A stretch of 64,000 nt of DNA from Vulcanimicrobium alpinum (GTDB taxonomy: Bacteria; Vulcanimicrobiota; Vulcanimicrobiia; Vulcanimicrobiales; Vulcanimicrobiaceae): NCBI RefSeq assembly GCF_027923555.1, contig NZ_AP025523.1:3042484-3106483 (forward strand). Reading direction: 5' to 3'. The notes under the pieces were generated by a model, which was given only the letters and a program-made list of their open reading frames with translations, did no database searches and was not told the origin of the DNA. This document shows positions 1-64,000 of this stretch, one piece after another. Numbering within the stretch: the stretch's first letter is position 1; each line of letters opens with the position of its first letter. The position numbers and the translations under genes were made by a program.

Positions 1-1457
1 GTCGCGCCGTCGCCGCCCCCTTGCGCTCCGTGCGGACGCACCGCGTGGCGTTCGGCGAGCAGCGACGCCGTCGCGCTGCCGTCGCGCAGCGCGAACGCGC
101 GCACCAGCCCGGAGCCGCCGCGAAACTCGCCGTCGCCTGCGCTCGTCTCGGCGAACTCGTAGGCGGTGATCAGCATCGGCATCGTCCGTTCGATCGCTTC
201 GATCGGCGTGTTGAGCGTGTTGGTCATGTGCACGTGGATTCCGTCGATCCCGTCGGCGTCCGGGCGCGCGCCCATTCCGCAGCCGTTCGTTTCGTAGAAC
301 GCCCACGAGCGACCGCCGCCGTCGAGGCCGCCGATCATCACGTTGTTCATCGAGCCGCCGCTCTGCGCGGGAACGCGTCCCGGCGCGAGCCGCGCGAGCG
401 CGCCGAGCACCAGATCGGCGTTGCGCATCGACGTCTCGACGTTCCCCGCGCTCACCGGCGCGGGACGGCGCGGGTTGAGCAGCGTCCCCTCCGGGACGCG
501 CACGGTGATCGGGCGGAACGAGCCGTCATTCATCGGGATGCGCGGATCGGTCACCGCGCGCAGCGCGTAGTACGCGCCCGAGAGCGTCACGCCGTAGACG
601 GAGTTGAGCGGCATCGCGCGCTGCGGCGCGGTGCCGTCGTAGTCGAGCGCGATCGCGTCGCCCTGCTTCTCCAGCCGCACGCGCAGGACGATCGACGGTT
701 CGCCGCGCTCGTCTTCCATCACGTCTTCGTGCACGACGACGCCGTCGGGGAGCGCGCGCAGCGCGGCGCGCGTGCGGCGTTCGCCGTCGTCGAGCGCCTT
801 CTCGAGTGCGGCGTCGACGACGCCGATCCCGTAGCGATCGATCAATTCGAAAAAGCGGCGCTCGCCGACGACGTTGCCCGCGATCTGCGCGCGCAGGTCG
901 CCGGCGCGCGCTTCGGGCGTGCGCGAGTTCGCCATCAGCAGATCGACGGTCTCGTCGGCGACGCGGTCGCCGCGCATCAGCAGCGTCGGCGTGATCACCG
1001 CACCCTCGGCGAACAGATCGCGTGCGTCGGGCGGCATCGAACCGGGAACGGCACCGCCGACATCGGTCTGATGCGCCTTGTTCGCCGCGTACCCGGCCAG
1101 CCGGCCGTCGTGATAGATCGCGCGGATCACGGTCACGTCGTTGAGATGCGTTCCCGATAGATACGGATCGTTGACGACGATCATCTCGCCCGGCGCGAGC
1201 GTGCGCCCGCGCTCCGCCATCCACGCCAGCGAGCGGCGCAGGCCCCACGGGAGTGAGCCCAGATGGACCGGGATGTGTTCGGCCTGCGCGACCAGGCGTG
1301 CGCGCGCGTCGAAGAGCGCGCAGGAATGGTCCAGACGTTCTTTGATGTTCGGCGAGTAGGCGGCGTCGCGCACGGCGATCCCCATCTCTTCGCTGGCGTA
1401 GATCAGCGCCGAGGCGACGAGCTCGGCGGTGATCGGGTCGACGGCGGCGGCGTTCAC
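1..1457 (-). CDS. hyuB: Hydantoinase/oxoprolinase subunit B (HyuB), cut by the window edge
   Basis: The reverse strand reads as the N-terminal ~485 residues of a HyuB-family protein; the C-terminus lies outside the window. Visible hallmarks are the opening VDPITAELVASAL, the stretch GEMIVVNDPYLSGTHLND and the glycine-rich SAGNVETSMRNADLVLGA. HyuB acts with HyuA in ATP-dependent opening of hydantoin or 5-oxoproline-type rings, or in related carboxylases such as acetophenone carboxylase; the substrate cannot be read from sequence. I chose GTG at 1457 because it precedes the conserved start of the family and has an AGAGAGG-like purine run upstream. It is separated from hyuA by a peptidase gene on the other strand. 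Confidence 0.87.
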   Translation of the reverse strand, partial: MNAAAVDPITAELVASALIYASEEMGIAVRDAAYSPNIKERLDHSCALFDARARLVAQAEHIPVHLGSLPWGLRRSLAWMAERGRTLAPGEMIVVNDPYLSGTHLNDVTVIRAIYHDGRLAGYAANKAHQTDVGGAVPGSMPPDARDLFAEGAVITPTLLMRGDRVADETVDLLMANSRTPEARAGDLRAQIAGNVVGERRFFELIDRYGIGVVDAALEKALDDGERRTRAALRALPDGVVVHEDVMEDERGEPSIVLRVRLEKQGDAIALDYDGTAPQRAMPLNSVYGVTLSGAYYALRAVTDPRIPMNDGSFRPITVRVPEGTLLNPRRPAPVSAGNVETSMRNADLVLGALARLAPGRVPAQSGGSMNNVMIGGLDGGGRSWAFYETNGCGMGARPDADGIDGIHVHMTNTLNTPIEAIERTMPMLITAYEFAETSAGDGEFRGGSGLVRAFALRDGSATASLLAERHAVRPHGAQGGGDGA

Positions 1458-1459
1458 CC

Positions 1460-1489
1460 TTGACGGACGTCCTCTCTGGGGGCTACGGT
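1460..1489 (+). promoter_or_regulatory. Putative sigma-70 promoter for the M20 peptidase gene
   Basis: TTGACG at 1460-1465 and TACGGT at 1484-1489 are separated by 18 bp, which predicts transcription from about 1496. The -35 box overlaps an in-frame TTG that would otherwise look like the start of the peptidase gene, so the GTG at 1517 is the better start. Sequence-only call. Confidence 0.45.
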
Positions 1490-1516
1490 GGCGACCATGC
1501 GGTTCGGAACGCGAAC

Positions 1517-3004
1517 GTGCTGACGCGGCCGCCCGCCGCGATCGATGCGGCGACCTGGCGCGAGTATCTCGCGTTTTGCGCGATGCCGAGCGACGCGATC
1601 GTTCCGGCGGACATTCAGCGCAACGCGGCGTGGCTGGTCGACGCGTGCGCGCGGCGCGCGCTCGACGCGCGGCTGCTGGCGAACGGCGACGTGCCGATGG
1701 TATACGCGGCGTGGCCGCGCGTCCGGACCGAGCTGCCGACGATCCTCTTCTACGCCCATTTCGACGCGCAGCCCGTCGTCGCCGAAGCGTGGTCGCAGCC
1801 CGACCCCTGGACGCCGGTGCTCAAGGAACGGGCGCTGGACGGCACCTGGCGCACGATCCCTGCCGAACGGCTCTTCGACGCGCAGCCCGATCCGGAATGG
1901 CGCGTCTTCGGCCGCGCAGCCGCCGACGACAAGGGTCCGATCGTGATGCTGCTCGCCGCGCTCGACGCGCTGCGCAGCGCCGGCGCCGAGCCGTGCGTCA
2001 ACGTCAAGATCCTGCTCGACAGCGAAGAAGAACAAGGCTCGCCGTCGATCGCCGGCGTGCTCGCGCGCGAACGCGCGCTGCTCGCCGCGGACGCGATGGT
2101 CGTCAACGACGGGCCGATGCACGCGTCGCGCCGTCCGACGCTCGTCTACGGCAACCGCGGCGTCGTGACCGCGACGCTGACGGTGTGGGGACCGGCGCGC
2201 GCGCTGCACAGCGGCCACTACGGGAACGCGGTCGCGAACCCCGCCGAACGGCTCGCCGCTCTGATCGCGTCGCTGAAGGACGAGGACGGCCGCGTGCGCA
2301 TTCCCGGCTACTACGACGGCGTCGCGATCGACGGCGACGCGCGCGCGATGCTGGATGCCGTTCCCGACGACGAGGACGTGCTGACGCGCGAGCTCGGCGT
2401 CGCGTCGCTGCAGCGCGGCGTCGGCGCGACGCTGCAGGATGCGCTCCAGTACCCCTCGCTCAACGTGCGCGGTCTCGCAGCGGGCGCGACCGGAAGGCGC
2501 GCCGCGACGATCGTCCCCGACCGCGCGGTCGCCGAATTCGATCTGCGCACGATCCCCGAGATCGAACCGGAGCGCGCGCCGGCGCTGATCCGCGACTGGC
2601 TCGCCGCGCACGGATATCTCGTCCTCGACCGCCCGCCGACCGACGCCGAGCGCGCCGCGCACGAACGCATCGCGACGTGGACCGTGCGGCCCGGCGGCGT
2701 CGCCGCGCGCACCGCGCCGGGCGCCGCCGTCGGCCGCTGGGTGCGCGCCGCGCTGCGCGACGCGTTCGGCGGCGAACCAGTCGCGATCCGCACGATGGGC
2801 GGCACCGTCCCCACCGGCGAGATCGCGGCGCAGCTCGGCGTTCCGTTCACGATCCTGCCGCTCGCCAACGCGGACGACAATCAGCACACGCACGACGAGA
2901 ACCTGCGGGTCGGCAACATGCTGGACGGGGTGCGCGCGTTGGTTACGCTGCTCACGACGCCGTACCCGGGCTACGGTCGCTGCGCTTCGACGAGCTCAGC
3001 GTGA
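1517..3004 (+). CDS. M20-family metallopeptidase (dipeptidase-like)
   Basis: A cytosolic two-zinc amidohydrolase of the M20 family, which cleaves dipeptides or N-acyl/N-carbamoyl amino acids. Zinc-site motifs are clear: FYAHFDAQPV (His, Asp), AAADDKGPI (bridging Asp), LLDSEEEQGSPS (catalytic Glu pair) and a C-terminal NQHTHDEN histidine. The closest subgroup by motif is the carnosine/CNDP dipeptidase type. It lies divergently between hyuA and hyuB, so it may hydrolyse the product of the HyuAB reaction, for example an N-carbamoyl amino acid or dipeptide (inference). Start GTG 1517 gives about 495 residues; TTG 1460 is an alternative. The last 19 bases belong to a 27-bp repeat and overlap the end of hyuA tail to tail. 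Confidence 0.87.
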   Translation: MLTRPPAAIDAATWREYLAFCAMPSDAIVPADIQRNAAWLVDACARRALDARLLANGDVPMVYAAWPRVRTELPTILFYAHFDAQPVVAEAWSQPDPWTPVLKERALDGTWRTIPAERLFDAQPDPEWRVFGRAAADDKGPIVMLLAALDALRSAGAEPCVNVKILLDSEEEQGSPSIAGVLARERALLAADAMVVNDGPMHASRRPTLVYGNRGVVTATLTVWGPARALHSGHYGNAVANPAERLAALIASLKDEDGRVRIPGYYDGVAIDGDARAMLDAVPDDEDVLTRELGVASLQRGVGATLQDALQYPSLNVRGLAAGATGRRAATIVPDRAVAEFDLRTIPEIEPERAPALIRDWLAAHGYLVLDRPPTDAERAAHERIATWTVRPGGVAARTAPGAAVGRWVRAALRDAFGGEPVAIRTMGGTVPTGEIAAQLGVPFTILPLANADDNQHTHDENLRVGNMLDGVRALVTLLTTPYPGYGRCASTSSA

Positions 3005-5096
3005 CGTCGCGGTTCGACGAGCTCGGCGTGACGTCGCGTTCAAGCACGACGTTGCCGTAGCCGTCGACGCGCGCGTTCCAGGCGGGCGCGACGTAGGTCG
3101 TCGCGTCGTATTGTTCGATGACCGCCGGGCCGGCGAAGGCGTCGCCGGGCCGCAGGTGCTCGCGTCCGTAGACCGGCGTCGGCACGAAGAGCGCGCCGTC
3201 GTACGCGTCGCGGTGCTCGCGCAGCGCGCGCGCTTCAGGCGCGCGTGACGCGGGCGTCATCGCCGCGTCGAGGCGCGGCTTCGGCGTGGTCCCGATCGCG
3301 ACGACCCGCACCGTCACGACTTCGACGGGATCGCGCCGCGCGGCGAAACCGTACCGCTGTTCGTGGCGCAGGTGGAACAACTCGACCGCGTCCTCGAGCG
3401 AGCGCGGCGCGGTCACCGTGAGTTCCGTCGACTGTCCGACGTAGCGCAGATCGAGCTCGCGCACGAAACTCCGCTCCTCTTTGGCGACGCCCTGTTCGCC
3501 CAGTGCTTCGTCACCTTCGCGGGTCAGCGATTCGAAGAGCGTGCGCACGTGTTTCCACGCCGCGTCGTCGGCCAGCGCGACGAGCGATCGCACCGCGGTG
3601 GCGCGCACGTCGGCGGCGAGCAGGCCGTAGGCGGAGAACACGCCGGGGAGCGGCGGGACGATCACGCGCGCGACGCCGATCTCGCTCGCGACGGCGCACG
3701 CGTGCAGCGGGCCGCCGCCGCCGAACGCGAGCAGCGAGAAATCACGCGGGTCGTAGCCGCGCTCGACCGAGACGATGCGCAGCACCTTCGCCATCTCCGC
3801 GTCGACGAGCGCGACGATCCCCGCGGCCGTGCGCTCGATGTCGCCGTCGAGCGGCGCTGCCACGGAAGCGACGGCGTCGTACGAGCGCTGCGCATCGATC
3901 GGGAACGCGCCGTCGAGGAGTGCGCGCGGATTGGAGCGTCGCAGCACGACGTTCGCATCGGTGACCGTCGGCCGATCGCCGTTGCCGTAGCAGGCGGGGC
4001 CGGGATCGGCGCCGGCGCTCACCGGCCCGACGCGCAGCGTTCCCGCCGCGTCGACCCACGCGATCGTTCCGCCGCCCGCGCTCACCTCGGCGAGATCGAC
4101 GAACGGGAACCGCACCGGGTAACCGCTGCCCTTCACCGACCGTCCGCTGTGCGTCGCGCCGGCCGCTTCGAACGACGCGCTGACCTCGGGGACGCCGCGG
4201 AAGATCGTCCCGGCCTTCGCCGTCGTCCCGCCCATGTCGAACGAGAGGACGTTGTCGAGCCCGAGCGCGCGGCCGAGATACGCGGCGCCGATCACGCCGC
4301 TGGCGGGACCGCTCTCGATCAGCGTCGCCGGGCGGCGCGAGGCGACGCCGAGCGCCGCCATCCCGCCGTCGGAGCGCATCACGAAGATCGGCGCGCGCAC
4401 GCCGAGCGCGCGCACGCCGCGCGCGACGCGATCGAGGTAGGCGCGCACGATCGGCGCCAGCGCCGCGTTCACCACCGTCGTCGAGAAGCGCTCGTATTCG
4501 CGATACTGCGGATCGATCTCCGACGAGAGGGAGATGTCGGCGTCGGGGACGGCGTCGGCGATCGCGGCCGCGACCGCGCGCTCGTGCGCGCCGTCGACGT
4601 CGGCGTGCAGCAAACCGACGGCGACCGCGCGGATCCCGCGCTCCGCGATCGCCGCCGCCGCGCTCGCCACCGTCGCGTCGTCGAGCGGAACGATCACGCT
4701 CCCGTCGTGGGCGCGCCGTTCGCGCACCACCAGCCGGTCTTCGCGACGGGCGAGCGGTTTCGGCCGCGTGACGTGGAGATCGTAGATCGCGCTGCGGTTC
4801 TGCCGCCCGATCTCGAGCACGTCGCGGAAACCCTCGGTGGTGACGAACGCGACTCGCGGGAGTTCGAGGTGCAGCTGCCCCAGCAGCGCGTTCGTGGCGA
4901 TCGTGCTCGCGTGCGCGACCAGCGCGATCTCGTCGCCGGAGACCCCGGCGAGCAGCGCGCGCAGCGCTTCGAGCAAGCCTTCTTCCGGCGCTCGCGGCGT
5001 CGACGAGACTTTGTGCCGCACGAGGCGGCCGTCGTCGGCCAGCGCGACGAGGTCGGTGAACGTTCCGCCGATGTCGATCCCGACGCGCCAGCTCAC
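2952..5096 (-). CDS. hyuA: Hydantoinase/oxoprolinase subunit A (HyuA)
   Basis: ATP-binding subunit of the HyuAB-type ring-opening enzyme, about 714 residues. It begins with the actin-like nucleotide motif WRVGIDIGGTFTDLV and contains LSFDMGGTTAKAG and GADPGPACYG, all typical of the family. GTG at 5096 shares a GTGA overlap with the livF stop, implying translational coupling to the importer genes. The family usually ends near GNVVLE; here about 28 more residues follow, made of a twice-repeated RDVT(P/L)SSS unit from a DNA repeat. The substrate is unknown: hydantoins, N-methylhydantoin or 5-oxoproline are the candidates. Confidence 0.92.
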   Translation of the reverse strand: MSWRVGIDIGGTFTDLVALADDGRLVRHKVSSTPRAPEEGLLEALRALLAGVSGDEIALVAHASTIATNALLGQLHLELPRVAFVTTEGFRDVLEIGRQNRSAIYDLHVTRPKPLARREDRLVVRERRAHDGSVIVPLDDATVASAAAAIAERGIRAVAVGLLHADVDGAHERAVAAAIADAVPDADISLSSEIDPQYREYERFSTTVVNAALAPIVRAYLDRVARGVRALGVRAPIFVMRSDGGMAALGVASRRPATLIESGPASGVIGAAYLGRALGLDNVLSFDMGGTTAKAGTIFRGVPEVSASFEAAGATHSGRSVKGSGYPVRFPFVDLAEVSAGGGTIAWVDAAGTLRVGPVSAGADPGPACYGNGDRPTVTDANVVLRRSNPRALLDGAFPIDAQRSYDAVASVAAPLDGDIERTAAGIVALVDAEMAKVLRIVSVERGYDPRDFSLLAFGGGGPLHACAVASEIGVARVIVPPLPGVFSAYGLLAADVRATAVRSLVALADDAAWKHVRTLFESLTREGDEALGEQGVAKEERSFVRELDLRYVGQSTELTVTAPRSLEDAVELFHLRHEQRYGFAARRDPVEVVTVRVVAIGTTPKPRLDAAMTPASRAPEARALREHRDAYDGALFVPTPVYGREHLRPGDAFAGPAVIEQYDATTYVAPAWNARVDGYGNVVLERDVTPSSSNRDVTLSSSKRSDRSPGTAS
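2986..3040. repeat. Two tandem copies of a 27-bp repeat at the hyuA/M20 junction
   Basis: Units start at 2986 and 3013 with core TTCGACGAGCTC(A/G)GCGTGAC. The unit is 27 bp, a multiple of three, and on the minus strand it encodes RDVT(P/L)SSS twice at the end of HyuA. The M20 frame ends inside the first unit. A related copy lies at 36628-36654 inside the tricorn gene. Confidence 0.75.
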
Positions 5097-5815
5097 GCGA
5101 CCGCGACCCCGAGGAAGGCTTCCTGCACCAGCGGATGTCCGATCAATTCGGCGGATGGGCCGTGCATCACGACGCGGCCGGTCTGCAGCACGTAAGCGGT
5201 GTGCGCCGCGCGCAGCGCCTCGCGCACGTTCTGCTCGACGAGGAGGACCCCCGTCCCGCTCGCGGCGACCGCCGCGATCCCGGCGTAGATTTGCGGGATG
5301 AGCAGCGGCGCGATCCCGAGGGACGGCTCGTCGAGCATCAGCAGCCGCGGTCCGCTCATCGTCCCGCGCGCGATCGCGAGCATCTGCTGCTCGCCCCCCG
5401 AGAGCGTCGACGCGCGCTGATCGAGCCGCTCGCGCAGAATCGGAAACGCGGCAAACGCCGCTTCGAGGCGCGCCGCGCGATGCGCGGGGTCTCGGTCGAC
5501 GTAGGCACCGAGCAGCAAATTGTCGCGCACCGTTGCGGAGGCGAAGACGCGGCGGCCCTCCGGAACGTGCGCGATCCCGCGCCGCACGATGCGGTGGGCG
5601 GGCTCGCGCGTGATCTCGGCGCCGTCGAAGCGGATCGAGCCCTGCTGGGCGCGCACCAGGCCGCTGATCGCGCGCAGCAGCGACGTTTTGCCGGCGCCGT
5701 TCGCGCCGATCAGCGCCACGACGCTCCCGGCGTCCGCCTGCAGCGAGACGTCCTGCAGGGCGCGCATCCCGTCGTAGGCCACGGCAAGGCTGTCGACTTC
5801 CAGCAGCGCGCTCAC
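5093..5815 (-). CDS. livF: Branched-chain-type ABC transporter ATPase LivF
   Basis: Cytoplasmic ATPase (240 residues) of a Liv/HAAT-family importer. Walker A is GANGAGKTSL, the signature is LSGGEQQMLAIARG and Walker B is LLMLDEPSLG. The start GTG 5815 overlaps the livG stop as GTGA, and its own stop overlaps hyuA the same way. Its first residues (VSALLEV) match those of livG, as expected of paralogues. In this operon the cargo is probably the HyuAB substrate or a related amide or amino acid rather than leucine itself (inference). Confidence 0.93.
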   Translation of the reverse strand: MSALLEVDSLAVAYDGMRALQDVSLQADAGSVVALIGANGAGKTSLLRAISGLVRAQQGSIRFDGAEITREPAHRIVRRGIAHVPEGRRVFASATVRDNLLLGAYVDRDPAHRAARLEAAFAAFPILRERLDQRASTLSGGEQQMLAIARGTMSGPRLLMLDEPSLGIAPLLIPQIYAGIAAVAASGTGVLLVEQNVREALRAAHTAYVLQTGRVVMHGPSAELIGHPLVQEAFLGVAVA

Positions 5816-6561
5816 GTCGGCGTCTCCGCGATCGCGCCATGTTCGAGCGGCGAGCCGAGATACGCGTCGACGACGCGCCGATCGCGCACGGCGCAGCCCG
5901 CCGTCCCCGCAAAGATCGTCTTGCCGGCGGCGATCACCACGATGCGATCGGCGATCGGCATCAGCACCTCCATGACGTGCTCGACCATCAGCACGGTGAC
6001 GCCGCGCGCGAGGATGCGGCGCAGCAGATCGACCGCGTCGCGGCATTCGGCCGGCGTCAGCCCCGCCATCACCTCATCGAGGAGCAGCAGCGACGGTTCC
6101 GTCGCGAGAGCGCGAGCGACCTCAAGCCGCTTCTTGTCGGCGATCGTGAGCGCGCGCCCGAGCCGATAGCGTTTGTCCTCGAGTCCGACGAAGGTGAGAA
6201 CCTCGCGTGCATGCGCGATCGCGTCGCGCAGCCGCGGGCGGCGCATGAGCGCGCCGGTCGTCGTCGCTTCGAGGACCGTCATGTCGGCGAAGGTCTGCAC
6301 GATCTGATACGTGCGCCCAATCCCCAGCCGCGCGACGCGGTGATACGCGGTCCCGGCGATCTCGACGCCGCGAAAGCGCACGCTCCCAGCGCTCGGTTTG
6401 AGCGCGCCGGCGATGCAGCCAAACGCCGTCGACTTTCCGGCGCCGTTGGGGCCGATCAGGCCGGTGAGGCGTCCTTCCTCAACGGTGAGGTCGACGCCGT
6501 CGAGGGCGCGCAGCGAGCCGAAGCGTTTCGCGAGACCCTGCACTTCGAGAAGCGCGCTCAC
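5812..6561 (-). CDS. livG: Branched-chain-type ABC transporter ATPase LivG
   Basis: Second ATPase of the Liv-type importer, 249 residues. Walker A is GPNGAGKSTAFG, the Q-loop region is GRTYQIVQTF and Walker B is LLLLDEVMAG. The usual LSGGQ signature is replaced by LTIADKKRLEVARAL, which is normal for the LivG branch where the motif is loose. Start GTG 6561 overlaps the livM stop (GTGA). It pairs with LivF to energise LivH/LivM. Confidence 0.92.
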   Translation of the reverse strand: MSALLEVQGLAKRFGSLRALDGVDLTVEEGRLTGLIGPNGAGKSTAFGCIAGALKPSAGSVRFRGVEIAGTAYHRVARLGIGRTYQIVQTFADMTVLEATTTGALMRRPRLRDAIAHAREVLTFVGLEDKRYRLGRALTIADKKRLEVARALATEPSLLLLDEVMAGLTPAECRDAVDLLRRILARGVTVLMVEHVMEVLMPIADRIVVIAAGKTIFAGTAGCAVRDRRVVDAYLGSPLEHGAIAETPT

Positions 6562-7550
6562 GCCGCACCCTCCGCGGCCAACCGGGCGGGCGGCTGCGCC
6601 GCGGCGCCGCGCCGGCGCCGGATCCCATCGACGATCGTCCCGACGATCCCGTGCGGCCGCAGCGCCGCGATCACGCAGATGATCGCACCGTAGATCACCA
6701 GATCGTAGCCTTTGCCGGTCCCGCCGAGCTTCAGCGCGACGGCCTTCGCAAGTACGACGTACACCAGCGCGCCTGCCGCGGGTCCCCACAGCGTGCCGAT
6801 CCCGCCGACCACCCCGATCAGCGCGATGTCGATCGAGACCGAGAGCGCGATCGTCGACGGCGGGTCGACGAAGAGCGTGTACTGCGCGTAAAGCACGCCG
6901 GCGCAGGCCGCCATCGCTGCCGACCACGCGAACGCGATCAGCTTCCAGCGCCGCTCGTCGATCCCGACCGAAGCGGCGGCCTGATGGTTGGCGCGTAGGG
7001 CCCGCAAGTAGTAGCCGAGCCGCGAGCGTTCGAGCGCGAGCGTCGCGCACTGCACCGCGACGAACAGCACCAGCGCGAGCACCACGTACCAGCCTTTGTC
7101 GGCGAACTGCATCGACGCCCAGCCCGCGGCGATCGGGAGTTCGAAGCCGTTCGCGCGGCCGAGCCAGCCCTGCGTGCGCACCAGCGCGTCGACGATCGCC
7201 GCCACCGCGATCGTCGCGATCGAGAAATAGTGTCCGCGCAGCGCGAGCGTCGGAAAGCCGGTGATCGCGGCGAGCAGCGCCGCGACGGCCGCTCCCGCCG
7301 GGATCGCCAGCCACGGGGAGATGCCGTGCACGACGCACAGCGCCGACGTGTACGCGCCGCAGCCGAAGAAGATCGCGTGCCCGAACGAGATGTTGCCGCC
7401 GTACCCGCTGATCCAGTTCCATGATTGACCCAGCGTCGCGTACAGCAGCAGCGTGAAGACGAGGTCGAGTACGACCGCATCGCGGACGGCGTACGCCAGC
7501 ACGAGTCCGGCGGCGGCGATCGCGGCGAGCGCGATCAGATGCGGGCGCAT
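6558..7550 (-). CDS. livM: Branched-chain-type ABC permease LivM
   Basis: Inner-membrane permease, 330 residues, with about nine hydrophobic segments. The N-terminal LLLYATLGQSWNWISGYGGN followed by ISFGHAIFFGCGAY is the LivM hallmark, and GVVGGIGTLWGPAAGA is the cytoplasmic EAA-like loop that contacts the ATPases. Start ATG 7550 shares one base with the livH stop (TGATG). A short Arg-rich C-terminal tail follows the last membrane segment. Confidence 0.92.
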   Translation of the reverse strand: MRPHLIALAAIAAAGLVLAYAVRDAVVLDLVFTLLLYATLGQSWNWISGYGGNISFGHAIFFGCGAYTSALCVVHGISPWLAIPAGAAVAALLAAITGFPTLALRGHYFSIATIAVAAIVDALVRTQGWLGRANGFELPIAAGWASMQFADKGWYVVLALVLFVAVQCATLALERSRLGYYLRALRANHQAAASVGIDERRWKLIAFAWSAAMAACAGVLYAQYTLFVDPPSTIALSVSIDIALIGVVGGIGTLWGPAAGALVYVVLAKAVALKLGGTGKGYDLVIYGAIICVIAALRPHGIVGTIVDGIRRRRGAAAQPPARLAAEGAA

Positions 7551-8416
7551 CAGCGCCGGCCCAGCAGGCCCTGCGGCCGCACAAGCACGATTGCGAGATA
7601 CGCCAGGTAGACCGGCACCATCTTCAGCTCCGGCGAGAGATAGAACCCGCCGAACACTTCGAGCAAACCGACGAGCAGCGCACCGACCAGCGCGCCTTGG
7701 ATGCTGCCGAAGCCGCCGAGTGCGACGACCACGAACGCGGTCAACGCGAACGGCGCGCCGGCGGTCGGAAAGACCGGATACGAGAGCATCAGGAGCGCAC
7801 CCGCCGCGCCGACGCACGCGGCGCCGATCCCGAACGCCAGCCCGTTCACGCGCTGGACGTCGATCCCCATCAGCGTCGCGGCGACGCGGTCCTCGGCGAC
7901 CGCGCGCATCGCGCGCCCGGTCTCGGTGTATTCGACGAACGCGAAGAGGGCGGCGGTGAGAACCAGCGCGCCGGCGCCTTCGGCCAGCGTCGCCTGCGAG
8001 ATCGCAAGACCGCCAAAGCGCAGCGTTCCCTGCAACGGCGGGTGCGGCACCGAGAGAAAGTCGCTCGAGAAGAGCGCTTGCGCCAGGCCTTGCAGCAGCA
8101 CCAGCAGCCCGAACGTTCCGAAGACCGTCGCCTCCGGCGGACCCGCGAGCAGCCGCCGGATGAAGACGCGGTAGACGACGATCCCGAACAGGAACAGCGC
8201 GATCGCGACGAGCGGGAGACCCGCGAACGGGCTGAGGCCGATCAGCGCGAGCCCGAGCGTCGCGTACATCGCGAGCATCAGGAACTCGCCGTGCGCGAAG
8301 TTCACGACGTCCATCACGCCGTACACCAGCGTGAGCCCGACCGCGACCAGCGCGAAGACGAGTCCCGTCAGCACGCCTCCCGCGAGCAGCTGCGCGAAGG
8401 TGGTCAGCGCTTCCAC
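7550..8416 (-). CDS. livH: Branched-chain-type ABC permease LivH
   Basis: Inner-membrane permease of 288 residues. It carries the LivH hallmarks LTLVYGVMDVVNFAHGEF near the N-terminus and VVVALGGFGSIQGALVGA near the C-terminus (ATPase-coupling loop). GTG at 8416 overlaps the last 13 bases of livK, so the two are translated from one mRNA. It forms the heteromeric channel with LivM. Confidence 0.92.
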   Translation of the reverse strand: MEALTTFAQLLAGGVLTGLVFALVAVGLTLVYGVMDVVNFAHGEFLMLAMYATLGLALIGLSPFAGLPLVAIALFLFGIVVYRVFIRRLLAGPPEATVFGTFGLLVLLQGLAQALFSSDFLSVPHPPLQGTLRFGGLAISQATLAEGAGALVLTAALFAFVEYTETGRAMRAVAEDRVAATLMGIDVQRVNGLAFGIGAACVGAAGALLMLSYPVFPTAGAPFALTAFVVVALGGFGSIQGALVGALLVGLLEVFGGFYLSPELKMVPVYLAYLAIVLVRPQGLLGRR

Positions 8417-9669
8417 GCCGGCATCGGCCAGATCGGCGCTTTCACCGCGACATCGAACGGCCACACCGTCTCGTACTTGCCGTCCTGGATCTGTTCGATG
8501 ATCCCCACGCCGCCGACGTTCTGTCCCTGCGCGTCGAACTTGATCTGCTTCCACGGCATCAAGGTCAGAATGCCGGGGATGTTCGTGTTCTGCAGCGCCG
8601 TGCGGATCGCGTCGGGCTTCGTCGAGCCGGCGCGGTCGATCGCGTCGGCGAGCACGAGGACGCCCATGATGTCGCGCGCCGTGTTGCCGTCGAGCGGCTT
8701 GTCGCCGAAGCGCAGCCGGAACAGCTGGTCGATGAGCGGGACCGCTTTGTTGCGGTGCTTGATGTCGAGCGAGAACACTTCGCGGGTGAAGACGCCCTCC
8801 GCGTCCTTCCCTTCGGTCTTCACGAAGCCCGGATCGATGAAGCCGGCGTCCTGCGCCAAGATTCCCTGCAGCAGGATCCCCTGATCCTTGAACCCGCGCA
8901 TGAACAGCAGCGCGTCGGGCGCGTACGACGCCATCATCACGACGTCGGGCGCGGCGGCCTTGACCTTCTGCACTTCCGCGTTCACTTCGGTCGTCGTCGC
9001 CGGATACGCGACGCGCGTGACGATCGTGAAGCCGCGGCGCTTCCCGATCTCTTCTTCGGCGTCGCCGGCGCCGGTACCGAAGAGTCCGTCCTCGCCGACG
9101 ACCGCGACTTTCTTCACGGCGATCTTCTTGGTGCGGTTCAGGTCGGCGAAGAACTGGTAGAAGTTTTCGGCGAACGTCGCGTCGTTCGGCGTCGTGCGGA
9201 AGAACCACTTGAGCCCGCGCGCGGTGAGCGACGGCGCCGACGAGTCGGGGTTGAGGAACGGGATGCCGTAGCGTTCGGCGACTTGCGACGCGGTTGCGGT
9301 CGTCGACGAGGCGTACGTGCCGATCAGCGCGACCGCGTGCTCCTGCGTGATCAGCTGCTCCGCGGCGGCGCGCGCCTGATCGGGTTTCCCTTGCGAATCG
9401 GCGAAGACCAGCTTGATGCGCGCGTGCCCGAGGTGCGGCAGGCCACTCTTGCCGACCATCGGCAGCGGATAGGAGACGTGCCCGTTCACCAAGTCTGCGG
9501 CCAACGTCTGAGCGGTGCGCAGTCCCGCACCGGTCTGCGCCGACGGTCCGGTGAGCGGAAGGATCGAGCCGATGACGATCTCCTGCGGATCGGCGGCGCG
9601 CGACGCGAACGGCATCGATGCGACGGCGATCGCGGCGGCGAACGCGAGGCACACACGGCGGGCGGACAT
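8404..9669 (-). CDS. livK: Branched-chain-type periplasmic binding protein LivK
   Basis: Extracytoplasmic ligand-binding protein (421 residues, Peripla_BP_6 type). It has a cleavable-looking signal peptide ending near PFASRAA and the family start EIVIGSILPLTGPSAQTG; GTYASSTTATASQVAERY forms the ligand pocket region. Start ATG 9669 is preceded at 5 bp by a perfect AAGGAGG, and this ribosome site overlaps the stop codon of the upstream regulator (TGAAGGAGG). That arrangement makes it the second gene of the regulator-liv-hyuA operon. The strong ribosome site fits the usual excess of binding protein over permease. Confidence 0.93.
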   Translation of the reverse strand: MSARRVCLAFAAAIAVASMPFASRAADPQEIVIGSILPLTGPSAQTGAGLRTAQTLAADLVNGHVSYPLPMVGKSGLPHLGHARIKLVFADSQGKPDQARAAAEQLITQEHAVALIGTYASSTTATASQVAERYGIPFLNPDSSAPSLTARGLKWFFRTTPNDATFAENFYQFFADLNRTKKIAVKKVAVVGEDGLFGTGAGDAEEEIGKRRGFTIVTRVAYPATTTEVNAEVQKVKAAAPDVVMMASYAPDALLFMRGFKDQGILLQGILAQDAGFIDPGFVKTEGKDAEGVFTREVFSLDIKHRNKAVPLIDQLFRLRFGDKPLDGNTARDIMGVLVLADAIDRAGSTKPDAIRTALQNTNIPGILTLMPWKQIKFDAQGQNVGGVGIIEQIQDGKYETVWPFDVAVKAPIWPMPAWKR

Positions 9670-9680
9670 ACAAACCTCCT

Positions 9681-11111
9681 TCATGCGAGTGTCGGAACGG
9701 GACGTGCCGCGAGCGAGGCGTCGCGCACGCGCGCGATCGCATCGGGGCCGAGGGCGCGCGCGATGCGGTCGTCGACCACGCGCATCGCGGCGACGAAGCG
9801 GTCGCGGGCCGCCTCGTCGAGTTCGATCAGGGTCATGCGCCGGGCCAGTTCGGCGTGCAGCTCGGCTTCGAGCCGTTCCGCCTGCAGGCGCTGCTCGGCG
9901 ATCGCGTCGCGCATCGCCGAGCGCACGATCGCCGCGCGGCTGCCGAGCCCCGCGAGGATCTCGGCGTTGGCGAAGAGCGCGGCCACCGAGACGGCGTGCC
10001 GCGTCAGCGTGAGATACCGCTGGCTGCGCCACAGCTCGAGTCCGGCGACGTTCGCGAGCGCGTTCTCCTGCGCGTCGATCTCGCACGCGGCGAGCGCTTC
10101 GGCGAGGCGCGGAAACGGCAACGGCACCGCGACGGCGCGAAACGCTTCAGCGAGATGAACGTTGATCGGCGACTGCTGCACGCGCAGCCGGAGCTGCGCG
10201 ACGTCTGCCGGCGCGCGCACCGCGACATCACGGGTCGTGACCGAGCGGAAGCCGTTGGCCGCATACCCGAGTCCTTCGAGGCCGAATGCTTGCGCGTCGG
10301 CGAGGACGCCGGCGGCGAACGGGCCATCGAGAAACGCGTGCGCGTGCGCGAAATCGTCGAGCAGATACGGCAGTTCGATGAGCTGCGCGTCGGGGATGAG
10401 GTTGCCGGCGACGGGGACCGTCACCGACGCGATCGCGACGTCGCCGCTGCGCACGTCGACGAGCGTTTGCAGTTCGCCGCCGCGCGCCGCCGACGGCAGG
10501 TCGAGCACGATGCGGATCGCGCCGCCGGTGCGCTGTTCGACGAGCACCGCGAAGCGCGTGAGAATGCGGCCGACGATCGAGCGCGGGACGGTCAGGGTCG
10601 CGGCGCGCAGGGTGGTGACGACGCCGGCCCGCGGGCGCAGCGCCGGCGCCCCGCGCTCCGGCGCCTGCGCCGTCCCGGCGGCGATCGTCTGCACCACCCG
10701 ATCGATGCGCGCGAGCGCCGCAGCATCGAGATCGGCCTCCAGGCTGCAGAGTGCGCGGCCGATGGGTTCGAGCCGCGCCGCGAGCGCGCGTCCGGCGTCG
10801 GTGGCGTGCGCGCGGATGACGCGCCGGTCGGCGGCGTCCGGCCGTCGCTCCAGCAGGCCCGATGCTTCGAGCCGGTCGAGGTGGCCGCTCAGCGACGAAG
10901 CGTCGAGACGCAGTTCGGCGGCGACGTCGCTCGGCCGGAGCCCCTCGTCGCCCGCGACGAGCAGCAGCAGCACGAAGTACGGAACGTAGCTCAGTCCGTA
11001 CGGCCGCAGACGGCGATTGTACTCGCGCACCATCGCGCGCGCAGCCGCGTCGAGGGGAAATCCCCGAAAATCGGACGGACGCAGCGCCGAACGCCGCGAC
11101 GTTGTTCCCAA
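9681..11111 (-). CDS. MarR-type regulator fused to a TRAP (DctP) solute-binding domain
   Basis: 476 residues, no signal peptide and no membrane segment. Residues ~20-155 form a MarR winged helix: LRPSDVAAELRLDASSLSGH (recognition region), then RLEASGLLERRPDAADRR (wing). Residues ~164-476 match TRAP-family DctP binding proteins almost motif for motif: VEQRTGGAIRI, DFAHAHAFLDGPF, YAANGFR (286-289), LRLRVQQSP with the conserved ligand Arg at 310, and EIDAQENALANV. DctP proteins are normally periplasmic; here the fold would act as a cytosolic sensor, probably of a carboxylate. The start is TTG 11111, chosen because AGGAGG lies 6 bp upstream and a good promoter ends about 34 bp before it; an ATG at 11231 lies upstream of that promoter. 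It is the first gene of the liv-hyuA operon, so it likely controls it. Confidence 0.88.
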   Translation of the reverse strand: MGTTSRRSALRPSDFRGFPLDAAARAMVREYNRRLRPYGLSYVPYFVLLLLVAGDEGLRPSDVAAELRLDASSLSGHLDRLEASGLLERRPDAADRRVIRAHATDAGRALAARLEPIGRALCSLEADLDAAALARIDRVVQTIAAGTAQAPERGAPALRPRAGVVTTLRAATLTVPRSIVGRILTRFAVLVEQRTGGAIRIVLDLPSAARGGELQTLVDVRSGDVAIASVTVPVAGNLIPDAQLIELPYLLDDFAHAHAFLDGPFAAGVLADAQAFGLEGLGYAANGFRSVTTRDVAVRAPADVAQLRLRVQQSPINVHLAEAFRAVAVPLPFPRLAEALAACEIDAQENALANVAGLELWRSQRYLTLTRHAVSVAALFANAEILAGLGSRAAIVRSAMRDAIAEQRLQAERLEAELHAELARRMTLIELDEAARDRFVAAMRVVDDRIARALGPDAIARVRDASLAARPVPTLA

Positions 11112-11144
11112 CTCGCGCCTCCTCGCCGTGGCGGCGATTCCGTG

Positions 11145-11173
11145 ACGATACGAGCGGACGCCGGTCACGTCAA
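11145..11173 (-). promoter_or_regulatory. Sigma-70 promoter of the marR-dctP/liv/hyuA operon
   Basis: On the minus strand TTGACG (11173-11168) and TATCGT (11150-11145) are separated by 17 bp, with predicted transcription start near 11138. The resulting leader of about 27 nt contains AGGAGG and leads to the TTG start at 11111. A CGTGAC/GTCACG inverted pair (11141-11146 and 11164-11169) straddles the promoter. Confidence 0.7.
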
Positions 11174-11191
11174 TAGTTCGGTTCCGAAGTA
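11174..11191. promoter_or_regulatory. Candidate operator palindrome next to the -35 box
   Basis: TAGTTCGG-TT-CCGAAGTA is an 18-bp imperfect palindrome (8-bp arms, one mismatched pair) that directly abuts the -35 hexamer of the regulator promoter and lies in the divergent spacer before the subtilase gene. Its size and position fit a MarR-dimer site. Binding is inferred only. Confidence 0.45.
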
Positions 11192-11241
11192 CCGGGCCGC
11201 CGCGCAAGGAGCGCTCCCGCGGCCAGGCCAACCGAGCCGTG

Positions 11242-13041
11242 ATGCCGCCGGAGATCGTGACGCTGCCCCTGCGCGCGATGATGCAGGTCAGCGCCGGCCA
11301 GCCGATTCACGTCATCGTCGAGGTCGCGCTCGACCGCGGCGCTCCCGATCCGTATGCCGACCTCGGCGCGCGCTGCGCGCAGGTCGCCGCGCAGCTCCGC
11401 GACGCCGGCGGGACGATCGCCGACCCGCAGGATCCCGCGATCGCGCCCTACGTCTTCGCGCTGCTGACCGCCTCACAGGTCGAGACGGTCGCGGCCTCCG
11501 CCGCGCCGATCGCGAGGCTCGCGCTCAACGAGTGGTTCTCCAAGGATGCTCCGCGCGGTGCGCCGTCCGAGTTCAATCGCCGCGATCTGATCCGCGAAGT
11601 GATCGCCGAGCCGCTCGCCACCCGCGTGCGTACGACGCCCGGCGCGCTGCAGGACGTCATCATCGATCTCGACGTCACCCGTACCAGCAAAGCCTCACGC
11701 GCCGTCGCCGAACAGCTGCTGGGGCGCGTGCAGGCCCGCGATCCGGCAGCGTGCGCGTGGCGCAGCGACGCCGACGCGACGCATCCGTACATCTTCGCGT
11801 CGATGACGGGCTACGCGATCCTCGCGCTGATCGACCTCGACCGCACGCCGGCGCCGCCCGAACGCGCGATCTACCGCGTCTGGGAAGACGCGACGGTGCG
11901 CGCGTGCATCAACCGCTCGATCGCGACCGTCAAAGCCGACGCGGCGCAGATCGCGTTCTCCGCGACCGGCAAGGGAATCGTGTGGGGCGTCCTCGACAGC
12001 GGGATCGACGCGACCCACCCGCACTTCGCGCACTACAAGAACCTCGATCTCTCACAGCGCGCGCCGCTCGCGCACCGCGATCTCCGCGCGGGAGCGAAAG
12101 ACGATACGCAGGCGCTCGTCGACGTCAACGGACACGGGACGCACGTCGCCGGGATCATCTTCGGCGCGATGTCGCGTGCGTGGGAGCAGCAACCGGTCGC
12201 GGTCGTCACTGCGCGCAACGAGGCGGGGATCGAAGAGAAACAGGCCCAGGATCTCGACGCGATCGCCGGGATGGCGCCGCAGTGCACGCTCTTGAGCCTG
12301 CGCGTCCTCGACGACGACGCGAGCGGACGCGTCAGCACGATCATCGACGGGATCGATCAAGTCCAGCGCTGGAACGACTTCGGCCGACGCATCGTCGTGC
12401 ACGGGCTCAACCTCAGCCTGGGCTACCCGTTCGAAGCGGAGTGGTTCGCCTGCGGGCAGAGCCCGCTGTGCATCGAGATCGACCGGCTCGTCAGTTCGGG
12501 CGTCGTCGTCGTGGTCGCCGCCGGCAACTCCGGCTACGGCTATCTCTCGACCGAATACACGGGCGCCGTCTCGCAAGGGATCGGGATGTCGATCAACGAT
12601 CCCGGCAACGCCGAGCTCGCGATCACCGTCGGCGCGACGCACCGCACCGAACCGCATCGCTACGGCGTCTCGTACTTCTCGTCGAAAGGCCCCACCGGCG
12701 ACGGCCGATCAAAACCCGACGTCCTCGCGCCCGGCGAGCGGATCATCTCGTGCGCGTCGGCGCAGAGCCGGGTGGATCAGACGCTCGCGCCGGCCGGCGG
12801 CGCGCCCCCGCTGGCGCTCGCCGCGGGCGCCTACACGTACAAAGAAGACAGCGGGACGAGCATGGCCGCACCGCACGTGTCCGGGATCATTGCGGCGTTT
12901 CTCTCGATCCGTCAGGAATATATCGGACGGCCCGGCGAGGTAAAGGCGATCTTCACCGGCACCGCGACCGACCTGCGCCGCGACCGCAATTTCCAAGGTG
13001 CGGGGCTGGTCGATCTCATGCGCGCCATCCAATCCGTCTGA
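11242..13041 (+). CDS. S8-family subtilisin-like serine protease
   Basis: 599-residue subtilase. The triad is intact: Asp ~252 in GVLDSGIDATHPHF, His ~298 in VNGHGTHVAGI and Ser ~540 in DSGTSMAAPHVSG; the oxyanion Asn is in VAAGNSGYG. About 230 residues precede the catalytic domain, and there is no recognisable signal peptide, so it may act in the cytosol or use another route. ATG 11242 follows an in-frame GTG at 11239 by one codon; neither has a strong ribosome site. It is followed at 10 bp by the hydrolase gene, so the two are likely co-transcribed. Confidence 0.9.
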   Translation: MPPEIVTLPLRAMMQVSAGQPIHVIVEVALDRGAPDPYADLGARCAQVAAQLRDAGGTIADPQDPAIAPYVFALLTASQVETVAASAAPIARLALNEWFSKDAPRGAPSEFNRRDLIREVIAEPLATRVRTTPGALQDVIIDLDVTRTSKASRAVAEQLLGRVQARDPAACAWRSDADATHPYIFASMTGYAILALIDLDRTPAPPERAIYRVWEDATVRACINRSIATVKADAAQIAFSATGKGIVWGVLDSGIDATHPHFAHYKNLDLSQRAPLAHRDLRAGAKDDTQALVDVNGHGTHVAGIIFGAMSRAWEQQPVAVVTARNEAGIEEKQAQDLDAIAGMAPQCTLLSLRVLDDDASGRVSTIIDGIDQVQRWNDFGRRIVVHGLNLSLGYPFEAEWFACGQSPLCIEIDRLVSSGVVVVVAAGNSGYGYLSTEYTGAVSQGIGMSINDPGNAELAITVGATHRTEPHRYGVSYFSSKGPTGDGRSKPDVLAPGERIISCASAQSRVDQTLAPAGGAPPLALAAGAYTYKEDSGTSMAAPHVSGIIAAFLSIRQEYIGRPGEVKAIFTGTATDLRRDRNFQGAGLVDLMRAIQSV

Positions 13042-13051
13042 AGGGTTCGCC

Positions 13052-14395
13052 ATGATCGCGCTGGGGACGATGAACGCCGCGCTCGTGCACTACGACGACG
13101 GCGGCGCGGTGACCGATGCGGACGAGAGCGCGTTCCTCGGCGAGGTCACGGCGCAGGCGCCGCGCCATCTGTTCGTCATCTCGCACGGCTGGAACAACGA
13201 CGAAGCCGAAGCGCTCGATCTGTACCAGCGCTTCTTCTCCGCGGCCGATCAGGTGTGGGGCGCGGTCACGGAGTGGGACGCGACGCAGGCCGAGTGCTTC
13301 GCGTTGGGCGTGATCTGGCCGTCGAAGAAGTTCGACGAGAACGCGTTCGCCGCCGCGTCCGGTTCGGCACCGGGCGCCGCGGCGGGGATCGGCGCGGACA
13401 CGGTCGATCAGCAGATCGCGGCGCAGGTGAGGGTGCTCAAGCAGGTCGCCGACGATCCCGCGGCGGCCGCGCTGCTCGATCACGCGATCGCGGTGATTCC
13501 GCAGCTCAGCGTGAGCCGCAGCGCGCAGGACGACTTCGTCGCCGCGCTCGCCGCGGCGTTCCCGCACCCGCCGCAGGAGCCCGATCCCGGACTCGACACG
13601 GGGCTGAACGCGCTCAACACGAGCGCGGGGCACGACGTGCTCGCGCAGATCGTGGCGAACCTGCACGCCGGTCCCGCCGCGGCGGCCGTCGCCGCACACG
13701 CCGGCGGCGCCGCGGCGATCGGCGGCGCGGCCGGCTTCAACCCGCTCGGTGCGATCAAGAACGCGGCGCTCGTGCTCGCCAACGTGACGACGTACTGGAC
13801 GATGAAGGAACGCGCGGGCGTGACCGGCCGGACCGGCGTCGCGCAGACGCTCGCGAAGGCGATGGTCGCCGTCCCGGACGCGACGGTGCATCTGATCGGA
13901 CACAGTTTCGGCGGACGTCTCGTCACGGCGGCCGCGAACGCGCTCACCGGCGGCATCGCCGGACATCAGGTCGCAACGATGATGCTGCTGCAGGCGGCGT
14001 ACTCGCACTACGGGCTCGCGCACGACTACCAGCCCAATACCGACGGAATGTTCCGCAGCGTGCTCACCGGGGCGAAGGTCGCGCGCGAGATACAGATCAC
14101 GCACAGCATCCACGATCTCGCCGTCGGCCTCGCATATCCGATCGCGTCGGCGTTGGCGCGTCAGATCGGCGCCGCCGTCTTCGTCAACCCCTACGGCGGC
14201 ATGGGCGCCGACGGCGCGCGTGCGACGCCCGAGGCGTTCGAGGACACGCTCGGGCCGGCCGGGACGGCATACGCGCCGGTGCAGGCACCGGCGATCGTGC
14301 GCAACCTCAACGGCGACGCGTCGATCTCCAGCCACGGCGACGTGGCGCGGCCGGAAACGGCCTACGCGACGCTCGTCGCCGCGTCGCGCGCGTAG
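13052..14395 (+). CDS. Alpha/beta-fold serine hydrolase (lipase/esterase-like)
   Basis: 447 residues. The N-terminal HLFVISHGWNN looks like the oxyanion strand of an alpha/beta hydrolase, HLIGHSFGGRL is a clear nucleophile elbow (GxSxG), and a late His in SISSHGDVARPE could complete the triad. The middle (residues ~80-240) is Ala-rich and variable and may be a lid. No signal peptide is seen. Start ATG 13052 has AAGGG upstream and lies 10 bp after the subtilase stop. The substrate is unknown; pairing with a protease suggests a shared hydrolytic or secreted-effector-like function, which is inference. Confidence 0.75.
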   Translation: MIALGTMNAALVHYDDGGAVTDADESAFLGEVTAQAPRHLFVISHGWNNDEAEALDLYQRFFSAADQVWGAVTEWDATQAECFALGVIWPSKKFDENAFAAASGSAPGAAAGIGADTVDQQIAAQVRVLKQVADDPAAAALLDHAIAVIPQLSVSRSAQDDFVAALAAAFPHPPQEPDPGLDTGLNALNTSAGHDVLAQIVANLHAGPAAAAVAAHAGGAAAIGGAAGFNPLGAIKNAALVLANVTTYWTMKERAGVTGRTGVAQTLAKAMVAVPDATVHLIGHSFGGRLVTAAANALTGGIAGHQVATMMLLQAAYSHYGLAHDYQPNTDGMFRSVLTGAKVAREIQITHSIHDLAVGLAYPIASALARQIGAAVFVNPYGGMGADGARATPEAFEDTLGPAGTAYAPVQAPAIVRNLNGDASISSHGDVARPETAYATLVAASRA

Positions 14396-14398
14396 AAC

Positions 14399-15260
14399 GT
14401 GCTCTCTACGTTCTCGATCGTCGCGACCGATCCGGGCGCGCACGAAATCGGCATCGCCGTGCAGTCGAAGTTTCTCTCGGTCGGCGCGGTCGTGCCGTGG
14501 CTCGCGAGCGACGCCGGCGCGATCGCGACGCAAGCCTGGACGAACACGGCCTTCGGCCCGCGCACGCTCGACCTGCTGCGCGCCGGAGAGTCGCCGGAGA
14601 TGATCGCGCAGACGCTGATCACGGGCGATCCGAACGCCGCCGACCGGCAGTTCGGGATCGTCGCGCTCGACGGACGCGCCGCGACGTATACCGGAAGCGG
14701 CTGCATCCCGTGGGCGGGCGGCGTCGCCGGAGACGTCTACGCAGCGCAGGGGAATTGCCTGGCCGGGCCCGGCGTCGTCGAGGCGATGGCGTCGACGTAC
14801 ACGAGCGCGCGCGGAACGCTCGCCGACCGCCTCGTCGCCGCACTCGCGCCGGTCAGCGCGAAGGCGGCGACAAGCGCGGCCAGCAGAGCGCCGCGCTGAT
14901 CGTCCTTAAACCCGGCGGCGGCTACGGCGGCTTCAGATCGCTACGTCGACCTGCGCGTCGACGATCATTCCGCACCGATCGACGAGCTCGCGCGGCTGCT
15001 CGAGCTGCACAAACTCTATTTCTTCCCACCCGCTCCGGAGGACGTGCTGACGATCGACGACGCGCTTCGGCCGCACGATCGTCGCGCATCTTGCCCGCGC
15101 CGGCGCCCTGCCGCACGATGAAGGCCCGTACGACGACGCGGCGCGCGAGGCGCTCGTCGCGTTCATGCACGTCGAGAACCTCGAGAACCGCGCCCGCACC
15201 GACAACACGATCGACCGCCAAACCCTAGACTATCTGCACGCCGTCGCGTCGACCCGTTAG
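14399..15260 (+). pseudogene. DUF1028-family (Ntn-hydrolase-like) gene with three apparent frameshifts
   Basis: The first ~150 residues read as a normal DUF1028 protein: FSIVATDPGAHEIGIAVQSK, VPWLASDAGAIATQAW and GNCLAGPGVVEAMASTY. Reading frame is lost near 14850, recovered in another frame (KRGQQSAALIVLKPGGGYGG), lost again near 14936 (then RYVDLRVDDHSAPIDELARL) and again near 15065 (then VAHLARAGALPHDEGPYDD to a TAG at 15258-15260). All four pieces are collinear with a full-length family member of ~285 residues. Either a pseudogene or a cluster of single-base assembly errors. It ends 4 bp into the convergent lipoprotein gene. Confidence 0.82.
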
Positions 15261-16936
15261 ATCTCGAACTGCCAGGCGTTCCAGGATTCCACGATGCCGT
15301 TGGGGCGGAAGTTCTTGAGGTCGGTGCTCACGGCTTCGATCTGGCGCGGCCACCAGAGGTAGATGAACGGCGCGTCGCGCGCGAGCAGCGACTCGATCGT
15401 CGCGTAGGCGCGTTTGCGCGTCGGGCGGTCGTAGTTCGTCAGCGCGATCTTCTGCGCGGCGTCCATCTCGGGACTGCAGTACCGCGACCAGTTGTAGCCG
15501 TGCGGCGCGAGCTCGCTGCAGAGCAGCTGCGTCGAATCGTCGGGATCGGACCCGGCGTACCAGGTCTGCAGGCCGAGGTCGTACTTCCCGTCGGCGAGGA
15601 TCCCGTTCCCGGGCGCCCCGTAGAGCAGCGCTGTCGTGTACCCCTTGAGCGCAATCTCGATCCCGGCCTCGCGCAGCATCGACGCGATGAGCACACTGCG
15701 CTGACGGTCCGTCGCGCTGTCGCTGCGATACGCGACGCCGAGCTCCAGGCGCTTCCCGTTGCGCGCGCGGATCCCGTCGACGCCGGCGTGCCAGCCGGCC
15801 GCGTCGAGCAGGGCGCGCGCCCGCGGCAGATCGCGACGGCTGGTCCCGGCCCGCGGATCGAACGCCCACAACAGCGGCGGCAGGTCTTCCGTCGCGGCGA
15901 CGGTGGTGCCGAACGTCGCATCGCGCACGAGCTGTCCCTTGTCGATCGCGAGGCCGATCGCACGCCGGACGCGTACGTCGTCGAGCGGCAGCCGGGACAG
16001 GTTGATGATGATCGCATCGTTGCCGTTGAACGGAACGAGCCGCACGTCGACGCCGTCGATCGTTTTCAACTGCGGATAGACACGCGGCGTCGCCTGCGCG
16101 AACCAGTCGATCTCGTGCGCGCGCAGCTGGTTGACCAGCGTGTTCTCGTCGGGGACGAAGCGGAGTTCGATCGACTGCAGCCTGGGCTTTCCCAGAAAGT
16201 AGCCGGGATTGCGAACGTACTCGATGCGGTCGCCGCGCACCCAGCGCTCGATCTTGAACGGACCGGTCCCCACCGGGCTCTCGTTGAACGGCACGCGGTT
16301 GAGATCGTGATACTTCGCGAGCAGGTGCGCGGGCATGATCATGTAGGGCGCGTCGCTGTGCGCGAAAAACGTGTGAACCGCCGGCGCGAACGGCGCTTTC
16401 AGGCGGAACACGACCGTGTACGCGTCCGGCGTCTCGACGCGCGCGATCCGGTCGTAGCCGTGACGCGTCGCGACGTTGGTGTTGGGGTTCATGATCGCCG
16501 CGACGGTGAACGCGACGTCGCGACTGGTGAACGGCGCGCCGTCGTGCCATTTCACCCCGTGCCGAAGATGATAGGTGATCGTAAGGCCGTCGCGCGAGAT
16601 CCCGCCGTTTTCGAGCGTCGGCACCTCGGCCGCGAGCACCGGGACGTCACGGCCGGCGGGGTCGGTCGCGATCAGCGGATCGAGCACGAACGTCTGCGCA
16701 AACGCTTCGATCTGCTGCGTCGAGAGGATCGGGTCGAGCGTGTTCAGCGTACCGGCGATCCCGATGCGCAGTTTGCCCGGGATCGTCCACGGATGGGTGC
16801 CGGCCGGCCGCGCGGTCTGGGCCGCCGGCTGCTGCGCGCAGCCGGCGAGGAGTGCGGCGGCGCACGCGGCACGAGCGAGGTCGCACCAACGGACGCGCGC
16901 AAGCCTCCGTCGCCGGACGAGAGCAAGGTGGATCAT
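15257..16936 (-). CDS. Family-5 (peptide/nickel-type) solute-binding lipoprotein
   Basis: 559 residues. An Arg-rich N-terminus and hydrophobic stretch end in the lipobox LLAGC, so the mature protein is probably membrane-anchored by a lipid. SBP_bac_5 features include TLNTLDPILSTQQIEAFAQT, GLTITYHLRHGVKWHDGAP, SPVGTGPFKIERW and VRRAIGLAIDKGQLVRDATF. No permease or ATPase genes are adjacent, so it is an orphan binding protein. The ATG at 16936 overlaps the ATG of the divergent gene by two bases (CATG); an internal GTG near the signal peptide is a possible alternative start. Confidence 0.88.
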   Translation of the reverse strand: MIHLALVRRRRLARVRWCDLARAACAAALLAGCAQQPAAQTARPAGTHPWTIPGKLRIGIAGTLNTLDPILSTQQIEAFAQTFVLDPLIATDPAGRDVPVLAAEVPTLENGGISRDGLTITYHLRHGVKWHDGAPFTSRDVAFTVAAIMNPNTNVATRHGYDRIARVETPDAYTVVFRLKAPFAPAVHTFFAHSDAPYMIMPAHLLAKYHDLNRVPFNESPVGTGPFKIERWVRGDRIEYVRNPGYFLGKPRLQSIELRFVPDENTLVNQLRAHEIDWFAQATPRVYPQLKTIDGVDVRLVPFNGNDAIIINLSRLPLDDVRVRRAIGLAIDKGQLVRDATFGTTVAATEDLPPLLWAFDPRAGTSRRDLPRARALLDAAGWHAGVDGIRARNGKRLELGVAYRSDSATDRQRSVLIASMLREAGIEIALKGYTTALLYGAPGNGILADGKYDLGLQTWYAGSDPDDSTQLLCSELAPHGYNWSRYCSPEMDAAQKIALTNYDRPTRKRAYATIESLLARDAPFIYLWWPRQIEAVSTDLKNFRPNGIVESWNAWQFEI

Positions 16937-17420
16937 GAACAGCGGACCTCTGCTGAGCGCCGGATCGACCGGGGACGACGTGCGGCGCGTCCAGCGGCTG
17001 TTGGTGATGATGAAGCTGCTGGACTACACCGGCATCGACGGGATCTTCGGACCGCAGACGACGGCATCGGTACAGACGTTCCAGCAGTCGAGCGGACTCA
17101 CCGCCGACGGCATCGTCGGGCCTGCGACGTGGAGCGCGCTGCCGGCCGATCCCCGCACGCCGCAGCTCGCGGCCGGATCGTCGGGACCCGCAGTCTCGGC
17201 GCTGCAGACCGGCCTGCTGGCGTACGGCGGCGCGGGGAGCGCAACCGATCCTGGGCCGATCGACGGCATCTTCGGTCCGCAAACGACGGCCGCGGTGAAG
17301 GCCTATCAAAGCGCGCGCGGCACATACGCCGACGGCATCGTCGGCGACGCGACCTGGTGGATCCCCGCCGGCGCCGCCGGCGCAACGCTGGCATCCCTCG
17401 CGGGCGCAACGACAGTCTGA
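16935..17420 (+). CDS. Protein with two peptidoglycan-binding (PG_binding_1) repeats
   Basis: 161 residues built almost wholly from two ~65-residue PG_binding_1 units: GSTGDDVRRVQRLL to IDGIFGPQTTASVQTFQQ, then GSSGPAVSALQTGL to IDGIFGPQTTAAVKAYQS, each followed by the DGIVG(P/D)ATW motif. No catalytic domain and no signal peptide are visible, so export or a cytosolic role is unclear. GGTGG precedes ATG 16935. It is divergent from the lipoprotein gene with overlapping start codons and convergent with uvrB. Confidence 0.85.
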   Translation: MNSGPLLSAGSTGDDVRRVQRLLVMMKLLDYTGIDGIFGPQTTASVQTFQQSSGLTADGIVGPATWSALPADPRTPQLAAGSSGPAVSALQTGLLAYGGAGSATDPGPIDGIFGPQTTAAVKAYQSARGTYADGIVGDATWWIPAGAAGATLASLAGATTV

Positions 17421-17447
17421 AGTCGCGCTGAGCCGGCGTGACGCGCG

Positions 17448-19499
17448 TTAGGTGCCGATGAGTTCTTTGAGGGCGTGCTGGAAGATCTTCGGGGCTTTGC
17501 CTTGGAAGAGCACGCTTTCGTTGCCGCCGATCTGTTTGCGCAGGTTGACGAGTTCGTCGCGCAGCGCCGCGGCCTTCTCGAATTCGAGGTTGGCGGCGGC
17601 GTCGCGCATCTTGCGTTCGATCTCTTTCGCCATCGCTTCGGCGACCTCGCGCGGCAGGCGCTCCGCGCGCACCGCAGCCGCGGCGTCGTTGCCGCCTTCG
17701 CCGCCGCCGATGAGACTGAGGATGTCGTGGACCTCCTTGCGGATCGTGCGCGGCTCGATGCCGTGCTCGAGGTTGAACGCCACCTGTTTCTCGCGGCGGC
17801 GCTTCGTCTCGCCGAGCGCTTTCGCCATCGACTCGGTGACGACGTCGGCGTACATGATGACCTTGCCCTCGACGTTGCGCGCCGCGCGGCCGATCGTCTG
17901 GATCAGCGACGTCCCCGAGCGCAGATAGCCTTCCTTGTCGGCGTCGAGGATCCCGACCAGCGAGACCTCGGGCAGGTCGAGCCCTTCGCGCAGCAGATTG
18001 ATCCCGACCAGCACGTCGAACTCGCCCTTGCGCAGATCGCGCAGGATCGCGATGCGCTCGAGCGTCTCGACCTCGCTGTGCAGGTACCGCACGCGGATCC
18101 CGTTCTCGAGCAGATAGTCGGTGAGATCCTCGGCCATCTTCTTCGTCAGCGTGGTGACGAGGACGCGTTCGTTCTTCTCGGCGCGCTTGCGGATCTCGTC
18201 CATGAGATCGTCGACCTGGTGGCGCGTCGGCCGCACCTCGACCTCCGGGTCGACCAATCCCGTCGGACGGATGATCATCTCGACGACCTGCGCCGACTTG
18301 CCGATCTCGTACGTCGCCGGCGTCGCCGAGACGTAGATCACCTGGTTGATGTGCGCTTGGAACTCGTCGAACGTCAGCGGCCGGTTGTCGAGCGCGGAGG
18401 GGAGCCGGAAGCCGTGCTCGACCAGCGAGAGTTTCCGCGAGCGGTCGCCGCCGTGCATCCCGTGCACCTGCGGCAGCGTGACGTGCGATTCGTCGACGAG
18501 CAGAAGCCAGTCCTTGGGCAGGAAGTCGAGCAGCGTCCACGGCGTCGAGCCGGACTCGCGCCCCGAGAGCGGCCCCGAGTAGTTCTCGACGCCGTTGCAG
18601 TAGCCGACTTCGCGCAGCATGTCGAGGTCGTACCGCGTGCGCTGCTCGAGCCGCTGCGCTTCGAGCAGTTTGCCTTCGCTCTTGAAGAACTTCAGCCGCT
18701 CCTCGAGCTCGTTTTCGATCGCGACGATCGCACGGCGCAGTTTCTCGTCGGGCGTGATGTAGTGCTTGGCCGGGAAGATCTTCAGCTCGTCCTTCGACGT
18801 GACGTACTCGCCGGTGAGCTGGTTGACGACGTTGATCGCCTCGATCTCGTCGCCGAAGAACTCGATGCGGTGCACCAGCTCCTCGTCGACGCCGACGAAC
18901 TCGAGCGTGTCGCCGCGCACGCGGAACGTGCCGCGCACGAGGTTGAGATCGTTGCGGCGGTACTGCATCCCGATCAGCTTGCGCAGAAAATCGTCGCGGT
19001 CCAGCGACTGGCCGACCCGGATGTCGGCCGACATCTCCATGTAGTCGGCCGGCGAGCCGAGCCCGTAGATGCACGAGACGGAGGCGACGATCAGCGTATC
19101 GGGGCGGGTCAGCAGCGATTGGGTCGCCGAATGCCGCAGGCGCTCGATCTCGTCGTTGATCGACGAGTCCTTCGCGATGTAGGTATCAGTGTGCGCGATG
19201 TACGCTTCGGGCTGGTAGTAGTCGAAGTACGAGACGAAATACTCGACCGCGTTGTTCGGGAAGAAGTCGCGGAACTCGGCGCAGAGCTGCGCGGCGAGCG
19301 TCTTGTTGTGGCAGAGGACGAGCGTCGGCTTCTGGACCAGTTCGACGATGCGCGCCATCGCCATCGTCTTGCCGGAGCCGGTCACGCCGAGCATGGTCTG
19401 GGCGCGGTCGCCCCGCAGGACGCCCTCCGCGAGCGCCTGGGTGGCGGAGGGCTGGTCTCCGGCCAGCGGATACGACGAGACGAGCTCAAATTTCGGCAT
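17448..19499 (-). CDS. uvrB: Excinuclease ABC subunit B
   Basis: 683 residues, full length. UvrB is the damage-verifying helicase of nucleotide excision repair, working with UvrA and UvrC. Seen here: Walker [13 protein letters not shown], the beta-hairpin region [24 protein letters not shown]-like [13 protein letters not shown], helicase motif [18 protein letters not shown] and the C-terminal UVR motif ([20 protein letters not shown]) that contacts UvrC. Start ATG 19499 is preceded by AGGGGGAAG. It stands alone between a convergent gene and a decayed region. Confidence 0.97.
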
Positions 19500-19521
19500 G
19501 CGGCTTCCCCCTGAACCGCAA

Positions 19522-20311
19522 CTACGGCGAAGAGGTTGACGCCCCCGCGCGACCGCGGCGCGCGGCGAGTTCGCTCCGCGACGAGAAGCCGAGCTTGGCG
19601 AGAATCGCTTCAACGTGCTTCTCGACGGTGCGCTCGCTGATCGCGAGTTCGGCGGCCACCGCGCGATTCGACTTACCCGCGGGAAGCAGGCCGCTCACTT
19701 CGCGCTCGCGCGGGGCCGGCTCGTTGGGCGCGACATTGCCGGTAAGCTCCAGCGCTTGCGCGCGCTGGTGCGGCAGATTCAGCTCCGCGCAGCGCGACGC
19801 CACCTTGCGGCGCGCGCGTGCCGTGTCGCGGTCGCCGCCGCGGCGCGGCCGCCGTAGCGTCGAACAGCGAGGTACGCGAGCCCGAGCGGGTTGTTGGGAC
19901 GCGCCACGCCGCAAGCGATGCACGCGCGATCTCGACGTCGCCGGGTCGCGCGTATGCGGCGGCCGCCATCATCACGCGATACTGCGAGAACCCGCGCCCG
20001 CACACAGCGAGCGTTCGATGCAGCAGCGCTGCAGCGTCGTCATAGCGCCCTTCACCGGCATACGATTCGGCGAATGCGCTGGCCATCTCGCCGATGAACG
20101 GCGCCCCCGCTCCGGGAGCAGCTTTCGAGCATGCGATCGGCGTCGAGATAGCCGGTGAGTTCAGGGCGCAGCATGTGCGTGGAAAGCCGCATCGACACAG
20201 CGGTCAGCTTGGCGAACACGAAGCCGGGAAAATCGACGGCATCGAAGAGCGGAGCTGCTTCGTTCAAGCACGAGAGGGCGTCCGCAAAGCGCCCGCGCCG
20301 CAGATGGCACT
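19522..20311 (-). pseudogene. Decayed LuxR-type regulator (TPR region plus C-terminal HTH)
   Basis: The 3' end encodes a convincing LuxR/GerE helix-turn-helix: [20 protein letters not shown] and [19 protein letters not shown], then a stop at 19522. Upstream, TPR-like helices (FADALSCLNEAAPLF; GRYDDAAALLHRTLAVCGRG; YARPGDVEIARASLAAW) are spread over different frames, with shifts near 20100 in a G-run and at one or two places in 19800-19930. The ATPase domain usual in this regulator class is absent. No single frame supports a working protein. It lies just upstream of uvrB on the same strand. Confidence 0.65.
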
Positions 20312-20639
20312 CCGCGCAGTTGCGGATTTCGGGCCGGTAGTGCAGCGTGCGCGCGGTGGCGAGTGCGGCGTCGTCGAGCCAGCGGTTTCCGCAGGATACG
20401 AACTCGTCGGACGCACGCAGCCGTCCGTTCGATCTCCATCTCGCGCGCGATTCCCGGTCATCGGAAGCCGCCGGGCCCGCGTAGCTCGCAGCCCGATCGG
20501 CCGCGCAGCTGGTGACCGTGGCGATCGTTCCGGCCTGAGCGGACGGCAAGGGCGACATCGTGATCGTAGCGGCATTCGCGGATGCGAGGCCCAGGACATT
20601 CGCAACGGCGAAAGCGGTCAGGGAACGGTAAGCGGTCAT
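20312..20639 (-). pseudogene. Remnant of a secreted TonB C-terminal-like protein
   Basis: ATG 20639 starts a signal-peptide-like sequence (TAYRSLTAFAVANVLGLASA) followed by TVTSCAADRAASYAGPAASDD. A single missing base near 20460 would restore PGIAREMEIERTA, and the other frame then gives SCGNRWLDDAALATARTLHY and RPEIRNCA, which resembles the end of a TonB C-terminal domain. The reading continues directly into the TPR part of the neighbouring pseudogene, as if a deletion had joined the two. The family assignment is tentative. Confidence 0.4.
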
Positions 20640-20826
20640 TGGTCTCTCCTCCCGAGGCCAACGCTACGCCGATGCCGCGATCGGCGCGTCCGCGGAACTA
20701 CGCAAAGTGGCGCACGGCCGGTACGTAGGATTCGACCAGCCAGGACCGTCGGACGGGCCTGCCCGAACGATATAGAACGCTTCCCCTGTGCGCCGAGGCG
20801 CTTCCGGAGGCAGAAGGAGCCCGTCC
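20640..20826. other. Intergenic spacer before prs
   Basis: 187 bp between the divergent remnant gene and prs. A TATAGA at 20771-20776 could serve as a -10 element but has no good -35 partner. No RNA gene or clear operator is visible; the last bases hold the prs ribosome site (AGAAGGAG). Confidence 0.4.
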
Positions 20827-21885
20827 GTGATCCAGCCGCCCCTGTTGTTCAGCGGGACTTCCAACCGCCAGTTGGCGGACGAGATCGCGAAGCGGATGCA
20901 GACGCGCGTGGGCAACGCGCTGGTCGATCGCTTCAAGAACGACGAGTGCCGCATCGAGATCCGCGAGAACGTGCGCGGCGCCGAGGTCTTCGTCGTGCAG
21001 TCGCTGTGCCGCTCGCCGCACGGCGCGACGGTGAACGACTCGGTAATGGAACTGCTGCTGATCATCGACGCGCTGCGCCGCGCGTCGGCGAACCGCATCA
21101 CGGCGGTGATCCCATACTACGGCTACGCGAAGCAGGACAAGAAGACGAAAGGCCGCGAGCCGATCTCGGCCAAGCTGGTCGCAAACATGATTGAGCGCGC
21201 GGGCGCCGAGCGGATCGTCACGCTCGACCTCCACGCCGCGCAGATCCAGGGCTTCTTCGACATCCCGGTCGACAACCTGATGGCGGCGCCGACGCTCTGC
21301 AACTACCTCAAGCAGATGAAGCTCGAAGGCGACCGCGTCGTGGTCGTCTCACCCGACGCCGGCGGCGTTCCGCGCGCGGAGACGTTCGCCAAGCGGCTCA
21401 AATCGACGCTCGCGGTGATCATCAAGCGCCGCCCGGAACCCGACGTCTCGGAAGTCACGCACATCGTCGGCGACGTGCAGGGGAAGATCGCCGTCGTGGT
21501 CGACGACATGATCTCCACCGGCGGCACGCTCGTGAAGGCGGCCGAGGCGCTGCGCAAACGCGGCGCGACCGACGTCTACACGCTCGCGACGCACGGCATC
21601 TTCGCCGGTGACGCGATCGCCCAGTTCGAGAAGTCGGAGATCAACCGCGTCATCGTCACCAACACGATCCCGCGCACGATCGACTCGGCGAAAGTCGAAC
21701 ACCTCGAGATCGCGCAGATCCTCGCCGACGCGATCAAACGCATCACCGCCAACCGTTCGGTCTCCGAACTCTTCGCCGCCGACGACGCCGAAACGCCGGC
21801 ACCGCCGGCCGGCAAGCTCGAAGAACCCTCGCCCATCAACACCACGACCCTCACGGCGGTCCCCGCCGCGGTCGCCGCAAGTTAG
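20827..21885 (+). CDS. prs: Ribose-phosphate pyrophosphokinase
   Basis: 352 residues. Makes PRPP from ribose 5-phosphate and ATP for nucleotide, His and Trp synthesis. Signatures: TLDLHAAQIQGFFDIPVDNL, the catalytic flexible loop region IIKRRPEPDV and the PRPP-binding loop VVVDDMISTGGTL. The family norm is ~315 residues; here ~38 extra C-terminal residues rich in Ala, Pro, Glu and Thr follow the last conserved helix. GTG 20827 was chosen because AGAAGGAG lies 8 bp upstream. It leads directly into rplY and pth, a common bacterial grouping. Confidence 0.96.
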   Translation: MIQPPLLFSGTSNRQLADEIAKRMQTRVGNALVDRFKNDECRIEIRENVRGAEVFVVQSLCRSPHGATVNDSVMELLLIIDALRRASANRITAVIPYYGYAKQDKKTKGREPISAKLVANMIERAGAERIVTLDLHAAQIQGFFDIPVDNLMAAPTLCNYLKQMKLEGDRVVVVSPDAGGVPRAETFAKRLKSTLAVIIKRRPEPDVSEVTHIVGDVQGKIAVVVDDMISTGGTLVKAAEALRKRGATDVYTLATHGIFAGDAIAQFEKSEINRVIVTNTIPRTIDSAKVEHLEIAQILADAIKRITANRSVSELFAADDAETPAPPAGKLEEPSPINTTTLTAVPAAVAAS

Positions 21886-21903
21886 GACAGCACCCGCACC
21901 ATC

Positions 21904-22545
21904 ATGGCCAAACCCCACGCAGTCGCACTTCTCAACCTCGAAGCCCGCACCGAGGTCGGCACGACCGGCGCGCAGCACGCGCGCCGCGCCGGCAAGGTCC
22001 CGGGCGTCGTCTACGGGCACGGAAGCGCGACGCCGATCGCGATCGACGCAAAAGAACTCGCCGACCTGATTCTCTCCGGCAGCAAGAGCCACATCGTGCA
22101 GGCGTCGGTCGCCGGGAAGACCGACTCGGTGCTGCTGCGCCGCATCGAAACCGACCCGATCAGCCGCAAACCGCTGAGCGTCGACTTCCAGCGCGTCACC
22201 AAGGGCGAGACGATCTTCGCGACCGTCAACGTCGTCACCGAAGGGACGCCGATCGGCGTCAAGGATCAGGGCGGCGTGATGGACGTGATCACCCACTGCC
22301 TCGAGCTCAAAGGCCCGGCCGACCGGATCCCCGACGTCCTGACCGTCGACGTCAGCGCCCTCAACGTCCACGAGCACATCACCGCAGCGCAGGTCCCGTT
22401 GCCGAAGGGGTTCACCCTGGTGACGCCTCCCGAGACCAATGTGGTCGCCGTCGAGATCACCCGCGCCGCCGTCGGTGCCGAGGAGGAAGCGGCGCCGGCC
22501 GCCGCCGCTCCGGCCGCCGAAGCAGCGGAGCCCGCCGCGGAATAA
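21904..22545 (+). CDS. rplY: 50S ribosomal protein L25 (CTC/TL5 form)
   Basis: 213 residues. Binds 5S rRNA. It is the long two-domain CTC/TL5 form: the N-terminal L25 domain includes LEARTEVGTTGAQHARRAGK and VPGVVYGHG, and the C-terminal TL5 domain runs to about residue 185. An Ala/Glu-rich tail of about 30 residues closes the protein. It starts 18 bp after prs and is followed by pth. Confidence 0.95.
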   Translation: MAKPHAVALLNLEARTEVGTTGAQHARRAGKVPGVVYGHGSATPIAIDAKELADLILSGSKSHIVQASVAGKTDSVLLRRIETDPISRKPLSVDFQRVTKGETIFATVNVVTEGTPIGVKDQGGVMDVITHCLELKGPADRIPDVLTVDVSALNVHEHITAAQVPLPKGFTLVTPPETNVVAVEITRAAVGAEEEAAPAAAAPAAEAAEPAAE

Positions 22546-22566
22546 CCGCGGCGCGCGCGTTCGTCG

Positions 22567-23160
22567 ATGCAGAACGGGCTCGCGAGCGGCGAGCTCTCGA
22601 TGGTGGTCGGCCTGGGGAACCCGGGTGCGAAGTACGCGCGCACCCGCCACAACGCCGGCTTCATCGTCGTCGACGAGCTCGCGCAGCGCTGGGGCGTGCC
22701 CGGCTGGCAGAAAAAGAACGAGGCGCTCTACGCGCTCGACCGCGACCGGCGCTCCCTGCTGGTCAAGCCGCAGTCGTACATGAACCTCAGCGGGCCGCCG
22801 GCGCAGGGGCTGGCGACGTTCTACAAGATCCCGCCGCAGCGGATCCTGGTCGTGGTCGACGAGCTCGACCTCCCGTTCGGGACGCTTCGGATGCGGGCGC
22901 AGGGCTCGGCCGGCGGCCATAACGGGCTCAAGTCGCTGATCGCCGTGTTCGGCACCGGCTTTCCCCGCCTGCGGATCGGAATCGGGCGCTCGCACGAGGG
23001 TGACGCGATCGATCGCGTGCTGGGACCGTTCAGCGACGAGGAGCTCCGGGGGCTCCCCGAGATCGTCGACCGAGCCGTCGCCGGGGTCGAGATCTGGCGG
23101 ACCGAGGGCATCTCCGCCGCGATGAATCGGGTGAACGGGACCAACGTCCCTAAACTCTAG
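22567..23160 (+). CDS. pth: Peptidyl-tRNA hydrolase
   Basis: 197 residues. Releases tRNA from prematurely dropped peptidyl-tRNA. All hallmarks are present: VVGLGNPGAKYARTRHNAGF with the catalytic His, the Asp in VVVDELDLPFG and GSAGGHNGLKSL. Start ATG 22567 adds 11 residues before MVVGLGNPG; an internal ATG at 22600 would match the usual family start more closely, and neither has a strong ribosome site. Likely co-transcribed with prs and rplY. Confidence 0.96.
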   Translation: MQNGLASGELSMVVGLGNPGAKYARTRHNAGFIVVDELAQRWGVPGWQKKNEALYALDRDRRSLLVKPQSYMNLSGPPAQGLATFYKIPPQRILVVVDELDLPFGTLRMRAQGSAGGHNGLKSLIAVFGTGFPRLRIGIGRSHEGDAIDRVLGPFSDEELRGLPEIVDRAVAGVEIWRTEGISAAMNRVNGTNVPKL

Positions 23161-23184
23161 CGAAGACGGGCCGATGGTCCCGGT

Positions 23185-23682
23185 ATGCTCCGCATCGCAG
23201 CCGTCGTCGCGGCGCTCGCGCTGGCGGTTCCGCTCGGCGCGTCGGCGTCCGAAGACGGCCCCGTTCTCATCGCCTTCGTCCATCCGCGCCCGCCGCAGAT
23301 CCAAACGGGCGCGGCCCGGGCGCTCTTCGCCGACGTCAACGCGGCCCGCGCATTGCGCGGCCTCCCCGCGCTCCTGCCGGACCCCCAGCTCGACGAGATC
23401 GCGCTGACCGTGGCGCGCGAGATGGCGGCCCGCCATTACTTCGGCCACACCGATCCCAACGGCATGACCTTCGCCGACCGCCTCCAGTCGGCCGGCTTCC
23501 GCTTCCGCTTCGCCGCCGAGAACCTCGCGTTCGACCGCGACGAACCGCACGCAAACGCGGCGCTGCTGCGCAGTCCCGGCCACTACGCGAACATCATGGA
23601 CGCACACCCGCACCGGCTCGGCGTCGCCGCGATCGCCGCCGGCGAGGGCGAGATCTTCTACGTCGAGGAGTTTTCCGACTAA
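23185..23682 (+). CDS. Secreted CAP (SCP/YkwD-like) domain protein
   Basis: 165 residues with an N-terminal signal peptide (LRIAAVVAALALAVPLGASA). The CAP fold is marked by LFADVNAARALRGLPAL, MAARHYFGHTDPNG (metal-type His), AENLAF and LLRSPGHYANIMD. Bacterial CAP proteins are extracytoplasmic and of varied or unknown function. It begins 24 bp after pth. Confidence 0.88.
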   Translation: MLRIAAVVAALALAVPLGASASEDGPVLIAFVHPRPPQIQTGAARALFADVNAARALRGLPALLPDPQLDEIALTVAREMAARHYFGHTDPNGMTFADRLQSAGFRFRFAAENLAFDRDEPHANAALLRSPGHYANIMDAHPHRLGVAAIAAGEGEIFYVEEFSD

Positions 23683-23736
23683 CGGCGGGTGGATCGGCTG
23701 GACTCCGGCGAGCGTTGGGGGAATAAGGAGCCAACG

Positions 23737-24402
23737 ATGGACTTGCACGGCCGTACCATGGTGATCCGCGTCGATGAAGCGACGCTCGGTGCCGAAGGCG
23801 GCACGTTCTTCAGCGACCTGGTGTTCCTCGGAAATCTCGGCATGCGCCCCGTCGTCGTCGCTCCGACGGCCGACGCCGCCCGCGCGGTGGTGCGCTCGAT
23901 GAACCGCAGCGGCGATGCCGCCGTCGGTCTCTCCGGCGCCGACGCGGGGATGATCCCCGCCGCCGCCGGCACGATCGGCGCGGTCCAGACGAAGCTGCTG
24001 ACGACGCTGCTCGACGCCGGCTACGTCCCGGTGATCGAGCCGCTCGCGTTCGGATTCACCGGAACCGACGTCGCGGTCGCCGCCGACGACGTCGCGCAGG
24101 CGCTCGCGAGCGCGGTCGGCGCGGCGCGCGCGATCTTCTTCAACGACCGCGGCGGCGTGATCGACGCCAAAACGCAACTGCTCGTCGATCAGCTCACGCC
24201 GGCCGAGGCGCTCGCGGTCGCCGACGACACGACGCTGGGCGAGGATCTGCGCGCAGCGGTGCGCGCGGCGGCGCTCGGCGTCCGCGGCGGCGTCGGCGCG
24301 GCGCAGATCTGCGACGGCCGCGTCGCGCACGCGGCGATCGTCGAGTTTCTCACCGCGCGCCACCTCGGGACGCAGGTCGCCGGCACCGTCTACATGGGCT
24401 GA
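23737..24402 (+). CDS. Amino-acid-kinase-fold protein related to acetylglutamate kinase
   Basis: 221 residues. The order of motifs follows ArgB: GNLGMRPVVVAPTADAARAV, AAVGLSGADAGMIPA, LLDAGYVPVIEPLA, VAQALASAVGAARAIFFNDR and a C-terminal GVGAAQICDGRVAHAAIVEF. The N-terminal glycine-rich phosphate loop of true ArgB is missing or altered, and the protein is shorter than the usual ~290 residues. No arginine genes are adjacent. It may be a divergent kinase, a regulator or a LysW-type relative; the function is not assigned. Start ATG 23737 has AAGGAG 7 bp upstream. Confidence 0.7.
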   Translation: MDLHGRTMVIRVDEATLGAEGGTFFSDLVFLGNLGMRPVVVAPTADAARAVVRSMNRSGDAAVGLSGADAGMIPAAAGTIGAVQTKLLTTLLDAGYVPVIEPLAFGFTGTDVAVAADDVAQALASAVGAARAIFFNDRGGVIDAKTQLLVDQLTPAEALAVADDTTLGEDLRAAVRAAALGVRGGVGAAQICDGRVAHAAIVEFLTARHLGTQVAGTVYMG

Positions 24403-24415
24403 CGCGCGGCGCGCG

Positions 24416-25693
24416 TCAGGGCGACGGCGAGGACGGCGGGTTCGCCGTCGCCGGGCCGCCGCCCGGACACGGGTCGGCCGTCCCGGCCGCCGCGGCGATG
24501 CGGCCGCCGAGCGCCGGACGATCGTCGAAGTACCAGCGGATCGAGCGGCGGTCGCAAAGCGGGACGAGATCGTCGTCGGCGAGCCGGACCATCGCGCGCA
24601 CGGTCGCCGCGCGGTCGGGGACGGCGGCGAGCGCGATGCGGTCGGCGCGCGTCTCGAGGTTGCGCGCGTAGCCGGTGTAGATCGGATACAGCACGATCAG
24701 CACCAGGCCGAGGAACGTCGCGACGAGGGCGAGCCGCGAGAGCGCGTCGTCGTCGCGGCGGAAGCCGACGCGGTCGCTCAGCAGCACCGCGAGCGCCGCG
24801 CCGAAGACGAACAGCGTCACCGCGAAGAGCGTCTGACGCAAGGGATCGGCGGTGAGCACGTGCGCGTCGGCGTGCGCGAGCGCGATGCGCAGCTCGGGTT
24901 CGGTCACGTGCGCGAGCGCGACGTCGCCGACGACCGCGCGCGACGTCGGCCCGATGCCGGCGGCCCGCACGCTCATCGCGTTGCCGCGGCGCGACGTCGC
25001 CAGCACGACGACCGGTCGATCGGGGACGCCGACCGCACGGGCGACCTCGGTCGCCAGCGCCGTCACCGCGTGCGGCGTCGTCTTGTGCGGCGTCCCCAGC
25101 GGAACGATCGGCGCAAGCGCGACCGCGAGCAGCGCGCCGCCGTAGAGCCCGGCAGCGACGTAGAGATACCAGGCGCGCACGTTCTCGACCAGCGTGAGCA
25201 CGACGCTCACGACGAGCGCGCCGATCGCCGCGTCGAGCAGCACGCGCATCAGGTAGCCCAGGATCCAGACGTCGAGGCGCTGGTCGGTCACGCCTGCGTT
25301 GAACCCGACGCGATAACTCACCAGCGCGAACGGGAACGCCGCGATCGGCGCGATCGCACCGAGCACCGCGCCGAACGCCGCACGCTGCGCGACGCGGCTG
25401 CGCGTGCGGCGGCGCACCATGTCGCGCACGCGCGCGCCGGTCCCGGATCGCCACAGCCACCACACGGCGAGGATCTGCGCGATCGCCCAGCCGATCGACG
25501 CACCGTGCCGCAGGTCGGCGATCGCGCGCGCCCGTCGCTGGCGGCCGGGGTCGACCAATCCCGCCGCGTCGCGCGTCAGGAGGACGCGATCGGAGAGGGC
25601 GTCGACGCGCGCATCCAGCCGCGTGCGCGCGCTCGCCGGCGGCGGTGCGAACGCGCATGCCAGCGCGACGACGGCGGCGATCGTCACGAACAC
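24416..25693 (-). CDS. M48-like membrane protein with a degenerate zinc site
   Basis: About 425 residues with a signal or first membrane segment (VTIAAVVALACAFAPPPASA) and several later hydrophobic segments. The layout resembles M48/CAAX-protease-like membrane peptidases: NAMSVRAAGIG before the active site, ELRIALAHADAH where HEXXH should be, and LETRADRIAL as the distal Glu-bearing helix. The catalytic Glu of HEXXH is Ala here (HADAH), so peptidase activity is doubtful. GTG 25693 is the first plausible start in frame; it lies upstream of the thyX stop, giving 41 bases free of overlap. It is the last gene of the meaB-thyX operon. Confidence 0.65.
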   Translation of the reverse strand: MFVTIAAVVALACAFAPPPASARTRLDARVDALSDRVLLTRDAAGLVDPGRQRRARAIADLRHGASIGWAIAQILAVWWLWRSGTGARVRDMVRRRTRSRVAQRAAFGAVLGAIAPIAAFPFALVSYRVGFNAGVTDQRLDVWILGYLMRVLLDAAIGALVVSVVLTLVENVRAWYLYVAAGLYGGALLAVALAPIVPLGTPHKTTPHAVTALATEVARAVGVPDRPVVVLATSRRGNAMSVRAAGIGPTSRAVVGDVALAHVTEPELRIALAHADAHVLTADPLRQTLFAVTLFVFGAALAVLLSDRVGFRRDDDALSRLALVATFLGLVLIVLYPIYTGYARNLETRADRIALAAVPDRAATVRAMVRLADDDLVPLCDRRSIRWYFDDRPALGGRIAAAAGTADPCPGGGPATANPPSSPSP

Positions 25694-25734
25694 CCGGCGC
25701 AGCGCGCCGGCCGGCAGACGCAGCGAAGCGGCCC

Positions 25735-26595
25735 TCAGCGTGACGCCGCGACCGGCACTTCGTCGGGAAACGCCGAGGGGTGTTCGCGATCGAAGCGCTT
25801 GCGGTACTGCTCCCACCCGCGGAAATTGCCCGACCACGCGTGCGTGTCGGACGCCGGCGTCGCGACGTGCTCGAACGGCGACCAATGTCCGTTCGCGCCG
25901 CCGCCCACGAGCCGTTCGTACAAGTCGAGATCCTTGGCGTGATCGCGCGTCCCGTCGTGCGAGAGGTACGAGACGCGGGCGCAGCGCGCGACGCTGATCT
26001 TCAGCCGCTGGTCGAGCGGGAGCACCGCTTCCTCGTCGGCGAGGATCAGCGGCGTGTGCCAGTCACCGATCCCGAGCGCCCGCGGTGCGCTCGCGCGATA
26101 CGCCGCCAGCATCAGCTCCGCGGCGTGCTTGATCTCCGGCTGCGCGTCAGGATGGGTGCGCTGGGTGAAGAAATTCGACCATTCGGTCGCGGTAATGATC
26201 ACGGTGATCCACGCGAACGGCTCGAGAATCCGGTTGACCAGCTGCTTGTGCAGGTTGATCTCCGGCGCCGCAAGGCGCTCGGCGTGCGCGAGCGCGTCAT
26301 CGAGCGCTCGCCGCCATTCGGCCTCCGCCGCTTCGCGCGCCGCGGGATCGATCTCGCCGAGGGCCTGCATCCCGCTCTGATTGCGCCCCCACCAGATCGG
26401 CATCGCGGGGTCGCGGCGCACCGCGTCGATCATCGTCCGGATCGGGATCGCGCGCGAACTCGCGGCGTTGCGCGAAAAGACCCGGTGCGTCATCAGTTCG
26501 GCGTGGATGAAGCGCGGGTACCGCACTTCCATCGTCGTCAGGCGGATGCCGCCGGGCGACAGGCTGTCGAGCAGAACGCGCGCGGAGAATCCCAT
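25735..26595 (-). CDS. thyX: Flavin-dependent thymidylate synthase
   Basis: 286 residues. Makes dTMP from dUMP using FAD and methylene-tetrahydrofolate. The ThyX motif RHR-X7-S is present as THR-VFSRNAA-S; the first Arg is replaced by Thr. Other features are WITVIITATEWSNFF and GHWSPFEHVATP. The protein is longer than the classical ~220-residue ThyX and resembles the long variants. No thyA is in the window. It lies downstream of glmU with a 60-bp gap. Confidence 0.88.
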   Translation of the reverse strand: MGFSARVLLDSLSPGGIRLTTMEVRYPRFIHAELMTHRVFSRNAASSRAIPIRTMIDAVRRDPAMPIWWGRNQSGMQALGEIDPAAREAAEAEWRRALDDALAHAERLAAPEINLHKQLVNRILEPFAWITVIITATEWSNFFTQRTHPDAQPEIKHAAELMLAAYRASAPRALGIGDWHTPLILADEEAVLPLDQRLKISVARCARVSYLSHDGTRDHAKDLDLYERLVGGGANGHWSPFEHVATPASDTHAWSGNFRGWEQYRKRFDREHPSAFPDEVPVAASR

Positions 26596-26655
26596 GCTCG
26601 GCGCTTCGCCGGTGCGTCCGGCAACTCCATCCGCGCGGCGGCTGCGGCCAGGCCG

Positions 26656-28014
26656 TCAGGGGGAAGGTGCGGACTTCTTTGCGATGGTGCGAGCCGGAAC
26701 GCCCGCGACGCGTTCGCCGGCGGGAACGTCGCGCGTCACCACGGCGCCGGCGCCGGTGAGCGCGCCGTCGCCGACGTCGACCGGCGCGACCAGCACGGTG
26801 TTCGAGCCGATGCGCACGTCGGCGCCGACCTGCGTGCGGTTCTTGCGCACGCCGTCGAAGTTCGCCGTGATCGTCCCGGCGCCGATGTTGGAGCGTTCGC
26901 CGACCGAGGCGTCGCCGAGATACGAGAGATGCGCGGCTTTCGCGCCTTCGGCCATCTCGGTGTTCTTGAGCTCGACGAAGTTGCCGATCCGCACGCCGGC
27001 GCCGAGCCGCGCGTGACCGCGAACGTGCGCGAACGGACCGACGCTCACGTCGTCGCCGATCTCGCTCGCGGTGACGACACTCTCGCGGATCTCGCAGCGC
27101 TCGCCGATCGCCGCGTCCGTGAGCCGAGCGTTGGGGCCGACGACCGTTTCGCTGCCGATGCGCGTCGCACCGCACAGCATCACGTTGGGCAGGATCGTCA
27201 CGTCGGGTGCGATCGCCACGCCGGGCTCGAGTGAGACGGCGGCGGGATCGACGATCGTGACGCCGGCGCGCATGTGGTCCTCGCAGAGCCGGCGGTTGAG
27301 CACCGCGCGCGCGTTCGCAAGCTCGACGCGATCGTTTACGCCCAGCACCGAGCGGTAGTCGCTCGCCGGTACCGGAACGACGCGGCGGCCGGCGGCGATC
27401 AGCAGCTCGACCGTGTCGGTGAGATAGAACTCACCCTGCGCGTTGTCGCTTCCCACGCGCACGATCGCATCGCGCAACGCACCCTCGTCGTACGCATAGA
27501 TCCCCGCGTTCATCTCGTCGACGGCGAGCTCGGCCGGCGTGCAGTCCTTGGACTCGACGATCTTCGCGACGGCGGCCGCGCCGGCCGAGCGGATGATCCG
27601 GCCGAAACTCGAGGGCAGCGGCATCCGCGCGGTGACCAGCGCGAGCGCGGTGCCGGCGTCGGCGTCGAGCGCGGCCTGCACGTCCGCGAAGATCTCCGCG
27701 CCGGCCAGCGGCATGTCACCGTAGGCGACGACGAGCGTTCCGTCGCGCGGCGGGAGCGCGTCGAGCGCGATGCGGACCGCGTGACCGGTCCCGAGCTGCT
27801 CGCGCTGCACGACCGTGCGCGCCCCGAACGCGGCGACCGACGGATCGAGTTCGGGGTTGGTCACCACCGTGACGTCGTCGACGCCGCCGGCGCGCAGCGC
27901 TTCGAGCACCCACCACAGCATCGGGCGTCCGCACAGCGCGTGCAGCACTTTCGGGCGCGCCGATTTCATGCGCGTCCCCTTGCCGGCCGCGAGGACGATC
28001 GCGCGTGCGCTCAT
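26656..28014 (-). CDS. glmU: Bifunctional GlcNAc-1-P uridyltransferase / GlcN-1-P acetyltransferase
   Basis: 452 residues. Makes UDP-GlcNAc for peptidoglycan. The N-terminal pyrophosphorylase domain has IVLAAGKGTRMKS and VVAYGDMPL, and the C-terminal left-handed beta-helix has hexapeptide repeats with NFVELKN, KAAHLSYLGDA and NIGAGTITANFDG, including the acetyltransferase His. The start ATG 28014 overlaps the gltX stop (ATGA), so the two are translationally coupled. Confidence 0.96.
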   Translation of the reverse strand: MSARAIVLAAGKGTRMKSARPKVLHALCGRPMLWWVLEALRAGGVDDVTVVTNPELDPSVAAFGARTVVQREQLGTGHAVRIALDALPPRDGTLVVAYGDMPLAGAEIFADVQAALDADAGTALALVTARMPLPSSFGRIIRSAGAAAVAKIVESKDCTPAELAVDEMNAGIYAYDEGALRDAIVRVGSDNAQGEFYLTDTVELLIAAGRRVVPVPASDYRSVLGVNDRVELANARAVLNRRLCEDHMRAGVTIVDPAAVSLEPGVAIAPDVTILPNVMLCGATRIGSETVVGPNARLTDAAIGERCEIRESVVTASEIGDDVSVGPFAHVRGHARLGAGVRIGNFVELKNTEMAEGAKAAHLSYLGDASVGERSNIGAGTITANFDGVRKNRTQVGADVRIGSNTVLVAPVDVGDGALTGAGAVVTRDVPAGERVAGVPARTIAKKSAPSP

Positions 28015-29492
28015 GCCGTCCACTCCTTCTGTTCCTTCGCGCTGACGCCGCCGAGCGCGTCGAGTGCGACGCGGAACCGTTCGCGCACCAGATCGCGGCC
28101 GAGCAGTTCCAACGAGTCGTACAGCGGCAGGCCCGTCGTGCTGCCGGTCATCGCGACATAGTACACGCGCGAGAGGTCGCGGAACTTCACCGCCAGCGCC
28201 TCCGCGATGCCCTTGAGCACGCGTTCGATCGTCGCGAGATCGAAAGCGCGCTCGCCGTCGAGGCCCCACATCGCGAGCGCGAGCGCCTTGCGGACCGTAT
28301 TCGCGTCGAGCTTCGCCGGCGCGAACGACTCCGCCGTCACCGGAATCCGGCCCGCGAAGAGGTACGCGGTGAGGGGCGCGAGATCGCTGAGCCGTTCGAC
28401 GCGCGACTTCGCGAGCTCGGCGATCCGCGCGACGCGCTCGCGGCCGAAGCCCCAATAGCGCGTCCGCTCGATCAGCGCGTCCGTCGAAAGCATGCGCAGG
28501 TATTGACCGTTGAGCCAGTCGAGCTTCGCGACGTCGAACACCGGGCCGCCGTGCGAGATCTTCTCGAGGTGGAGCCGTTCGGCGAACTCCGCCACCGTGA
28601 ACACTTCGTGACCTTCCGGCGGCGGGACGAGCAGCAGCCCCAGAAAGTTGAGCAGCGCGTCGGGCAGATAGCCCATCCGCTCGTAGAACAGGATGCCGGT
28701 CGGGTTCTTGCGCTTGCTGAGTTTGGATTTGTCGGGGTTGCGCAGCAGCGGCAGGTGCACGAGCTTCGGCGGTTCCCAGCCGAAGTACCCGTAGAGCAAG
28801 AGGTGCTTGGGCGCCGACGAGATCCACTCTTCACCGCGGATCACGTGCGTGATCTCCATGAGGTGATCGTCGACGACGTTGGCGAGGTGATACGTCGGCA
28901 GGCCGTCGGATTTGAGCAGCACCTGCATGTCGACGTCGGCGTATGCGAACTCGACGTCGCCGCGGGCGAGATCGTGCACGACGCTGACGCCTTCCGACGG
29001 CACCTTCATCCGCACGACGAACGATTCGCGCGCTTCTGCGCGCTGCGCCGACTCGTCCGCCGGCACCGCGAGACAGTGACCGTCGTATTTCTGCGGCACC
29101 TTCGCGGCGCGCTGCGCCGCCCGCATCGCGTCGAGCCGCTCGGCGGTGCAGAAACAGCGAAACGCGTGACCGTTCGCCAGCAGTTCCGCGGCGTACCGCT
29201 GATAGATTGCGGAGCGTTCGCTCTGGCGGTACGGGCCGTGCGGGCCGCCGACGTCCGGACCCTCGTCCCAGCGCAAGCCGGTCCAGTGCAGCGCGTCGAG
29301 GATCGCGCGTTCCGACTCGGGCGTCGAGCGGGCCTGATCGGTGTCCTCGATGCGCAGCACGAACTCGCCGCCATGCTTCTTGGCGAAGCAGAAGTTCACG
29401 AGAGCAACATAGGCCGTGCCGACGTGCGGATCGCCCGTCGGTGACGGCGCGACGCGCGTTCGCACGCGCCGCGCAGCGGGGGTTTCGCTCAA
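28011..29492 (-). CDS. gltX: Glutamyl-tRNA synthetase
   Basis: 493 residues, class I synthetase. The HIGH motif is HVGT in APSPTGDPHVGTAYVAL and the KMSKS motif is KLSKRK. It covers catalytic and anticodon-binding domains at normal length. TTG 29492 is the first plausible start before RVRTRVAPSP, one base after the stop of the small mutase subunit gene. Whether it charges only tRNA-Glu cannot be told here; no gatCAB genes are in the window. The coupling of a tRNA synthetase to a mutase operon is unusual. Confidence 0.95.
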   Translation of the reverse strand: MSETPAARRVRTRVAPSPTGDPHVGTAYVALVNFCFAKKHGGEFVLRIEDTDQARSTPESERAILDALHWTGLRWDEGPDVGGPHGPYRQSERSAIYQRYAAELLANGHAFRCFCTAERLDAMRAAQRAAKVPQKYDGHCLAVPADESAQRAEARESFVVRMKVPSEGVSVVHDLARGDVEFAYADVDMQVLLKSDGLPTYHLANVVDDHLMEITHVIRGEEWISSAPKHLLLYGYFGWEPPKLVHLPLLRNPDKSKLSKRKNPTGILFYERMGYLPDALLNFLGLLLVPPPEGHEVFTVAEFAERLHLEKISHGGPVFDVAKLDWLNGQYLRMLSTDALIERTRYWGFGRERVARIAELAKSRVERLSDLAPLTAYLFAGRIPVTAESFAPAKLDANTVRKALALAMWGLDGERAFDLATIERVLKGIAEALAVKFRDLSRVYYVAMTGSTTGLPLYDSLELLGRDLVRERFRVALDALGGVSAKEQKEWTA

Positions 29493-29493
29493 G

Positions 29494-29925
29494 CTATCCG
29501 ACCAGTTCGCGGCGTTTTCCGCACTCGCGTTCGACGAACGCGATGATCTCCGAGAGCGGCGCTCCGGGGGTGAAGATCTCGCGCACGCCAAGCCGCTTGA
29601 GTTCGGCGGCGTCGTCGTTGGGGATCGTTCCGCCGCCGAAGAACACTATGTCGTCGGCGCCTTGCGCCTTGAGCTGTTCGACGACCAGCGGGAAGAGCGT
29701 CATGTGCGCGCCCGAGAGAATCGAGAGCCCGATCCCGTCGGCGTCTTCCTGGATCGCCGTCTGCACGATCTGCTCGGGGGTCTGGAAGAGCCCCGTGTAG
29801 ATCACTTCCATCCCCGCATCGCGCAGCGCGCGCGCGATCACCTTCGCACCGCGATCGTGCCCGTCCAAGCCGGCCTTCGCAACGATCACCCGCAACGGCC
29901 GTGCCGGCGCCTTGGTAGTAGTCAT
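29494..29925 (-). CDS. Methylmalonyl-CoA mutase small (B12-binding) subunit
   Basis: 143 residues, the free-standing cobalamin-binding domain. The DxHxxG motif is [11 protein letters not shown], followed by the Rossmann-like [14 protein letters not shown] and [12 protein letters not shown]. It completes the split mutase with the large subunit encoded just upstream, the arrangement known from archaea and some bacteria. Start ATG 29925 has GGAG about 10 bp upstream. Confidence 0.94.
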
Positions 29926-30048
29926 TTGCAAAGCGCTCCGCTCTCGCTGCGCGCCCCCCACGCCTTCGGCGCGGGCTCCCCCGGCCGAGCTCGCAACACC
30001 GTGAGTGGCAGCGCACGATCCCGCTGCGCTCGCTCCGTCACCATCATC
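29926..30048. other. Spacer between the two mutase subunit genes
   Basis: 123 bp with imperfect short repeats on the minus strand (GGAGCGAGCGCAGCG and GCGCAGCGAGAGCGGAGCGC). No stop-codon-independent fusion of the two frames is possible and no clear terminator is visible, so the genes may still share one transcript. Confidence 0.4.
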
Positions 30049-31758
30049 TTAGAACTGCGTTTGCTCCACGTAGCGGCCGTATACCTCGACCATCGCGTCG
30101 ACGATCTCGCCTTCGGTGGCGACGTTGCGGACGCATTCGATGAGCGCGGGCATCACGTTGGCGTCGCCGGCGCAGGCGCGCTTGAGCGCGGCGAGCGACG
30201 CTTCGACCGCCGATCCGTCGCGACCGGCGCGGACGTCCTGCACGGCCCGGGCCTGGCCGCGCTCGATCTCGACCCCGATCTTGAGCAGGTCGGGCGACTG
30301 CACTTCGTCCGGCTTTTCGAACGCGTTCACCCCGACGATGACGCGATCGCCGGATTCGATCGACCGCTGATAGCGGTACGACGCATCGGCGATCTCGCGC
30401 TGCGGATACCCGGCCTCGACCGCCTCGATCATCCCGCCGAATTCGGCGATGCGGTCGAAGTAGTCCAGCGCCTGCCGCTCGATCTCGGCGGTGAGCGCCT
30501 CGACGTAGTACGAGCCGCCGAGCGGATCGACGACGTTGGTCACGTTCGTTTCGTATGCGAGCACCTGCTGGGTGCGCAGCGCGATCTCGACCGATTTCTC
30601 GGTCGGCAGCGCGAGGACTTCATCCATTGAGTTGGTGTGGAGCGACTGCGTCCCGCCGAGCACGGCCGCCATCGCTTCGTAGGCGACGCGCACGATGTTG
30701 TTCTCGGGCTGCTGCGCGGTCGCGCTGCAGCCGGCGGTCTGCGTGTGGAAGCGCAGTTGCCACGAGCGCGGATCCTTCGCGCCGTAGACGTCGCGCATCC
30801 GGCGCGCGTAAATCCGCCGCGCCGCACGGAACTTCGCGATCTCTTCGAAGAAGTCGCTGTGACTGTTGAAAAAGAACGACAGGCGCGGCGCGAACGCGTC
30901 GACGTCCAGCCCGCGCGCGATCGCGCCCTCGACGTACGCGAACCCGTCGGCAAGCGTGAACGCCAGTTCCTGCGCCGCCGTCGAGCCCGCTTCGCGGATG
31001 TGGTAGCCGGAGACGGAGATGGTGTTCCACTTGGGCATCTCGCGCGTGCAGAACTCCATCATGTCGATGATGATGCGCACGTGCGGGCGCGGCGGAAAGA
31101 TCCACTCTTTCTGCGCGATGTACTCTTTGAGGATGTCGGCCTGGATCGTGCCGCCGAGCGCCGCGCGCGGGATCCCCTTGTTCTCGGCGGTGACGATGTA
31201 CTGCGCCAGCGCGATCGCGGCCGGACCGTTGATCGTCATCGAGGTGGTGATCGCGCCGAGATCGATTCCGTCGAAGAGCGTCTCCATGTCGCGGATCGAG
31301 TCGATCGCGACGCCGCACTTGCCGACTTCGCCGAGCGCTTTGGGGCTGTCGGAGTCGTAGCCCATCAGCGTCGGCATGTCGAACGCGACCGAGAGCCCCA
31401 TCTGACCCTGCGAGAGCAGGAAGTGGTAGCGCTCGTTGGTCTGCTTCGCGTTGCCGAACCCGGCGAACTGACGCATCGTCCACAGCCGCGAACGGTACAT
31501 CGTCGGGTGGATCCCGCGTGTGTACGGAAACTCGCCCGGGGCGCCGAGGTCGCGCGTCAGGTCCAGCTGCGCAACGTCGGCCGGGCCGTAGAGCGGCTTG
31601 AGCGGGACGTCGGAGATCGTGCGGTCGGCCGCGCCCGACCCCTTGTCGCGGCGAACGGGGGCGGCTTCGGCCTTACGCTCCCAGCGTTCGATCAGTTCGC
31701 GGTATTCGGGGCTGGCGCCGGGGCCGAGCCCCGAGGCGCGATCGATCAATGTGGCCAC
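30049..31758 (-). CDS. Methylmalonyl-CoA mutase large (catalytic) subunit
   Basis: 569 residues, the TIM-barrel part only, without the B12 domain. Family motifs: PLYGPADV, PYTRGIHPTMYRSRLWTMRQ, YDSDSPKALGEVGKCGVAID, NTISVSGYHIREAG and QTAGCSATAQQPENNIVRV. With the separate small subunit it would isomerise (R)-methylmalonyl-CoA and succinyl-CoA. The TMY motif favours methylmalonyl-CoA over isobutyryl-CoA mutase, but this is not proof. GTG 31758 is preceded by AGGGATG. meaB and a hydroxyisobutyrate dehydrogenase-like gene lie just upstream, fitting valine/propionate metabolism. Confidence 0.95.
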   Translation of the reverse strand: MATLIDRASGLGPGASPEYRELIERWERKAEAAPVRRDKGSGAADRTISDVPLKPLYGPADVAQLDLTRDLGAPGEFPYTRGIHPTMYRSRLWTMRQFAGFGNAKQTNERYHFLLSQGQMGLSVAFDMPTLMGYDSDSPKALGEVGKCGVAIDSIRDMETLFDGIDLGAITTSMTINGPAAIALAQYIVTAENKGIPRAALGGTIQADILKEYIAQKEWIFPPRPHVRIIIDMMEFCTREMPKWNTISVSGYHIREAGSTAAQELAFTLADGFAYVEGAIARGLDVDAFAPRLSFFFNSHSDFFEEIAKFRAARRIYARRMRDVYGAKDPRSWQLRFHTQTAGCSATAQQPENNIVRVAYEAMAAVLGGTQSLHTNSMDEVLALPTEKSVEIALRTQQVLAYETNVTNVVDPLGGSYYVEALTAEIERQALDYFDRIAEFGGMIEAVEAGYPQREIADASYRYQRSIESGDRVIVGVNAFEKPDEVQSPDLLKIGVEIERGQARAVQDVRAGRDGSAVEASLAALKRACAGDANVMPALIECVRNVATEGEIVDAMVEVYGRYVEQTQF

Positions 31759-31834
31759 GTGTCATCCCTTCGGCGTCGACCCCTCTCTTTCGCCCCGGCC
31801 CGACGGTTTCCCAAGCGTCGTCCGCCGGCGGCCG

Positions 31835-32731
31835 TCAGGCGCCTGCCGTCGCCCGCTCGCGGAACGTGAGTTCCGCGATCCCCGACTTGTCGAGTTCCCC
31901 GAGCCCGAGCGCGATCATCGCGTCGTACTGGCGCGCCGTCGCCTCGGCGAGCGGCAGGCGCAGCTGGAGGTCGCCGGCGAGCGCGGTCGCGATGTGCGTG
32001 TCCTTGGCGGCGTGCGCGGCGGAGAAGTACACGTCGTGTTCGCGGTTCTGCATATCGGCGCCGTCGGTTTCCAAGACGCGCGACGCTGCGCCCGTCTCTG
32101 CGAACACCTCGCGCAGCATCGTCAGATCGAGACCGAGCGCATCGCCCAGCCCGAGCCCCTCGGCGAGGCCGGCGGTGTTGATGTTCATCACCATGTTGAC
32201 GAGCGCTTTGACTTTCGCGGCGTGACCGGCCGCGCCGATGTAGCGCAGGCTCTTGCTCAACGTCTCGAGCATCGGCCGCACCCGCTCGAACGCGTCGCGG
32301 CGGCCGCCGATCATCAGATACAGCGTGCCGTCGCGCGCCTGCGTGATCGAACTCGCCATGCAGGCCTCGATGCTCTGCGCGCCGTGCGCCTCGGCGCGCC
32401 GCTCGATCTCGACGTGGACGCTCGGCGTCACCGTCGCGCAGTTGACGAAGATGCGGTCCTGCGCGTGACGCAGCAGCGACGCGGCGCCGTCGTCGAAGAT
32501 CCGCTCCATCGCGGCGTCGTCGCTGACGACGGTGATGATCGCGCCGGCCCGTTCGGCGACCTCCGCCGGCGACGACGCGGCGTGCGCACCGAGTTCGCCG
32601 GCCAGTTCCGCCGTGGTCTCCGGCCGGATGTCGTAGACCGCGGTCACGTCGTATCCGACGTCCCGCAGCCGGCGCGCCATGTTGGCGCCCATGCGACCCA
32701 GCCCCACGATCCCGATGCCTTCAGCACTCAC
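31835..32731 (-). CDS. 3-Hydroxyisobutyrate dehydrogenase-family oxidoreductase
   Basis: 298 residues of the beta-hydroxyacid dehydrogenase family. The Rossmann motif is GIGIVGLGRMGANMARRL, the substrate region is FVNCATVTPSVHVEIERRA and the catalytic Lys is in AAKVKALVNMVMN. Members reduce or oxidise 3-hydroxyisobutyrate, tartronate semialdehyde or related acids. Start GTG 32731 follows the meaB stop by 11 bp with AGAGGA between. The mutase neighbours favour a role in valine or branched C4 acid breakdown (inference). Confidence 0.88.
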   Translation of the reverse strand: MSAEGIGIVGLGRMGANMARRLRDVGYDVTAVYDIRPETTAELAGELGAHAASSPAEVAERAGAIITVVSDDAAMERIFDDGAASLLRHAQDRIFVNCATVTPSVHVEIERRAEAHGAQSIEACMASSITQARDGTLYLMIGGRRDAFERVRPMLETLSKSLRYIGAAGHAAKVKALVNMVMNINTAGLAEGLGLGDALGLDLTMLREVFAETGAASRVLETDGADMQNREHDVYFSAAHAAKDTHIATALAGDLQLRLPLAEATARQYDAMIALGLGELDKSGIAELTFRERATAGA

Positions 32732-32742
32732 CCGACGATCCT

Positions 32743-33747
32743 CTACAAGCCTTTGACGGTCGCACGGACGTCGTGGCGCGCGCGCACGTTCCCGAACGCC
32801 GCAACGCCGCCGTGCACGCCGTAGCGTTCGAGGACGCGGTCGGCGGCGGCGTACGGATCGAGATCGTCGCCGAGTTCCGCGATCGTCTCCTCGATGCGTC
32901 CTTCGAGCGTCCCCAGCGCGAGTTGGCGGACGCGGTGCGCGAACGCCTCGCGCCGCTTCGCGCGGATCGCACCGCTCGACCGCAGCCACGCATCGTGCGC
33001 GGCGATCGCATCCCACAGCACGTCGACGCCTTTGCCTTCGATCGCCTGGGTGGGGACGAGCGGCGGCACCCAGCCGCCGAAGTCGAGCATCTCCAGCATC
33101 GAGCGAATCTCGCGCTGCAATTGCAGGGCCATCGGGTGATCGCTCTTGTTGACGACGAAGACATCGGCGATCTCGAGGACGCCGGCCTTGAGCACTTGGA
33201 CCGAATCGCCGCTGCCGGGCTGCAGCGCGACCAGCGTCGTGTCGGCGATCTCGGCGATCTCGATCTCCGACTGGCCGACGCCGACGGTTTCGATCAACAC
33301 CACGTCTTTGCCGAACGCGTCCATGAGCGAGACGGCGTCGGCCGTCGCGCCGGCGACGCCGCCGAGATGGCCGCGCGACGCCATCGAACGGATGAAGACG
33401 TCGGGATCGGTGAAGTGCTCGGTGAGGCGGATGCGGTCGCCGAGCAGCGCGCCGTGCGAAAACGGTGACGACGGATCCACGGAGACCACGCCGACCGTTT
33501 TGCCGAGCCGGCGCACGTGGGTCACGAGCGCGGCGGAGAGCGTCGACTTGCCGACGCCGGGCGGCCCGGTCAATCCGATCGTCAGCGAGCGGCCCGTCTG
33601 CGGATAGAGCGTCCGGATCAGCGTCGCGCCGGTGCCCGATTCGCAGCGCGAGATCGCGCGTGCGAGAGCCCGTGATTCGCGCGCAGCGAAGGCCGCGAGC
33701 AGCGCCTCATCGGAACGGGCGATCGGAGCGGGCACATCCGGGGACAT
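32743..33747 (-). CDS. meaB: Methylmalonyl-CoA mutase GTPase chaperone (MeaB/ArgK)
   Basis: 334 residues, G3E-type P-loop GTPase that loads and protects the adenosylcobalamin of the mutase. Motifs: GLTGPPGVGKSTLSAAL (Walker A), SVDPSSPFSHGALLGDR, RSMASRGHLGG, ETVGVGQSE and the base motif VVNKSDHP. First gene of the meaB / dehydrogenase / mutase / gltX / glmU / thyX run, which directly supports the mutase assignment. Confidence 0.95.
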   Translation of the reverse strand: MSPDVPAPIARSDEALLAAFAARESRALARAISRCESGTGATLIRTLYPQTGRSLTIGLTGPPGVGKSTLSAALVTHVRRLGKTVGVVSVDPSSPFSHGALLGDRIRLTEHFTDPDVFIRSMASRGHLGGVAGATADAVSLMDAFGKDVVLIETVGVGQSEIEIAEIADTTLVALQPGSGDSVQVLKAGVLEIADVFVVNKSDHPMALQLQREIRSMLEMLDFGGWVPPLVPTQAIEGKGVDVLWDAIAAHDAWLRSSGAIRAKRREAFAHRVRQLALGTLEGRIEETIAELGDDLDPYAAADRVLERYGVHGGVAAFGNVRARHDVRATVKGL

Positions 33748-33785
33748 CGCGCGTCGCGTTCACGGACGCGCGCGCCGGTTCCCGT

Positions 33786-34007
33786 TTAGGCTGACTTGCG
33801 CTCTTCGGCGCTTTCGGCGATCTGCTCGACGGCCGCGGTCAAGTCGTTCACCGCGTGCTCGAGGTTGTTGAACTTCGCCGCGACCTTGCGCTGGTCGATG
33901 CGCCCCGTCAGCGGTTCCGTGACGTCCTGGATGAACGTGCGACGATCGACGCGGTCGCGCACGTCCTGCAAGAGCTGTTTTGTCGATCGTTCGTTCGTAC
34001 TATCCAT
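33786..34007 (-). CDS. Small hypothetical protein, probably helical
   Basis: 73 residues, highly charged, predicted all-helical with a heptad-like C-terminal stretch (FNNLEHAVNDLTAAVEQIAE), so a coiled coil is likely. No family recognised. It has an ATG at 34007 but no clear ribosome site. Codon use looks like that of real genes here, yet it overlaps no other coding frame and homology would be needed to be sure. Confidence 0.5.
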   Translation of the reverse strand: MDSTNERSTKQLLQDVRDRVDRRTFIQDVTEPLTGRIDQRKVAAKFNNLEHAVNDLTAAVEQIAESAEERKSA

Positions 34008-34110
34008 CGCTGGGAGGCTGATACCCCCCTCGCGGAGCGCGCGAAACGTGGGCCCGCTCGCTTTGCGCGAAGCACGGGGAGACCGCAGCCCGAACGCGTA
34101 CCGGAGGGCG

Positions 34111-37100
34111 GTGAACTCGAGCGGTTACGTACGCACTCCCACGATCGCCGGCGATCGGATCGTCTTCGCATGCGAGGACGATCTGTGGATCGTCGGCGCA
34201 GGCGGCGGCATCGCGCGCCGTCTCACCACGACGGCCGGTGAGTCCACGCTGCCGCGGCTCTCGCCGGACGGAACGCAGCTCGCGTTCGTCGGCCGCGACG
34301 AGGGCCATCCGGAACTGTACGTGATGCCGGCCGACGGCGGCGTCCCGCGTCGCCTGACGTACCTCGGCGGCGACGCATTGTATACGTCGGGGTGGTCGCG
34401 CGACGGGCGCACGATCTTCTTCACCTCGGACGCGGGATCGCCGTTCATCAAGGAGACGCTGCCGTTCCGCATCGACGCCGCCGGCGGCGAACCCGCGGCG
34501 CTGGACGTCGGTCACGCGATGACCTGCGACGTCGCGGACGGCGGCGCGACGGTGCTCGGCCGCAACGCGATCGACCCGGCACGCTGGAAGCGCTATCGCG
34601 GGGGAACGGCCGGGCATCTGTGGGTTGACCCGCGCGGCGACGGCACGTTCGCGCGGCTCGGACGCGAGATCGACGGCAATTTGACATGGCCGATGTGGCT
34701 GGACGGCCGCGTCCTCTTCCTCTCCGATCACGAAGGGATCGGCAACCTCTACTCGCTCGACGCGGCGGGGGGCGATCTGCGCCGGCATACCGACGAGCGC
34801 GAGCATTACGCGCGCTTCCCGTCGACCGACCGAACGCGCGTCGTCTACGCGTGCGGCGGCGATCTCGTGCTGCTCGATCCGCGCGACGGCAGCGTCCGCC
34901 GCGTCGCCGTCGAGATGCCGTCGAACGCGCCGGAAACCGCGCGCCGCTTCGTCGACGCCGGCGATCTGCTCGACTCGTGGCAGCCGTCTCGCGACGGGAC
35001 GACGCTTGCGCTCGCGTCGCGCGGGCGCACGTTCACGATGCCGCTCTGGGAAGAGGCCGTCACCGAACATCCGGCCGGCGCCGGCGACGATCCGACCGCC
35101 GTCGTGCGCCGCCGCGCCGTCAACTGGCTGCACGACGACAAGCGGATCGCGTACATCGACGATACGGCGGGATACGAACGGATCGCCGTCGCGCCGGTCG
35201 ATCAGAGCGCGCCGGCCTCGTATCTCACGAACGACGATCACGGCATCATCCACGCGCTCGCGGCGTCGCCGGCCGGCGATCGCTTCGCGTTCGCGACCAA
35301 TCGCCACGATCTGTGGCTCGTCGACGGCGGCAGCGCTCCGCGCAAGGTCGACACCAGCGTCGGCGAACGGATCGACGATCTCGCGTTCTCGCCCGACGGC
35401 GGCTGGCTCGCGTACGTGTGGTCGCCCAAAGCGCGCACCACCATCGTGCGTCTGCTCGACTGCGAGACCGGCGCGGTCGTCGACGCGACCTCGCCGCTGC
35501 GCGAAGACCGCTCGCCGGCCTGGGATCCCGAAGGCAAGTATCTCTACGTCCTCTCGACGCGCGATTTCCATCCGGTCTACGACGCGCTGCAGTTCGAGCT
35601 CAGTTTCCCCGAGGCGTCGCGTCCGTATCTGGTGACGCTGCGCACGGAGACGGCGAACCCGTTCGTCGCGAAGCCGGCGCCGCTGCACAAGGCGCACGAC
35701 GACGACAAAGACGACGATGACGACGCCGACAAGAAAGACGTCACGCCCGTCCTCATCGACACCGACGGACTGCCGCTGCGGATGCTCGCGTTTCCGGTCG
35801 AGGAAGGCGCCTACGACCGCATCGCTGCCGGCAAAGCGCGCGCGTTCTTCTCCCGGTTTCCGGTGCGCGGGATCCGGCCCAACGCGCACGATCACGACGA
35901 TCACGGCGGCGACCTGCTGGCCTACGACTTCGAGGAACAGCGCAGCGCGACGCTCGCGAGCGACATCGACGATTTTGTGCTGGGGACCGACGGCCGCACG
36001 CTGGTGTATGCGTCTCACGGGAAATTACGCGCGATCGACGCCGGCGGCGATCTTCCCGAAGACGCCGACGACGAGAAGCCCGCGCAGGACCCCGGGCGCC
36101 GCACCGGCTGGCTCGATCTCGCGCGCGTGAGCGTGCTGGTCGAACCGGCGGCGGAGTGGCGGCAGATGCTGCGCGAAGCATGGCGCTTGCAGCGCGAGAA
36201 CTTCTGGGATCCGCAGATGGGCGGCGTCGCGTGGGACGCGGTGCTCGCGCGCTACGACGCGCTGCTGCCGAAGATCCGCACGCGCAACGAACTCTCCGAC
36301 GTGGTGTGGGAGATGCAGGGCGAACTCGGCACCTCGCACGCGTACGAGTCGGGCGGCGACAAGCCGGTCCCGCCGCAATACAAGCGCGGTTTCCTCGGCG
36401 CCGACGTGGAGTGGAACGACGCGCTGCGCGGCTACACGATCCGGCGCATCCTCCGCGGCGACCCCTGGAACCGCGATGCCGACTCGCCGCTCGCGGAACC
36501 CGGCGTCGACGTGCGCGAAGGCGACACGATCGTCGGGATCGGCGGCCGCACCTTCGCGCCGGGCGTCGGCTTGGGCGCGCTGCTGGTAAACCTCGCTGGT
36601 CGCGACGTCGTGCTCTCGGTGGTACGTCCTTCGACCCGCTCAGGAGACGGTACGCCGCGACGCGTGCTGGTGCGGACGCTGCGCGACGAGCGGATGCTGC
36701 GCTACCGCGCGTGGGTCGACGCGAACCGCGCGACGGTGCACGCGCGCACCGGCGGCCGCGTCGGATACGTGCACGTCCCCGACATGGGGCCGTGGGGGTT
36801 CGCGGAGTTCCATCGCGGCTATCTCAGCGAGTTCGATCGCGACGGGCTGATCGTCGACGTGCGCTACAACCGCGGCGGCCACGTCTCGTCGCTGCTGCTC
36901 GAGAAGCTGGCGCGCAAGCGCGTCGGCTACGACGTCTCGCGCTGGACGCCGCCGCAGCCGTATCCCGACGAGTCGGTGCGCGGCCCGATCGTCGCGCTCA
37001 CCAACCAGTTTGCGGGGAGCGACGGCGACATCTTCAGCCACTGCTTCAAACTGTACGGTCTGGGGCCGCTGGTGGGGATGCGGACGTGGGGCGGAGTCGT

Positions 37101-37362
37101 CGGGATCAACCCGCGGCACCGCCTCGTCGACGGCACCGAGACGACCCAGCCCGAGTACTCGTTCTGGTTCACCGACGCCGGCTGGGGCGTTGAGAACTAC
37201 GGGACCGACCCGACCCACGAGGTCGACATCGCCCCGCAGGACAGCCGCGCCGGCCGCGACCCGCAGATGGACGAAGCCCTGCGCCTGATCCACGACGCCC
37301 TCGCCGCCGCCCCGCCCCGCCCTAGCTTCCCCCCGCCCCCAAACCGAGCCATCTCACGCTGA
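34111..37362 (+). CDS. Tricorn protease-like protein
   Basis: 1083 residues, the normal length of tricorn (~1070). Residues 1-~650 form beta-propeller repeats (LPRLSPDGTQLAFVG, WSRDGRTIFFTSDAG, LSDHEGIGNLYSLDAAGG), and a His/Asp-rich linker lies near 525-540. Then come a core domain, a PDZ domain (~760-860) and the C-terminal serine-protease domain. Catalytic His ~743 is in LGTSHAYE and Ser ~970-Asp in NQFAGSDGDIF. Tricorn trims peptides made by the proteasome or other proteases in the cytosol. The PDZ region carries a repeat-derived insertion (VVRPSTRSGDGTPRR). GTG 34111 is chosen for GGAGGG just upstream and the start YVRTPTIAGDRIVF. Confidence 0.93.
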   Translation: MNSSGYVRTPTIAGDRIVFACEDDLWIVGAGGGIARRLTTTAGESTLPRLSPDGTQLAFVGRDEGHPELYVMPADGGVPRRLTYLGGDALYTSGWSRDGRTIFFTSDAGSPFIKETLPFRIDAAGGEPAALDVGHAMTCDVADGGATVLGRNAIDPARWKRYRGGTAGHLWVDPRGDGTFARLGREIDGNLTWPMWLDGRVLFLSDHEGIGNLYSLDAAGGDLRRHTDEREHYARFPSTDRTRVVYACGGDLVLLDPRDGSVRRVAVEMPSNAPETARRFVDAGDLLDSWQPSRDGTTLALASRGRTFTMPLWEEAVTEHPAGAGDDPTAVVRRRAVNWLHDDKRIAYIDDTAGYERIAVAPVDQSAPASYLTNDDHGIIHALAASPAGDRFAFATNRHDLWLVDGGSAPRKVDTSVGERIDDLAFSPDGGWLAYVWSPKARTTIVRLLDCETGAVVDATSPLREDRSPAWDPEGKYLYVLSTRDFHPVYDALQFELSFPEASRPYLVTLRTETANPFVAKPAPLHKAHDDDKDDDDDADKKDVTPVLIDTDGLPLRMLAFPVEEGAYDRIAAGKARAFFSRFPVRGIRPNAHDHDDHGGDLLAYDFEEQRSATLASDIDDFVLGTDGRTLVYASHGKLRAIDAGGDLPEDADDEKPAQDPGRRTGWLDLARVSVLVEPAAEWRQMLREAWRLQRENFWDPQMGGVAWDAVLARYDALLPKIRTRNELSDVVWEMQGELGTSHAYESGGDKPVPPQYKRGFLGADVEWNDALRGYTIRRILRGDPWNRDADSPLAEPGVDVREGDTIVGIGGRTFAPGVGLGALLVNLAGRDVVLSVVRPSTRSGDGTPRRVLVRTLRDERMLRYRAWVDANRATVHARTGGRVGYVHVPDMGPWGFAEFHRGYLSEFDRDGLIVDVRYNRGGHVSSLLLEKLARKRVGYDVSRWTPPQPYPDESVRGPIVALTNQFAGSDGDIFSHCFKLYGLGPLVGMRTWGGVVGINPRHRLVDGTETTQPEYSFWFTDAGWGVENYGTDPTHEVDIAPQDSRAGRDPQMDEALRLIHDALAAAPPRPSFPPPPNRAISR
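36628..36654. repeat. Single copy of the dispersed repeat inside the tricorn gene
   Basis: CCTTCGACCCGCTCAGGAGA followed by CGG resembles the units at 2986-3040 (core TTCGACNNGCTCAG). It is read in frame as PSTRSGDG within the PDZ-domain region and looks like an insertion relative to the flanking conserved strands. Confidence 0.5.
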
Positions 37363-37372
37363 CGGGGCGTCC

Positions 37373-37402
37373 TTGACCCCTCCCGAGGCGGCGTGATACA
37401 GT
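37373..37402 (+). promoter_or_regulatory. Promoter of the infC-rpmI-rplT operon
   Basis: TTGACC (37373-37378) and TACAGT (37397-37402) are 18 bp apart, with a TG two bases before the -10 (extended -10). Transcription would start near 37409, giving a leader of about 117 nt. Confidence 0.65.
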
Positions 37403-37408
37403 ACGCGA

Positions 37409-37525
37409 GCCGAAGTAGGGCGGCGACGCCCTCACCGGATGCCTGCGGGCAATCCGGTCATCTCGAACAGCGAGGACCGCTTCGGCGTCTTCGCTATTTC
37501 ATTTGTTCTTTCTGGAGAGTTTGTC
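37409..37525 (+). promoter_or_regulatory. Structured 5' leader of infC
   Basis: Two strong hairpins follow the promoter: AGGGCG-GCGA-CGCCCT, a 6-bp stem with a GNRA loop, and ACCGGAT/ATCCGGT (7 bp) topped by GCC-TGCG-GGC. A U-rich run precedes the SD. In other bacteria infC-rpmI-rplT leaders are bound by L20; this one has no recognised Rfam pattern that I can assign, so autoregulation is inference. Confidence 0.45.
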
Positions 37526-38185
37526 ATAGCACGACCGCTTCGCGTCAACGAGCAGATTAGAATCCGCCAAGTCCGCGTCATCGACGATGCCGGCCAGCAG
37601 CTAGGCGTCATACCGACCGAGGAAGCCCTCGGAATGGCGCGCAGCAAGGGACTGGACCTCATCGAGGTGTCACCGACCGCGGTCCCTCCGGTCTGCCGTA
37701 TCGGTGATTACGGTCGTTTGAAGTACGAGCAGTCGAAAAAAGACAAAGAGGCGCGCAAGAAACAGCGCAACTGGGAGTTGCGCGAAGTCAAGCTGCGTCC
37801 CAAGATCGACGTCCACGACTACGAAGTCAAAGCGAAGATGGCGGAGCGCCTTCTTCTCGACGGCGGCAAGGTCAAGGTCACGATCATGTTCCGCGGACGC
37901 GAGATCACGTACACCGCGTTCGGAAAACGGCTGCTCGACCGGATCGCGAAAGATCTGGAGAATACCGCTCTGCTCGAACGCGAGGCGAAGCTCGAAGGCA
38001 AGAACATGTTTCTCATCCTCGCACCTCGTCCCACTCCGCTGGGTCCGCCGCGGTTCGTCCACTTGAAGACGGATACGGCGCACCACGATGTCGAGACCGC
38101 AGATCATCACGATGATCACGAGCCCGACACCGACCACGGCACGGACACGGACGCGGTCGCGACCATCGGGGGAGCCAGTGCCTAA
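37526..38185 (+). CDS. infC: Translation initiation factor IF-3, apparent AUA start
   Basis: 219 residues. IF-3 monitors start-codon choice on the 30S subunit. Conserved text begins at ARPLRVNEQIRIRQVRVIDD, and there is no ATG, GTG or TTG in frame near it; the codon at the expected place is ATA 37526, with TGGAGAG ending 6 bp upstream. infC genes often use rare starts such as AUU for autoregulation by IF-3, so AUA is plausible. An in-frame ATG at 37439 exists but lies before the leader hairpins and lacks a ribosome site. A ~40-residue His/Asp/Thr-rich C-terminal tail is added to the normal ~175 residues. The stop overlaps rpmI. Confidence 0.93.
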   Translation: MARPLRVNEQIRIRQVRVIDDAGQQLGVIPTEEALGMARSKGLDLIEVSPTAVPPVCRIGDYGRLKYEQSKKDKEARKKQRNWELREVKLRPKIDVHDYEVKAKMAERLLLDGGKVKVTIMFRGREITYTAFGKRLLDRIAKDLENTALLEREAKLEGKNMFLILAPRPTPLGPPRFVHLKTDTAHHDVETADHHDDHEPDTDHGTDTDAVATIGGASA

Positions 38186-38384
38186 AATCAAAACCCACCG
38201 CGGAACCGCGAAACGGGTCAAGGTGAGCGCCAACGGCAAGGTGACGCACCGCCACCAGTTTTCGGGTTGCGGCCACATCCTCAGCAAGAAATCGCGCAAC
38301 CGCAAACGCAAGTTCCGCAAGGATCAAGCGGTGTTCTCCGGCGATCTGAAGCGCTTCGCGCCGCAGATTCCGTACCTGCTGTAG
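38178..38384 (+). CDS. rpmI: 50S ribosomal protein L35
   Basis: 68 residues, basic, with the L35 hallmark KIKTHRGTAKRVKVSANGK and HILSKKSRNRKRKFRK. GTG 38178 lies inside the last codons of infC (8-bp overlap), with GGGGGAG upstream. Middle gene of the conserved infC-rpmI-rplT operon. Confidence 0.96.
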   Translation: MPKIKTHRGTAKRVKVSANGKVTHRHQFSGCGHILSKKSRNRKRKFRKDQAVFSGDLKRFAPQIPYLL

Positions 38385-38395
38385 GAGACTGACAC

Positions 38396-38770
38396 ATGGC
38401 TCGCATCAAACGCGGTCTGCACAAGATCAAGCACCGCCGCAAGGTGATGAAGCTCGTCAAGGGCTTCCGCGCCGCGCGCCGCCGCAACTATCGCGTCGCC
38501 AACGAAGCGCTGCTGCACTCGCTGGCCTACGCGTTCCGCGACCGCCGCGTCCGCAAGCGCGACTTCCGCTCGCTCTGGATCGCGCGCATCAACGCGGCCG
38601 CGCGCCGCGAAGGCTTGTCGTACTCGAAGTTCATCGCCGGCCTGAAGAAGTCGGGTGTGGTGATGAACCGCAAGGCGCTCGCCGACCTGGCCGTGCACGA
38701 CGCTGCGGCGTTCCGCCGTCTGCTCAGCCTCGCGAAGGACGCGCACAACACCACGACGACCGCGGCGTAG
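38396..38770 (+). CDS. rplT: 50S ribosomal protein L20
   Basis: 124 residues. Early-assembly 23S rRNA-binding protein, often the autoregulator of this operon. Recognised by ARIKRGLHKIKHRRKVMKL, FRAARRRNYRVANEALLHSL and FIAGLKKSGVVMNRKALADL. It ends with a short Thr/Ala tail 31 bp before the operon terminator. Confidence 0.97.
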   Translation: MARIKRGLHKIKHRRKVMKLVKGFRAARRRNYRVANEALLHSLAYAFRDRRVRKRDFRSLWIARINAAARREGLSYSKFIAGLKKSGVVMNRKALADLAVHDAAAFRRLLSLAKDAHNTTTTAA

Positions 38771-38801
38771 CGCGCAGCGCGCTTCGCCTTCACCCTGCAC
38801 A

Positions 38802-38837
38802 AAGACGAGGCGCCCCCTGCGGCGCCTCGTCTTTTTT
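38802..38837 (+). terminator. Rho-independent terminator after rplT
   Basis: A 13-bp perfect stem (AAGACGAGGCGCC with GGCGCCTCGTCTT), loop CCCTGC, then six T residues. It ends exactly at the stop of the convergent MOSC gene. Confidence 0.95.
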
Positions 38838-39292
38838 CAGCGTATGACGATCGCTTCGCTCACAGCGATCGTCCCCGCGCGCACAACGCTCGCGCGCAAG
38901 CCGCCGTGCTCGGCGAGGGTCGCGCGCAGCGGGATGCCGAGCAGACCTTCGAGATACGCGCACGGATCGCAGGGACGGACGCCGCGGAAGAGCGCGTCGC
39001 CGATCGCGAACTCGCGTGCGATCAGGCCCTGCAGCGCGACGCCGCGCGTGACGACGTTGCGCCGCAAGCGCGCCGGATCGATCGGCGCGATTCCGAGTTC
39101 GCTGCACAGCCGCTCGACCGCCTCGGCTTCGATGAACGTGATCTCGTTGACGTAGCTCGCGCGATACGACCAGTGTCCGCCACCCGAGGCATAGCGGTCG
39201 CCGGCGAGCCCCGCACCAGGCGACACGGCGATGCGATCGTGGCCGCGCATCGGTTCGCCCGCCGCGCTCGTGGTATAGATGCCGAGAATCAT
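38837..39292 (-). CDS. MOSC-domain protein
   Basis: 151 residues, a stand-alone MOSC domain of the kind found in molybdenum-cofactor sulfurases and YiiM-like detoxifying proteins. Typical text: VSPGAGLAGDRYASGGGHWS, RRNVVTRGVALQGLIAREF, and GVRPCDPCAYLEGLLG with the Cys pair that may hold sulfur or molybdenum cofactor. No molybdenum genes lie nearby. Start ATG 39292. Confidence 0.85.
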   Translation of the reverse strand: MILGIYTTSAAGEPMRGHDRIAVSPGAGLAGDRYASGGGHWSYRASYVNEITFIEAEAVERLCSELGIAPIDPARLRRNVVTRGVALQGLIAREFAIGDALFRGVRPCDPCAYLEGLLGIPLRATLAEHGGLRASVVRAGTIAVSEAIVIR

Positions 39293-39349
39293 CGCGCGCC
39301 GCGTTCGCGCCGCGCCAGGTGCGTCCCGCGACCCGCAGAAGCGCGCCGG

Positions 39350-40051
39350 ATGACGACGTGGAGGGGGGCCGCGTTCCTTGCGGGCACGGCGGCGTTCGCA
39401 CTCGCCGGCTGCGGCGGGTCGCATCGCGACGAGCACGAGGAGACGGCCGGCCCGGCGCATCGGACGACGGTCAACCCGAGCACGTTTCCGCTCTATCGCG
39501 GCAGCGAAGTCTACGACGTCGTGCGCGTCGATCTGCGGCCCATGGCTGCGACGATCAAGAAGAACGACCCGTCATCGGAGACCGGCGAATCGTACGACGG
39601 ACACGAAGTCGTCGCCGTGAGCGCCGCCCCGCTGAGCCGGCTGAACGCCTGGGTCCGCGAGCTCGCCTCCGCGCCGCCGCAGCGCCTGCACGTCTCCCGC
39701 CGCGCGGACGCCTCCGCCGAGGGCAGCCGCGACGTCCTGCGCTCGACCGGCGCGACGGTCACGACGTTCCGATCCGCGAACGAGTCGCGCGTCGTCATGC
39801 TGATCGTCCTCGACCCGAAGACCGTGCGCGCGAAGATCGGACCAGCGCTCGACGCGATCGAGACGTACCGGAGCGTCCCCGGGGTGATGCGCGGCGCGAT
39901 CGACGAGGCGACGAAGAAACAGCTCGGCTACAGCGTCTCCGAGATGCTCGATCCCGGGAGCCCCGTCGGCGTCCTGGTGAACTCGGTGAAGGCGCTGCAG
40001 TCGCAGGACAAGCGTGCGATCGTGGTGATCGACGAGACGAAGGCCCGCTGA
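39350..40051 (+). CDS. Hypothetical lipoprotein
   Basis: 233 residues. Signal sequence with lipobox AFALAGC, so probably lipid-anchored outside the membrane. The mature part is mixed alpha/beta with no family I recognise; an LDPKTVRAKIGPALDAIETY stretch is the most ordered-looking segment. It starts 57 bp from the divergent MOSC gene and ends just before the aro promoter. Confidence 0.65.
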   Translation: MTTWRGAAFLAGTAAFALAGCGGSHRDEHEETAGPAHRTTVNPSTFPLYRGSEVYDVVRVDLRPMAATIKKNDPSSETGESYDGHEVVAVSAAPLSRLNAWVRELASAPPQRLHVSRRADASAEGSRDVLRSTGATVTTFRSANESRVVMLIVLDPKTVRAKIGPALDAIETYRSVPGVMRGAIDEATKKQLGYSVSEMLDPGSPVGVLVNSVKALQSQDKRAIVVIDETKAR

Positions 40052-40063
40052 CCGCACCTGGGG

Positions 40064-40093
40064 TTGACAGGGGCGCGAAGCGTTTGCTTGAAT
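40064..40093 (+). promoter_or_regulatory. Promoter of the aro operon leader
   Basis: Consensus TTGACA (40064-40069), 18-bp spacer, TTGAAT (40088-40093). The predicted start of transcription is at about 40100-40102, on or next to the ATG of the leader peptide, so the leader mRNA would be leaderless. Confidence 0.7.
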
Positions 40094-40101
40094 CAGCCCA
40101 C

Positions 40102-40179
40102 ATGCTCTCCGGCGCGTACTTTTATCGCTGGTATCCTCGCTGCACGCAAGTCGTGTCGGTCGAGTTCGGCATCGCGTAG
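40102..40179 (+). CDS. Aromatic-amino-acid leader peptide
   Basis: 25-residue ORF upstream of aroA whose residues 6-11 are Tyr-Phe-Tyr-Arg-Trp-Tyr, a run of five aromatic codons in six positions (MLSGAYFYRWYPR). No ribosome site precedes it, which fits translation from the very 5' end. It ends with TAG at 40177, 22 nt before the terminator hairpin. The codon content, the position behind a strong promoter and the downstream hairpin match the attenuator leaders of trp/phe operons. Function is inferred from the layout. Confidence 0.75.
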   Translation: MLSGAYFYRWYPRCTQVVSVEFGIA

Positions 40180-40201
40180 GGAGCACGAAGATGATGCACC
40201 G

Positions 40202-40239
40202 CGAGCCCCTCGCCGAACCGGCGGGGGGCTCGTTCGTTT
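40202..40239 (+). terminator. Attenuator terminator before aroA
   Basis: 14-bp stem pairing 40202-40215 with 40219-40232 (one G-T pair), a 3-nt loop, then TTCGTTT. GTTCGGC at 40164-40170, inside the leader peptide gene, is complementary to GCCGAAC at 40212-40218 in the stem, so an antiterminator can form when ribosomes stall at the aromatic codons and leave that segment free. Confidence 0.7.
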
Positions 40240-40253
40240 CGGACACGAGAACC

Positions 40254-41507
40254 ATGATGAAGACCGCGCCCCACCTCCGCGTCCCCGGCGACAAATCGAT
40301 CGCGCATCGCGCCGTCATGTTCGCCGCGCTCGCGCGCGGAACGTCGCGGCTGCGGAACGTGCCGGACGGGCTCGACGTGCTCTCGACACAGCGCGCGATG
40401 CGCGCGCTCGGCGCGACACTGCACGCAGACGGCGACACGCTCGTCGTCGAGGGCTGCGGCGGCGCGTTCCGCGCGCCGGACGAACCGATCGACTGCGGCA
40501 ACAGCGGGACGACGATGCGGCTCGTCGCGGGAATCCTGGCAACGCGCGCGATCGACGTGACGCTCACCGGCGACGACTCGCTGCGCGCGCGGCCGATGCG
40601 GCGCGTCGCCGCACCGCTGGCGGCGTTCGGCGCGACGATCGACCTCAGCAACGGCTGGACCGCGCCGATGCGCGTGCGCGGGAACGGCGACGCGCGCGGT
40701 GCGGAGATCGCGGTGACCGTCGCGAGCGCGCAAGTGAAATCGGCGCTGCTGCTCGCCGCGCTCGGCGCGCACGGTCCGACGCGGCTCACCGGCGAACTCG
40801 CGACGCGCGACCACACCGAACGTCTGCTCGCAGCGTTCAGCGTGCACGTGCGCGCGGACGGCGGCGCATTGGTCCTCGACGGTCCGGCGATGCTTCACGC
40901 CGCCGAGATCGACGTCCCCGGCGACATCTCGAGCGCGGCCTTTCTGTTCGCGGCGGCCGCGGCGACGGCGGGCGGCACTGTCACCGTCGACGACGTCGGG
41001 CTCAACCCGACGCGCACCGCGTTCCTCGACGTGCTGCGGCGTTTCGGCGCCGAGGTCGAGGTGCGCATCGCCGCCGATGCGCCGGAGCCACGCGGCTCCG
41101 TCACCGTGCGCGGCCGCGCCCTGCACGCGATCGAGATCCTGCCGTCCGAAGTGCCGGGGCTCATCGATGAACTGCCGCTGGTCGGCGTGCTCGGCGCGTT
41201 TGCGAACGGGACGACGACGGTGCGCGGCGCCGCCGAACTGCGCGTCAAGGAATCGGATCGAATCGAATCGTTCGCCGCGGCGGCGCGCGCGCTCGGAGCC
41301 GACGTCGAGACGGCGCCCGACGGATTCGCCGTGCACGGGCCGGCGCGCTGGCACGACGGCGCGGTGGCGACCCATCACGATCACCGCATCGCGATGGCGT
41401 TCGCCGTCGCCGGACGCGTCGCTCGGGTGCGCGTGACGCTCGACGATCCCGACTGCGCCGCGGTCTCGTTCCCCAACTTCGCCGCCGCGCTCGAGTCGCT
41501 CGCGTGA
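40254..41507 (+). CDS. aroA: 3-Phosphoshikimate 1-carboxyvinyltransferase (EPSP synthase)
   Basis: About 417 residues. Joins phosphoenolpyruvate to shikimate 3-phosphate. Seen: RVPGDKSIAHRAVMFAALA, CGNSGTTMRL, LTGDDSLRARPMRR, and AELRVKESDRIE, all active-site segments. ATG 40254 (or 40257) lies after the attenuator hairpin. An in-frame ATG at 40191 has a better ribosome site (AGGGAG) but would translate through the hairpin, so both starts remain possible. First structural gene of the shikimate operon; its stop overlaps aroE (GTGA). Confidence 0.95.
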   Translation: MMKTAPHLRVPGDKSIAHRAVMFAALARGTSRLRNVPDGLDVLSTQRAMRALGATLHADGDTLVVEGCGGAFRAPDEPIDCGNSGTTMRLVAGILATRAIDVTLTGDDSLRARPMRRVAAPLAAFGATIDLSNGWTAPMRVRGNGDARGAEIAVTVASAQVKSALLLAALGAHGPTRLTGELATRDHTERLLAAFSVHVRADGGALVLDGPAMLHAAEIDVPGDISSAAFLFAAAAATAGGTVTVDDVGLNPTRTAFLDVLRRFGAEVEVRIAADAPEPRGSVTVRGRALHAIEILPSEVPGLIDELPLVGVLGAFANGTTTVRGAAELRVKESDRIESFAAAARALGADVETAPDGFAVHGPARWHDGAVATHHDHRIAMAFAVAGRVARVRVTLDDPDCAAVSFPNFAAALESLA

Positions 41508-42277
41508 AGCACGCCGCCGTGATCGGTCACCCGATCGCGCACAGCCGTTCGCCGCAGCTCTTCGCGCGGTTCGCGGCGGCGAGCGGGATCGCGCTGCGCT
41601 ATGACGCCGTCGACGTCCCGCCCGAACGTCTCGAAGCGACGCTGCGCGCGTGGCGCGCCAATCCGGAGTTCGTCGGCTGCAACGTCACCCTTCCGCACAA
41701 AAAACGCGCGCTCGCGCTCGCCGACCGCGCCGACGAGAGCGCGCGCGCCTGCGGCGCCGCCAACGTGCTGACTCGCGTCGACGGCGCGCTGATCGCCGCG
41801 AATACCGACGTCGAGGGCGTCGAGGCTGCGCTGGCGCAGGCCGGCGTCGCGCTGCGCGGCGCGCGCGTCGCGATCATCGGCACCGGGGGCGCCGCACGCG
41901 CGGTCGCCGAGGCCGCGCGCCGCAGCGGGGCCGCGCAGATCGCCGTCGCCGGGCGCGGCGCGGAGCGCGCCGCCGCGCTCGCCGCGGCGTTCGGCGGCCG
42001 CGCGTGCACGCTCGCCGCCGTCCCGCTGAGCGACATCTACGTCAACGCGACGCCGGTCGGGATGGACGGAGGGCCGCAGCACTCGCTGCTGCCGGCCGAC
42101 GCGCCCGGGAACGCGACGGCCTTCGATCTGATCTATACGCCCGAACGCACCCCGTTTCTGAACGACGCGTCGGCACGCGGGATGCGCACCGTGACGGGAA
42201 CGGCGATGTTCCTGGCCCAGGGCGCCGCCACGTTCGCCCGCTGGTTCGGGTTTGCGCCGAAGGAGTTGCCCGTATGA
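41504..42277 (+). CDS. aroE: Shikimate dehydrogenase
   Basis: 257 residues. NADPH-dependent reduction of 3-dehydroshikimate. Motifs: VIGHPIAHSRSPQLF (substrate), NVTLPHKKRAL with the catalytic Lys, ANTDVEGVEAAL with the catalytic Asp, and GTGGAARAVAEAA (cofactor loop). GTG start overlaps the aroA stop, and the stop overlaps the aroC start (ATGA). Confidence 0.96.
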   Translation: MKHAAVIGHPIAHSRSPQLFARFAAASGIALRYDAVDVPPERLEATLRAWRANPEFVGCNVTLPHKKRALALADRADESARACGAANVLTRVDGALIAANTDVEGVEAALAQAGVALRGARVAIIGTGGAARAVAEAARRSGAAQIAVAGRGAERAAALAAAFGGRACTLAAVPLSDIYVNATPVGMDGGPQHSLLPADAPGNATAFDLIYTPERTPFLNDASARGMRTVTGTAMFLAQGAATFARWFGFAPKELPV

Positions 42278-43437
42278 GTCTGCGTCACTTGACCGCCGGC
42301 GAGTCGCACGGCGCCGCGCTGGTCGGAATCCTCGAGGGGATGCCGAGCGGCTTGCCGCTCGACATCGCAACGCTGCACGCGCAAGCGAAGCGGCGTAAAC
42401 TCGGCTTCGGCCGCGGCAACCGGCAGACGATCGAAACCGACGAGGTGCGCATCCTCTCCGGCGTGCGGCGCGGCGTGACGATCGGGAGTCCGATCGCGCT
42501 GATGATCGAGAACCGCGACCACGTGCGCTGGGCGGAGATCATGCGCGTCGACGCGCCCGACGACGATGCACCGGCGGCGCGCGCGGTGCACGTTCCGCGG
42601 CCCGGCCACGCCGACCGCGTCGGCGGGATCAAATACGACCGCAACGACCTGCGCGACATCCTCGAACGCGCGAGCGCGCGCGAGACGGCGATGCGCGTCG
42701 CGCTGGGGACGATCGCACGCGCGTTTCTCGCCGAGGTCGGCGTGATGCTGACGAGCCGCGTCGTGCGGATCGGGCGCGCGGTCGACGAGTCGCCGTGGCA
42801 CGACGTCCCGGTCGCCGAGATCGATGCGTCGCCGGTGCGCGCGCTCGATCCGGTCGCCGCCGCGGCGATGGTGCAGGAGATCGAACTCGCCCGGGCTGCG
42901 GGCGACGCGCTCGGCGGCGTCTTCGAAGTCGTCGCGTTCGGCGCGCCGGTCGGCCTCGGATCGTACGCGCAGTGGGACCGCCGGCTCGAAGCCGAAGTCG
43001 GGCGCGCGTTTCTCTCGCTCAACGCGATCAAAGGCGTCGAGATCGGCCTCGGGTTCGGCGCCGCGGCGCGGCCCGGTTCCGAGGCGCACGATGCCTACGA
43101 ACCCGATCCGCAGACGCGCACGCGCTACCGCACCAACCGCGCCGGCGGGATCGAAGGCGGGATGACGACGGGTCAGCCGATCGTGGTGCGCGTCGGGATG
43201 AAGCCGATCGCGACGCTGATGAAACCGCTCGACTCGGTCGACCTACGCACCGGCGAGGCGGTGAAAGCGCACATCGAACGCGCCGACACCTGCGCCGTGC
43301 CGGCGGCCGCGGTGATCGGCGAATCGCTGCTCGCGCTCGTCCTTGCCGACGCGGTGCTCGCGAAGTTCGGCGGCGACTCGCTGGGCGAAGTGCAACAGCG
43401 CGTACGCGCCTGGGAAGCGACCGCGCGTGCCCGCTAA
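42274..43437 (+). CDS. aroC: Chorismate synthase
   Basis: 387 residues. FMN-dependent last step of the shikimate pathway. Typical segments: LTAGESHGAALVGILEGMPS, RPGHADRVGGIKYD, LERASARETAMRVALG, and RAGGIEGGMTTGQPI near the C-terminus. A good GAAGGAG precedes ATG 42274, which overlaps the aroE stop. Its end overlaps aroKB by 11 bp. Confidence 0.96.
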   Translation: MSLRHLTAGESHGAALVGILEGMPSGLPLDIATLHAQAKRRKLGFGRGNRQTIETDEVRILSGVRRGVTIGSPIALMIENRDHVRWAEIMRVDAPDDDAPAARAVHVPRPGHADRVGGIKYDRNDLRDILERASARETAMRVALGTIARAFLAEVGVMLTSRVVRIGRAVDESPWHDVPVAEIDASPVRALDPVAAAAMVQEIELARAAGDALGGVFEVVAFGAPVGLGSYAQWDRRLEAEVGRAFLSLNAIKGVEIGLGFGAAARPGSEAHDAYEPDPQTRTRYRTNRAGGIEGGMTTGQPIVVRVGMKPIATLMKPLDSVDLRTGEAVKAHIERADTCAVPAAAVIGESLLALVLADAVLAKFGGDSLGEVQQRVRAWEATARAR

Positions 43438-45004
43438 CATCTACCTCTGCGGGCCGCCGGGCTCGGGGAAATCCGTAGTCGCGCCGCTCGTCGCGCAGCT
43501 GCGCGGGCTCGACGCCGTCGACATCGACACGCTGGTCGAAGCAAACGCCGGACGGCGGATCGCGCAGATCGTCGACGAGGACGGGGTCGCCGCATTCCGC
43601 ACGCTCGAACGCGAGACGATCGCACGGGTCGCAGCGCGCGGCGACGTTGTGGTCTCGCTCGGCGGCGGCGCGCTCGAAGACGGCGCCAACCGCTGCGCGA
43701 TCGCCGAGAGCGGGATCCTGGTCTTCCTCGACGCCTCGGTGGAGACGTGCGAGAAGAACGTCGCGCGGCATCCCGGGACGCGGCCGCTGCTGCGCGAGCC
43801 CGGCGCGCTCGCGCGCCTGCATCGCGAACGCCGCCCGCGCTACCTCGACGCCGCGATTCGCGTCGTCGTCGACGGCGCGACGCCGCGCGCGCTCGCGCAG
43901 TCGATCGACGCGGCGCTGCGCGACGAACGCGTCGTGCGGGTCGCGACGGCGAAGCCGTACGACGTCGCGATCGGTCCCGGCGTCCTCGAATCGATCGCGA
44001 CGCGCGTCGCACCGCAGGCCGGCGGCCGCGCGGTGATCGTCGTCGACCGCCACGTCGAGGCGCTCGGCCTGCGCGTTGCACGCGCCTATCACGACGCCGG
44101 ACTGCACGCGACGCTGATCGACGTCGACGCCGACGAATCGCTCAAATCGCTCGGCTCGATCGGTACGCTCTACGGCCGCTTCGTCGAGGCGCAACTCGAC
44201 CGGCGCGGGATCGTGGTGGGGATCGGCGGCGGCACGATCGGCGATGCGGTCGGCTTCGCCGCCGCGACGTACCAGCGCGGCGTCCCGTTCGTCTCGATCC
44301 CGACGACCCTGCTCTCGGCGGTCGACGCGGCGATCGGCGGCAAGACCGCGATCAACCTCGACGCCGGCAAGAACCTTGTCGGAACGGTGACGCAGCCCGC
44401 GCTCGTCGCGATCGCGCCGCACACGCTGCGTTCGCTCCCGCAGCGCGACGTCGTCTCCGGCTACGGCGAGATGCTCAAGTACGGCCTGGCGCTCGACGCC
44501 GCGCTCTACCGGGCGCTGCGCGAGAGCGAAGCCGCCCTGCTCGCCGATCCGGCGACCGCGATCGACGCGATCGCGCGCTGCGTCGCGATTAAAGCCGAGA
44601 TCGTCGCACGCGACGAAGACGATCGCGCCGGGATCCGCGCGATGCTCAACTTCGGCCATACCGTCGGGCACGCCGTCGAGAAGGTCGCCGGGTTCGGAAC
44701 GCTGCGGCACGGCGAAGCGGTGATCGTCGGGATGCGCGCCGCGCTCGCGCTTTCGGTAGCACGCGGCGCACTCGACGACGCCGCCCGCGACGACGTCGAC
44801 CGTCACCTCGCGAGCCTACCGGTCCCCGACGCGTGGCGCGGCCTCGACGCCGACGCGGTCGTGGCCGCGACCCGCGGCGACAAGAAGCGTCACGCCTGCG
44901 GCACGCAGTTCGTCCTGCTCGAAGCGCTCGGCCGCGCGCGGCTCGATGACGGCGTGCAGCCCGGCGACGTGCGCGCGGCGCTCCACCGGATCGGCCTCGG
45001 ATGA
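43427..45004 (+). CDS. aroKB: Bifunctional shikimate kinase / 3-dehydroquinate synthase
   Basis: 525 residues, a fusion. Residues 1-~165 are shikimate kinase: P-loop CGPPGSGKSVVAPL, VDIDTLVEANAGRRI with the shikimate-binding Asp, and VVSLGGGALED. Residues ~170-525 are dehydroquinate synthase: GGGTIGDAVGFAAATYQRG, PTTLLSAVDAAIGGKTAIN, SGYGEMLKYGL, and NFGHTVGHAVE with zinc-ligand His residues. Fusions of these two are known in scattered bacteria. GTG 43427 starts inside the end of aroC; the stop overlaps aroQ (ATGA). Confidence 0.96.
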   Translation: MPANIYLCGPPGSGKSVVAPLVAQLRGLDAVDIDTLVEANAGRRIAQIVDEDGVAAFRTLERETIARVAARGDVVVSLGGGALEDGANRCAIAESGILVFLDASVETCEKNVARHPGTRPLLREPGALARLHRERRPRYLDAAIRVVVDGATPRALAQSIDAALRDERVVRVATAKPYDVAIGPGVLESIATRVAPQAGGRAVIVVDRHVEALGLRVARAYHDAGLHATLIDVDADESLKSLGSIGTLYGRFVEAQLDRRGIVVGIGGGTIGDAVGFAAATYQRGVPFVSIPTTLLSAVDAAIGGKTAINLDAGKNLVGTVTQPALVAIAPHTLRSLPQRDVVSGYGEMLKYGLALDAALYRALRESEAALLADPATAIDAIARCVAIKAEIVARDEDDRAGIRAMLNFGHTVGHAVEKVAGFGTLRHGEAVIVGMRAALALSVARGALDDAARDDVDRHLASLPVPDAWRGLDADAVVAATRGDKKRHACGTQFVLLEALGRARLDDGVQPGDVRAALHRIGLG

Positions 45005-45453
45005 ACGTCCTCGTCGTCAACGGGCCGAACCTGAACCTGCTCGGCGAACGCGAGCCGGCGATCTACGGCCGCACGACGCTCGCCGAACTGGAGCGCGCCG
45101 TCGCCGAGCACGCGCGCGAACTCGGTCAGACGGTGCACTTCTTCCAATCGAATCACGAAGGCGCGATCATCGACGAACTGCACGCCCAGCGCCGTTGGGC
45201 GAACGCGGTGATCATCAATCCCGCGGCGTTCACGCACTACTCGTACGCGATCCGCGACGCGCTGCTCGCGATCAACCTGCCGTGCGCCGAGGTCCACCTC
45301 TCCGACGTCGACAACCGCCCCGAACCGTTCCGCAAGATCTCGGTGGTCCGCGGCGTTTGCGTGCACTGCTTCATGGGGCTCGGCGTGGGATCGTATCTTG
45401 CCGCGCTCGACGCGTTCGCGCGCGACGCGCGCGCGGCGATCCCGCCGGCGTGA
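45001..45453 (+). CDS. aroQ: 3-Dehydroquinate dehydratase, type II
   Basis: 150 residues. Type II enzyme with NGPNLNLLGEREPAIYG (including the catalytic Tyr), FFQSNHEGAIIDEL, INPAAFTHYSYAIRDAL and EVHLSDVDNR. Coupled to aroKB upstream (ATGA) and to the aldo/keto reductase downstream (GTGA). With aroE, aroC, aroKB and aroA it gives every shikimate step after DAHP synthase. Confidence 0.96.
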   Translation: MNVLVVNGPNLNLLGEREPAIYGRTTLAELERAVAEHARELGQTVHFFQSNHEGAIIDELHAQRRWANAVIINPAAFTHYSYAIRDALLAINLPCAEVHLSDVDNRPEPFRKISVVRGVCVHCFMGLGVGSYLAALDAFARDARAAIPPA

Positions 45454-46424
45454 TCGCGCGGCGGCTCGGCCGCAGCGGACCGCAGGCCGGCGCGATCGCG
45501 CTGGGCTGCATGGGGATGTCGGAATTCTACGACGCGGTCGCCGACGCCGACGCGATCGCGACGATCCACCGCGCGCTCGATCTCGGGATGACGCTGATCG
45601 ACACCTCCGACATGTACGGTCTCGGCGAGAACGAACGGCTCGTCGGACGTGCGCTGCGCGACCGGCGCGAGCGCGCCGTGCTCGCGACGAAGACGGGGAT
45701 CGTGCGCCGCTCCGACGATCCCGCGTATCGCGGCGTCAACGGCCGGCCGGAGTACGTGCGCGACGCGTGCACCGCGTCGCTGCGAAGGCTCGGCGTCGAT
45801 GCGATCGACCTCTACTACCTGCATCGCGTCGACCCCGCCGTCCCGATCGAAGAGACGGTCGGCGCGATGGCGGAACTCGTCGACGCCGGACACGTGCGGC
45901 ATCTCGGGCTCTCGGAAGTGCCGCCTGACCTGCTGCGCCGCGCGGCGGCGGTCGCGCCGATCGCGGCGCTGCAGAGCGAGTATTCGCTCTTCACGAGGGA
46001 CGTCGAAACGAACGGCGTCCTCGCCGAAGCGCGTGAACTCGGCATCGCGCTCGTCGCGTACGCGCCGCTCGGGCGCGGGATGCTCACCGCCGCGATGCGT
46101 TCGACGGACGCGCTCGGCGCGCACGACCTGCGGCGCCGCGTCCCGCGCTTCGATCCCGGCAACTTCGAGCGCAACCTCGCACGCGTCGACCGCCTCGCGA
46201 CGCTCGCAGCCTCGCTGCACTGCACGCCCGCGCAGCTCGGGTTGGGATGGGTGCTCGCGCGGGGCTCCGACGTGTTTGCCCTGCCGGGCTCTGAACGCGT
46301 TGCGCATGTCGAAGAGAACGCCCGCGCGGCGGACGTCGCGATCGACGCTCGCGGGCTCGCGCTCCTCGACGATCTGTTCCCGCCCGGCGCCGCCGCCGGC
46401 GCGCGCATCCGGCCGGCCGGCTGA
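45450..46424 (+). CDS. Aldo/keto reductase
   Basis: 324 residues, AKR family (AKR13-like by motif). TIHRALDLGMTLIDTSDMYG contains the catalytic Asp/Tyr, AVLATKTGI the Lys, and YYLHRVDPAVPIEETV the His; NADPH site near FALPGSERVAHVEENA. Reaction unknown. It is the last gene of the aro operon by a GTGA overlap with aroQ, but no shikimate role is established for this family. Confidence 0.9.
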   Translation: MIARRLGRSGPQAGAIALGCMGMSEFYDAVADADAIATIHRALDLGMTLIDTSDMYGLGENERLVGRALRDRRERAVLATKTGIVRRSDDPAYRGVNGRPEYVRDACTASLRRLGVDAIDLYYLHRVDPAVPIEETVGAMAELVDAGHVRHLGLSEVPPDLLRRAAAVAPIAALQSEYSLFTRDVETNGVLAEARELGIALVAYAPLGRGMLTAAMRSTDALGAHDLRRRVPRFDPGNFERNLARVDRLATLAASLHCTPAQLGLGWVLARGSDVFALPGSERVAHVEENARAADVAIDARGLALLDDLFPPGAAAGARIRPAG

Positions 46425-46474
46425 ACGCGCGAGCATCAGACTTTTCTCATCGCGCGCGGCTACGATCGCGCATC

Positions 46475-47050
46475 ATGCGCCTCGCCGCCTTGACGCTCGC
46501 GGTTCTCTGCGCGGCAGCCTCGCCCGCCGTGTCAGCGCGCGCCGACGTCGAGTGGCGCGCCGATCCGGCCCGTTCGAGCGTCACGCTGACGGTGTCACGT
46601 CTGCTGGCACCGCGCGTCACCGGTCATCTGCCGATCGCCTACGCGAACGTCGTCACCGGCGACGGGGCAACGATCCCGCGAAGCGTCGTCGCACGGCTCG
46701 ACGCCGCCGCGCTCGACACCGGCGACGCGGCGCGCGACGCGCAATTGCGCGGCGGCGCGTTCTTCAACACGCGCGCCTACCCGGCCATCGACTTCAGCGG
46801 CCGCCGCATCGTCCCGACCAGCCCGCATGCGTTCGCGATCGACGGCACCCTGACGATGCGCGGCGTGACGCACCCGCTCCATCTCGACGTGCACGAAGCC
46901 GGCGAACTCGGCGAGCCCGGAGGAGCACGGCGCATCCGGTACATCGCTTCCGGACGCTTCCGGCGCTCCGACTTCGGGATGACCTCGTTGCGCGGGCTCG
47001 TCGGCAACACGGTAGCGCTGACGATCGTCCTCGAAACGGTCAGCCGCTAA
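46475..47050 (+). CDS. YceI-like periplasmic protein
   Basis: 191 residues with a signal peptide (AALTLAVLCAAASPAVSARA). YceI lipocalin-like fold: VEWRADPARSSVTLTVSRLL, LRGGAFFNTRAYPAIDFSGR, GTLTMRGVTHPLHLDV and SDFGMTSLRGLVGN. Such proteins bind isoprenoids or other lipids. Convergent with the esterase gene, overlapping by 4 bp. Confidence 0.87.
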   Translation: MRLAALTLAVLCAAASPAVSARADVEWRADPARSSVTLTVSRLLAPRVTGHLPIAYANVVTGDGATIPRSVVARLDAAALDTGDAARDAQLRGGAFFNTRAYPAIDFSGRRIVPTSPHAFAIDGTLTMRGVTHPLHLDVHEAGELGEPGGARRIRYIASGRFRRSDFGMTSLRGLVGNTVALTIVLETVSR

Positions 47051-47937
47051 CTGCGCGCGTCGATCAAGCGGTCTTCGTCGCGCGGCGGCTCGTCCAAGAT
47101 CGCGTGCAGCATCGGCAGAAAACGCCCCGCCGGCGAGCGGCGCCGCTCCGGTTCGATCACGTCGTGCGAGGAACCCAAGCCGACCAGCCGGTGCACCTGC
47201 ACGTGCTCGCCGCCGACCGCGCGCCAGCGCTTCACCAGATCGTCGATCGCGGCGTTGCTCACCGACGACTCGCTCGCGTTGCGCACGATCTCGATGTGAC
47301 GCGCGCGCGGCGGCCCGGCGCGCGCGTCGGCGCGCAGCATCTCCGCCAGCGCGAGCCCGGCCGCGAGCGAGCGCGTCGTGTAGCGGTGGTAGCCGTGCGG
47401 CGGCAGGCTGCGGCCTTTGTCGATCAGGTCCCAGTACAGAAAGCGGTTCGGCGCGCGCTCCAGCAGCGCGCGCAGCCACGCGTTGAGGTCGGGCGGGACG
47501 CGCACGATCCCGAGAAAAGGCGCGACAGCGACGACGCGATCGATGCGCTCGTCGCGGTGCGCGAGGTGGAGGGCGAGCGCGGCGCCCAGCGAGTGGCCGA
47601 CCAGCGTGACCTGCTCGCCGAGGCGCGCGGCGGCATCGACGATCCGTTCGCCCTGCGCGGTGAGTTCGCCGGCGGTCAACCCGGCCAGCGCCTCGGAGTT
47701 GCGGTCGGCGTGACCGTGGCGCGGAAGCCGCGGGATCAGCACGTTCTCGCCGCGCGCGTGCCGCACGCGCGCGAACTCGCGCCAGGTACGCGGGCTCGCC
47801 GTCAGCCCGTGCAGCAGCACGATGGCGTGCGCGGTGCGGCGGCCGTGATCGAGGACCGTCGAGCGCATCTCCTCGCCGAGCAGATGCTCCTCGCCTGCAT
47901 CGAGCGCCGCGACGATCGCCTGCGCGTCGATGGTCAC
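47047..47937 (-). CDS. Alpha/beta hydrolase (carboxylesterase-like)
   Basis: 296 residues. AIVLLHGLTASPRTW (oxyanion strand), TLVGHSLGAALALHLA (nucleophile Ser) and GLGSSHDVIEPERRR (likely catalytic His) fit a monoacylglycerol-lipase or Est30-type esterase. No signal peptide. ATG 47937 overlaps the upstream small gene (ATGA). Confidence 0.85.
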   Translation of the reverse strand: MTIDAQAIVAALDAGEEHLLGEEMRSTVLDHGRRTAHAIVLLHGLTASPRTWREFARVRHARGENVLIPRLPRHGHADRNSEALAGLTAGELTAQGERIVDAAARLGEQVTLVGHSLGAALALHLAHRDERIDRVVAVAPFLGIVRVPPDLNAWLRALLERAPNRFLYWDLIDKGRSLPPHGYHRYTTRSLAAGLALAEMLRADARAGPPRARHIEIVRNASESSVSNAAIDDLVKRWRAVGGEHVQVHRLVGLGSSHDVIEPERRRSPAGRFLPMLHAILDEPPRDEDRLIDARS

Positions 47938-48290
47938 GGGTTCGCGAGCGCGATCAGCGCGAACCGCCGTTCGTGCGTCGCGAGTCCTTCGAATGCGAGC
48001 GCCGCGCGCAGCACGCTCACCGCCTCGCGGGCGAACGCGTGCGCCTCCGGCGATCCGACGGCGACGATCGCCGTCGCGCTCGCGATCAGATCGTCGACCG
48101 CGCGCACGACGCCGTCCTTGATCGCCCGCTGCGCATCGCGCTCGAGGATGCGCGCGCCGGCGGCGCCGCGCACGAGCATCAGCACGTAGTCGAGCGAGGC
48201 CGCCGTCGCGAGCGCGCGATCTTTCCCGGACGCGAACTCCGGCGTGTCGCCGAAATCCCGCACCGCGCGAATCAGCGCGCCCTGCAGCAT
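47934..48290 (-). CDS. Small hypothetical protein
   Basis: 118 residues, Ala-rich and mostly helical (FASGKDRALATAASLDYVLM; AHAFAREAVSVLRAALAFEG). No family recognised. Its ATG at 48290 lies 5 bp after the Nudix gene stop and its end overlaps the esterase start, so it belongs to this small operon. Confidence 0.65.
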   Translation of the reverse strand: MLQGALIRAVRDFGDTPEFASGKDRALATAASLDYVLMLVRGAAGARILERDAQRAIKDGVVRAVDDLIASATAIVAVGSPEAHAFAREAVSVLRAALAFEGLATHERRFALIALANP

Positions 48291-48295
48291 GACGA

Positions 48296-48817
48296 CTACG
48301 CGCGCCCGCTCAGCGCCCACAGCACGGCGACCTGAGATTTCGCATCGGGGAGTTCGTCGGCGCGGATCTTCCGCCACAGGTCGTCGAGCGCGAAGATCCC
48401 GATCTCGATCTCCTCGTGCTCGTCGGGTTCGGCGTCGCCGATCTCGTAGCCGTCGACGAGGCAGAAGTGCAGCAGCTCTTCGCAAAACCCGGGCGCGGAG
48501 AACGCCGACCACAGCCGCTCGACGCGCCGCGCGCGATACCCCGTCTCCTCACGCAGTTCGCGGATCGCCGCCTCTTCGGGCGTCTCGCCGGGGTCCATCC
48601 CGCCGGCGACGACCTCCCAGGTCTCGCGGCCGACCGGATGGCGGTACTGTTTCACCAGCAGCATGGTGTGGGGCTGCGGCCGCACGATCACGACGACCGC
48701 CTCCGAGTGCTCGACGATCTCCACCTCGTGCGGCGTGCCGTTCGTCCCGGTCAGCGTATCGAGGCGCAGGTTGAGGACGCGCCCGTCGTAGACGCGGCGC
48801 GTCTGCAAGACGTCCAC
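48296..48817 (-). CDS. Nudix hydrolase, ADP-ribose pyrophosphatase type
   Basis: 173 residues. The full Nudix box is visible in GGMDPGETPEEAAIRELREE followed by TGY, and the N-terminal VVVIVRPQPHTMLLVKQYR with VGRETWEVVAGG is typical of ADP-ribose/NDP-sugar hydrolases (NudF-like). GTG 48817 lies two bases after the epimerase stop. Confidence 0.9.
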   Translation of the reverse strand: MDVLQTRRVYDGRVLNLRLDTLTGTNGTPHEVEIVEHSEAVVVIVRPQPHTMLLVKQYRHPVGRETWEVVAGGMDPGETPEEAAIRELREETGYRARRVERLWSAFSAPGFCEELLHFCLVDGYEIGDAEPDEHEEIEIGIFALDDLWRKIRADELPDAKSQVAVLWALSGRA

Positions 48818-48819
48818 GA

Positions 48820-49695
48820 TCAGATGACGCTGGTGTTCGCGAGTTCTTCGAGGAGCGTCGGCCGGTGCGGCTCCCAGCCGAGTTCGCGCGTCGCCTTGCT
48901 GCTGTCGATGTTCTGATCGGCGGCGAGCGCGTCGGCGAACGGACCCATCTGCGGGCGCGCATCCTCGAGCGCGATGTGCTCGACGCGGCCGTCCCCGCCG
49001 GCGGCCCGCGACGCCGCGTGCGCGATCTCGACATACGGGACCGACGCGCCGCGGGTCGCGTTGTAGATGCCGCGCGCAGCCGGCTTCTCCACGACGTCGG
49101 CGTAGAGTTCGGCGAGCGCGTCGTGGCGCACGGTCGGCCAGCGATTCGCCCCGTCGCCGACGACACGCACGGGCCCGGTCCGTCCTTGCTCGACGAGCAT
49201 CCCCGGGATCCCGCCCCCGTCGCCGTACACGAGGCCGGGGCGCAGGACGACGATCCGCAGACGATGGCGGTGCGAGAGGACGATCTCTTCGTGCTCGGGG
49301 CGCCACGCGACGAGGTCGAGCGGCGCGAGCGGCGCGTCCTCGTCGATGAGCGCGTCGCCGCGCGAACCGTAGACCCAGACACCGCTGGTGTAGACGAACG
49401 TGCGCCCGTCGGGGAGCGCGTTGAGCATCGCGACGAGCGCGTTGCGTTCGGCGGTCACGCCCTGCGCGGACGGCTCCTGCGCGCACGAGACGACCGCGTC
49501 GGCCTGTGCGACGGCACCGCGCAGGATGTCGAGATCGCGCAGTTCTCCGCGCACCGGCTCCGCGCCCAGCGCGCGCGCTTTCCCTTCCGACGCGTCGCTG
49601 CGCGCGAGCGCGCGGACGACGTGCGAACGCGCGCGCAGTTCGCGCACGACGCTCGAACCGACATATCCCGTTCCACCCAAGACGAACACCGGCAC
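48820..49695 (-). CDS. NAD(P)-binding epimerase/dehydratase-like protein
   Basis: 291 residues, extended short-chain dehydrogenase fold. VFVLGGTGYVGSSVVREL is the dinucleotide motif, VYTSGVWVYGS holds the Ser/Tyr region (the strict YxxxK is not evident) and VLRPGLVYGDGGGIPGML follows. This group acts on nucleotide sugars or is of unknown role. First gene of the run ending at the esterase. Confidence 0.85.
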   Translation of the reverse strand: MPVFVLGGTGYVGSSVVRELRARSHVVRALARSDASEGKARALGAEPVRGELRDLDILRGAVAQADAVVSCAQEPSAQGVTAERNALVAMLNALPDGRTFVYTSGVWVYGSRGDALIDEDAPLAPLDLVAWRPEHEEIVLSHRHRLRIVVLRPGLVYGDGGGIPGMLVEQGRTGPVRVVGDGANRWPTVRHDALAELYADVVEKPAARGIYNATRGASVPYVEIAHAASRAAGGDGRVEHIALEDARPQMGPFADALAADQNIDSSKATRELGWEPHRPTLLEELANTSVI

Positions 49696-49735
49696 GGCGA
49701 GATTTCTCCTACGGTCGCTTCACGCGACGACGAGT

Positions 49736-50101
49736 TCAGCGTTGCGCGCTTCCGGCGCGCTGCGAAGAGACGATGACGAAGATTTCGAAGACGATCGCGA
49801 CTTCCGCTGCGGTGAGACAGGCGCGCACCGCCCAATGCGGATGCCAGTCGACCGTCACCAGCGCCATCACGGCGGCCGCGCAGTAGGCGACGGCTTTGGT
49901 AACGTCGACGCGGACCGTCGGCGAGGCGGGATCGTACGCGCGGCGGATCATCACGACGGTGCCCAGGATCGCGATCCCGAGCAGGATCGTTCCCAGGGCA
50001 CGGTTTGCGCCGAGAAAGCGCAGCACGGTGTCGCCGCCCAAGGCGACGAGGACGGCGATCACGAGGAGCCAGGCGATCTCCGGCAGGCGCTTGTCCTTCA
50101 C
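49736..50101 (-). CDS. Small membrane protein
   Basis: 121 residues with four hydrophobic segments (IAWLLVIAVLVALGGDTVL; ALGTILLGIAILGTVVMI; KAVAYCAAAVMALVTV; ACLTAAEVAIVFEIFVIV). No family recognised; integral membrane protein. GTG 50101 is the best start. Divergent from the methyltransferase gene. Confidence 0.65.
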   Translation of the reverse strand: MKDKRLPEIAWLLVIAVLVALGGDTVLRFLGANRALGTILLGIAILGTVVMIRRAYDPASPTVRVDVTKAVAYCAAAVMALVTVDWHPHWAVRACLTAAEVAIVFEIFVIVSSQRAGSAQR

Positions 50102-50185
50102 GACCGGCCGGTCTTCGTGCCGCAGGGTCCCGCGTACTTTCGGCGCGGTGCGGGCTCCGCGGCCGGCACCGGGGAACGCCTGCGC

Positions 50186-50965
50186 GTGCCCACGACGCTC
50201 AGCCCGCAGAATCCCCGGATCGCGCTCGCGCACGACCTCCGCACCCCGGCCGCGCGCCGCGACCAGGGCCGCTTCGTCATCGAGGGGCTCACGATGCTCG
50301 AGGAGGCTCGGCGCAGCGCGGTCCGGCCGCTCGAGCTCTATATCAACGACGAGCATCGCGCCGCGGTCCCGGCCGAGCGCTTCGCGGCCTACGAGCAGGA
50401 CGGGACCGAGGTCTTCATCGTCCCGGCACGGGCGATGGCGCGCATCTCCGACCTCGACGCGCCGCCCGCGGTTGCTGCGGTCGTCCCGCTCCCGCGCTGG
50501 ACCGCGGCCGAGATCCTGGCGCGGCCGGGCCCGGTCCTCCTGCTGGCCGGCGTTAACGACCCCGGCAATGCGGGGACGCTGGTGCGCTCCGCGGAGGCAT
50601 TCGGCGCGGCGGGGGTGCTCTTCGGTCGCGGGGGCGCCGATCCGTTCGGTCCTAAGGTCGTACGCGCCACGATGGGTTCGATCTTTCGCCTCCCCGTCGC
50701 CCTAGTCGACGCCGAGGAATTGCCGGCGGCCGCCGCGGCGGCGGGGCGACCGGTGATCGCGACGGACGTCGACGGCGAGGATCTGGGAGCCGCTCCCTTG
50801 CCGGCCAACGCAATCCTCGCCGTCGGCAACGAACGGCGCGGCGTCCGCGACTGGCTGCCGCGCTGGGATCGGGCGGTGCGCATCCCCCAGCGGGCGACCG
50901 CGGAGAGTTTGAACGCGGCCGTCGCGGGGAGCATCGTTTTGTACGTCGCGTCGCGTGTCAAGTAG
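50186..50965 (+). CDS. TrmH/SpoU-family RNA 2'-O-methyltransferase
   Basis: 259 residues of the SPOUT class. N-terminal substrate-binding part (GRFVIEGLTMLEEA) then the knotted catalytic part: VLLLAGVNDPGNAGTLVRSA (motif 1), VVRATMGSIFRLPV, ILAVGNERRGV (motif 2) and IPQRATAESLNAAVAGSIVL (motif 3). Methylates a ribose in rRNA or tRNA; the site is unknown. GTG 50186 has GGGGAA upstream. Confidence 0.92.
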   Translation: MPTTLSPQNPRIALAHDLRTPAARRDQGRFVIEGLTMLEEARRSAVRPLELYINDEHRAAVPAERFAAYEQDGTEVFIVPARAMARISDLDAPPAVAAVVPLPRWTAAEILARPGPVLLLAGVNDPGNAGTLVRSAEAFGAAGVLFGRGGADPFGPKVVRATMGSIFRLPVALVDAEELPAAAAAAGRPVIATDVDGEDLGAAPLPANAILAVGNERRGVRDWLPRWDRAVRIPQRATAESLNAAVAGSIVLYVASRVK

Positions 50966-51002
50966 GCTGTCAAGTCGCCGAAAAAGCCCGTCCTGTCAAG
51001 AC

Positions 51003-51031
51003 TTGGCGGCTCGGAGAGCCGGTGCTATACT
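51003..51031 (+). promoter_or_regulatory. Promoter of the yqzL-pheS-pheT unit
   Basis: TTGGCG (51003-51008), 17-bp spacer, TATACT (51026-51031): one of the best sigma-70-type matches in the window. Predicted start near 51038, giving a leader of about 54 nt to the small ORF at 51092. Confidence 0.75.
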
Positions 51032-51091
51032 CCCACTGCCGACGCGAACACGACGCGCCACTACAGCTCAGGAGAGGGAACCGCCGACGCC

Positions 51092-51190
51092 ATGCGCACC
51101 TCCGAAATCTTCTGGAAACTGTTTGCCAACACGGGCTCGATCAGCGCGTACCTGATGTACCGGCATTTGCATCCGACGACCGCGCAGTAA
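51092..51190 (+). CDS. YqzL-family small protein
   Basis: 32 residues. EIFWKLFANTGSISAYLMYR matches the YqzL-like pattern (WKLF...TGSI.AYL.Y) known from many Terrabacteria small ORFs of unknown role. AGGAGAGGG lies upstream of ATG 51092. It directly follows a strong promoter and precedes pheS by 93 bp. Its Phe, Trp and Tyr content would also allow a leader-peptide role for the phenylalanyl-tRNA synthetase genes; the family match makes a real protein more likely. Confidence 0.72.
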   Translation: MRTSEIFWKLFANTGSISAYLMYRHLHPTTAQ

Positions 51191-51242
51191 GCGCGGGCAG
51201 CCCCGTGAACGACGGGGCCGCGAACCCAAGGAAAGCAGCGGC

Positions 51243-51270
51243 AACGCCCGGTCCTCCAGGATCGGGCGTT
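51243..51270 (+). terminator. Hairpin between yqzL and pheS (terminator or attenuator)
   Basis: 12-bp stem (51243-51254 with 51259-51270, one G-T pair) with loop TCCA, followed by a short T run then TGCG. The T tract is poor, so it may act as a partial terminator, an attenuator or simply an mRNA structure before pheS. A smaller CCCCGT/ACGGGG hairpin lies upstream of it. Confidence 0.45.
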
Positions 51271-51283
51271 TGCGTGTGACGTA

Positions 51284-52345
51284 ATGACGACTTCGCCCAT
51301 GAGTGAACTCGAAGCAAACCTCGCTTCGCTGACCGCGCGCTTCGAACGCGCGGTCGCCGACGCGCCCGATGCGCGCGCCCTCGACGAGGTGCGCGTCGCA
51401 TTTCTGGGCCGCAGCGGCGAGGTGACCGGCGTGCGCCGCAGCATCGGCACGCTGCCGCCGCCGGAGCGCCCGGGCGCAGGGAAAGTGATCAACGCCGCCG
51501 TCGAGTCGATGGAAGCGCAGCTGACCGACGCGCTCGCGCGCGTCGAGCGCGCCGCGCTCGAGCGATCGCTGGGCGATACGATCGACGTGACGTTTCCGGG
51601 TCCGCCGGCGCGCCTCGGTGCGCTCCATCCGGTCCGGCAAGTCGCGATCGACGTCGCGCGCTACTTCACGCGCCACGGCTTTGCGGTCGTCCTGGGTCCC
51701 GAGATCGAGACCGACGCCAACAACTTCGACGCGTTGAACATCCCGCCCGATCATCCCGCGCGCGAAGGGCTCGACTCGTTCTACCTGCGGCCCGATCGGC
51801 TGCTGCGCACGCACACCTCGCCGATGCAGGTGCGCTCGATGCGCCGGCACGGTCCGCCGATCGCGATCATCGTTCCCGGGAAAGCGTACCGGCGCGACGC
51901 CGTCGACGCACGCCATCTCTACATGTTCCATCAGGTCGAAGGCCTCATGGTGGGGCACGGCGTGCACTTCGGGCATCTCAAGGGCGTGTTGGTCGGGATG
52001 TGCCGCGAACTCTTCGGCGCCGACGCCGACGTGCGGTTCCGGCCGTCGTTCTTTCCGTTCACCGAACCGTCGGCGGAGATCGACGTGAAGTGTCCGGCGT
52101 GTCACGGGACGGGGATGCAGGACGGCCTGCAGTGCCGGACGTGCGGCGGGAGCGGGTGGATCGAGATCGGCGGGAGCGGGATGGTGCATCCGAATGTCCT
52201 GCGTTCGGTCGGGTACGATCCCGACGCCGTGTCCGGATGGGCGTTCGGCTGCGGGCTGGAGCGCATCGCGATGAAGCGCTACGACATCGACGACATCCGC
52301 GCGTTCGTCGAGAACGTCCCGGGCTTCGCCGAGGGCCTCGCGTAA
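51284..52345 (+). CDS. pheS: Phenylalanyl-tRNA synthetase alpha subunit
   Basis: 353 residues, catalytic class II subunit. Motif 2 region VPGKAYRRDAVDARHLYMFH with QVEG, FRPSFFPFTEPSAEID, and motif 3 GWAFGCGLERIAM. A CxxC...CxxC insertion (CPACHGTG, CRTCGGSGW) is the zinc-ribbon-like variant seen in many bacteria. ATG 51284 or 51299 may be the start; neither has a clear ribosome site. One base separates it from pheT. Confidence 0.97.
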   Translation: MTTSPMSELEANLASLTARFERAVADAPDARALDEVRVAFLGRSGEVTGVRRSIGTLPPPERPGAGKVINAAVESMEAQLTDALARVERAALERSLGDTIDVTFPGPPARLGALHPVRQVAIDVARYFTRHGFAVVLGPEIETDANNFDALNIPPDHPAREGLDSFYLRPDRLLRTHTSPMQVRSMRRHGPPIAIIVPGKAYRRDAVDARHLYMFHQVEGLMVGHGVHFGHLKGVLVGMCRELFGADADVRFRPSFFPFTEPSAEIDVKCPACHGTGMQDGLQCRTCGGSGWIEIGGSGMVHPNVLRSVGYDPDAVSGWAFGCGLERIAMKRYDIDDIRAFVENVPGFAEGLA

Positions 52346-52346
52346 G

Positions 52347-54677
52347 ATGCGCGTTCCGCTGGCGTGGCTGCGCGATTACGTCGATCTCCCCGACGACTCC
52401 GCCGCGATCGTCGCGCGGCTCGCCGCGCTAGGCTTTCCCGTCGACGAGGTGATCGAGCGGCCGCAGCTCACCCACGTCGTCGTCGGACGGATCGTGACGG
52501 TCGACCGGCATCCCAACGCCGACCGGCTGCAGCTCTGCACGATCGACGTCGGCGGCGAACGGCATCTGACGATCGCGACCGCGGCGACGAACGTCGCGCC
52601 GCATCAGGTGATCCCGGTCGCGCGCATCGGCGCGCAGCTCGCCGGCGGCCTCACGATCGCGCCCCGGAAGATGCGCGGGATCGACTCCGAGGGGATGCTG
52701 TGTTCCGCCGACGAGCTCGGCTTGCCGGCGGACTGGTTCGAGGACGGGATCATGCAGCTCGACCACGCGATGCCGATCGGCGGCGACGCGATCGCGCTGC
52801 TGCGCCTCTCCGAACCCGTGCTCGACGTCGACGTCACGCCGAACCGCCCCGACGCCCTCTCGATCCTCGGCCTCGCACGCGAACTCGCCGCGTCGTACGG
52901 CGTCGAACTGCGCGAGCCGGGCGCGATCGTCAAATACGAAGACGGCCCCGACGATGCGCGCGTCACGATCGAGACGATCGACTGCAAGCGGATGGTGTTT
53001 CAGCTCGTGAGCGGCCTGCAGGTGCGGCCCGCCGCAGCGTGGATGCGCGTGCGCCTCGCGCTGGCGGGCCAGCGCCCGATCAACAACATCGTCGACGTCT
53101 CGAACTTCGTCATGCTCGAGATCGGCCAGCCGCTGCACTTCTTCGATTTCGAGCGCGTCGCCGGCGGCCACCTCATCGTGCGCGACGCGCGCGACGGTGA
53201 ACGCTTCACCACGCTCGACGATCAGGAACGCACGCTAGACGAGCGGATGATCGTGATCGCCGACGACGATGGCCCGACGTCGCTCGCCGGAATCATGGGC
53301 GGACTGCGCAGCGAGGTCGTCGAGTCGACAACCGAGGTGCTCATCGAAGCCGCAACCTGGAACGGCCCGCGCATCCGCCGCGCGAGCAACGCGCTCAAAC
53401 TGAGAACCGAAGCATCGAGCAGGTTCGAGAAGTCGCTCCCGCTCGCGCTGGCCGATCTGGGCGCGTCGCGTGCGGCGCACCTGCTCGAACAGGAAGGCGG
53501 AGCCGTGCGGCTGCCGCGTTCCGGAGGAGGCGGCGTCCCCGATCCCGCGCCCGTGATGCTGCGCGGCGGCGAAGTCGAACGGCTCCTGGGTTTCGCGGTC
53601 GGCGACGCGGAGATCGAACGCAGCCTCGCATCGCTGGGCTTCAAGGTCGCGCGCGTTCCCAACGGCTTCTCCGTCGTCGCGCCGTACTGGCGCAACGACG
53701 TCCTGCTGGCGGCCGATCTGGTCGAAGAGATCGCGCGCGTCGTCGGGTACGACCGGGTCACCGCGCAGACGCCGCCGGTCGTTCCGCAGGAGATCGACAG
53801 CGCCGAGTTCGACCGCGAGACGCAGCTCGCGACGACGCTCGCCGGTCTCGGCTACACCGAAGCCGTCTCGCTCTCGCTCCAGCCCGCCGCCGTCGCGCAG
53901 GCGTGGCGCGAGCAGAGCATCGCGGTGCCGGACGTCGTCGAGATCCTGAACCCGCTGAGCGAAGATCAGCGCTGGATGCGTTTCTCGATCGCGCCCGCGC
54001 TGCTCGATTTCGCCGCACGCGACCGCGCCGTCCGTCCCTACCGTATCTTCGAACTCGGCCACGTCTTCGCGCAGTCGCAGCCGGAGCCGCGCGAAACCGT
54101 GCAGCTCACCGCGCTGCACGCCGGCGGCGAGAGCGCGTTCGGACGGCTCAAATCCGACGTGCTCGCGCTGCTGCGACGCGAAACCGGCGTCGACGCGCAG
54201 GTCGAGCGCGGCATGTTCCCGTCGCTGCATCCCGGGAAGACGGCGGCGCTTCGCATCGGCGACGCCGTCGTCGGCTACGTCGGCGTCGTCGACCCGCGGC
54301 TCGCGCACGCGCACGACGTCGCCGAGACCACAGCGCTGGCGACGGTCTTCGTCGACGCGCTTCCGTCGCGCAGCGTCCCGCGTTACGTCGCCCCCTCGAA
54401 GTTCCCGCCGGTCGAACGCGATCTCGCGCTCGTCGTCGCCGACGACGTGCTCGCCGGCGATCTGATCGCCGCCGTGCGCGGCGAGCCGCTGGTCCGCTCG
54501 GCGACGGTGTTCGACGAGTATCGCGGACCGCAGATCGGCGCCGGCCAGAAGTCGCTGGCGCTGCGGATCGTGCTGCAGAGCTACGACGCGACGCTCACCG
54601 ACGAGGACGCTGATGCCGCGACCGCGCGGATCGTCGCGATCCTGCAGGCGCGCTTCGGAGCGACGCTGCGCGGCTGA
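52347..54677 (+). CDS. pheT: Phenylalanyl-tRNA synthetase beta subunit
   Basis: 776 residues, full length. N-terminal EMAP/OB-type tRNA-binding domain (VVGRIVTVDRHPNADRLQLC), B3/B4 editing domain, B5 domain (VEEIARVVGYDRV) and C-terminal FDX-ACB domain (PPVERDLALVVADDV). Works as an alpha2-beta2 tetramer with PheS. Confidence 0.97.
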   Translation: MRVPLAWLRDYVDLPDDSAAIVARLAALGFPVDEVIERPQLTHVVVGRIVTVDRHPNADRLQLCTIDVGGERHLTIATAATNVAPHQVIPVARIGAQLAGGLTIAPRKMRGIDSEGMLCSADELGLPADWFEDGIMQLDHAMPIGGDAIALLRLSEPVLDVDVTPNRPDALSILGLARELAASYGVELREPGAIVKYEDGPDDARVTIETIDCKRMVFQLVSGLQVRPAAAWMRVRLALAGQRPINNIVDVSNFVMLEIGQPLHFFDFERVAGGHLIVRDARDGERFTTLDDQERTLDERMIVIADDDGPTSLAGIMGGLRSEVVESTTEVLIEAATWNGPRIRRASNALKLRTEASSRFEKSLPLALADLGASRAAHLLEQEGGAVRLPRSGGGGVPDPAPVMLRGGEVERLLGFAVGDAEIERSLASLGFKVARVPNGFSVVAPYWRNDVLLAADLVEEIARVVGYDRVTAQTPPVVPQEIDSAEFDRETQLATTLAGLGYTEAVSLSLQPAAVAQAWREQSIAVPDVVEILNPLSEDQRWMRFSIAPALLDFAARDRAVRPYRIFELGHVFAQSQPEPRETVQLTALHAGGESAFGRLKSDVLALLRRETGVDAQVERGMFPSLHPGKTAALRIGDAVVGYVGVVDPRLAHAHDVAETTALATVFVDALPSRSVPRYVAPSKFPPVERDLALVVADDVLAGDLIAAVRGEPLVRSATVFDEYRGPQIGAGQKSLALRIVLQSYDATLTDEDADAATARIVAILQARFGATLRG

Positions 54678-54687
54678 CGCCGCGCGT

Positions 54688-55530
54688 TCAAATGAAGCGC
54701 GCGGCGACGACGGCGACGTCGTCGCGCAAGCGGTCGCCGCTGAACGCACGCGCGCGGTCGATCAATTGCTGCACGATGAGTTCCGCGGGAGCCTCGGCGA
54801 ACTCGTCGATCGTGTCGAGGAAACGTTCGATCCCGAAGAACTCGCCGCTGTCGGCGCGCGCTTCGGTCACCCCGTCGGTTGTCGCGACGAACAGCGTTCC
54901 GGGCAGCAGTTCGACGAAGCTCTGCTTGAAGAGGTGGTGCTGATCGTCGAACACGCCGATCAGCGGCGCGGTCGGTTCGAGCAGGCGCGGCGCTTCGCCG
55001 GGAGCCAGAACCGCGGCCGCCTCGTGGCCGCCCGACGCGTAATGCATGATCCGCCGTGAGGTATCGACCATCCCGAAGAAGACGCTGGCGAACGACTCGA
55101 TGCGCTCGAACGCGTTGTTCTCGATGTAGAGTCGATCGAGCGAACGCAGCACGCGCTCGGGCGTCAATCCTTGCGACGCATAGGCGCGCAGACCGTACTT
55201 GACCATCGCCGCGTGGATCGCGGCCTGCGTCCCTTTGCCGGCGATGTCGGCGATCGAAAACGAGACCGCGTCGTTGTCGAAGTGGTAGACGTCGACGATG
55301 TCACCGCCGGTCAGGCCGTGTGCGAGCTGGTAGCCGACGGCGTACTCGACGCCCAAAATGCGCGCCGAACCGAGCGCGAAGAGGTGCTCGACGAGGACCT
55401 TCGCCGCCGTCCAGTTCGAGATGTCTGAAGCCCCATCGAGTTGGAGCGTCGCCGTGGAATCGAACCCGTTCTCGGAAATGGAATTCTCCGCCGGCGTGGA
55501 GAGCGGCGGCGGAATCGCGGGAAGCTCCAT
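54688..55530 (-). CDS. SpoIIE/RsbU-type PP2C serine phosphatase
   Basis: 280 residues. The N-terminal ~90 residues carry no recognised sensor domain; the rest is the SpoIIE phosphatase fold with FSIADIAGKGTQAAIHAAMV (metal-binding Asp), YASGGHEAAAVL, LFVATTDGVTEAR and LRDDVAVVAARF. These proteins dephosphorylate anti-sigma-factor antagonists. No STAS or anti-sigma gene is adjacent. ATG 55530 has GGGAGG 4 bp upstream. Confidence 0.9.
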   Translation of the reverse strand: MELPAIPPPLSTPAENSISENGFDSTATLQLDGASDISNWTAAKVLVEHLFALGSARILGVEYAVGYQLAHGLTGGDIVDVYHFDNDAVSFSIADIAGKGTQAAIHAAMVKYGLRAYASQGLTPERVLRSLDRLYIENNAFERIESFASVFFGMVDTSRRIMHYASGGHEAAAVLAPGEAPRLLEPTAPLIGVFDDQHHLFKQSFVELLPGTLFVATTDGVTEARADSGEFFGIERFLDTIDEFAEAPAELIVQQLIDRARAFSGDRLRDDVAVVAARFI

Positions 55531-55609
55531 TGACCTCCCTACCAGATGACTGCGGCCGAGGTTGCGCCTCCGAGCGCTCGTCGTCGTCGGACGGCGGCAA
55601 CCGGGCGCG

Positions 55610-56176
55610 ATGGGGAACCACGCTGCGCAACGCCAAGAACAGCGCGTGGGCTGGCCCGACCTCGTCATCGTCATCATCGTGATCCTGTTCGCGTACAAGG
55701 GCTGGCGGCGCGGCTTCGTCGACGAGATCGGCGGCTTCATCGCGCTCGCAGCCGCCGTGTGGGCGGCGATCTTCTACCCCGGAACCCTCGACGGGGTGAT
55801 GCACGGGTACTTCGGACTGAACACGGGCTCGGCGCACATCGTGGGGATGATCGCGTTCGCGCTCGTCGTCTACATCGCGCTGATGGCGCTCTCGATGCTG
55901 CTCTCGCGGATCGCGAAGCTGCCGCTGATCGGGATCGGGAACGGGATCGGCGGCGCCTGCATCGGCGCGGCCAAAGCGCTGCTGGGGATCTGGGCCGTCC
56001 TCTACGTCCTCCTGTTTTTCCCGTTGGCCAAGGATCTGCGGCGCGATCTGCGCGCCTCGCCGCTCGTCGCGACCGTCACCGGGCCCAACGCGCAGGTCGA
56101 TGCGTTTCTGCGCGGCACGATGCCTTGGTTCGTGCGGGCGTACGCGACGCCGGTCTTCGCGCGGCATCGTCTGTAA
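55610..56176 (+). CDS. CvpA-family membrane protein
   Basis: 188 residues with four membrane segments. PDLVIVIIVILFAYKGWRRG followed by FVDEIGGFIAL is the CvpA start, and LIGIGNGIGGACIGAAKALL is the conserved central turn. CvpA proteins are linked to colicin V production and envelope integrity; their molecular role is unclear. Divergent from the phosphatase gene across 79 bp. Confidence 0.88.
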   Translation: MGNHAAQRQEQRVGWPDLVIVIIVILFAYKGWRRGFVDEIGGFIALAAAVWAAIFYPGTLDGVMHGYFGLNTGSAHIVGMIAFALVVYIALMALSMLLSRIAKLPLIGIGNGIGGACIGAAKALLGIWAVLYVLLFFPLAKDLRRDLRASPLVATVTGPNAQVDAFLRGTMPWFVRAYATPVFARHRL

Positions 56177-56225
56177 CGCCGCGTCCGCCAGGAGCCGGTC
56201 CGCCAATGGCATACGAGGCACAGCC

Positions 56226-56945
56226 ATGGCAATGAAGGCGGTCGCGAAATCCCCGCAGCGAGCGCTGACGGCGGTGCTGGCCGGCCGCGTCTACGGCGGA
56301 CGATCGGCCGTGCAGCGGCGCGCCGACCGCCGCGCGCGGCTGTTCAACGTCGGCCTCGACCTCTTTGGGACGATCGGCTTCCATCAGACGACGATCCCGA
56401 TGCTCTGCAGCGCCGCCGGCGTGACCGCACGCCACTTCTACGAAGACTTCTCCTCGCGCGAAGCGCTGCTGAGCGCGCTCTACGATCAGATCTCCGACAC
56501 GATGCAGAACGCCGTGCTGGCGGCGCTGCGCGCGCCGGGCGGCACGATGCACGACCGCATCCGCTCGGGAACCGCCGCGTACATCCGCTACCTCACCAGC
56601 GACCCGCGGATAGCGCGCGTCTACGTGCTCGAGTCGCGCGGGATCAGCGAGGCGATGGAACAGCGCCGCCGCGAGTGGCGCGAGACGATCATCAAGCGGC
56701 TCACGAAGGCGACGCGCCGGCTCGAAGAGCGCGGGTTCGACACCGAACTCGACAGCCGTCTGGTGAGCGCCGCGATCGCCGGCGCAGCGCACGACATCGT
56801 CCTGGAATGGATCCTCGCCGCACGCCGTCCGTCGACGCAGAAGATGATCGAGACGCTCTCGGCGCTCTGGATCCGCACGCTGCTGCTCGATGCGTTCGAG
56901 CCCGTCGCGCCGCTCGGCTACACGCCGCGGCGCTCGCAAGCCTAG
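56226..56945 (+). CDS. TetR-family transcriptional regulator
   Basis: 239 residues. The N-terminal HTH is RADRRARLFNVGLDLFGTIG followed by FHQTTIPMLCSAAGVTARHF, and the C-terminal region is an all-helical ligand domain. GAGG lies 7 bp before ATG 56226. It is convergent with, and overlaps by 4 bp, the acyl-CoA dehydrogenase operon, which it may control as FadR-type TetR proteins do (inference from context). Confidence 0.9.
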   Translation: MAMKAVAKSPQRALTAVLAGRVYGGRSAVQRRADRRARLFNVGLDLFGTIGFHQTTIPMLCSAAGVTARHFYEDFSSREALLSALYDQISDTMQNAVLAALRAPGGTMHDRIRSGTAAYIRYLTSDPRIARVYVLESRGISEAMEQRRREWRETIIKRLTKATRRLEERGFDTELDSRLVSAAIAGAAHDIVLEWILAARRPSTQKMIETLSALWIRTLLLDAFEPVAPLGYTPRRSQA

Positions 56946-58027
56946 ACCGGCGCCGGTTCGCGCGCCGCCGCGGGCGCCGTCGGGAGATAGCGGGCGAGAT
57001 GGAAGTCGGCGTCGCCGAGCAGCCGCTCGACCATCGTCATCCGCTTGAAGTACCGGCCGACGTGGTACTCCTCGCTCATCCCGATCCCGCCGTGCAGCTG
57101 AATCGCGTTCTGTCCGACGAAGCGTCCGGACTTCGCGATCTGCACCTTTGCGGCCGAGACGCCGCGGCGGCGTTCCGCCGGATCGCTCGTGTCGAGCGTC
57201 GTCGCGGCGAGGTAGGCCATCGAGCGCGCCAGTTCGACCTCGATGAACATCTCGGCCATCCGGTGCTGCAGCGCCTGAAACGACCCGATCGGGACGCCGA
57301 ATTGGTGACGCGCCTTCGCGTACTCCACCGTCGCTTCGAGCATGACGCTCATCAAGCCGAGGCCTTCGGCGCAGAACGCGCCGGCCGCATGGTCGAAGCC
57401 GAGCTCGAGGATGCGCAGCGCGTCGCCGCCGCGCGCGATGACGCCGCCTTCCTCGACGAGCGCATCGTCGAAGCGGATATCGGCGACGTCGGTGCCGTCT
57501 TCGGCGGGATACGCGACGCGCGCGACGCCCGGCGCCGCCGCCGGGACGGCCGCGAGCAGCACGTCGTCGCCGTCGCGCGCGCTGACGAGCAGCGTGTCGG
57601 CCGTGCCGGCGTCGAGCACGCGCGTCTTGCCGCCGCTGATGCGCACGCCGTCGGGCGCGGTGCGCGCCTGCGCGGCGACCACGGCGGGATTGCCGCGCGC
57701 ATGCGGCTCTTCGTACGCGACCGCGAAACGGCGGCGACCCTCGATCAGCGCTTCGAGCAGGTCGCTGCGTCCCGCCGCACGCAGGATCGTCCCCGCGAAG
57801 ACGCACTGCGCGACGTACGCGGACGTGACGCGGCCCCGTCCGAACTGCTCCATGATCAGCAGCGTCTCGAGCGGCCCGCCGAACCCGCCCAGATCCTCGG
57901 GCGCGCCGATCGCGAGCCAGCCGAGTTCCGCGAACGTGCTCCAGCGGTCGCCGGCATGATCGCCGGCGGCGAACCGTGCGACCCCGTCCTTGATGAGCAG
58001 TTGTTCGGGTGAGAGCGCGAAGTCCAT
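56942..58027 (-). CDS. Acyl-CoA dehydrogenase (shorter paralogue)
   Basis: 361 residues. FAD enzyme that oxidises acyl-CoA. Starts MDFALSPEQLLIKDGVARF; the late segments VEYAKARHQFGVPIGSFQAL, QNAIQLHGGIGMSEEY and HVGRYFKRM are typical. The N-terminal domain is shortened compared with ordinary family members. It follows the other dehydrogenase at 15 bp, so the pair may form a heteromer like the FadE26/27 or FadE28/29 enzymes (inference). Confidence 0.9.
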   Translation of the reverse strand: MDFALSPEQLLIKDGVARFAAGDHAGDRWSTFAELGWLAIGAPEDLGGFGGPLETLLIMEQFGRGRVTSAYVAQCVFAGTILRAAGRSDLLEALIEGRRRFAVAYEEPHARGNPAVVAAQARTAPDGVRISGGKTRVLDAGTADTLLVSARDGDDVLLAAVPAAAPGVARVAYPAEDGTDVADIRFDDALVEEGGVIARGGDALRILELGFDHAAGAFCAEGLGLMSVMLEATVEYAKARHQFGVPIGSFQALQHRMAEMFIEVELARSMAYLAATTLDTSDPAERRRGVSAAKVQIAKSGRFVGQNAIQLHGGIGMSEEYHVGRYFKRMTMVERLLGDADFHLARYLPTAPAAAREPAPV

Positions 58028-58042
58028 TGCGATGCGATCCGC

Positions 58043-59158
58043 CTACAGTTTGAGGATACGTTTGGCGATGATGTTCTTCTGGATCTCGTTGGAGCCGGCG
58101 TAGATCGACGTTTTGCGGTAGTTGAAGTACTTCGGCGCGAGGTGCCGCTCCGCATAGGGTCCGAGCGCGTCGAGCGCGAGCTCGCTGATCGCCTGCTGGA
58201 TCTCCGTTCCTTTGATCTTGAGAATCGACGACTCGGGTCCGGGCCGCGTCCCGGCCGACTCCGCCGCCAGCGTCCGCAGTTCGGTGAACGCGAGCGCGTC
58301 GAGCTCGATCTCGACGCGCGCGATCCGCTCGTTCAGCCGCGGTTCGTCGATCCGTTCGCGCACGAGCAGCTCGCGCAGCGCGTCAAGATACTGGCGGCAC
58401 AGCGCGATCCCCGCGGTTCCGGTGCGCTCGTGCTCGAGCAGAAACTTGGCGTAGGTCCAGCCTTCGCCTTCGCGCCCGACGAGGTTTGCGACCGGCACCT
58501 CGACGTTTTCGAAGTGCACTTCGTTGATCTCGCTGCCGCCGTCGATCGTCTCGATCGGGCGCACGCTGATCCCCGGCGTGCGCATATCGGCGAGGATGAA
58601 CGAGATCCCCTCCTGCTTCTTCGCCTGCGGATCGGTGCGCGCGAGGACGAAGATCCAGTCGGCCCATTGCGCGGCGGTGATCCACGTCTTCGTCCCGTTG
58701 ATGACGTACGCGTCGTCGCGCCGCTCGGCGCGCGTCGCGAGCGCGGCGAGATCGGAGCCGGCGCCCGGCTCGGAGTATCCTTGGCACCAGAACTCCTCGC
58801 CGCTGAGAATCGTCGGCAAGTAGCGCGCGCGCTGTTCGTCGTTGCCGAACTCGATGATGACCGGCGCGACCATCTGCAGGCCGAACGGCAGCATCCGCAG
58901 TGCCCAGCCGTGCGCGATCTCCTCGGAGAAGATGTGGCGCTGCACGGCGTTCCAGCCCGTGCCGCCGTACCGCTGCGGCCAATTCGGCGCCGCCCAGCCG
59001 CGCTCGAAGAGGATGCGGTGCCAGCGCGCGTAGTCGTCTTTGACGAGCGGATCGCCCGCCTGGACTTTCCGGCGGATGTCGTCGGGGAGACGCTGCGCGA
59101 TGAACGCGCGCACCTCGTCCCGGAACGCGAGTTCCTCGGGGCTGAAGGCCAAGTTCAT
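58043..59158 (-). CDS. Acyl-CoA dehydrogenase
   Basis: 371 residues. LAFSPEELAFRDEVRAFIAQ, GYSEPGAGSDLAALATRAER (FAD/substrate motif), VINGTKTWITAAQWADW and NYRKTSIYAGSNEIQKNIIA are the usual segments. GGAGGG precedes ATG 59158, which overlaps the FadJ-like stop (ATGA). Probably acts before the FadJ-like protein in beta-oxidation of an unusual acyl-CoA. Confidence 0.93.
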   Translation of the reverse strand: MNLAFSPEELAFRDEVRAFIAQRLPDDIRRKVQAGDPLVKDDYARWHRILFERGWAAPNWPQRYGGTGWNAVQRHIFSEEIAHGWALRMLPFGLQMVAPVIIEFGNDEQRARYLPTILSGEEFWCQGYSEPGAGSDLAALATRAERRDDAYVINGTKTWITAAQWADWIFVLARTDPQAKKQEGISFILADMRTPGISVRPIETIDGGSEINEVHFENVEVPVANLVGREGEGWTYAKFLLEHERTGTAGIALCRQYLDALRELLVRERIDEPRLNERIARVEIELDALAFTELRTLAAESAGTRPGPESSILKIKGTEIQQAISELALDALGPYAERHLAPKYFNYRKTSIYAGSNEIQKNIIAKRILKL

Positions 59159-61305
59159 CGCGTTCCCTCCGTGCCGCTGAGCGCACGCACCCGTGCGTTC
59201 CAGGCGGCGAACGTCGCGCCGCGGGCGGCGAGTTCGCGCAGCAGCGGCGTCGCGTTCCACGGAGCGCCGTGCGTGCGCGCGTAGGCATCGATGCGCGCGA
59301 GGATCGCCGCGAGTCCGACGTGGTCGGCCCAGCGCAGCGGGCCGCCGCGAAACGCCGGGAAACCGTAGCCGTCGACCCACACGACGTCGATGTCGCCGGG
59401 CCGCGCGGCGATCCCGCCGGCGAGGATCGCGGCGCCCTCGTTCACCAGCGGGTAGAGACAGCGTTCGACGATCTCGTCGTCGCCGATCGCACGCCGCGCG
59501 ATCCCCTCGTCCTTCGCGACCTGCGCGATGAGCGCGTCGACCTCGGAGTCGGGCTGCGGCGTGCGGTCGCCCTCGGCGTAGCGGTAGTATCCGGCGCCCG
59601 TCTTCTGTCCGAAGCGTCCGCGCTCGCACAGCAGGTCGGCGATCCGCGAGTAGCGCCCGATGGGCGGCGCCAGCGCGTGCTTCCCTTTGCGGATCCGCCA
59701 TCCGACATCGAGTCCGGCGAGATCCGACATCGCGAACGGTCCCATCGGGAAGCCGAAGGCGCGGATCGCGCGATCGACCTGCCGCGGCGTCGCGCCCTCT
59801 TCGAGCAGAAACGCCGCTTCGCGCAGATAGCCGTGGAGCATCCGGTTGCCGATGAATCCGTCGCAGTTGCCGGCGACGACGCCGATCTTCTTCAACTGCT
59901 TCGCGACGCCGAGCGCCTGCGCGATCACGGCCGGCGACGTGCGCGCGCCGCGGACGATTTCGAGCAGCCGCATCACATTGGCTGGGCTGAAGAAATGCAT
60001 CCCGACGACCTGCTCCGGCCGCGACGTCGCCGACGCGATCGCTTCGATGTCGAGGGTCGAGGTGTTGGTCGCCAGGATCGCGTGCGGCGCGGCGATCGCG
60101 TCGAGCGCGCGGAAGACGTCCTGTTTGGTCGCAAGCTCTTCGAAGACGGCCTCGATCACGAGATCGACGCCGGCCGCCGCATCGAGCGCGCAGGCATACG
60201 CGATGCGGCCCAGGCGCTCGTCCATCTGCGCCTGCGTCAGGCGGCCTTTGCGCACCCTCGCCGCGTAGTTCGATGCGATGATCGACCGCGCGCGTTCGAG
60301 AAGCGCCGGCTGCAGGTCGACCAGCGTGACCGCGATCCCCGCGTTGGCGATCGCGGTTGCGATCCCGGTCCCCATCGTGCCGGCGCCAACGACCGTCGCG
60401 CTTCGCGCAACGAACGGCGCGGGAACGCTGCCGTCGGCGAGCTTTCCCGCTTCGCGTTCGGCGAAGAAGACATGGATGCGCGCGCGCGACTGCTCCGACT
60501 CGCGCAAGGCGAGAAAACGTTCGCGTTCGCGCGCGAGACCTTCGGCGAACGGGAGCGCCGTCGCGTCGGCGAGCGCGTCGATCGCGGCGTGCTCGGCGAG
60601 GCCGCCGCGTTCGGGCGGATTCGCGCGTGCGCGCGCCGCCGCGAGCGCAGCGTCGTCGGGACTCGCGCGCATCGCGGATGCGCGGCGCCGTTCGCCGGCG
60701 CAGGACGCGGCGAACGCACGCGCCGCGGCGCGCACGTCGCCGTCGGCGATCGCATCGACGATGCCGAGCGCCCGTGCGGCGCGGCCGTCGACCGGCTCGC
60801 CGCTCAGCACGATCGGGAGCGCCGCGCCGACGCCGATCAGGCGCGGCAGGCGCTGCGTGCCGCCGGCGCCCGGAATGAGCCCGCGCGTAATCTCCGGCAG
60901 CCCCAGCCGCGCGTCCGGCGCCGCGACGCGATAGTCGCACGCGAGCGCAACTTCGAGGCCGCCGCCCAGCGCGTTCCCGTCGAGCGCCGCGACGACGGGT
61001 TTCGACGCCTGCTCGATCGCTTCGATGAGATCGCGCACGTGCGGCCGCGGCGGCGGGTCGACGGCGAACCCACGCATGTCGGCGCCGCCGCTGAACGTGC
61101 CGCCGGCGCCGCCGAGCACGATCGCCCGCACCTCCGCGTCCGCGTCGGCGGCGGCGAGCGCGGCGATCAGCGGTGCGATCGCGGCGGGGCCCAGCGCGTT
61201 CACGGGCGGGTTGTCGATCTCCAGCACGACGACGTGATCGGGCGGCAACGCAGGCTCCAAGGGGAAAACGTGTTGCTCGAAGGTGAACGACCACCAATCC
61301 GGCAA
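59155..61305 (-). CDS. FadJ-like enoyl-CoA hydratase / 3-hydroxyacyl-CoA dehydrogenase
   Basis: 716 residues. Residues ~25-200 are crotonase: AIVLGGAGGTFSGGADMRGF, NALGGGLEVALACDYRVA and LPEITRGLIPGAGGTQRLPR, with both catalytic Glu positions kept. Residues ~300-480 are the NAD domain (VVGAGTMGTGIATAIANAGI, GMHFFSPANVMRLLEIV with the catalytic His), then two C-terminal dehydrogenase domains. TTG 61305 is used because GGAG lies upstream; internal starts closer to the hydratase domain are possible. Co-transcribed with the two dehydrogenases. Confidence 0.92.
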   Translation of the reverse strand: MPDWWSFTFEQHVFPLEPALPPDHVVVLEIDNPPVNALGPAAIAPLIAALAAADADAEVRAIVLGGAGGTFSGGADMRGFAVDPPPRPHVRDLIEAIEQASKPVVAALDGNALGGGLEVALACDYRVAAPDARLGLPEITRGLIPGAGGTQRLPRLIGVGAALPIVLSGEPVDGRAARALGIVDAIADGDVRAAARAFAASCAGERRRASAMRASPDDAALAAARARANPPERGGLAEHAAIDALADATALPFAEGLARERERFLALRESEQSRARIHVFFAEREAGKLADGSVPAPFVARSATVVGAGTMGTGIATAIANAGIAVTLVDLQPALLERARSIIASNYAARVRKGRLTQAQMDERLGRIAYACALDAAAGVDLVIEAVFEELATKQDVFRALDAIAAPHAILATNTSTLDIEAIASATSRPEQVVGMHFFSPANVMRLLEIVRGARTSPAVIAQALGVAKQLKKIGVVAGNCDGFIGNRMLHGYLREAAFLLEEGATPRQVDRAIRAFGFPMGPFAMSDLAGLDVGWRIRKGKHALAPPIGRYSRIADLLCERGRFGQKTGAGYYRYAEGDRTPQPDSEVDALIAQVAKDEGIARRAIGDDEIVERCLYPLVNEGAAILAGGIAARPGDIDVVWVDGYGFPAFRGGPLRWADHVGLAAILARIDAYARTHGAPWNATPLLRELAARGATFAAWNARVRALSGTEGTR

Positions 61306-61337
61306 CCGTAGGAAATCTCCTCGCCGGTGAGGCGCGC

Positions 61338-62201
61338 ATGCATCTTTTCTTTCAGGAGCTGCTGAACGGTCTCGTAGTCGGGAGCTTGTACGCGCTCGTC
61401 GCGCTGGGCCTTGCGCTCGTGTACGGAACGATGCAGGTGCCGAACTTCGCGCACGGCCACCTGTACATGCTCGGCGCGTACGTCGCGTTCTTCGGCGTCA
61501 CCGTCGCGCACCTGACCTACTGGCCGGCGATGCTGCTGGCGATCGTCGTGCTCGCGGCGGTCGGCGTCCTGGTCGAACGGCTCGTCTTCCGCCCCCTGCG
61601 CGACGCGCCCGAAGTGAACGCGATCATCGCCGCGGTCGGCGTGCTCTTCTTCCTGCAGACGCTCGCGCAGGTGCTCTTCAAGCCGGAGTTCCGCGAGCTG
61701 CCGACGCCCTACGACGTCGTGGTGCACCTGCCGGGCGATCTCGTCCTCACCGAGCAGCGCATCATCGTCATCGCCGCTGCGGCGGCGCTGATGGTCGCGC
61801 TGCTGCTGTTCCTCAAGCGGACGACGCTCGGCGCGACGATCGAGGCGGTGGCGCAGAACCGCCAGGGCGCGGCGCTGGTGGGGATCGACGCCGACCGCGT
61901 CTCGACGATCGTGTTCGCGATCTCGGCGGGGATGGCGGCGGCCGCCGCGACGCTGATCGCGTCGATCAACCTGATCTATCCCGCGATGGGCTTCACCGTC
62001 ATCCTCAAAGCGTTCGCGATCATCGTGCTCGGCGGGATGGGGAGCATCCCCGGCGCGATCGCCGGCGCGTTCATCCTCGCCTTCGCCGAGAGCTTCGGCG
62101 CGACGTACATCTCGACGAGTTATCAGGACGTGATCGCGTTCGCGGTGCTCGTCCTGATCCTCGCCGTGCGGCCGACCGGATTGTTCGCGAAAGGGACGTG
62201 A
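61338..62201 (+). CDS. livH: Branched-chain-type ABC permease LivH (second system)
   Basis: 287 residues, membrane permease. ALGLALVYGTMQVPNFAHGH at the N-terminus and IIVLGGMGSIPGAIAGAFIL near the C-terminus are LivH hallmarks. Divergent from the fadJ-like gene across 32 bp. First gene visible of a second Liv system; no binding-protein gene is in the window. Confidence 0.92.
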   Translation: MHLFFQELLNGLVVGSLYALVALGLALVYGTMQVPNFAHGHLYMLGAYVAFFGVTVAHLTYWPAMLLAIVVLAAVGVLVERLVFRPLRDAPEVNAIIAAVGVLFFLQTLAQVLFKPEFRELPTPYDVVVHLPGDLVLTEQRIIVIAAAAALMVALLLFLKRTTLGATIEAVAQNRQGAALVGIDADRVSTIVFAISAGMAAAAATLIASINLIYPAMGFTVILKAFAIIVLGGMGSIPGAIAGAFILAFAESFGATYISTSYQDVIAFAVLVLILAVRPTGLFAKGT

Positions 62202-63178
62202 TGCGGCGCGCGCTCTGGATCGCGGCCGCGCTGGCCGCGCTCGTCCTTCCGCTCGCCGCCGGCAAATCGTTCTACCTGCAGATCGTCGCGGACGCGTACG
62301 TCACCGCGATCGCCGTCTACGGGCTCAACGTGATCCTCGGTTACGCGGGCCTGCTCAATCTCGGCAACGCCGCGTTCTTCGGCATCGGCGCGTACAGCGT
62401 CGCGCTGCTCGAGACGAAGCTCGCGTGGCCGTTCTGGCCGGCGCTCGCCGCCGGCTGCGTCGCGAGCATGCTGATGGGCGCGTTCGTCGGCGTGATCGGC
62501 GCACGAACGCGCGGCCACTACTTCGCGATCTTCACCGCCGCCGTCGGCGTGATGATCTACACCGTGTTTTCCAACTGGCAGGAACTCACCGGCGGCAACC
62601 TCGGGATCGTCGGGATCCCGCCGCCGCCGCCGATCGGACCGCTGAACTTCGCCGACGACCGCGCGCGCTATTATCTCGTGCTCGCGACGCTCGCGTTCGC
62701 GATCGCGATCGTCACGCTCGCACGGCGTTCGCTCGTCGGCCTGACGTTCGTGGCGATCGCGGACAACGCAATCCTCGCCCGCGCCGCCGGGATCGACGTC
62801 GCGCGCGCGCGGCTCGCGGCGTTCGTCCTCTCGACGTTCCTGACCGGACTCGCCGGCGGGATGTACGCGATGGAGAACGGCAACCTCGGCCCTGACGCGA
62901 GCGGCCTCGACGTCACCTTCGAGCAGCTGCTGAACCTCGTCGTCGGCGGGATCGGGACGATCGCAGGGCCGCTGATCGGGACGCTGCTGCTGGTCGGCCT
63001 CACGCAGACGCTGCAGTCGGCGCACGAATACCGTTTCCTGATCTTCGGCCCGCTGCTCGTCGTGCTGGTGATCTTCTTCCCGCACGGCATCGCCGGCGCG
63101 TTTGCGCGCCTGCGCGCGCCGCGCCCGCCGCACGACGTCGCGGCACCGGCCGGTACGGCCGAGGCGGCGCTGAACTGA
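62201..63178 (+). CDS. livM: Branched-chain-type ABC permease LivM (second system)
   Basis: 325 residues. VYGLNVILGYAGLLNLGNAA and FFGIGAYSVALL, then ARTRGHYFAIFTAAVGVMIY and VVGGIGTIAGPLIGTLLLVG. Start ATG shares one base with the livH stop (TGATG); a GTG one codon earlier is also possible. Ala/Pro-rich tail at the end. Confidence 0.92.
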   Translation: MRRALWIAAALAALVLPLAAGKSFYLQIVADAYVTAIAVYGLNVILGYAGLLNLGNAAFFGIGAYSVALLETKLAWPFWPALAAGCVASMLMGAFVGVIGARTRGHYFAIFTAAVGVMIYTVFSNWQELTGGNLGIVGIPPPPPIGPLNFADDRARYYLVLATLAFAIAIVTLARRSLVGLTFVAIADNAILARAAGIDVARARLAAFVLSTFLTGLAGGMYAMENGNLGPDASGLDVTFEQLLNLVVGGIGTIAGPLIGTLLLVGLTQTLQSAHEYRFLIFGPLLVVLVIFFPHGIAGAFARLRAPRPPHDVAAPAGTAEAALN

Positions 63179-63942
63179 TGCTGCTGCAGGCGCGCGCGAT
63201 CACCAAGCGCTTCGGCGGGCTGCTCGCGGTCGACGACGTCTCGTCCGCGATCCCGGCGGGTCAGATCAAAGCGATCATCGGACCCAACGGCGCGGGGAAG
63301 TCGACGCTCTTCAACGTCGTCTCCGGACTCTACGCCGCGACTTCGGGCAGCCTGCTTTTCGAAGGTGAGGAGATCACCGGTCTTCCGATGCACGCCATCG
63401 CGCGTCGCGGGATCGCGCGCACGTTCCAAACGACCAGCCTGTTCGCGCACCTGACAGTGCTCGACAACGCGATGCTCGGCTACCGCCGCCATACGGCGAG
63501 CACGCTCGTCGACGCGCTGCTGCGCACGCCGCGCACGCGGCGCGAGGAGCGCGAGAGCCGCGACGCGGCGCACGACGCGCTGCGGTTCGCCGGGATCGAC
63601 GGTCTCGCGCACCGCATCGCCGGGAGCATCCCGCAGGAAGCCCAGAAGCGTCTCGCGATCGCGATCGCGGTCGCGGCGAAGCCCAAACTCGTCCTCCTCG
63701 ACGAACCGGTCGCCGGCGTCACCGCCGAAGAGACTGATGCGCACGCCGCACTGATTCGCGCTATGGCGGACGCCGGGATGACGATCTGCCTGGTCGAGCA
63801 CAAGATGAACTTGGTGATGGGACTCGCCGACTCGATCGTCGTGCTCCATCACGGCAAGAAGATCGCCGAGGGGACGCCGGCGCAGATCAGCGCCGATCCG
63901 GCCGTCATCGATGCGTATCTCGGAGTGAAAGCCCATGTCTGA
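63178..63942 (+). CDS. livG: Branched-chain-type ABC transporter ATPase LivG (second system)
   Basis: 254 residues. Walker A GPNGAGKSTLFNVVSG, Q-loop ARTFQTTSLF, Walker B LVLLDEPVAG and H-loop LVEHKMNLVM. The signature is degenerate (SIPQEAQKRLAIA). Start ATG shares one base with the livM stop; the end overlaps livF by 8 bp. Confidence 0.93.
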   Translation: MLLQARAITKRFGGLLAVDDVSSAIPAGQIKAIIGPNGAGKSTLFNVVSGLYAATSGSLLFEGEEITGLPMHAIARRGIARTFQTTSLFAHLTVLDNAMLGYRRHTASTLVDALLRTPRTRREERESRDAAHDALRFAGIDGLAHRIAGSIPQEAQKRLAIAIAVAAKPKLVLLDEPVAGVTAEETDAHAALIRAMADAGMTICLVEHKMNLVMGLADSIVVLHHGKKIAEGTPAQISADPAVIDAYLGVKAHV

Positions 63943-64000
63943 GGGCCTCGAGGTGCGCGGGCTCCAGGTCAGGTACGGCTCCGCAGCGCCGGCGCTCGAC
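63935..64000 (+). CDS. livF: Branched-chain-type ABC transporter ATPase LivF, cut by the window edge
   Basis: Only the first 22 residues are visible (EGLEVRGLQVRYGSAAPALD). Position after livG and the LivF-like N-terminus support the call. ATG 63935 overlaps the end of livG. Confidence 0.8.
   Translation, partial: MSEGLEVRGLQVRYGSAAPALD

Follow-up and report, generated by a model that had tools for sequence, protein, structure and literature searches.

In Escherichia coli, the attenuators trpL, pheL and pheST each respond to a single amino acid and begin translation at a Shine-Dalgarno sequence; their targets are terminal branches or a synthetase (PMC11802643). A mixed-aromatic attenuator is described from Corynebacterium glutamicum, where the operon of the DAHP synthase gene aroF is preceded by the AroR leader (Phe-Tyr-Phe) and is reported to respond to Phe and not to Tyr (Neshat et al. 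2014, as cited in PMC11802643; PMC4046766). Leader peptides encoded at the very start of leaderless transcripts are described as well, including trpL of S. meliloti (PMC7298713), leuL, trpL, metL and thrL of Streptomyces lividans, with several per genome (PMC8079986), and the mycobacterial poly-Cys leaders (Canestrari et al. 2020, as cited in PMC9031893).

The window analysed here is a 64-kb stretch of the single-contig genome (3,508,363 bp) of Vulcanimicrobium alpinum, a member of Vulcanimicrobiota/Eremiobacterota. It contains an aro operon preceded by an element that, judged from its sequence and that of its relatives, is very probably a ribosome-mediated transcription attenuator with a leader peptide predicted to be leaderless. 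The initial annotation of the locus held that joint control by all three aromatic amino acids would be distinct from known attenuators, which overstated the case, since mixed-aromatic attenuation was already known from AroR/aroF of C. glutamicum.

Organization of the aro leader locus

The promoter, the 25-codon ORF with its YFYRWY run, the strong hairpin and then aroA all lie at the positions first assigned to them (Table 1). The leader ATG is located eight bases past the -10 element, at the predicted transcription start, and lacks a Shine-Dalgarno sequence. Downstream, the gene ends overlap from aroA through aroE, aroC and the aroK-aroB fusion to aroQ, which therefore presumably constitute a single operon.

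Table 1. Features of the aro leader and operon, in positions of the window
Feature	Position	Strand	Details
Promoter	40064-40093	+	-35 TTGACA 40064-40069, 18-nt spacer, -10-like TTGAAT 40088-40093
Leader ORF	40102-40179	+	25 codons plus stop, peptide MLSGAYFYRWYPRCTQVVSVEFGIA; start ATG 40102-40104, stop codon 40177-40179
Regulatory codons 6-11, Tyr-Phe-Tyr-Arg-Trp-Tyr	40117-40134	+	aromatic enrichment in aroA leaders
Antiterminator 5' strand	40156-40176	+	within the final eight ORF codons; 17 modelled pairs
Antiterminator 3' strand	40200-40216	+	terminator 5' arm and start of the terminator loop
Intrinsic-terminator hairpin (predicted)	40202-40232	+	13 pairs including one G-U, loop GAACC
T-rich tract	40233-40240	+	TTCGTTTC, directly 3' of the hairpin
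aroA (EPSP synthase), first operon gene	40254-41507	+	Pfam PF00275, E 2.9e-111
aroE (shikimate dehydrogenase)	41504-42277	+	PF08501; 4-nt overlap with aroA
aroC (chorismate synthase)	42274-43437	+	PF01264; 4-nt overlap with aroE
aroK-aroB fusion (shikimate kinase and 3-dehydroquinate synthase)	43427-45004	+	PF01202 and PF01761/PF24621, one 525-aa frame
aroQ (type II dehydroquinase)	45001-45453	+	PF01220

Both the -10 element and the T-tract are imperfect, the latter being interrupted, and generic scans of the window missed both of them. A detector requiring promoter, short ORF and hairpin returned the aro leader as its sole match in the 64 kb on both strands. Among ORFs of 12-40 codons, at least five aromatics in six residues occurred in one of 202 in the window and in none of the 4,972 short ORFs from 20 Markov-shuffled windows. 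A search with the Rfam covariance models (trp leader, T-box, riboswitches and others) gave no match above the gathering score to either the window or the element. The pattern of -35, -10 and adjacent ATG is found 19 times in the whole genome versus once in the reversed control; this excess, together with the distance from -10 to ATG and the absent Shine-Dalgarno sequence, suggests a leaderless start.

Conservation of the cassette and its alternative pairings

The genus sample comprised 11 genomes (V. alpinum and ten others), in nine of which AroA was found, and the leader cassette sits immediately before aroA in eight of these nine. Absence of the peptide and hairpin from close relatives, which was to count against the proposal, applies to one genome, G009 (L002), where no leader precedes aroA; its AroA is the nearest relative (78% identity). 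In G009, aroA directly follows another gene, and the leader was either lost or never present. Across the eight aroA cassettes, the -35 TTGACA is invariant, the spacer is 17-18 and the -10 consensus is TTTACT; the ATG lies eight bases past the -10, the ORF has 24-25 codons with its final codons kept, and the terminator is present. The aromatic runs vary (YFYRWY, FWYRHY, YSYRYY, FWYRRYY, FWYRSYY, YRYSY and YLLAWYF), and as Y, F and W replace one another, it is aromaticity rather than the exact sequence that is kept. Six of the eight leaders contain Phe, Tyr and Trp, one contains Tyr and Phe, and one Tyr alone. At residues 2-14, aromatics make up 38/104 positions in aroA leaders, compared with 27/351 in leaders of the other classes (p = 1.2e-11).

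The terminator stem, which has 13 pairs in the core and 15 in the MFE fold, is paired in 100% of cells over the eight species, with compensatory changes at two pairs and one-sided variation at three more. Attenuation acting through aroA translation or Rho instead of intrinsic termination is improbable. The interrupted T-tract, the short distance of about 20 nt that separates the end of the hairpin from aroA, and the related mycobacterial leaders without clear terminators (PMC1262725) would accord with it; however, the 13 GC-rich pairs are followed by T-rich sequence 3' of the stem in all relatives, several of which have runs of 4-5 T, arguing for an intrinsic terminator.

Analysis of the last nine ORF codons revealed that all third positions are invariant among aroA leaders while positions 1 and 2 vary; for instance, I, A, V and N codons at one site, and V, F, P, S and L codons at another, all end in C. 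As the third positions are fixed even where the amino acid changes, selection acts on the RNA. The conserved antiterminator, GTCGG-(T)-CGAG...GGC.(A)TCGCG, pairs with the terminator 5' arm and loop start; 16 of the 17 modelled pairs form in the window, and 95.6% of cells are paired over the eight species versus 31-49% when the strands are slid. The pairing originally put forward, GTTCGGC (40164-40170) with GCCGAAC (40212-40218), joins two segments that both exist, but it is full-length only in V. alpinum, and the longer register is conserved instead. The covariation looked for in homologues is borne out by the compensatory changes in the terminator but not by the antiterminator of the eight aroA cassettes alone, where none is seen because the bases hardly vary.

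Folding with a ribosome mask, assumed to cover 17 nt behind the A-site codon and 14 ahead, was applied at the last aromatic codon to RNA extending up to the terminator loop. Under these settings the window leader forms 15 antiterminator pairs, and most relatives fold similarly, some of them less cleanly. In full-length transcripts the terminator is more stable in every case, so that antitermination must be kinetic, as is generally assumed for trp-type attenuators.

Probable attenuator elements across the family

When 84,980 species genomes were scanned for the exact pattern, there were five matches only, all in Eremiobacterota, and hence no wider spread at that stringency; a lax 18-mer genome search was uninformative in GC-rich DNA. 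The covariance model R1, built from the eight aroA cassettes and run over 149 genomes of the phylum (E <= 1e-4), was confined to one family apart from one terminator-only match elsewhere. Within the genus and family, R1 also matched other loci, at which the same type of cassette precedes other operons. The aro device is accordingly not the singular case it first appeared to be but one of a family-wide set, in which 61 attenuator elements were catalogued with leaders that match the downstream pathway; counts from the detector are lower bounds, since it missed some leaders found by R1 (e.g. L206 and L211). Enrichment of the cognate residue at positions 2-14 has p values from 1e-7 to 4e-25 across the leader classes tested.

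Except for the aro operon and prephenate dehydratase, genes were identified from conserved motifs recognised by eye. Ile/Val/Leu leaders precede ilvA, ilvB, ilvC and leuA (e.g. MFARLLVVVISVLLAVPPNRRAAFA), Met/Cys leaders precede metY and sulfite reductase, and Cys-rich leaders precede transporters. The hom leaders are Thr-rich in the V. alpinum genus and Met/Cys-rich in some other genera (L088, L093, L105 and L121), which suggests that the amino acid sensed at the same gene changed between genera. The V. alpinum genome has at least eight elements, before the aroA operon, the prephenate dehydratase-DAHP synthase (PDT-DAHPS) gene, ilvA, ilvC, hom, metY, sulfite reductase and an ABC transporter. 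At three loci of G000 (L122, L126 and L119), Met/Cys-rich leaders and terminators are followed by metY, sulfite reductase and a gene for a sulfonate-type ABC transporter, again named by eye; these loci probably form a sulfur-assimilation attenuator group. At L072 (G010:C196:23579-23647, minus strand), a Cys-containing leader, MLFCDMPCLCSSAPTRKRLLLA, is accompanied by a co-varied terminator (CTCTACCGA), and the downstream gene resembles an ABC-transporter substrate-binding protein. At L090 (G020:C12:181361-181523, minus strand), a very Tyr-rich leader, MLVRTYAYGYYYYGYSAESRSRTVLLA, and a terminator stand before a gene that by eye is PqqC/TenA-like, so that an unexpected gene may be under Tyr-sensing control.

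Upstream regions of prephenate dehydratase were collected by gene, independently of any leader, and yielded 25 distinct aromatic leaders before the PDT-DAHPS fusion, with aromatics at 132/325 positions (p = 3.8e-25). Aromatic leaders, which were to be looked for before aro or DAHP synthase genes in related genomes, are thus present before aroA as well as before this fusion. In G015, G028 and G011, the PDT-DAHPS gene lies just upstream of aroA in an operon, so one leader may serve both; unlike these genomes, the V. alpinum genus has an aroA operon with a leader of its own. L127 (G000:C1:858900-860650, minus strand) is an example of the fusion, which is common in the family, and is preceded by an aromatic leader of its own, MAVTSWFYRYFYAECAALRRGRPLP. 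A leader before trpE was not detected in the V. alpinum genus.

The ORF 3' end and the terminator arm are co-adapted. Their duplex is more stable than shuffled controls over the 61 elements (mean z -2.1), and across 42 non-redundant elements the duplex with the own arm averages -21.9 kcal/mol, versus -18.8 +/- 0.44 kcal/mol for permuted arms. Permuted arms were as low as the own arm in 0/5000 trials, and also in 0/5000 within the 25 PDT-DAHPS elements alone, counts that are inflated by relatedness within classes and only partially controlled for base composition; the first 42 nt of the same ORFs, taken as a control, had no effect (3263/5000). Moreover, changed terminator loops (GCCGAACC, GCCGATCC, GCCGACACG and GCCACC) are matched by changes in the leader. 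A protector (1:2) hairpin between the codon run and the antiterminator strand is weakly supported: the own sequence beats foreign ones (0/3000), yet the mean shuffle z is only -0.66.

It is highly improbable that the ORF encodes a functional small protein or trans-acting peptide whose conservation reflects the protein. The C-terminus VSVE[FL]GxA is almost constant among aroA leaders, and the peTrpL peptide of S. meliloti (PMC7298713) is a precedent for a trans-acting leader peptide; however, invariant third positions with varying first and second ones are the opposite of protein selection, and the C-termini that occupy this site in other leader classes are quite different, with each one matched to the terminator it pairs with in its own element. 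We therefore judge this explanation unlikely, and the leader peptide may have a secondary role in trans. The view that the hairpin merely terminates the preceding same-strand gene, whose stop at 40051 lies only 50 bp from a then fortuitous leader ORF, is practically untenable and refuted on comparative grounds, given that promoter, ORF and hairpin are retained as a unit in eight species despite differing sequence further upstream in most, and that the aromatic run and co-adapted antiterminator are unexpected for a plain terminator.

Proposed mechanism and comparison with known systems

We propose that the aro element acts as a ribosome-mediated attenuator in which transcription would start at the leader ATG or 1-2 bases before it, and ribosomes would load at the 5' end of the leader independently of a Shine-Dalgarno sequence. 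When charged aromatic tRNAs are short, with Phe, Tyr and Trp as the candidate signals, the ribosome would stall at codons 6-11 and leave 40156-40176 free to pair with the emerging terminator 5' arm and loop start (40200-40216). This antiterminator pairing would prevent the terminator from forming and allow aroA-aroE-aroC-aroKB-aroQ to be transcribed. When aromatics are plentiful, the ribosome at the stop codon would cover the antiterminator strand, the hairpin at 40202-40232 would form, and transcription would end. The core of the initial annotation, namely a leaderless aromatic-rich leader, an antiterminator segment within the ORF, a terminator and the aro operon, passes every comparative test.

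The aro element would be one member of the standard leaderless attenuator set of the family. The chances are about even that the family regulates most of its amino-acid and sulfur operons through one standard leaderless cassette, in which the codon run can be exchanged and the terminator/antiterminator design is shared, and that the aro version acts as a single sensor pooling Phe, Tyr and Trp for the common shikimate pathway. Such a sensor sits on the common pathway, not on its branches, and offers a regulatory scheme that can be tested in a phylum whose molecular biology has hardly been studied; V. alpinum is available in culture (PMC9758169). With co-adapted antiterminators throughout the set, amino-acid operons of uncultured relatives become assignable from their leader peptides, and another phylum joins those whose attenuators appear, as a standard, to use leaderless leader peptides.

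A literature search lying mostly outside subscription journals found nothing that links Eremiobacter- names with leader peptides, and no aroA-operon member occurs among the published S. meliloti, S. lividans and mycobacterial leaderless leaders compared. Both mixed-aromatic attenuation and leaderless leaders have precedents; new here, apparently, are the phylum and the target operon, and the family-wide set is apparently undescribed. The aro leader would resemble E. coli trpL, pheL and pheST in that the place of the ribosome on the regulatory codons sets the choice between antiterminator and terminator. It shares with the S. meliloti, S. lividans and mycobacterial leaders a run of amino-acid codons and an ATG at the transcript 5' end, which is predicted here; those leaders are unrelated in sequence, and some lack the intrinsic terminator that is uniform in the V. 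alpinum family set. AroR is similar to the aro leader in combining mixed aromatic codons with ribosome-mediated attenuation, proposed for the aro leader, of a common-pathway shikimate gene. They differ in that AroR belongs to Actinobacteria and precedes DAHP synthase, whereas the aro leader belongs to another phylum, precedes aroA-aroE-aroC-aroKB-aroQ, and contains all three aromatics including Trp in six of eight cases; in addition, the V. alpinum family has a second aromatic leader, before the PDT-DAHPS fusion.
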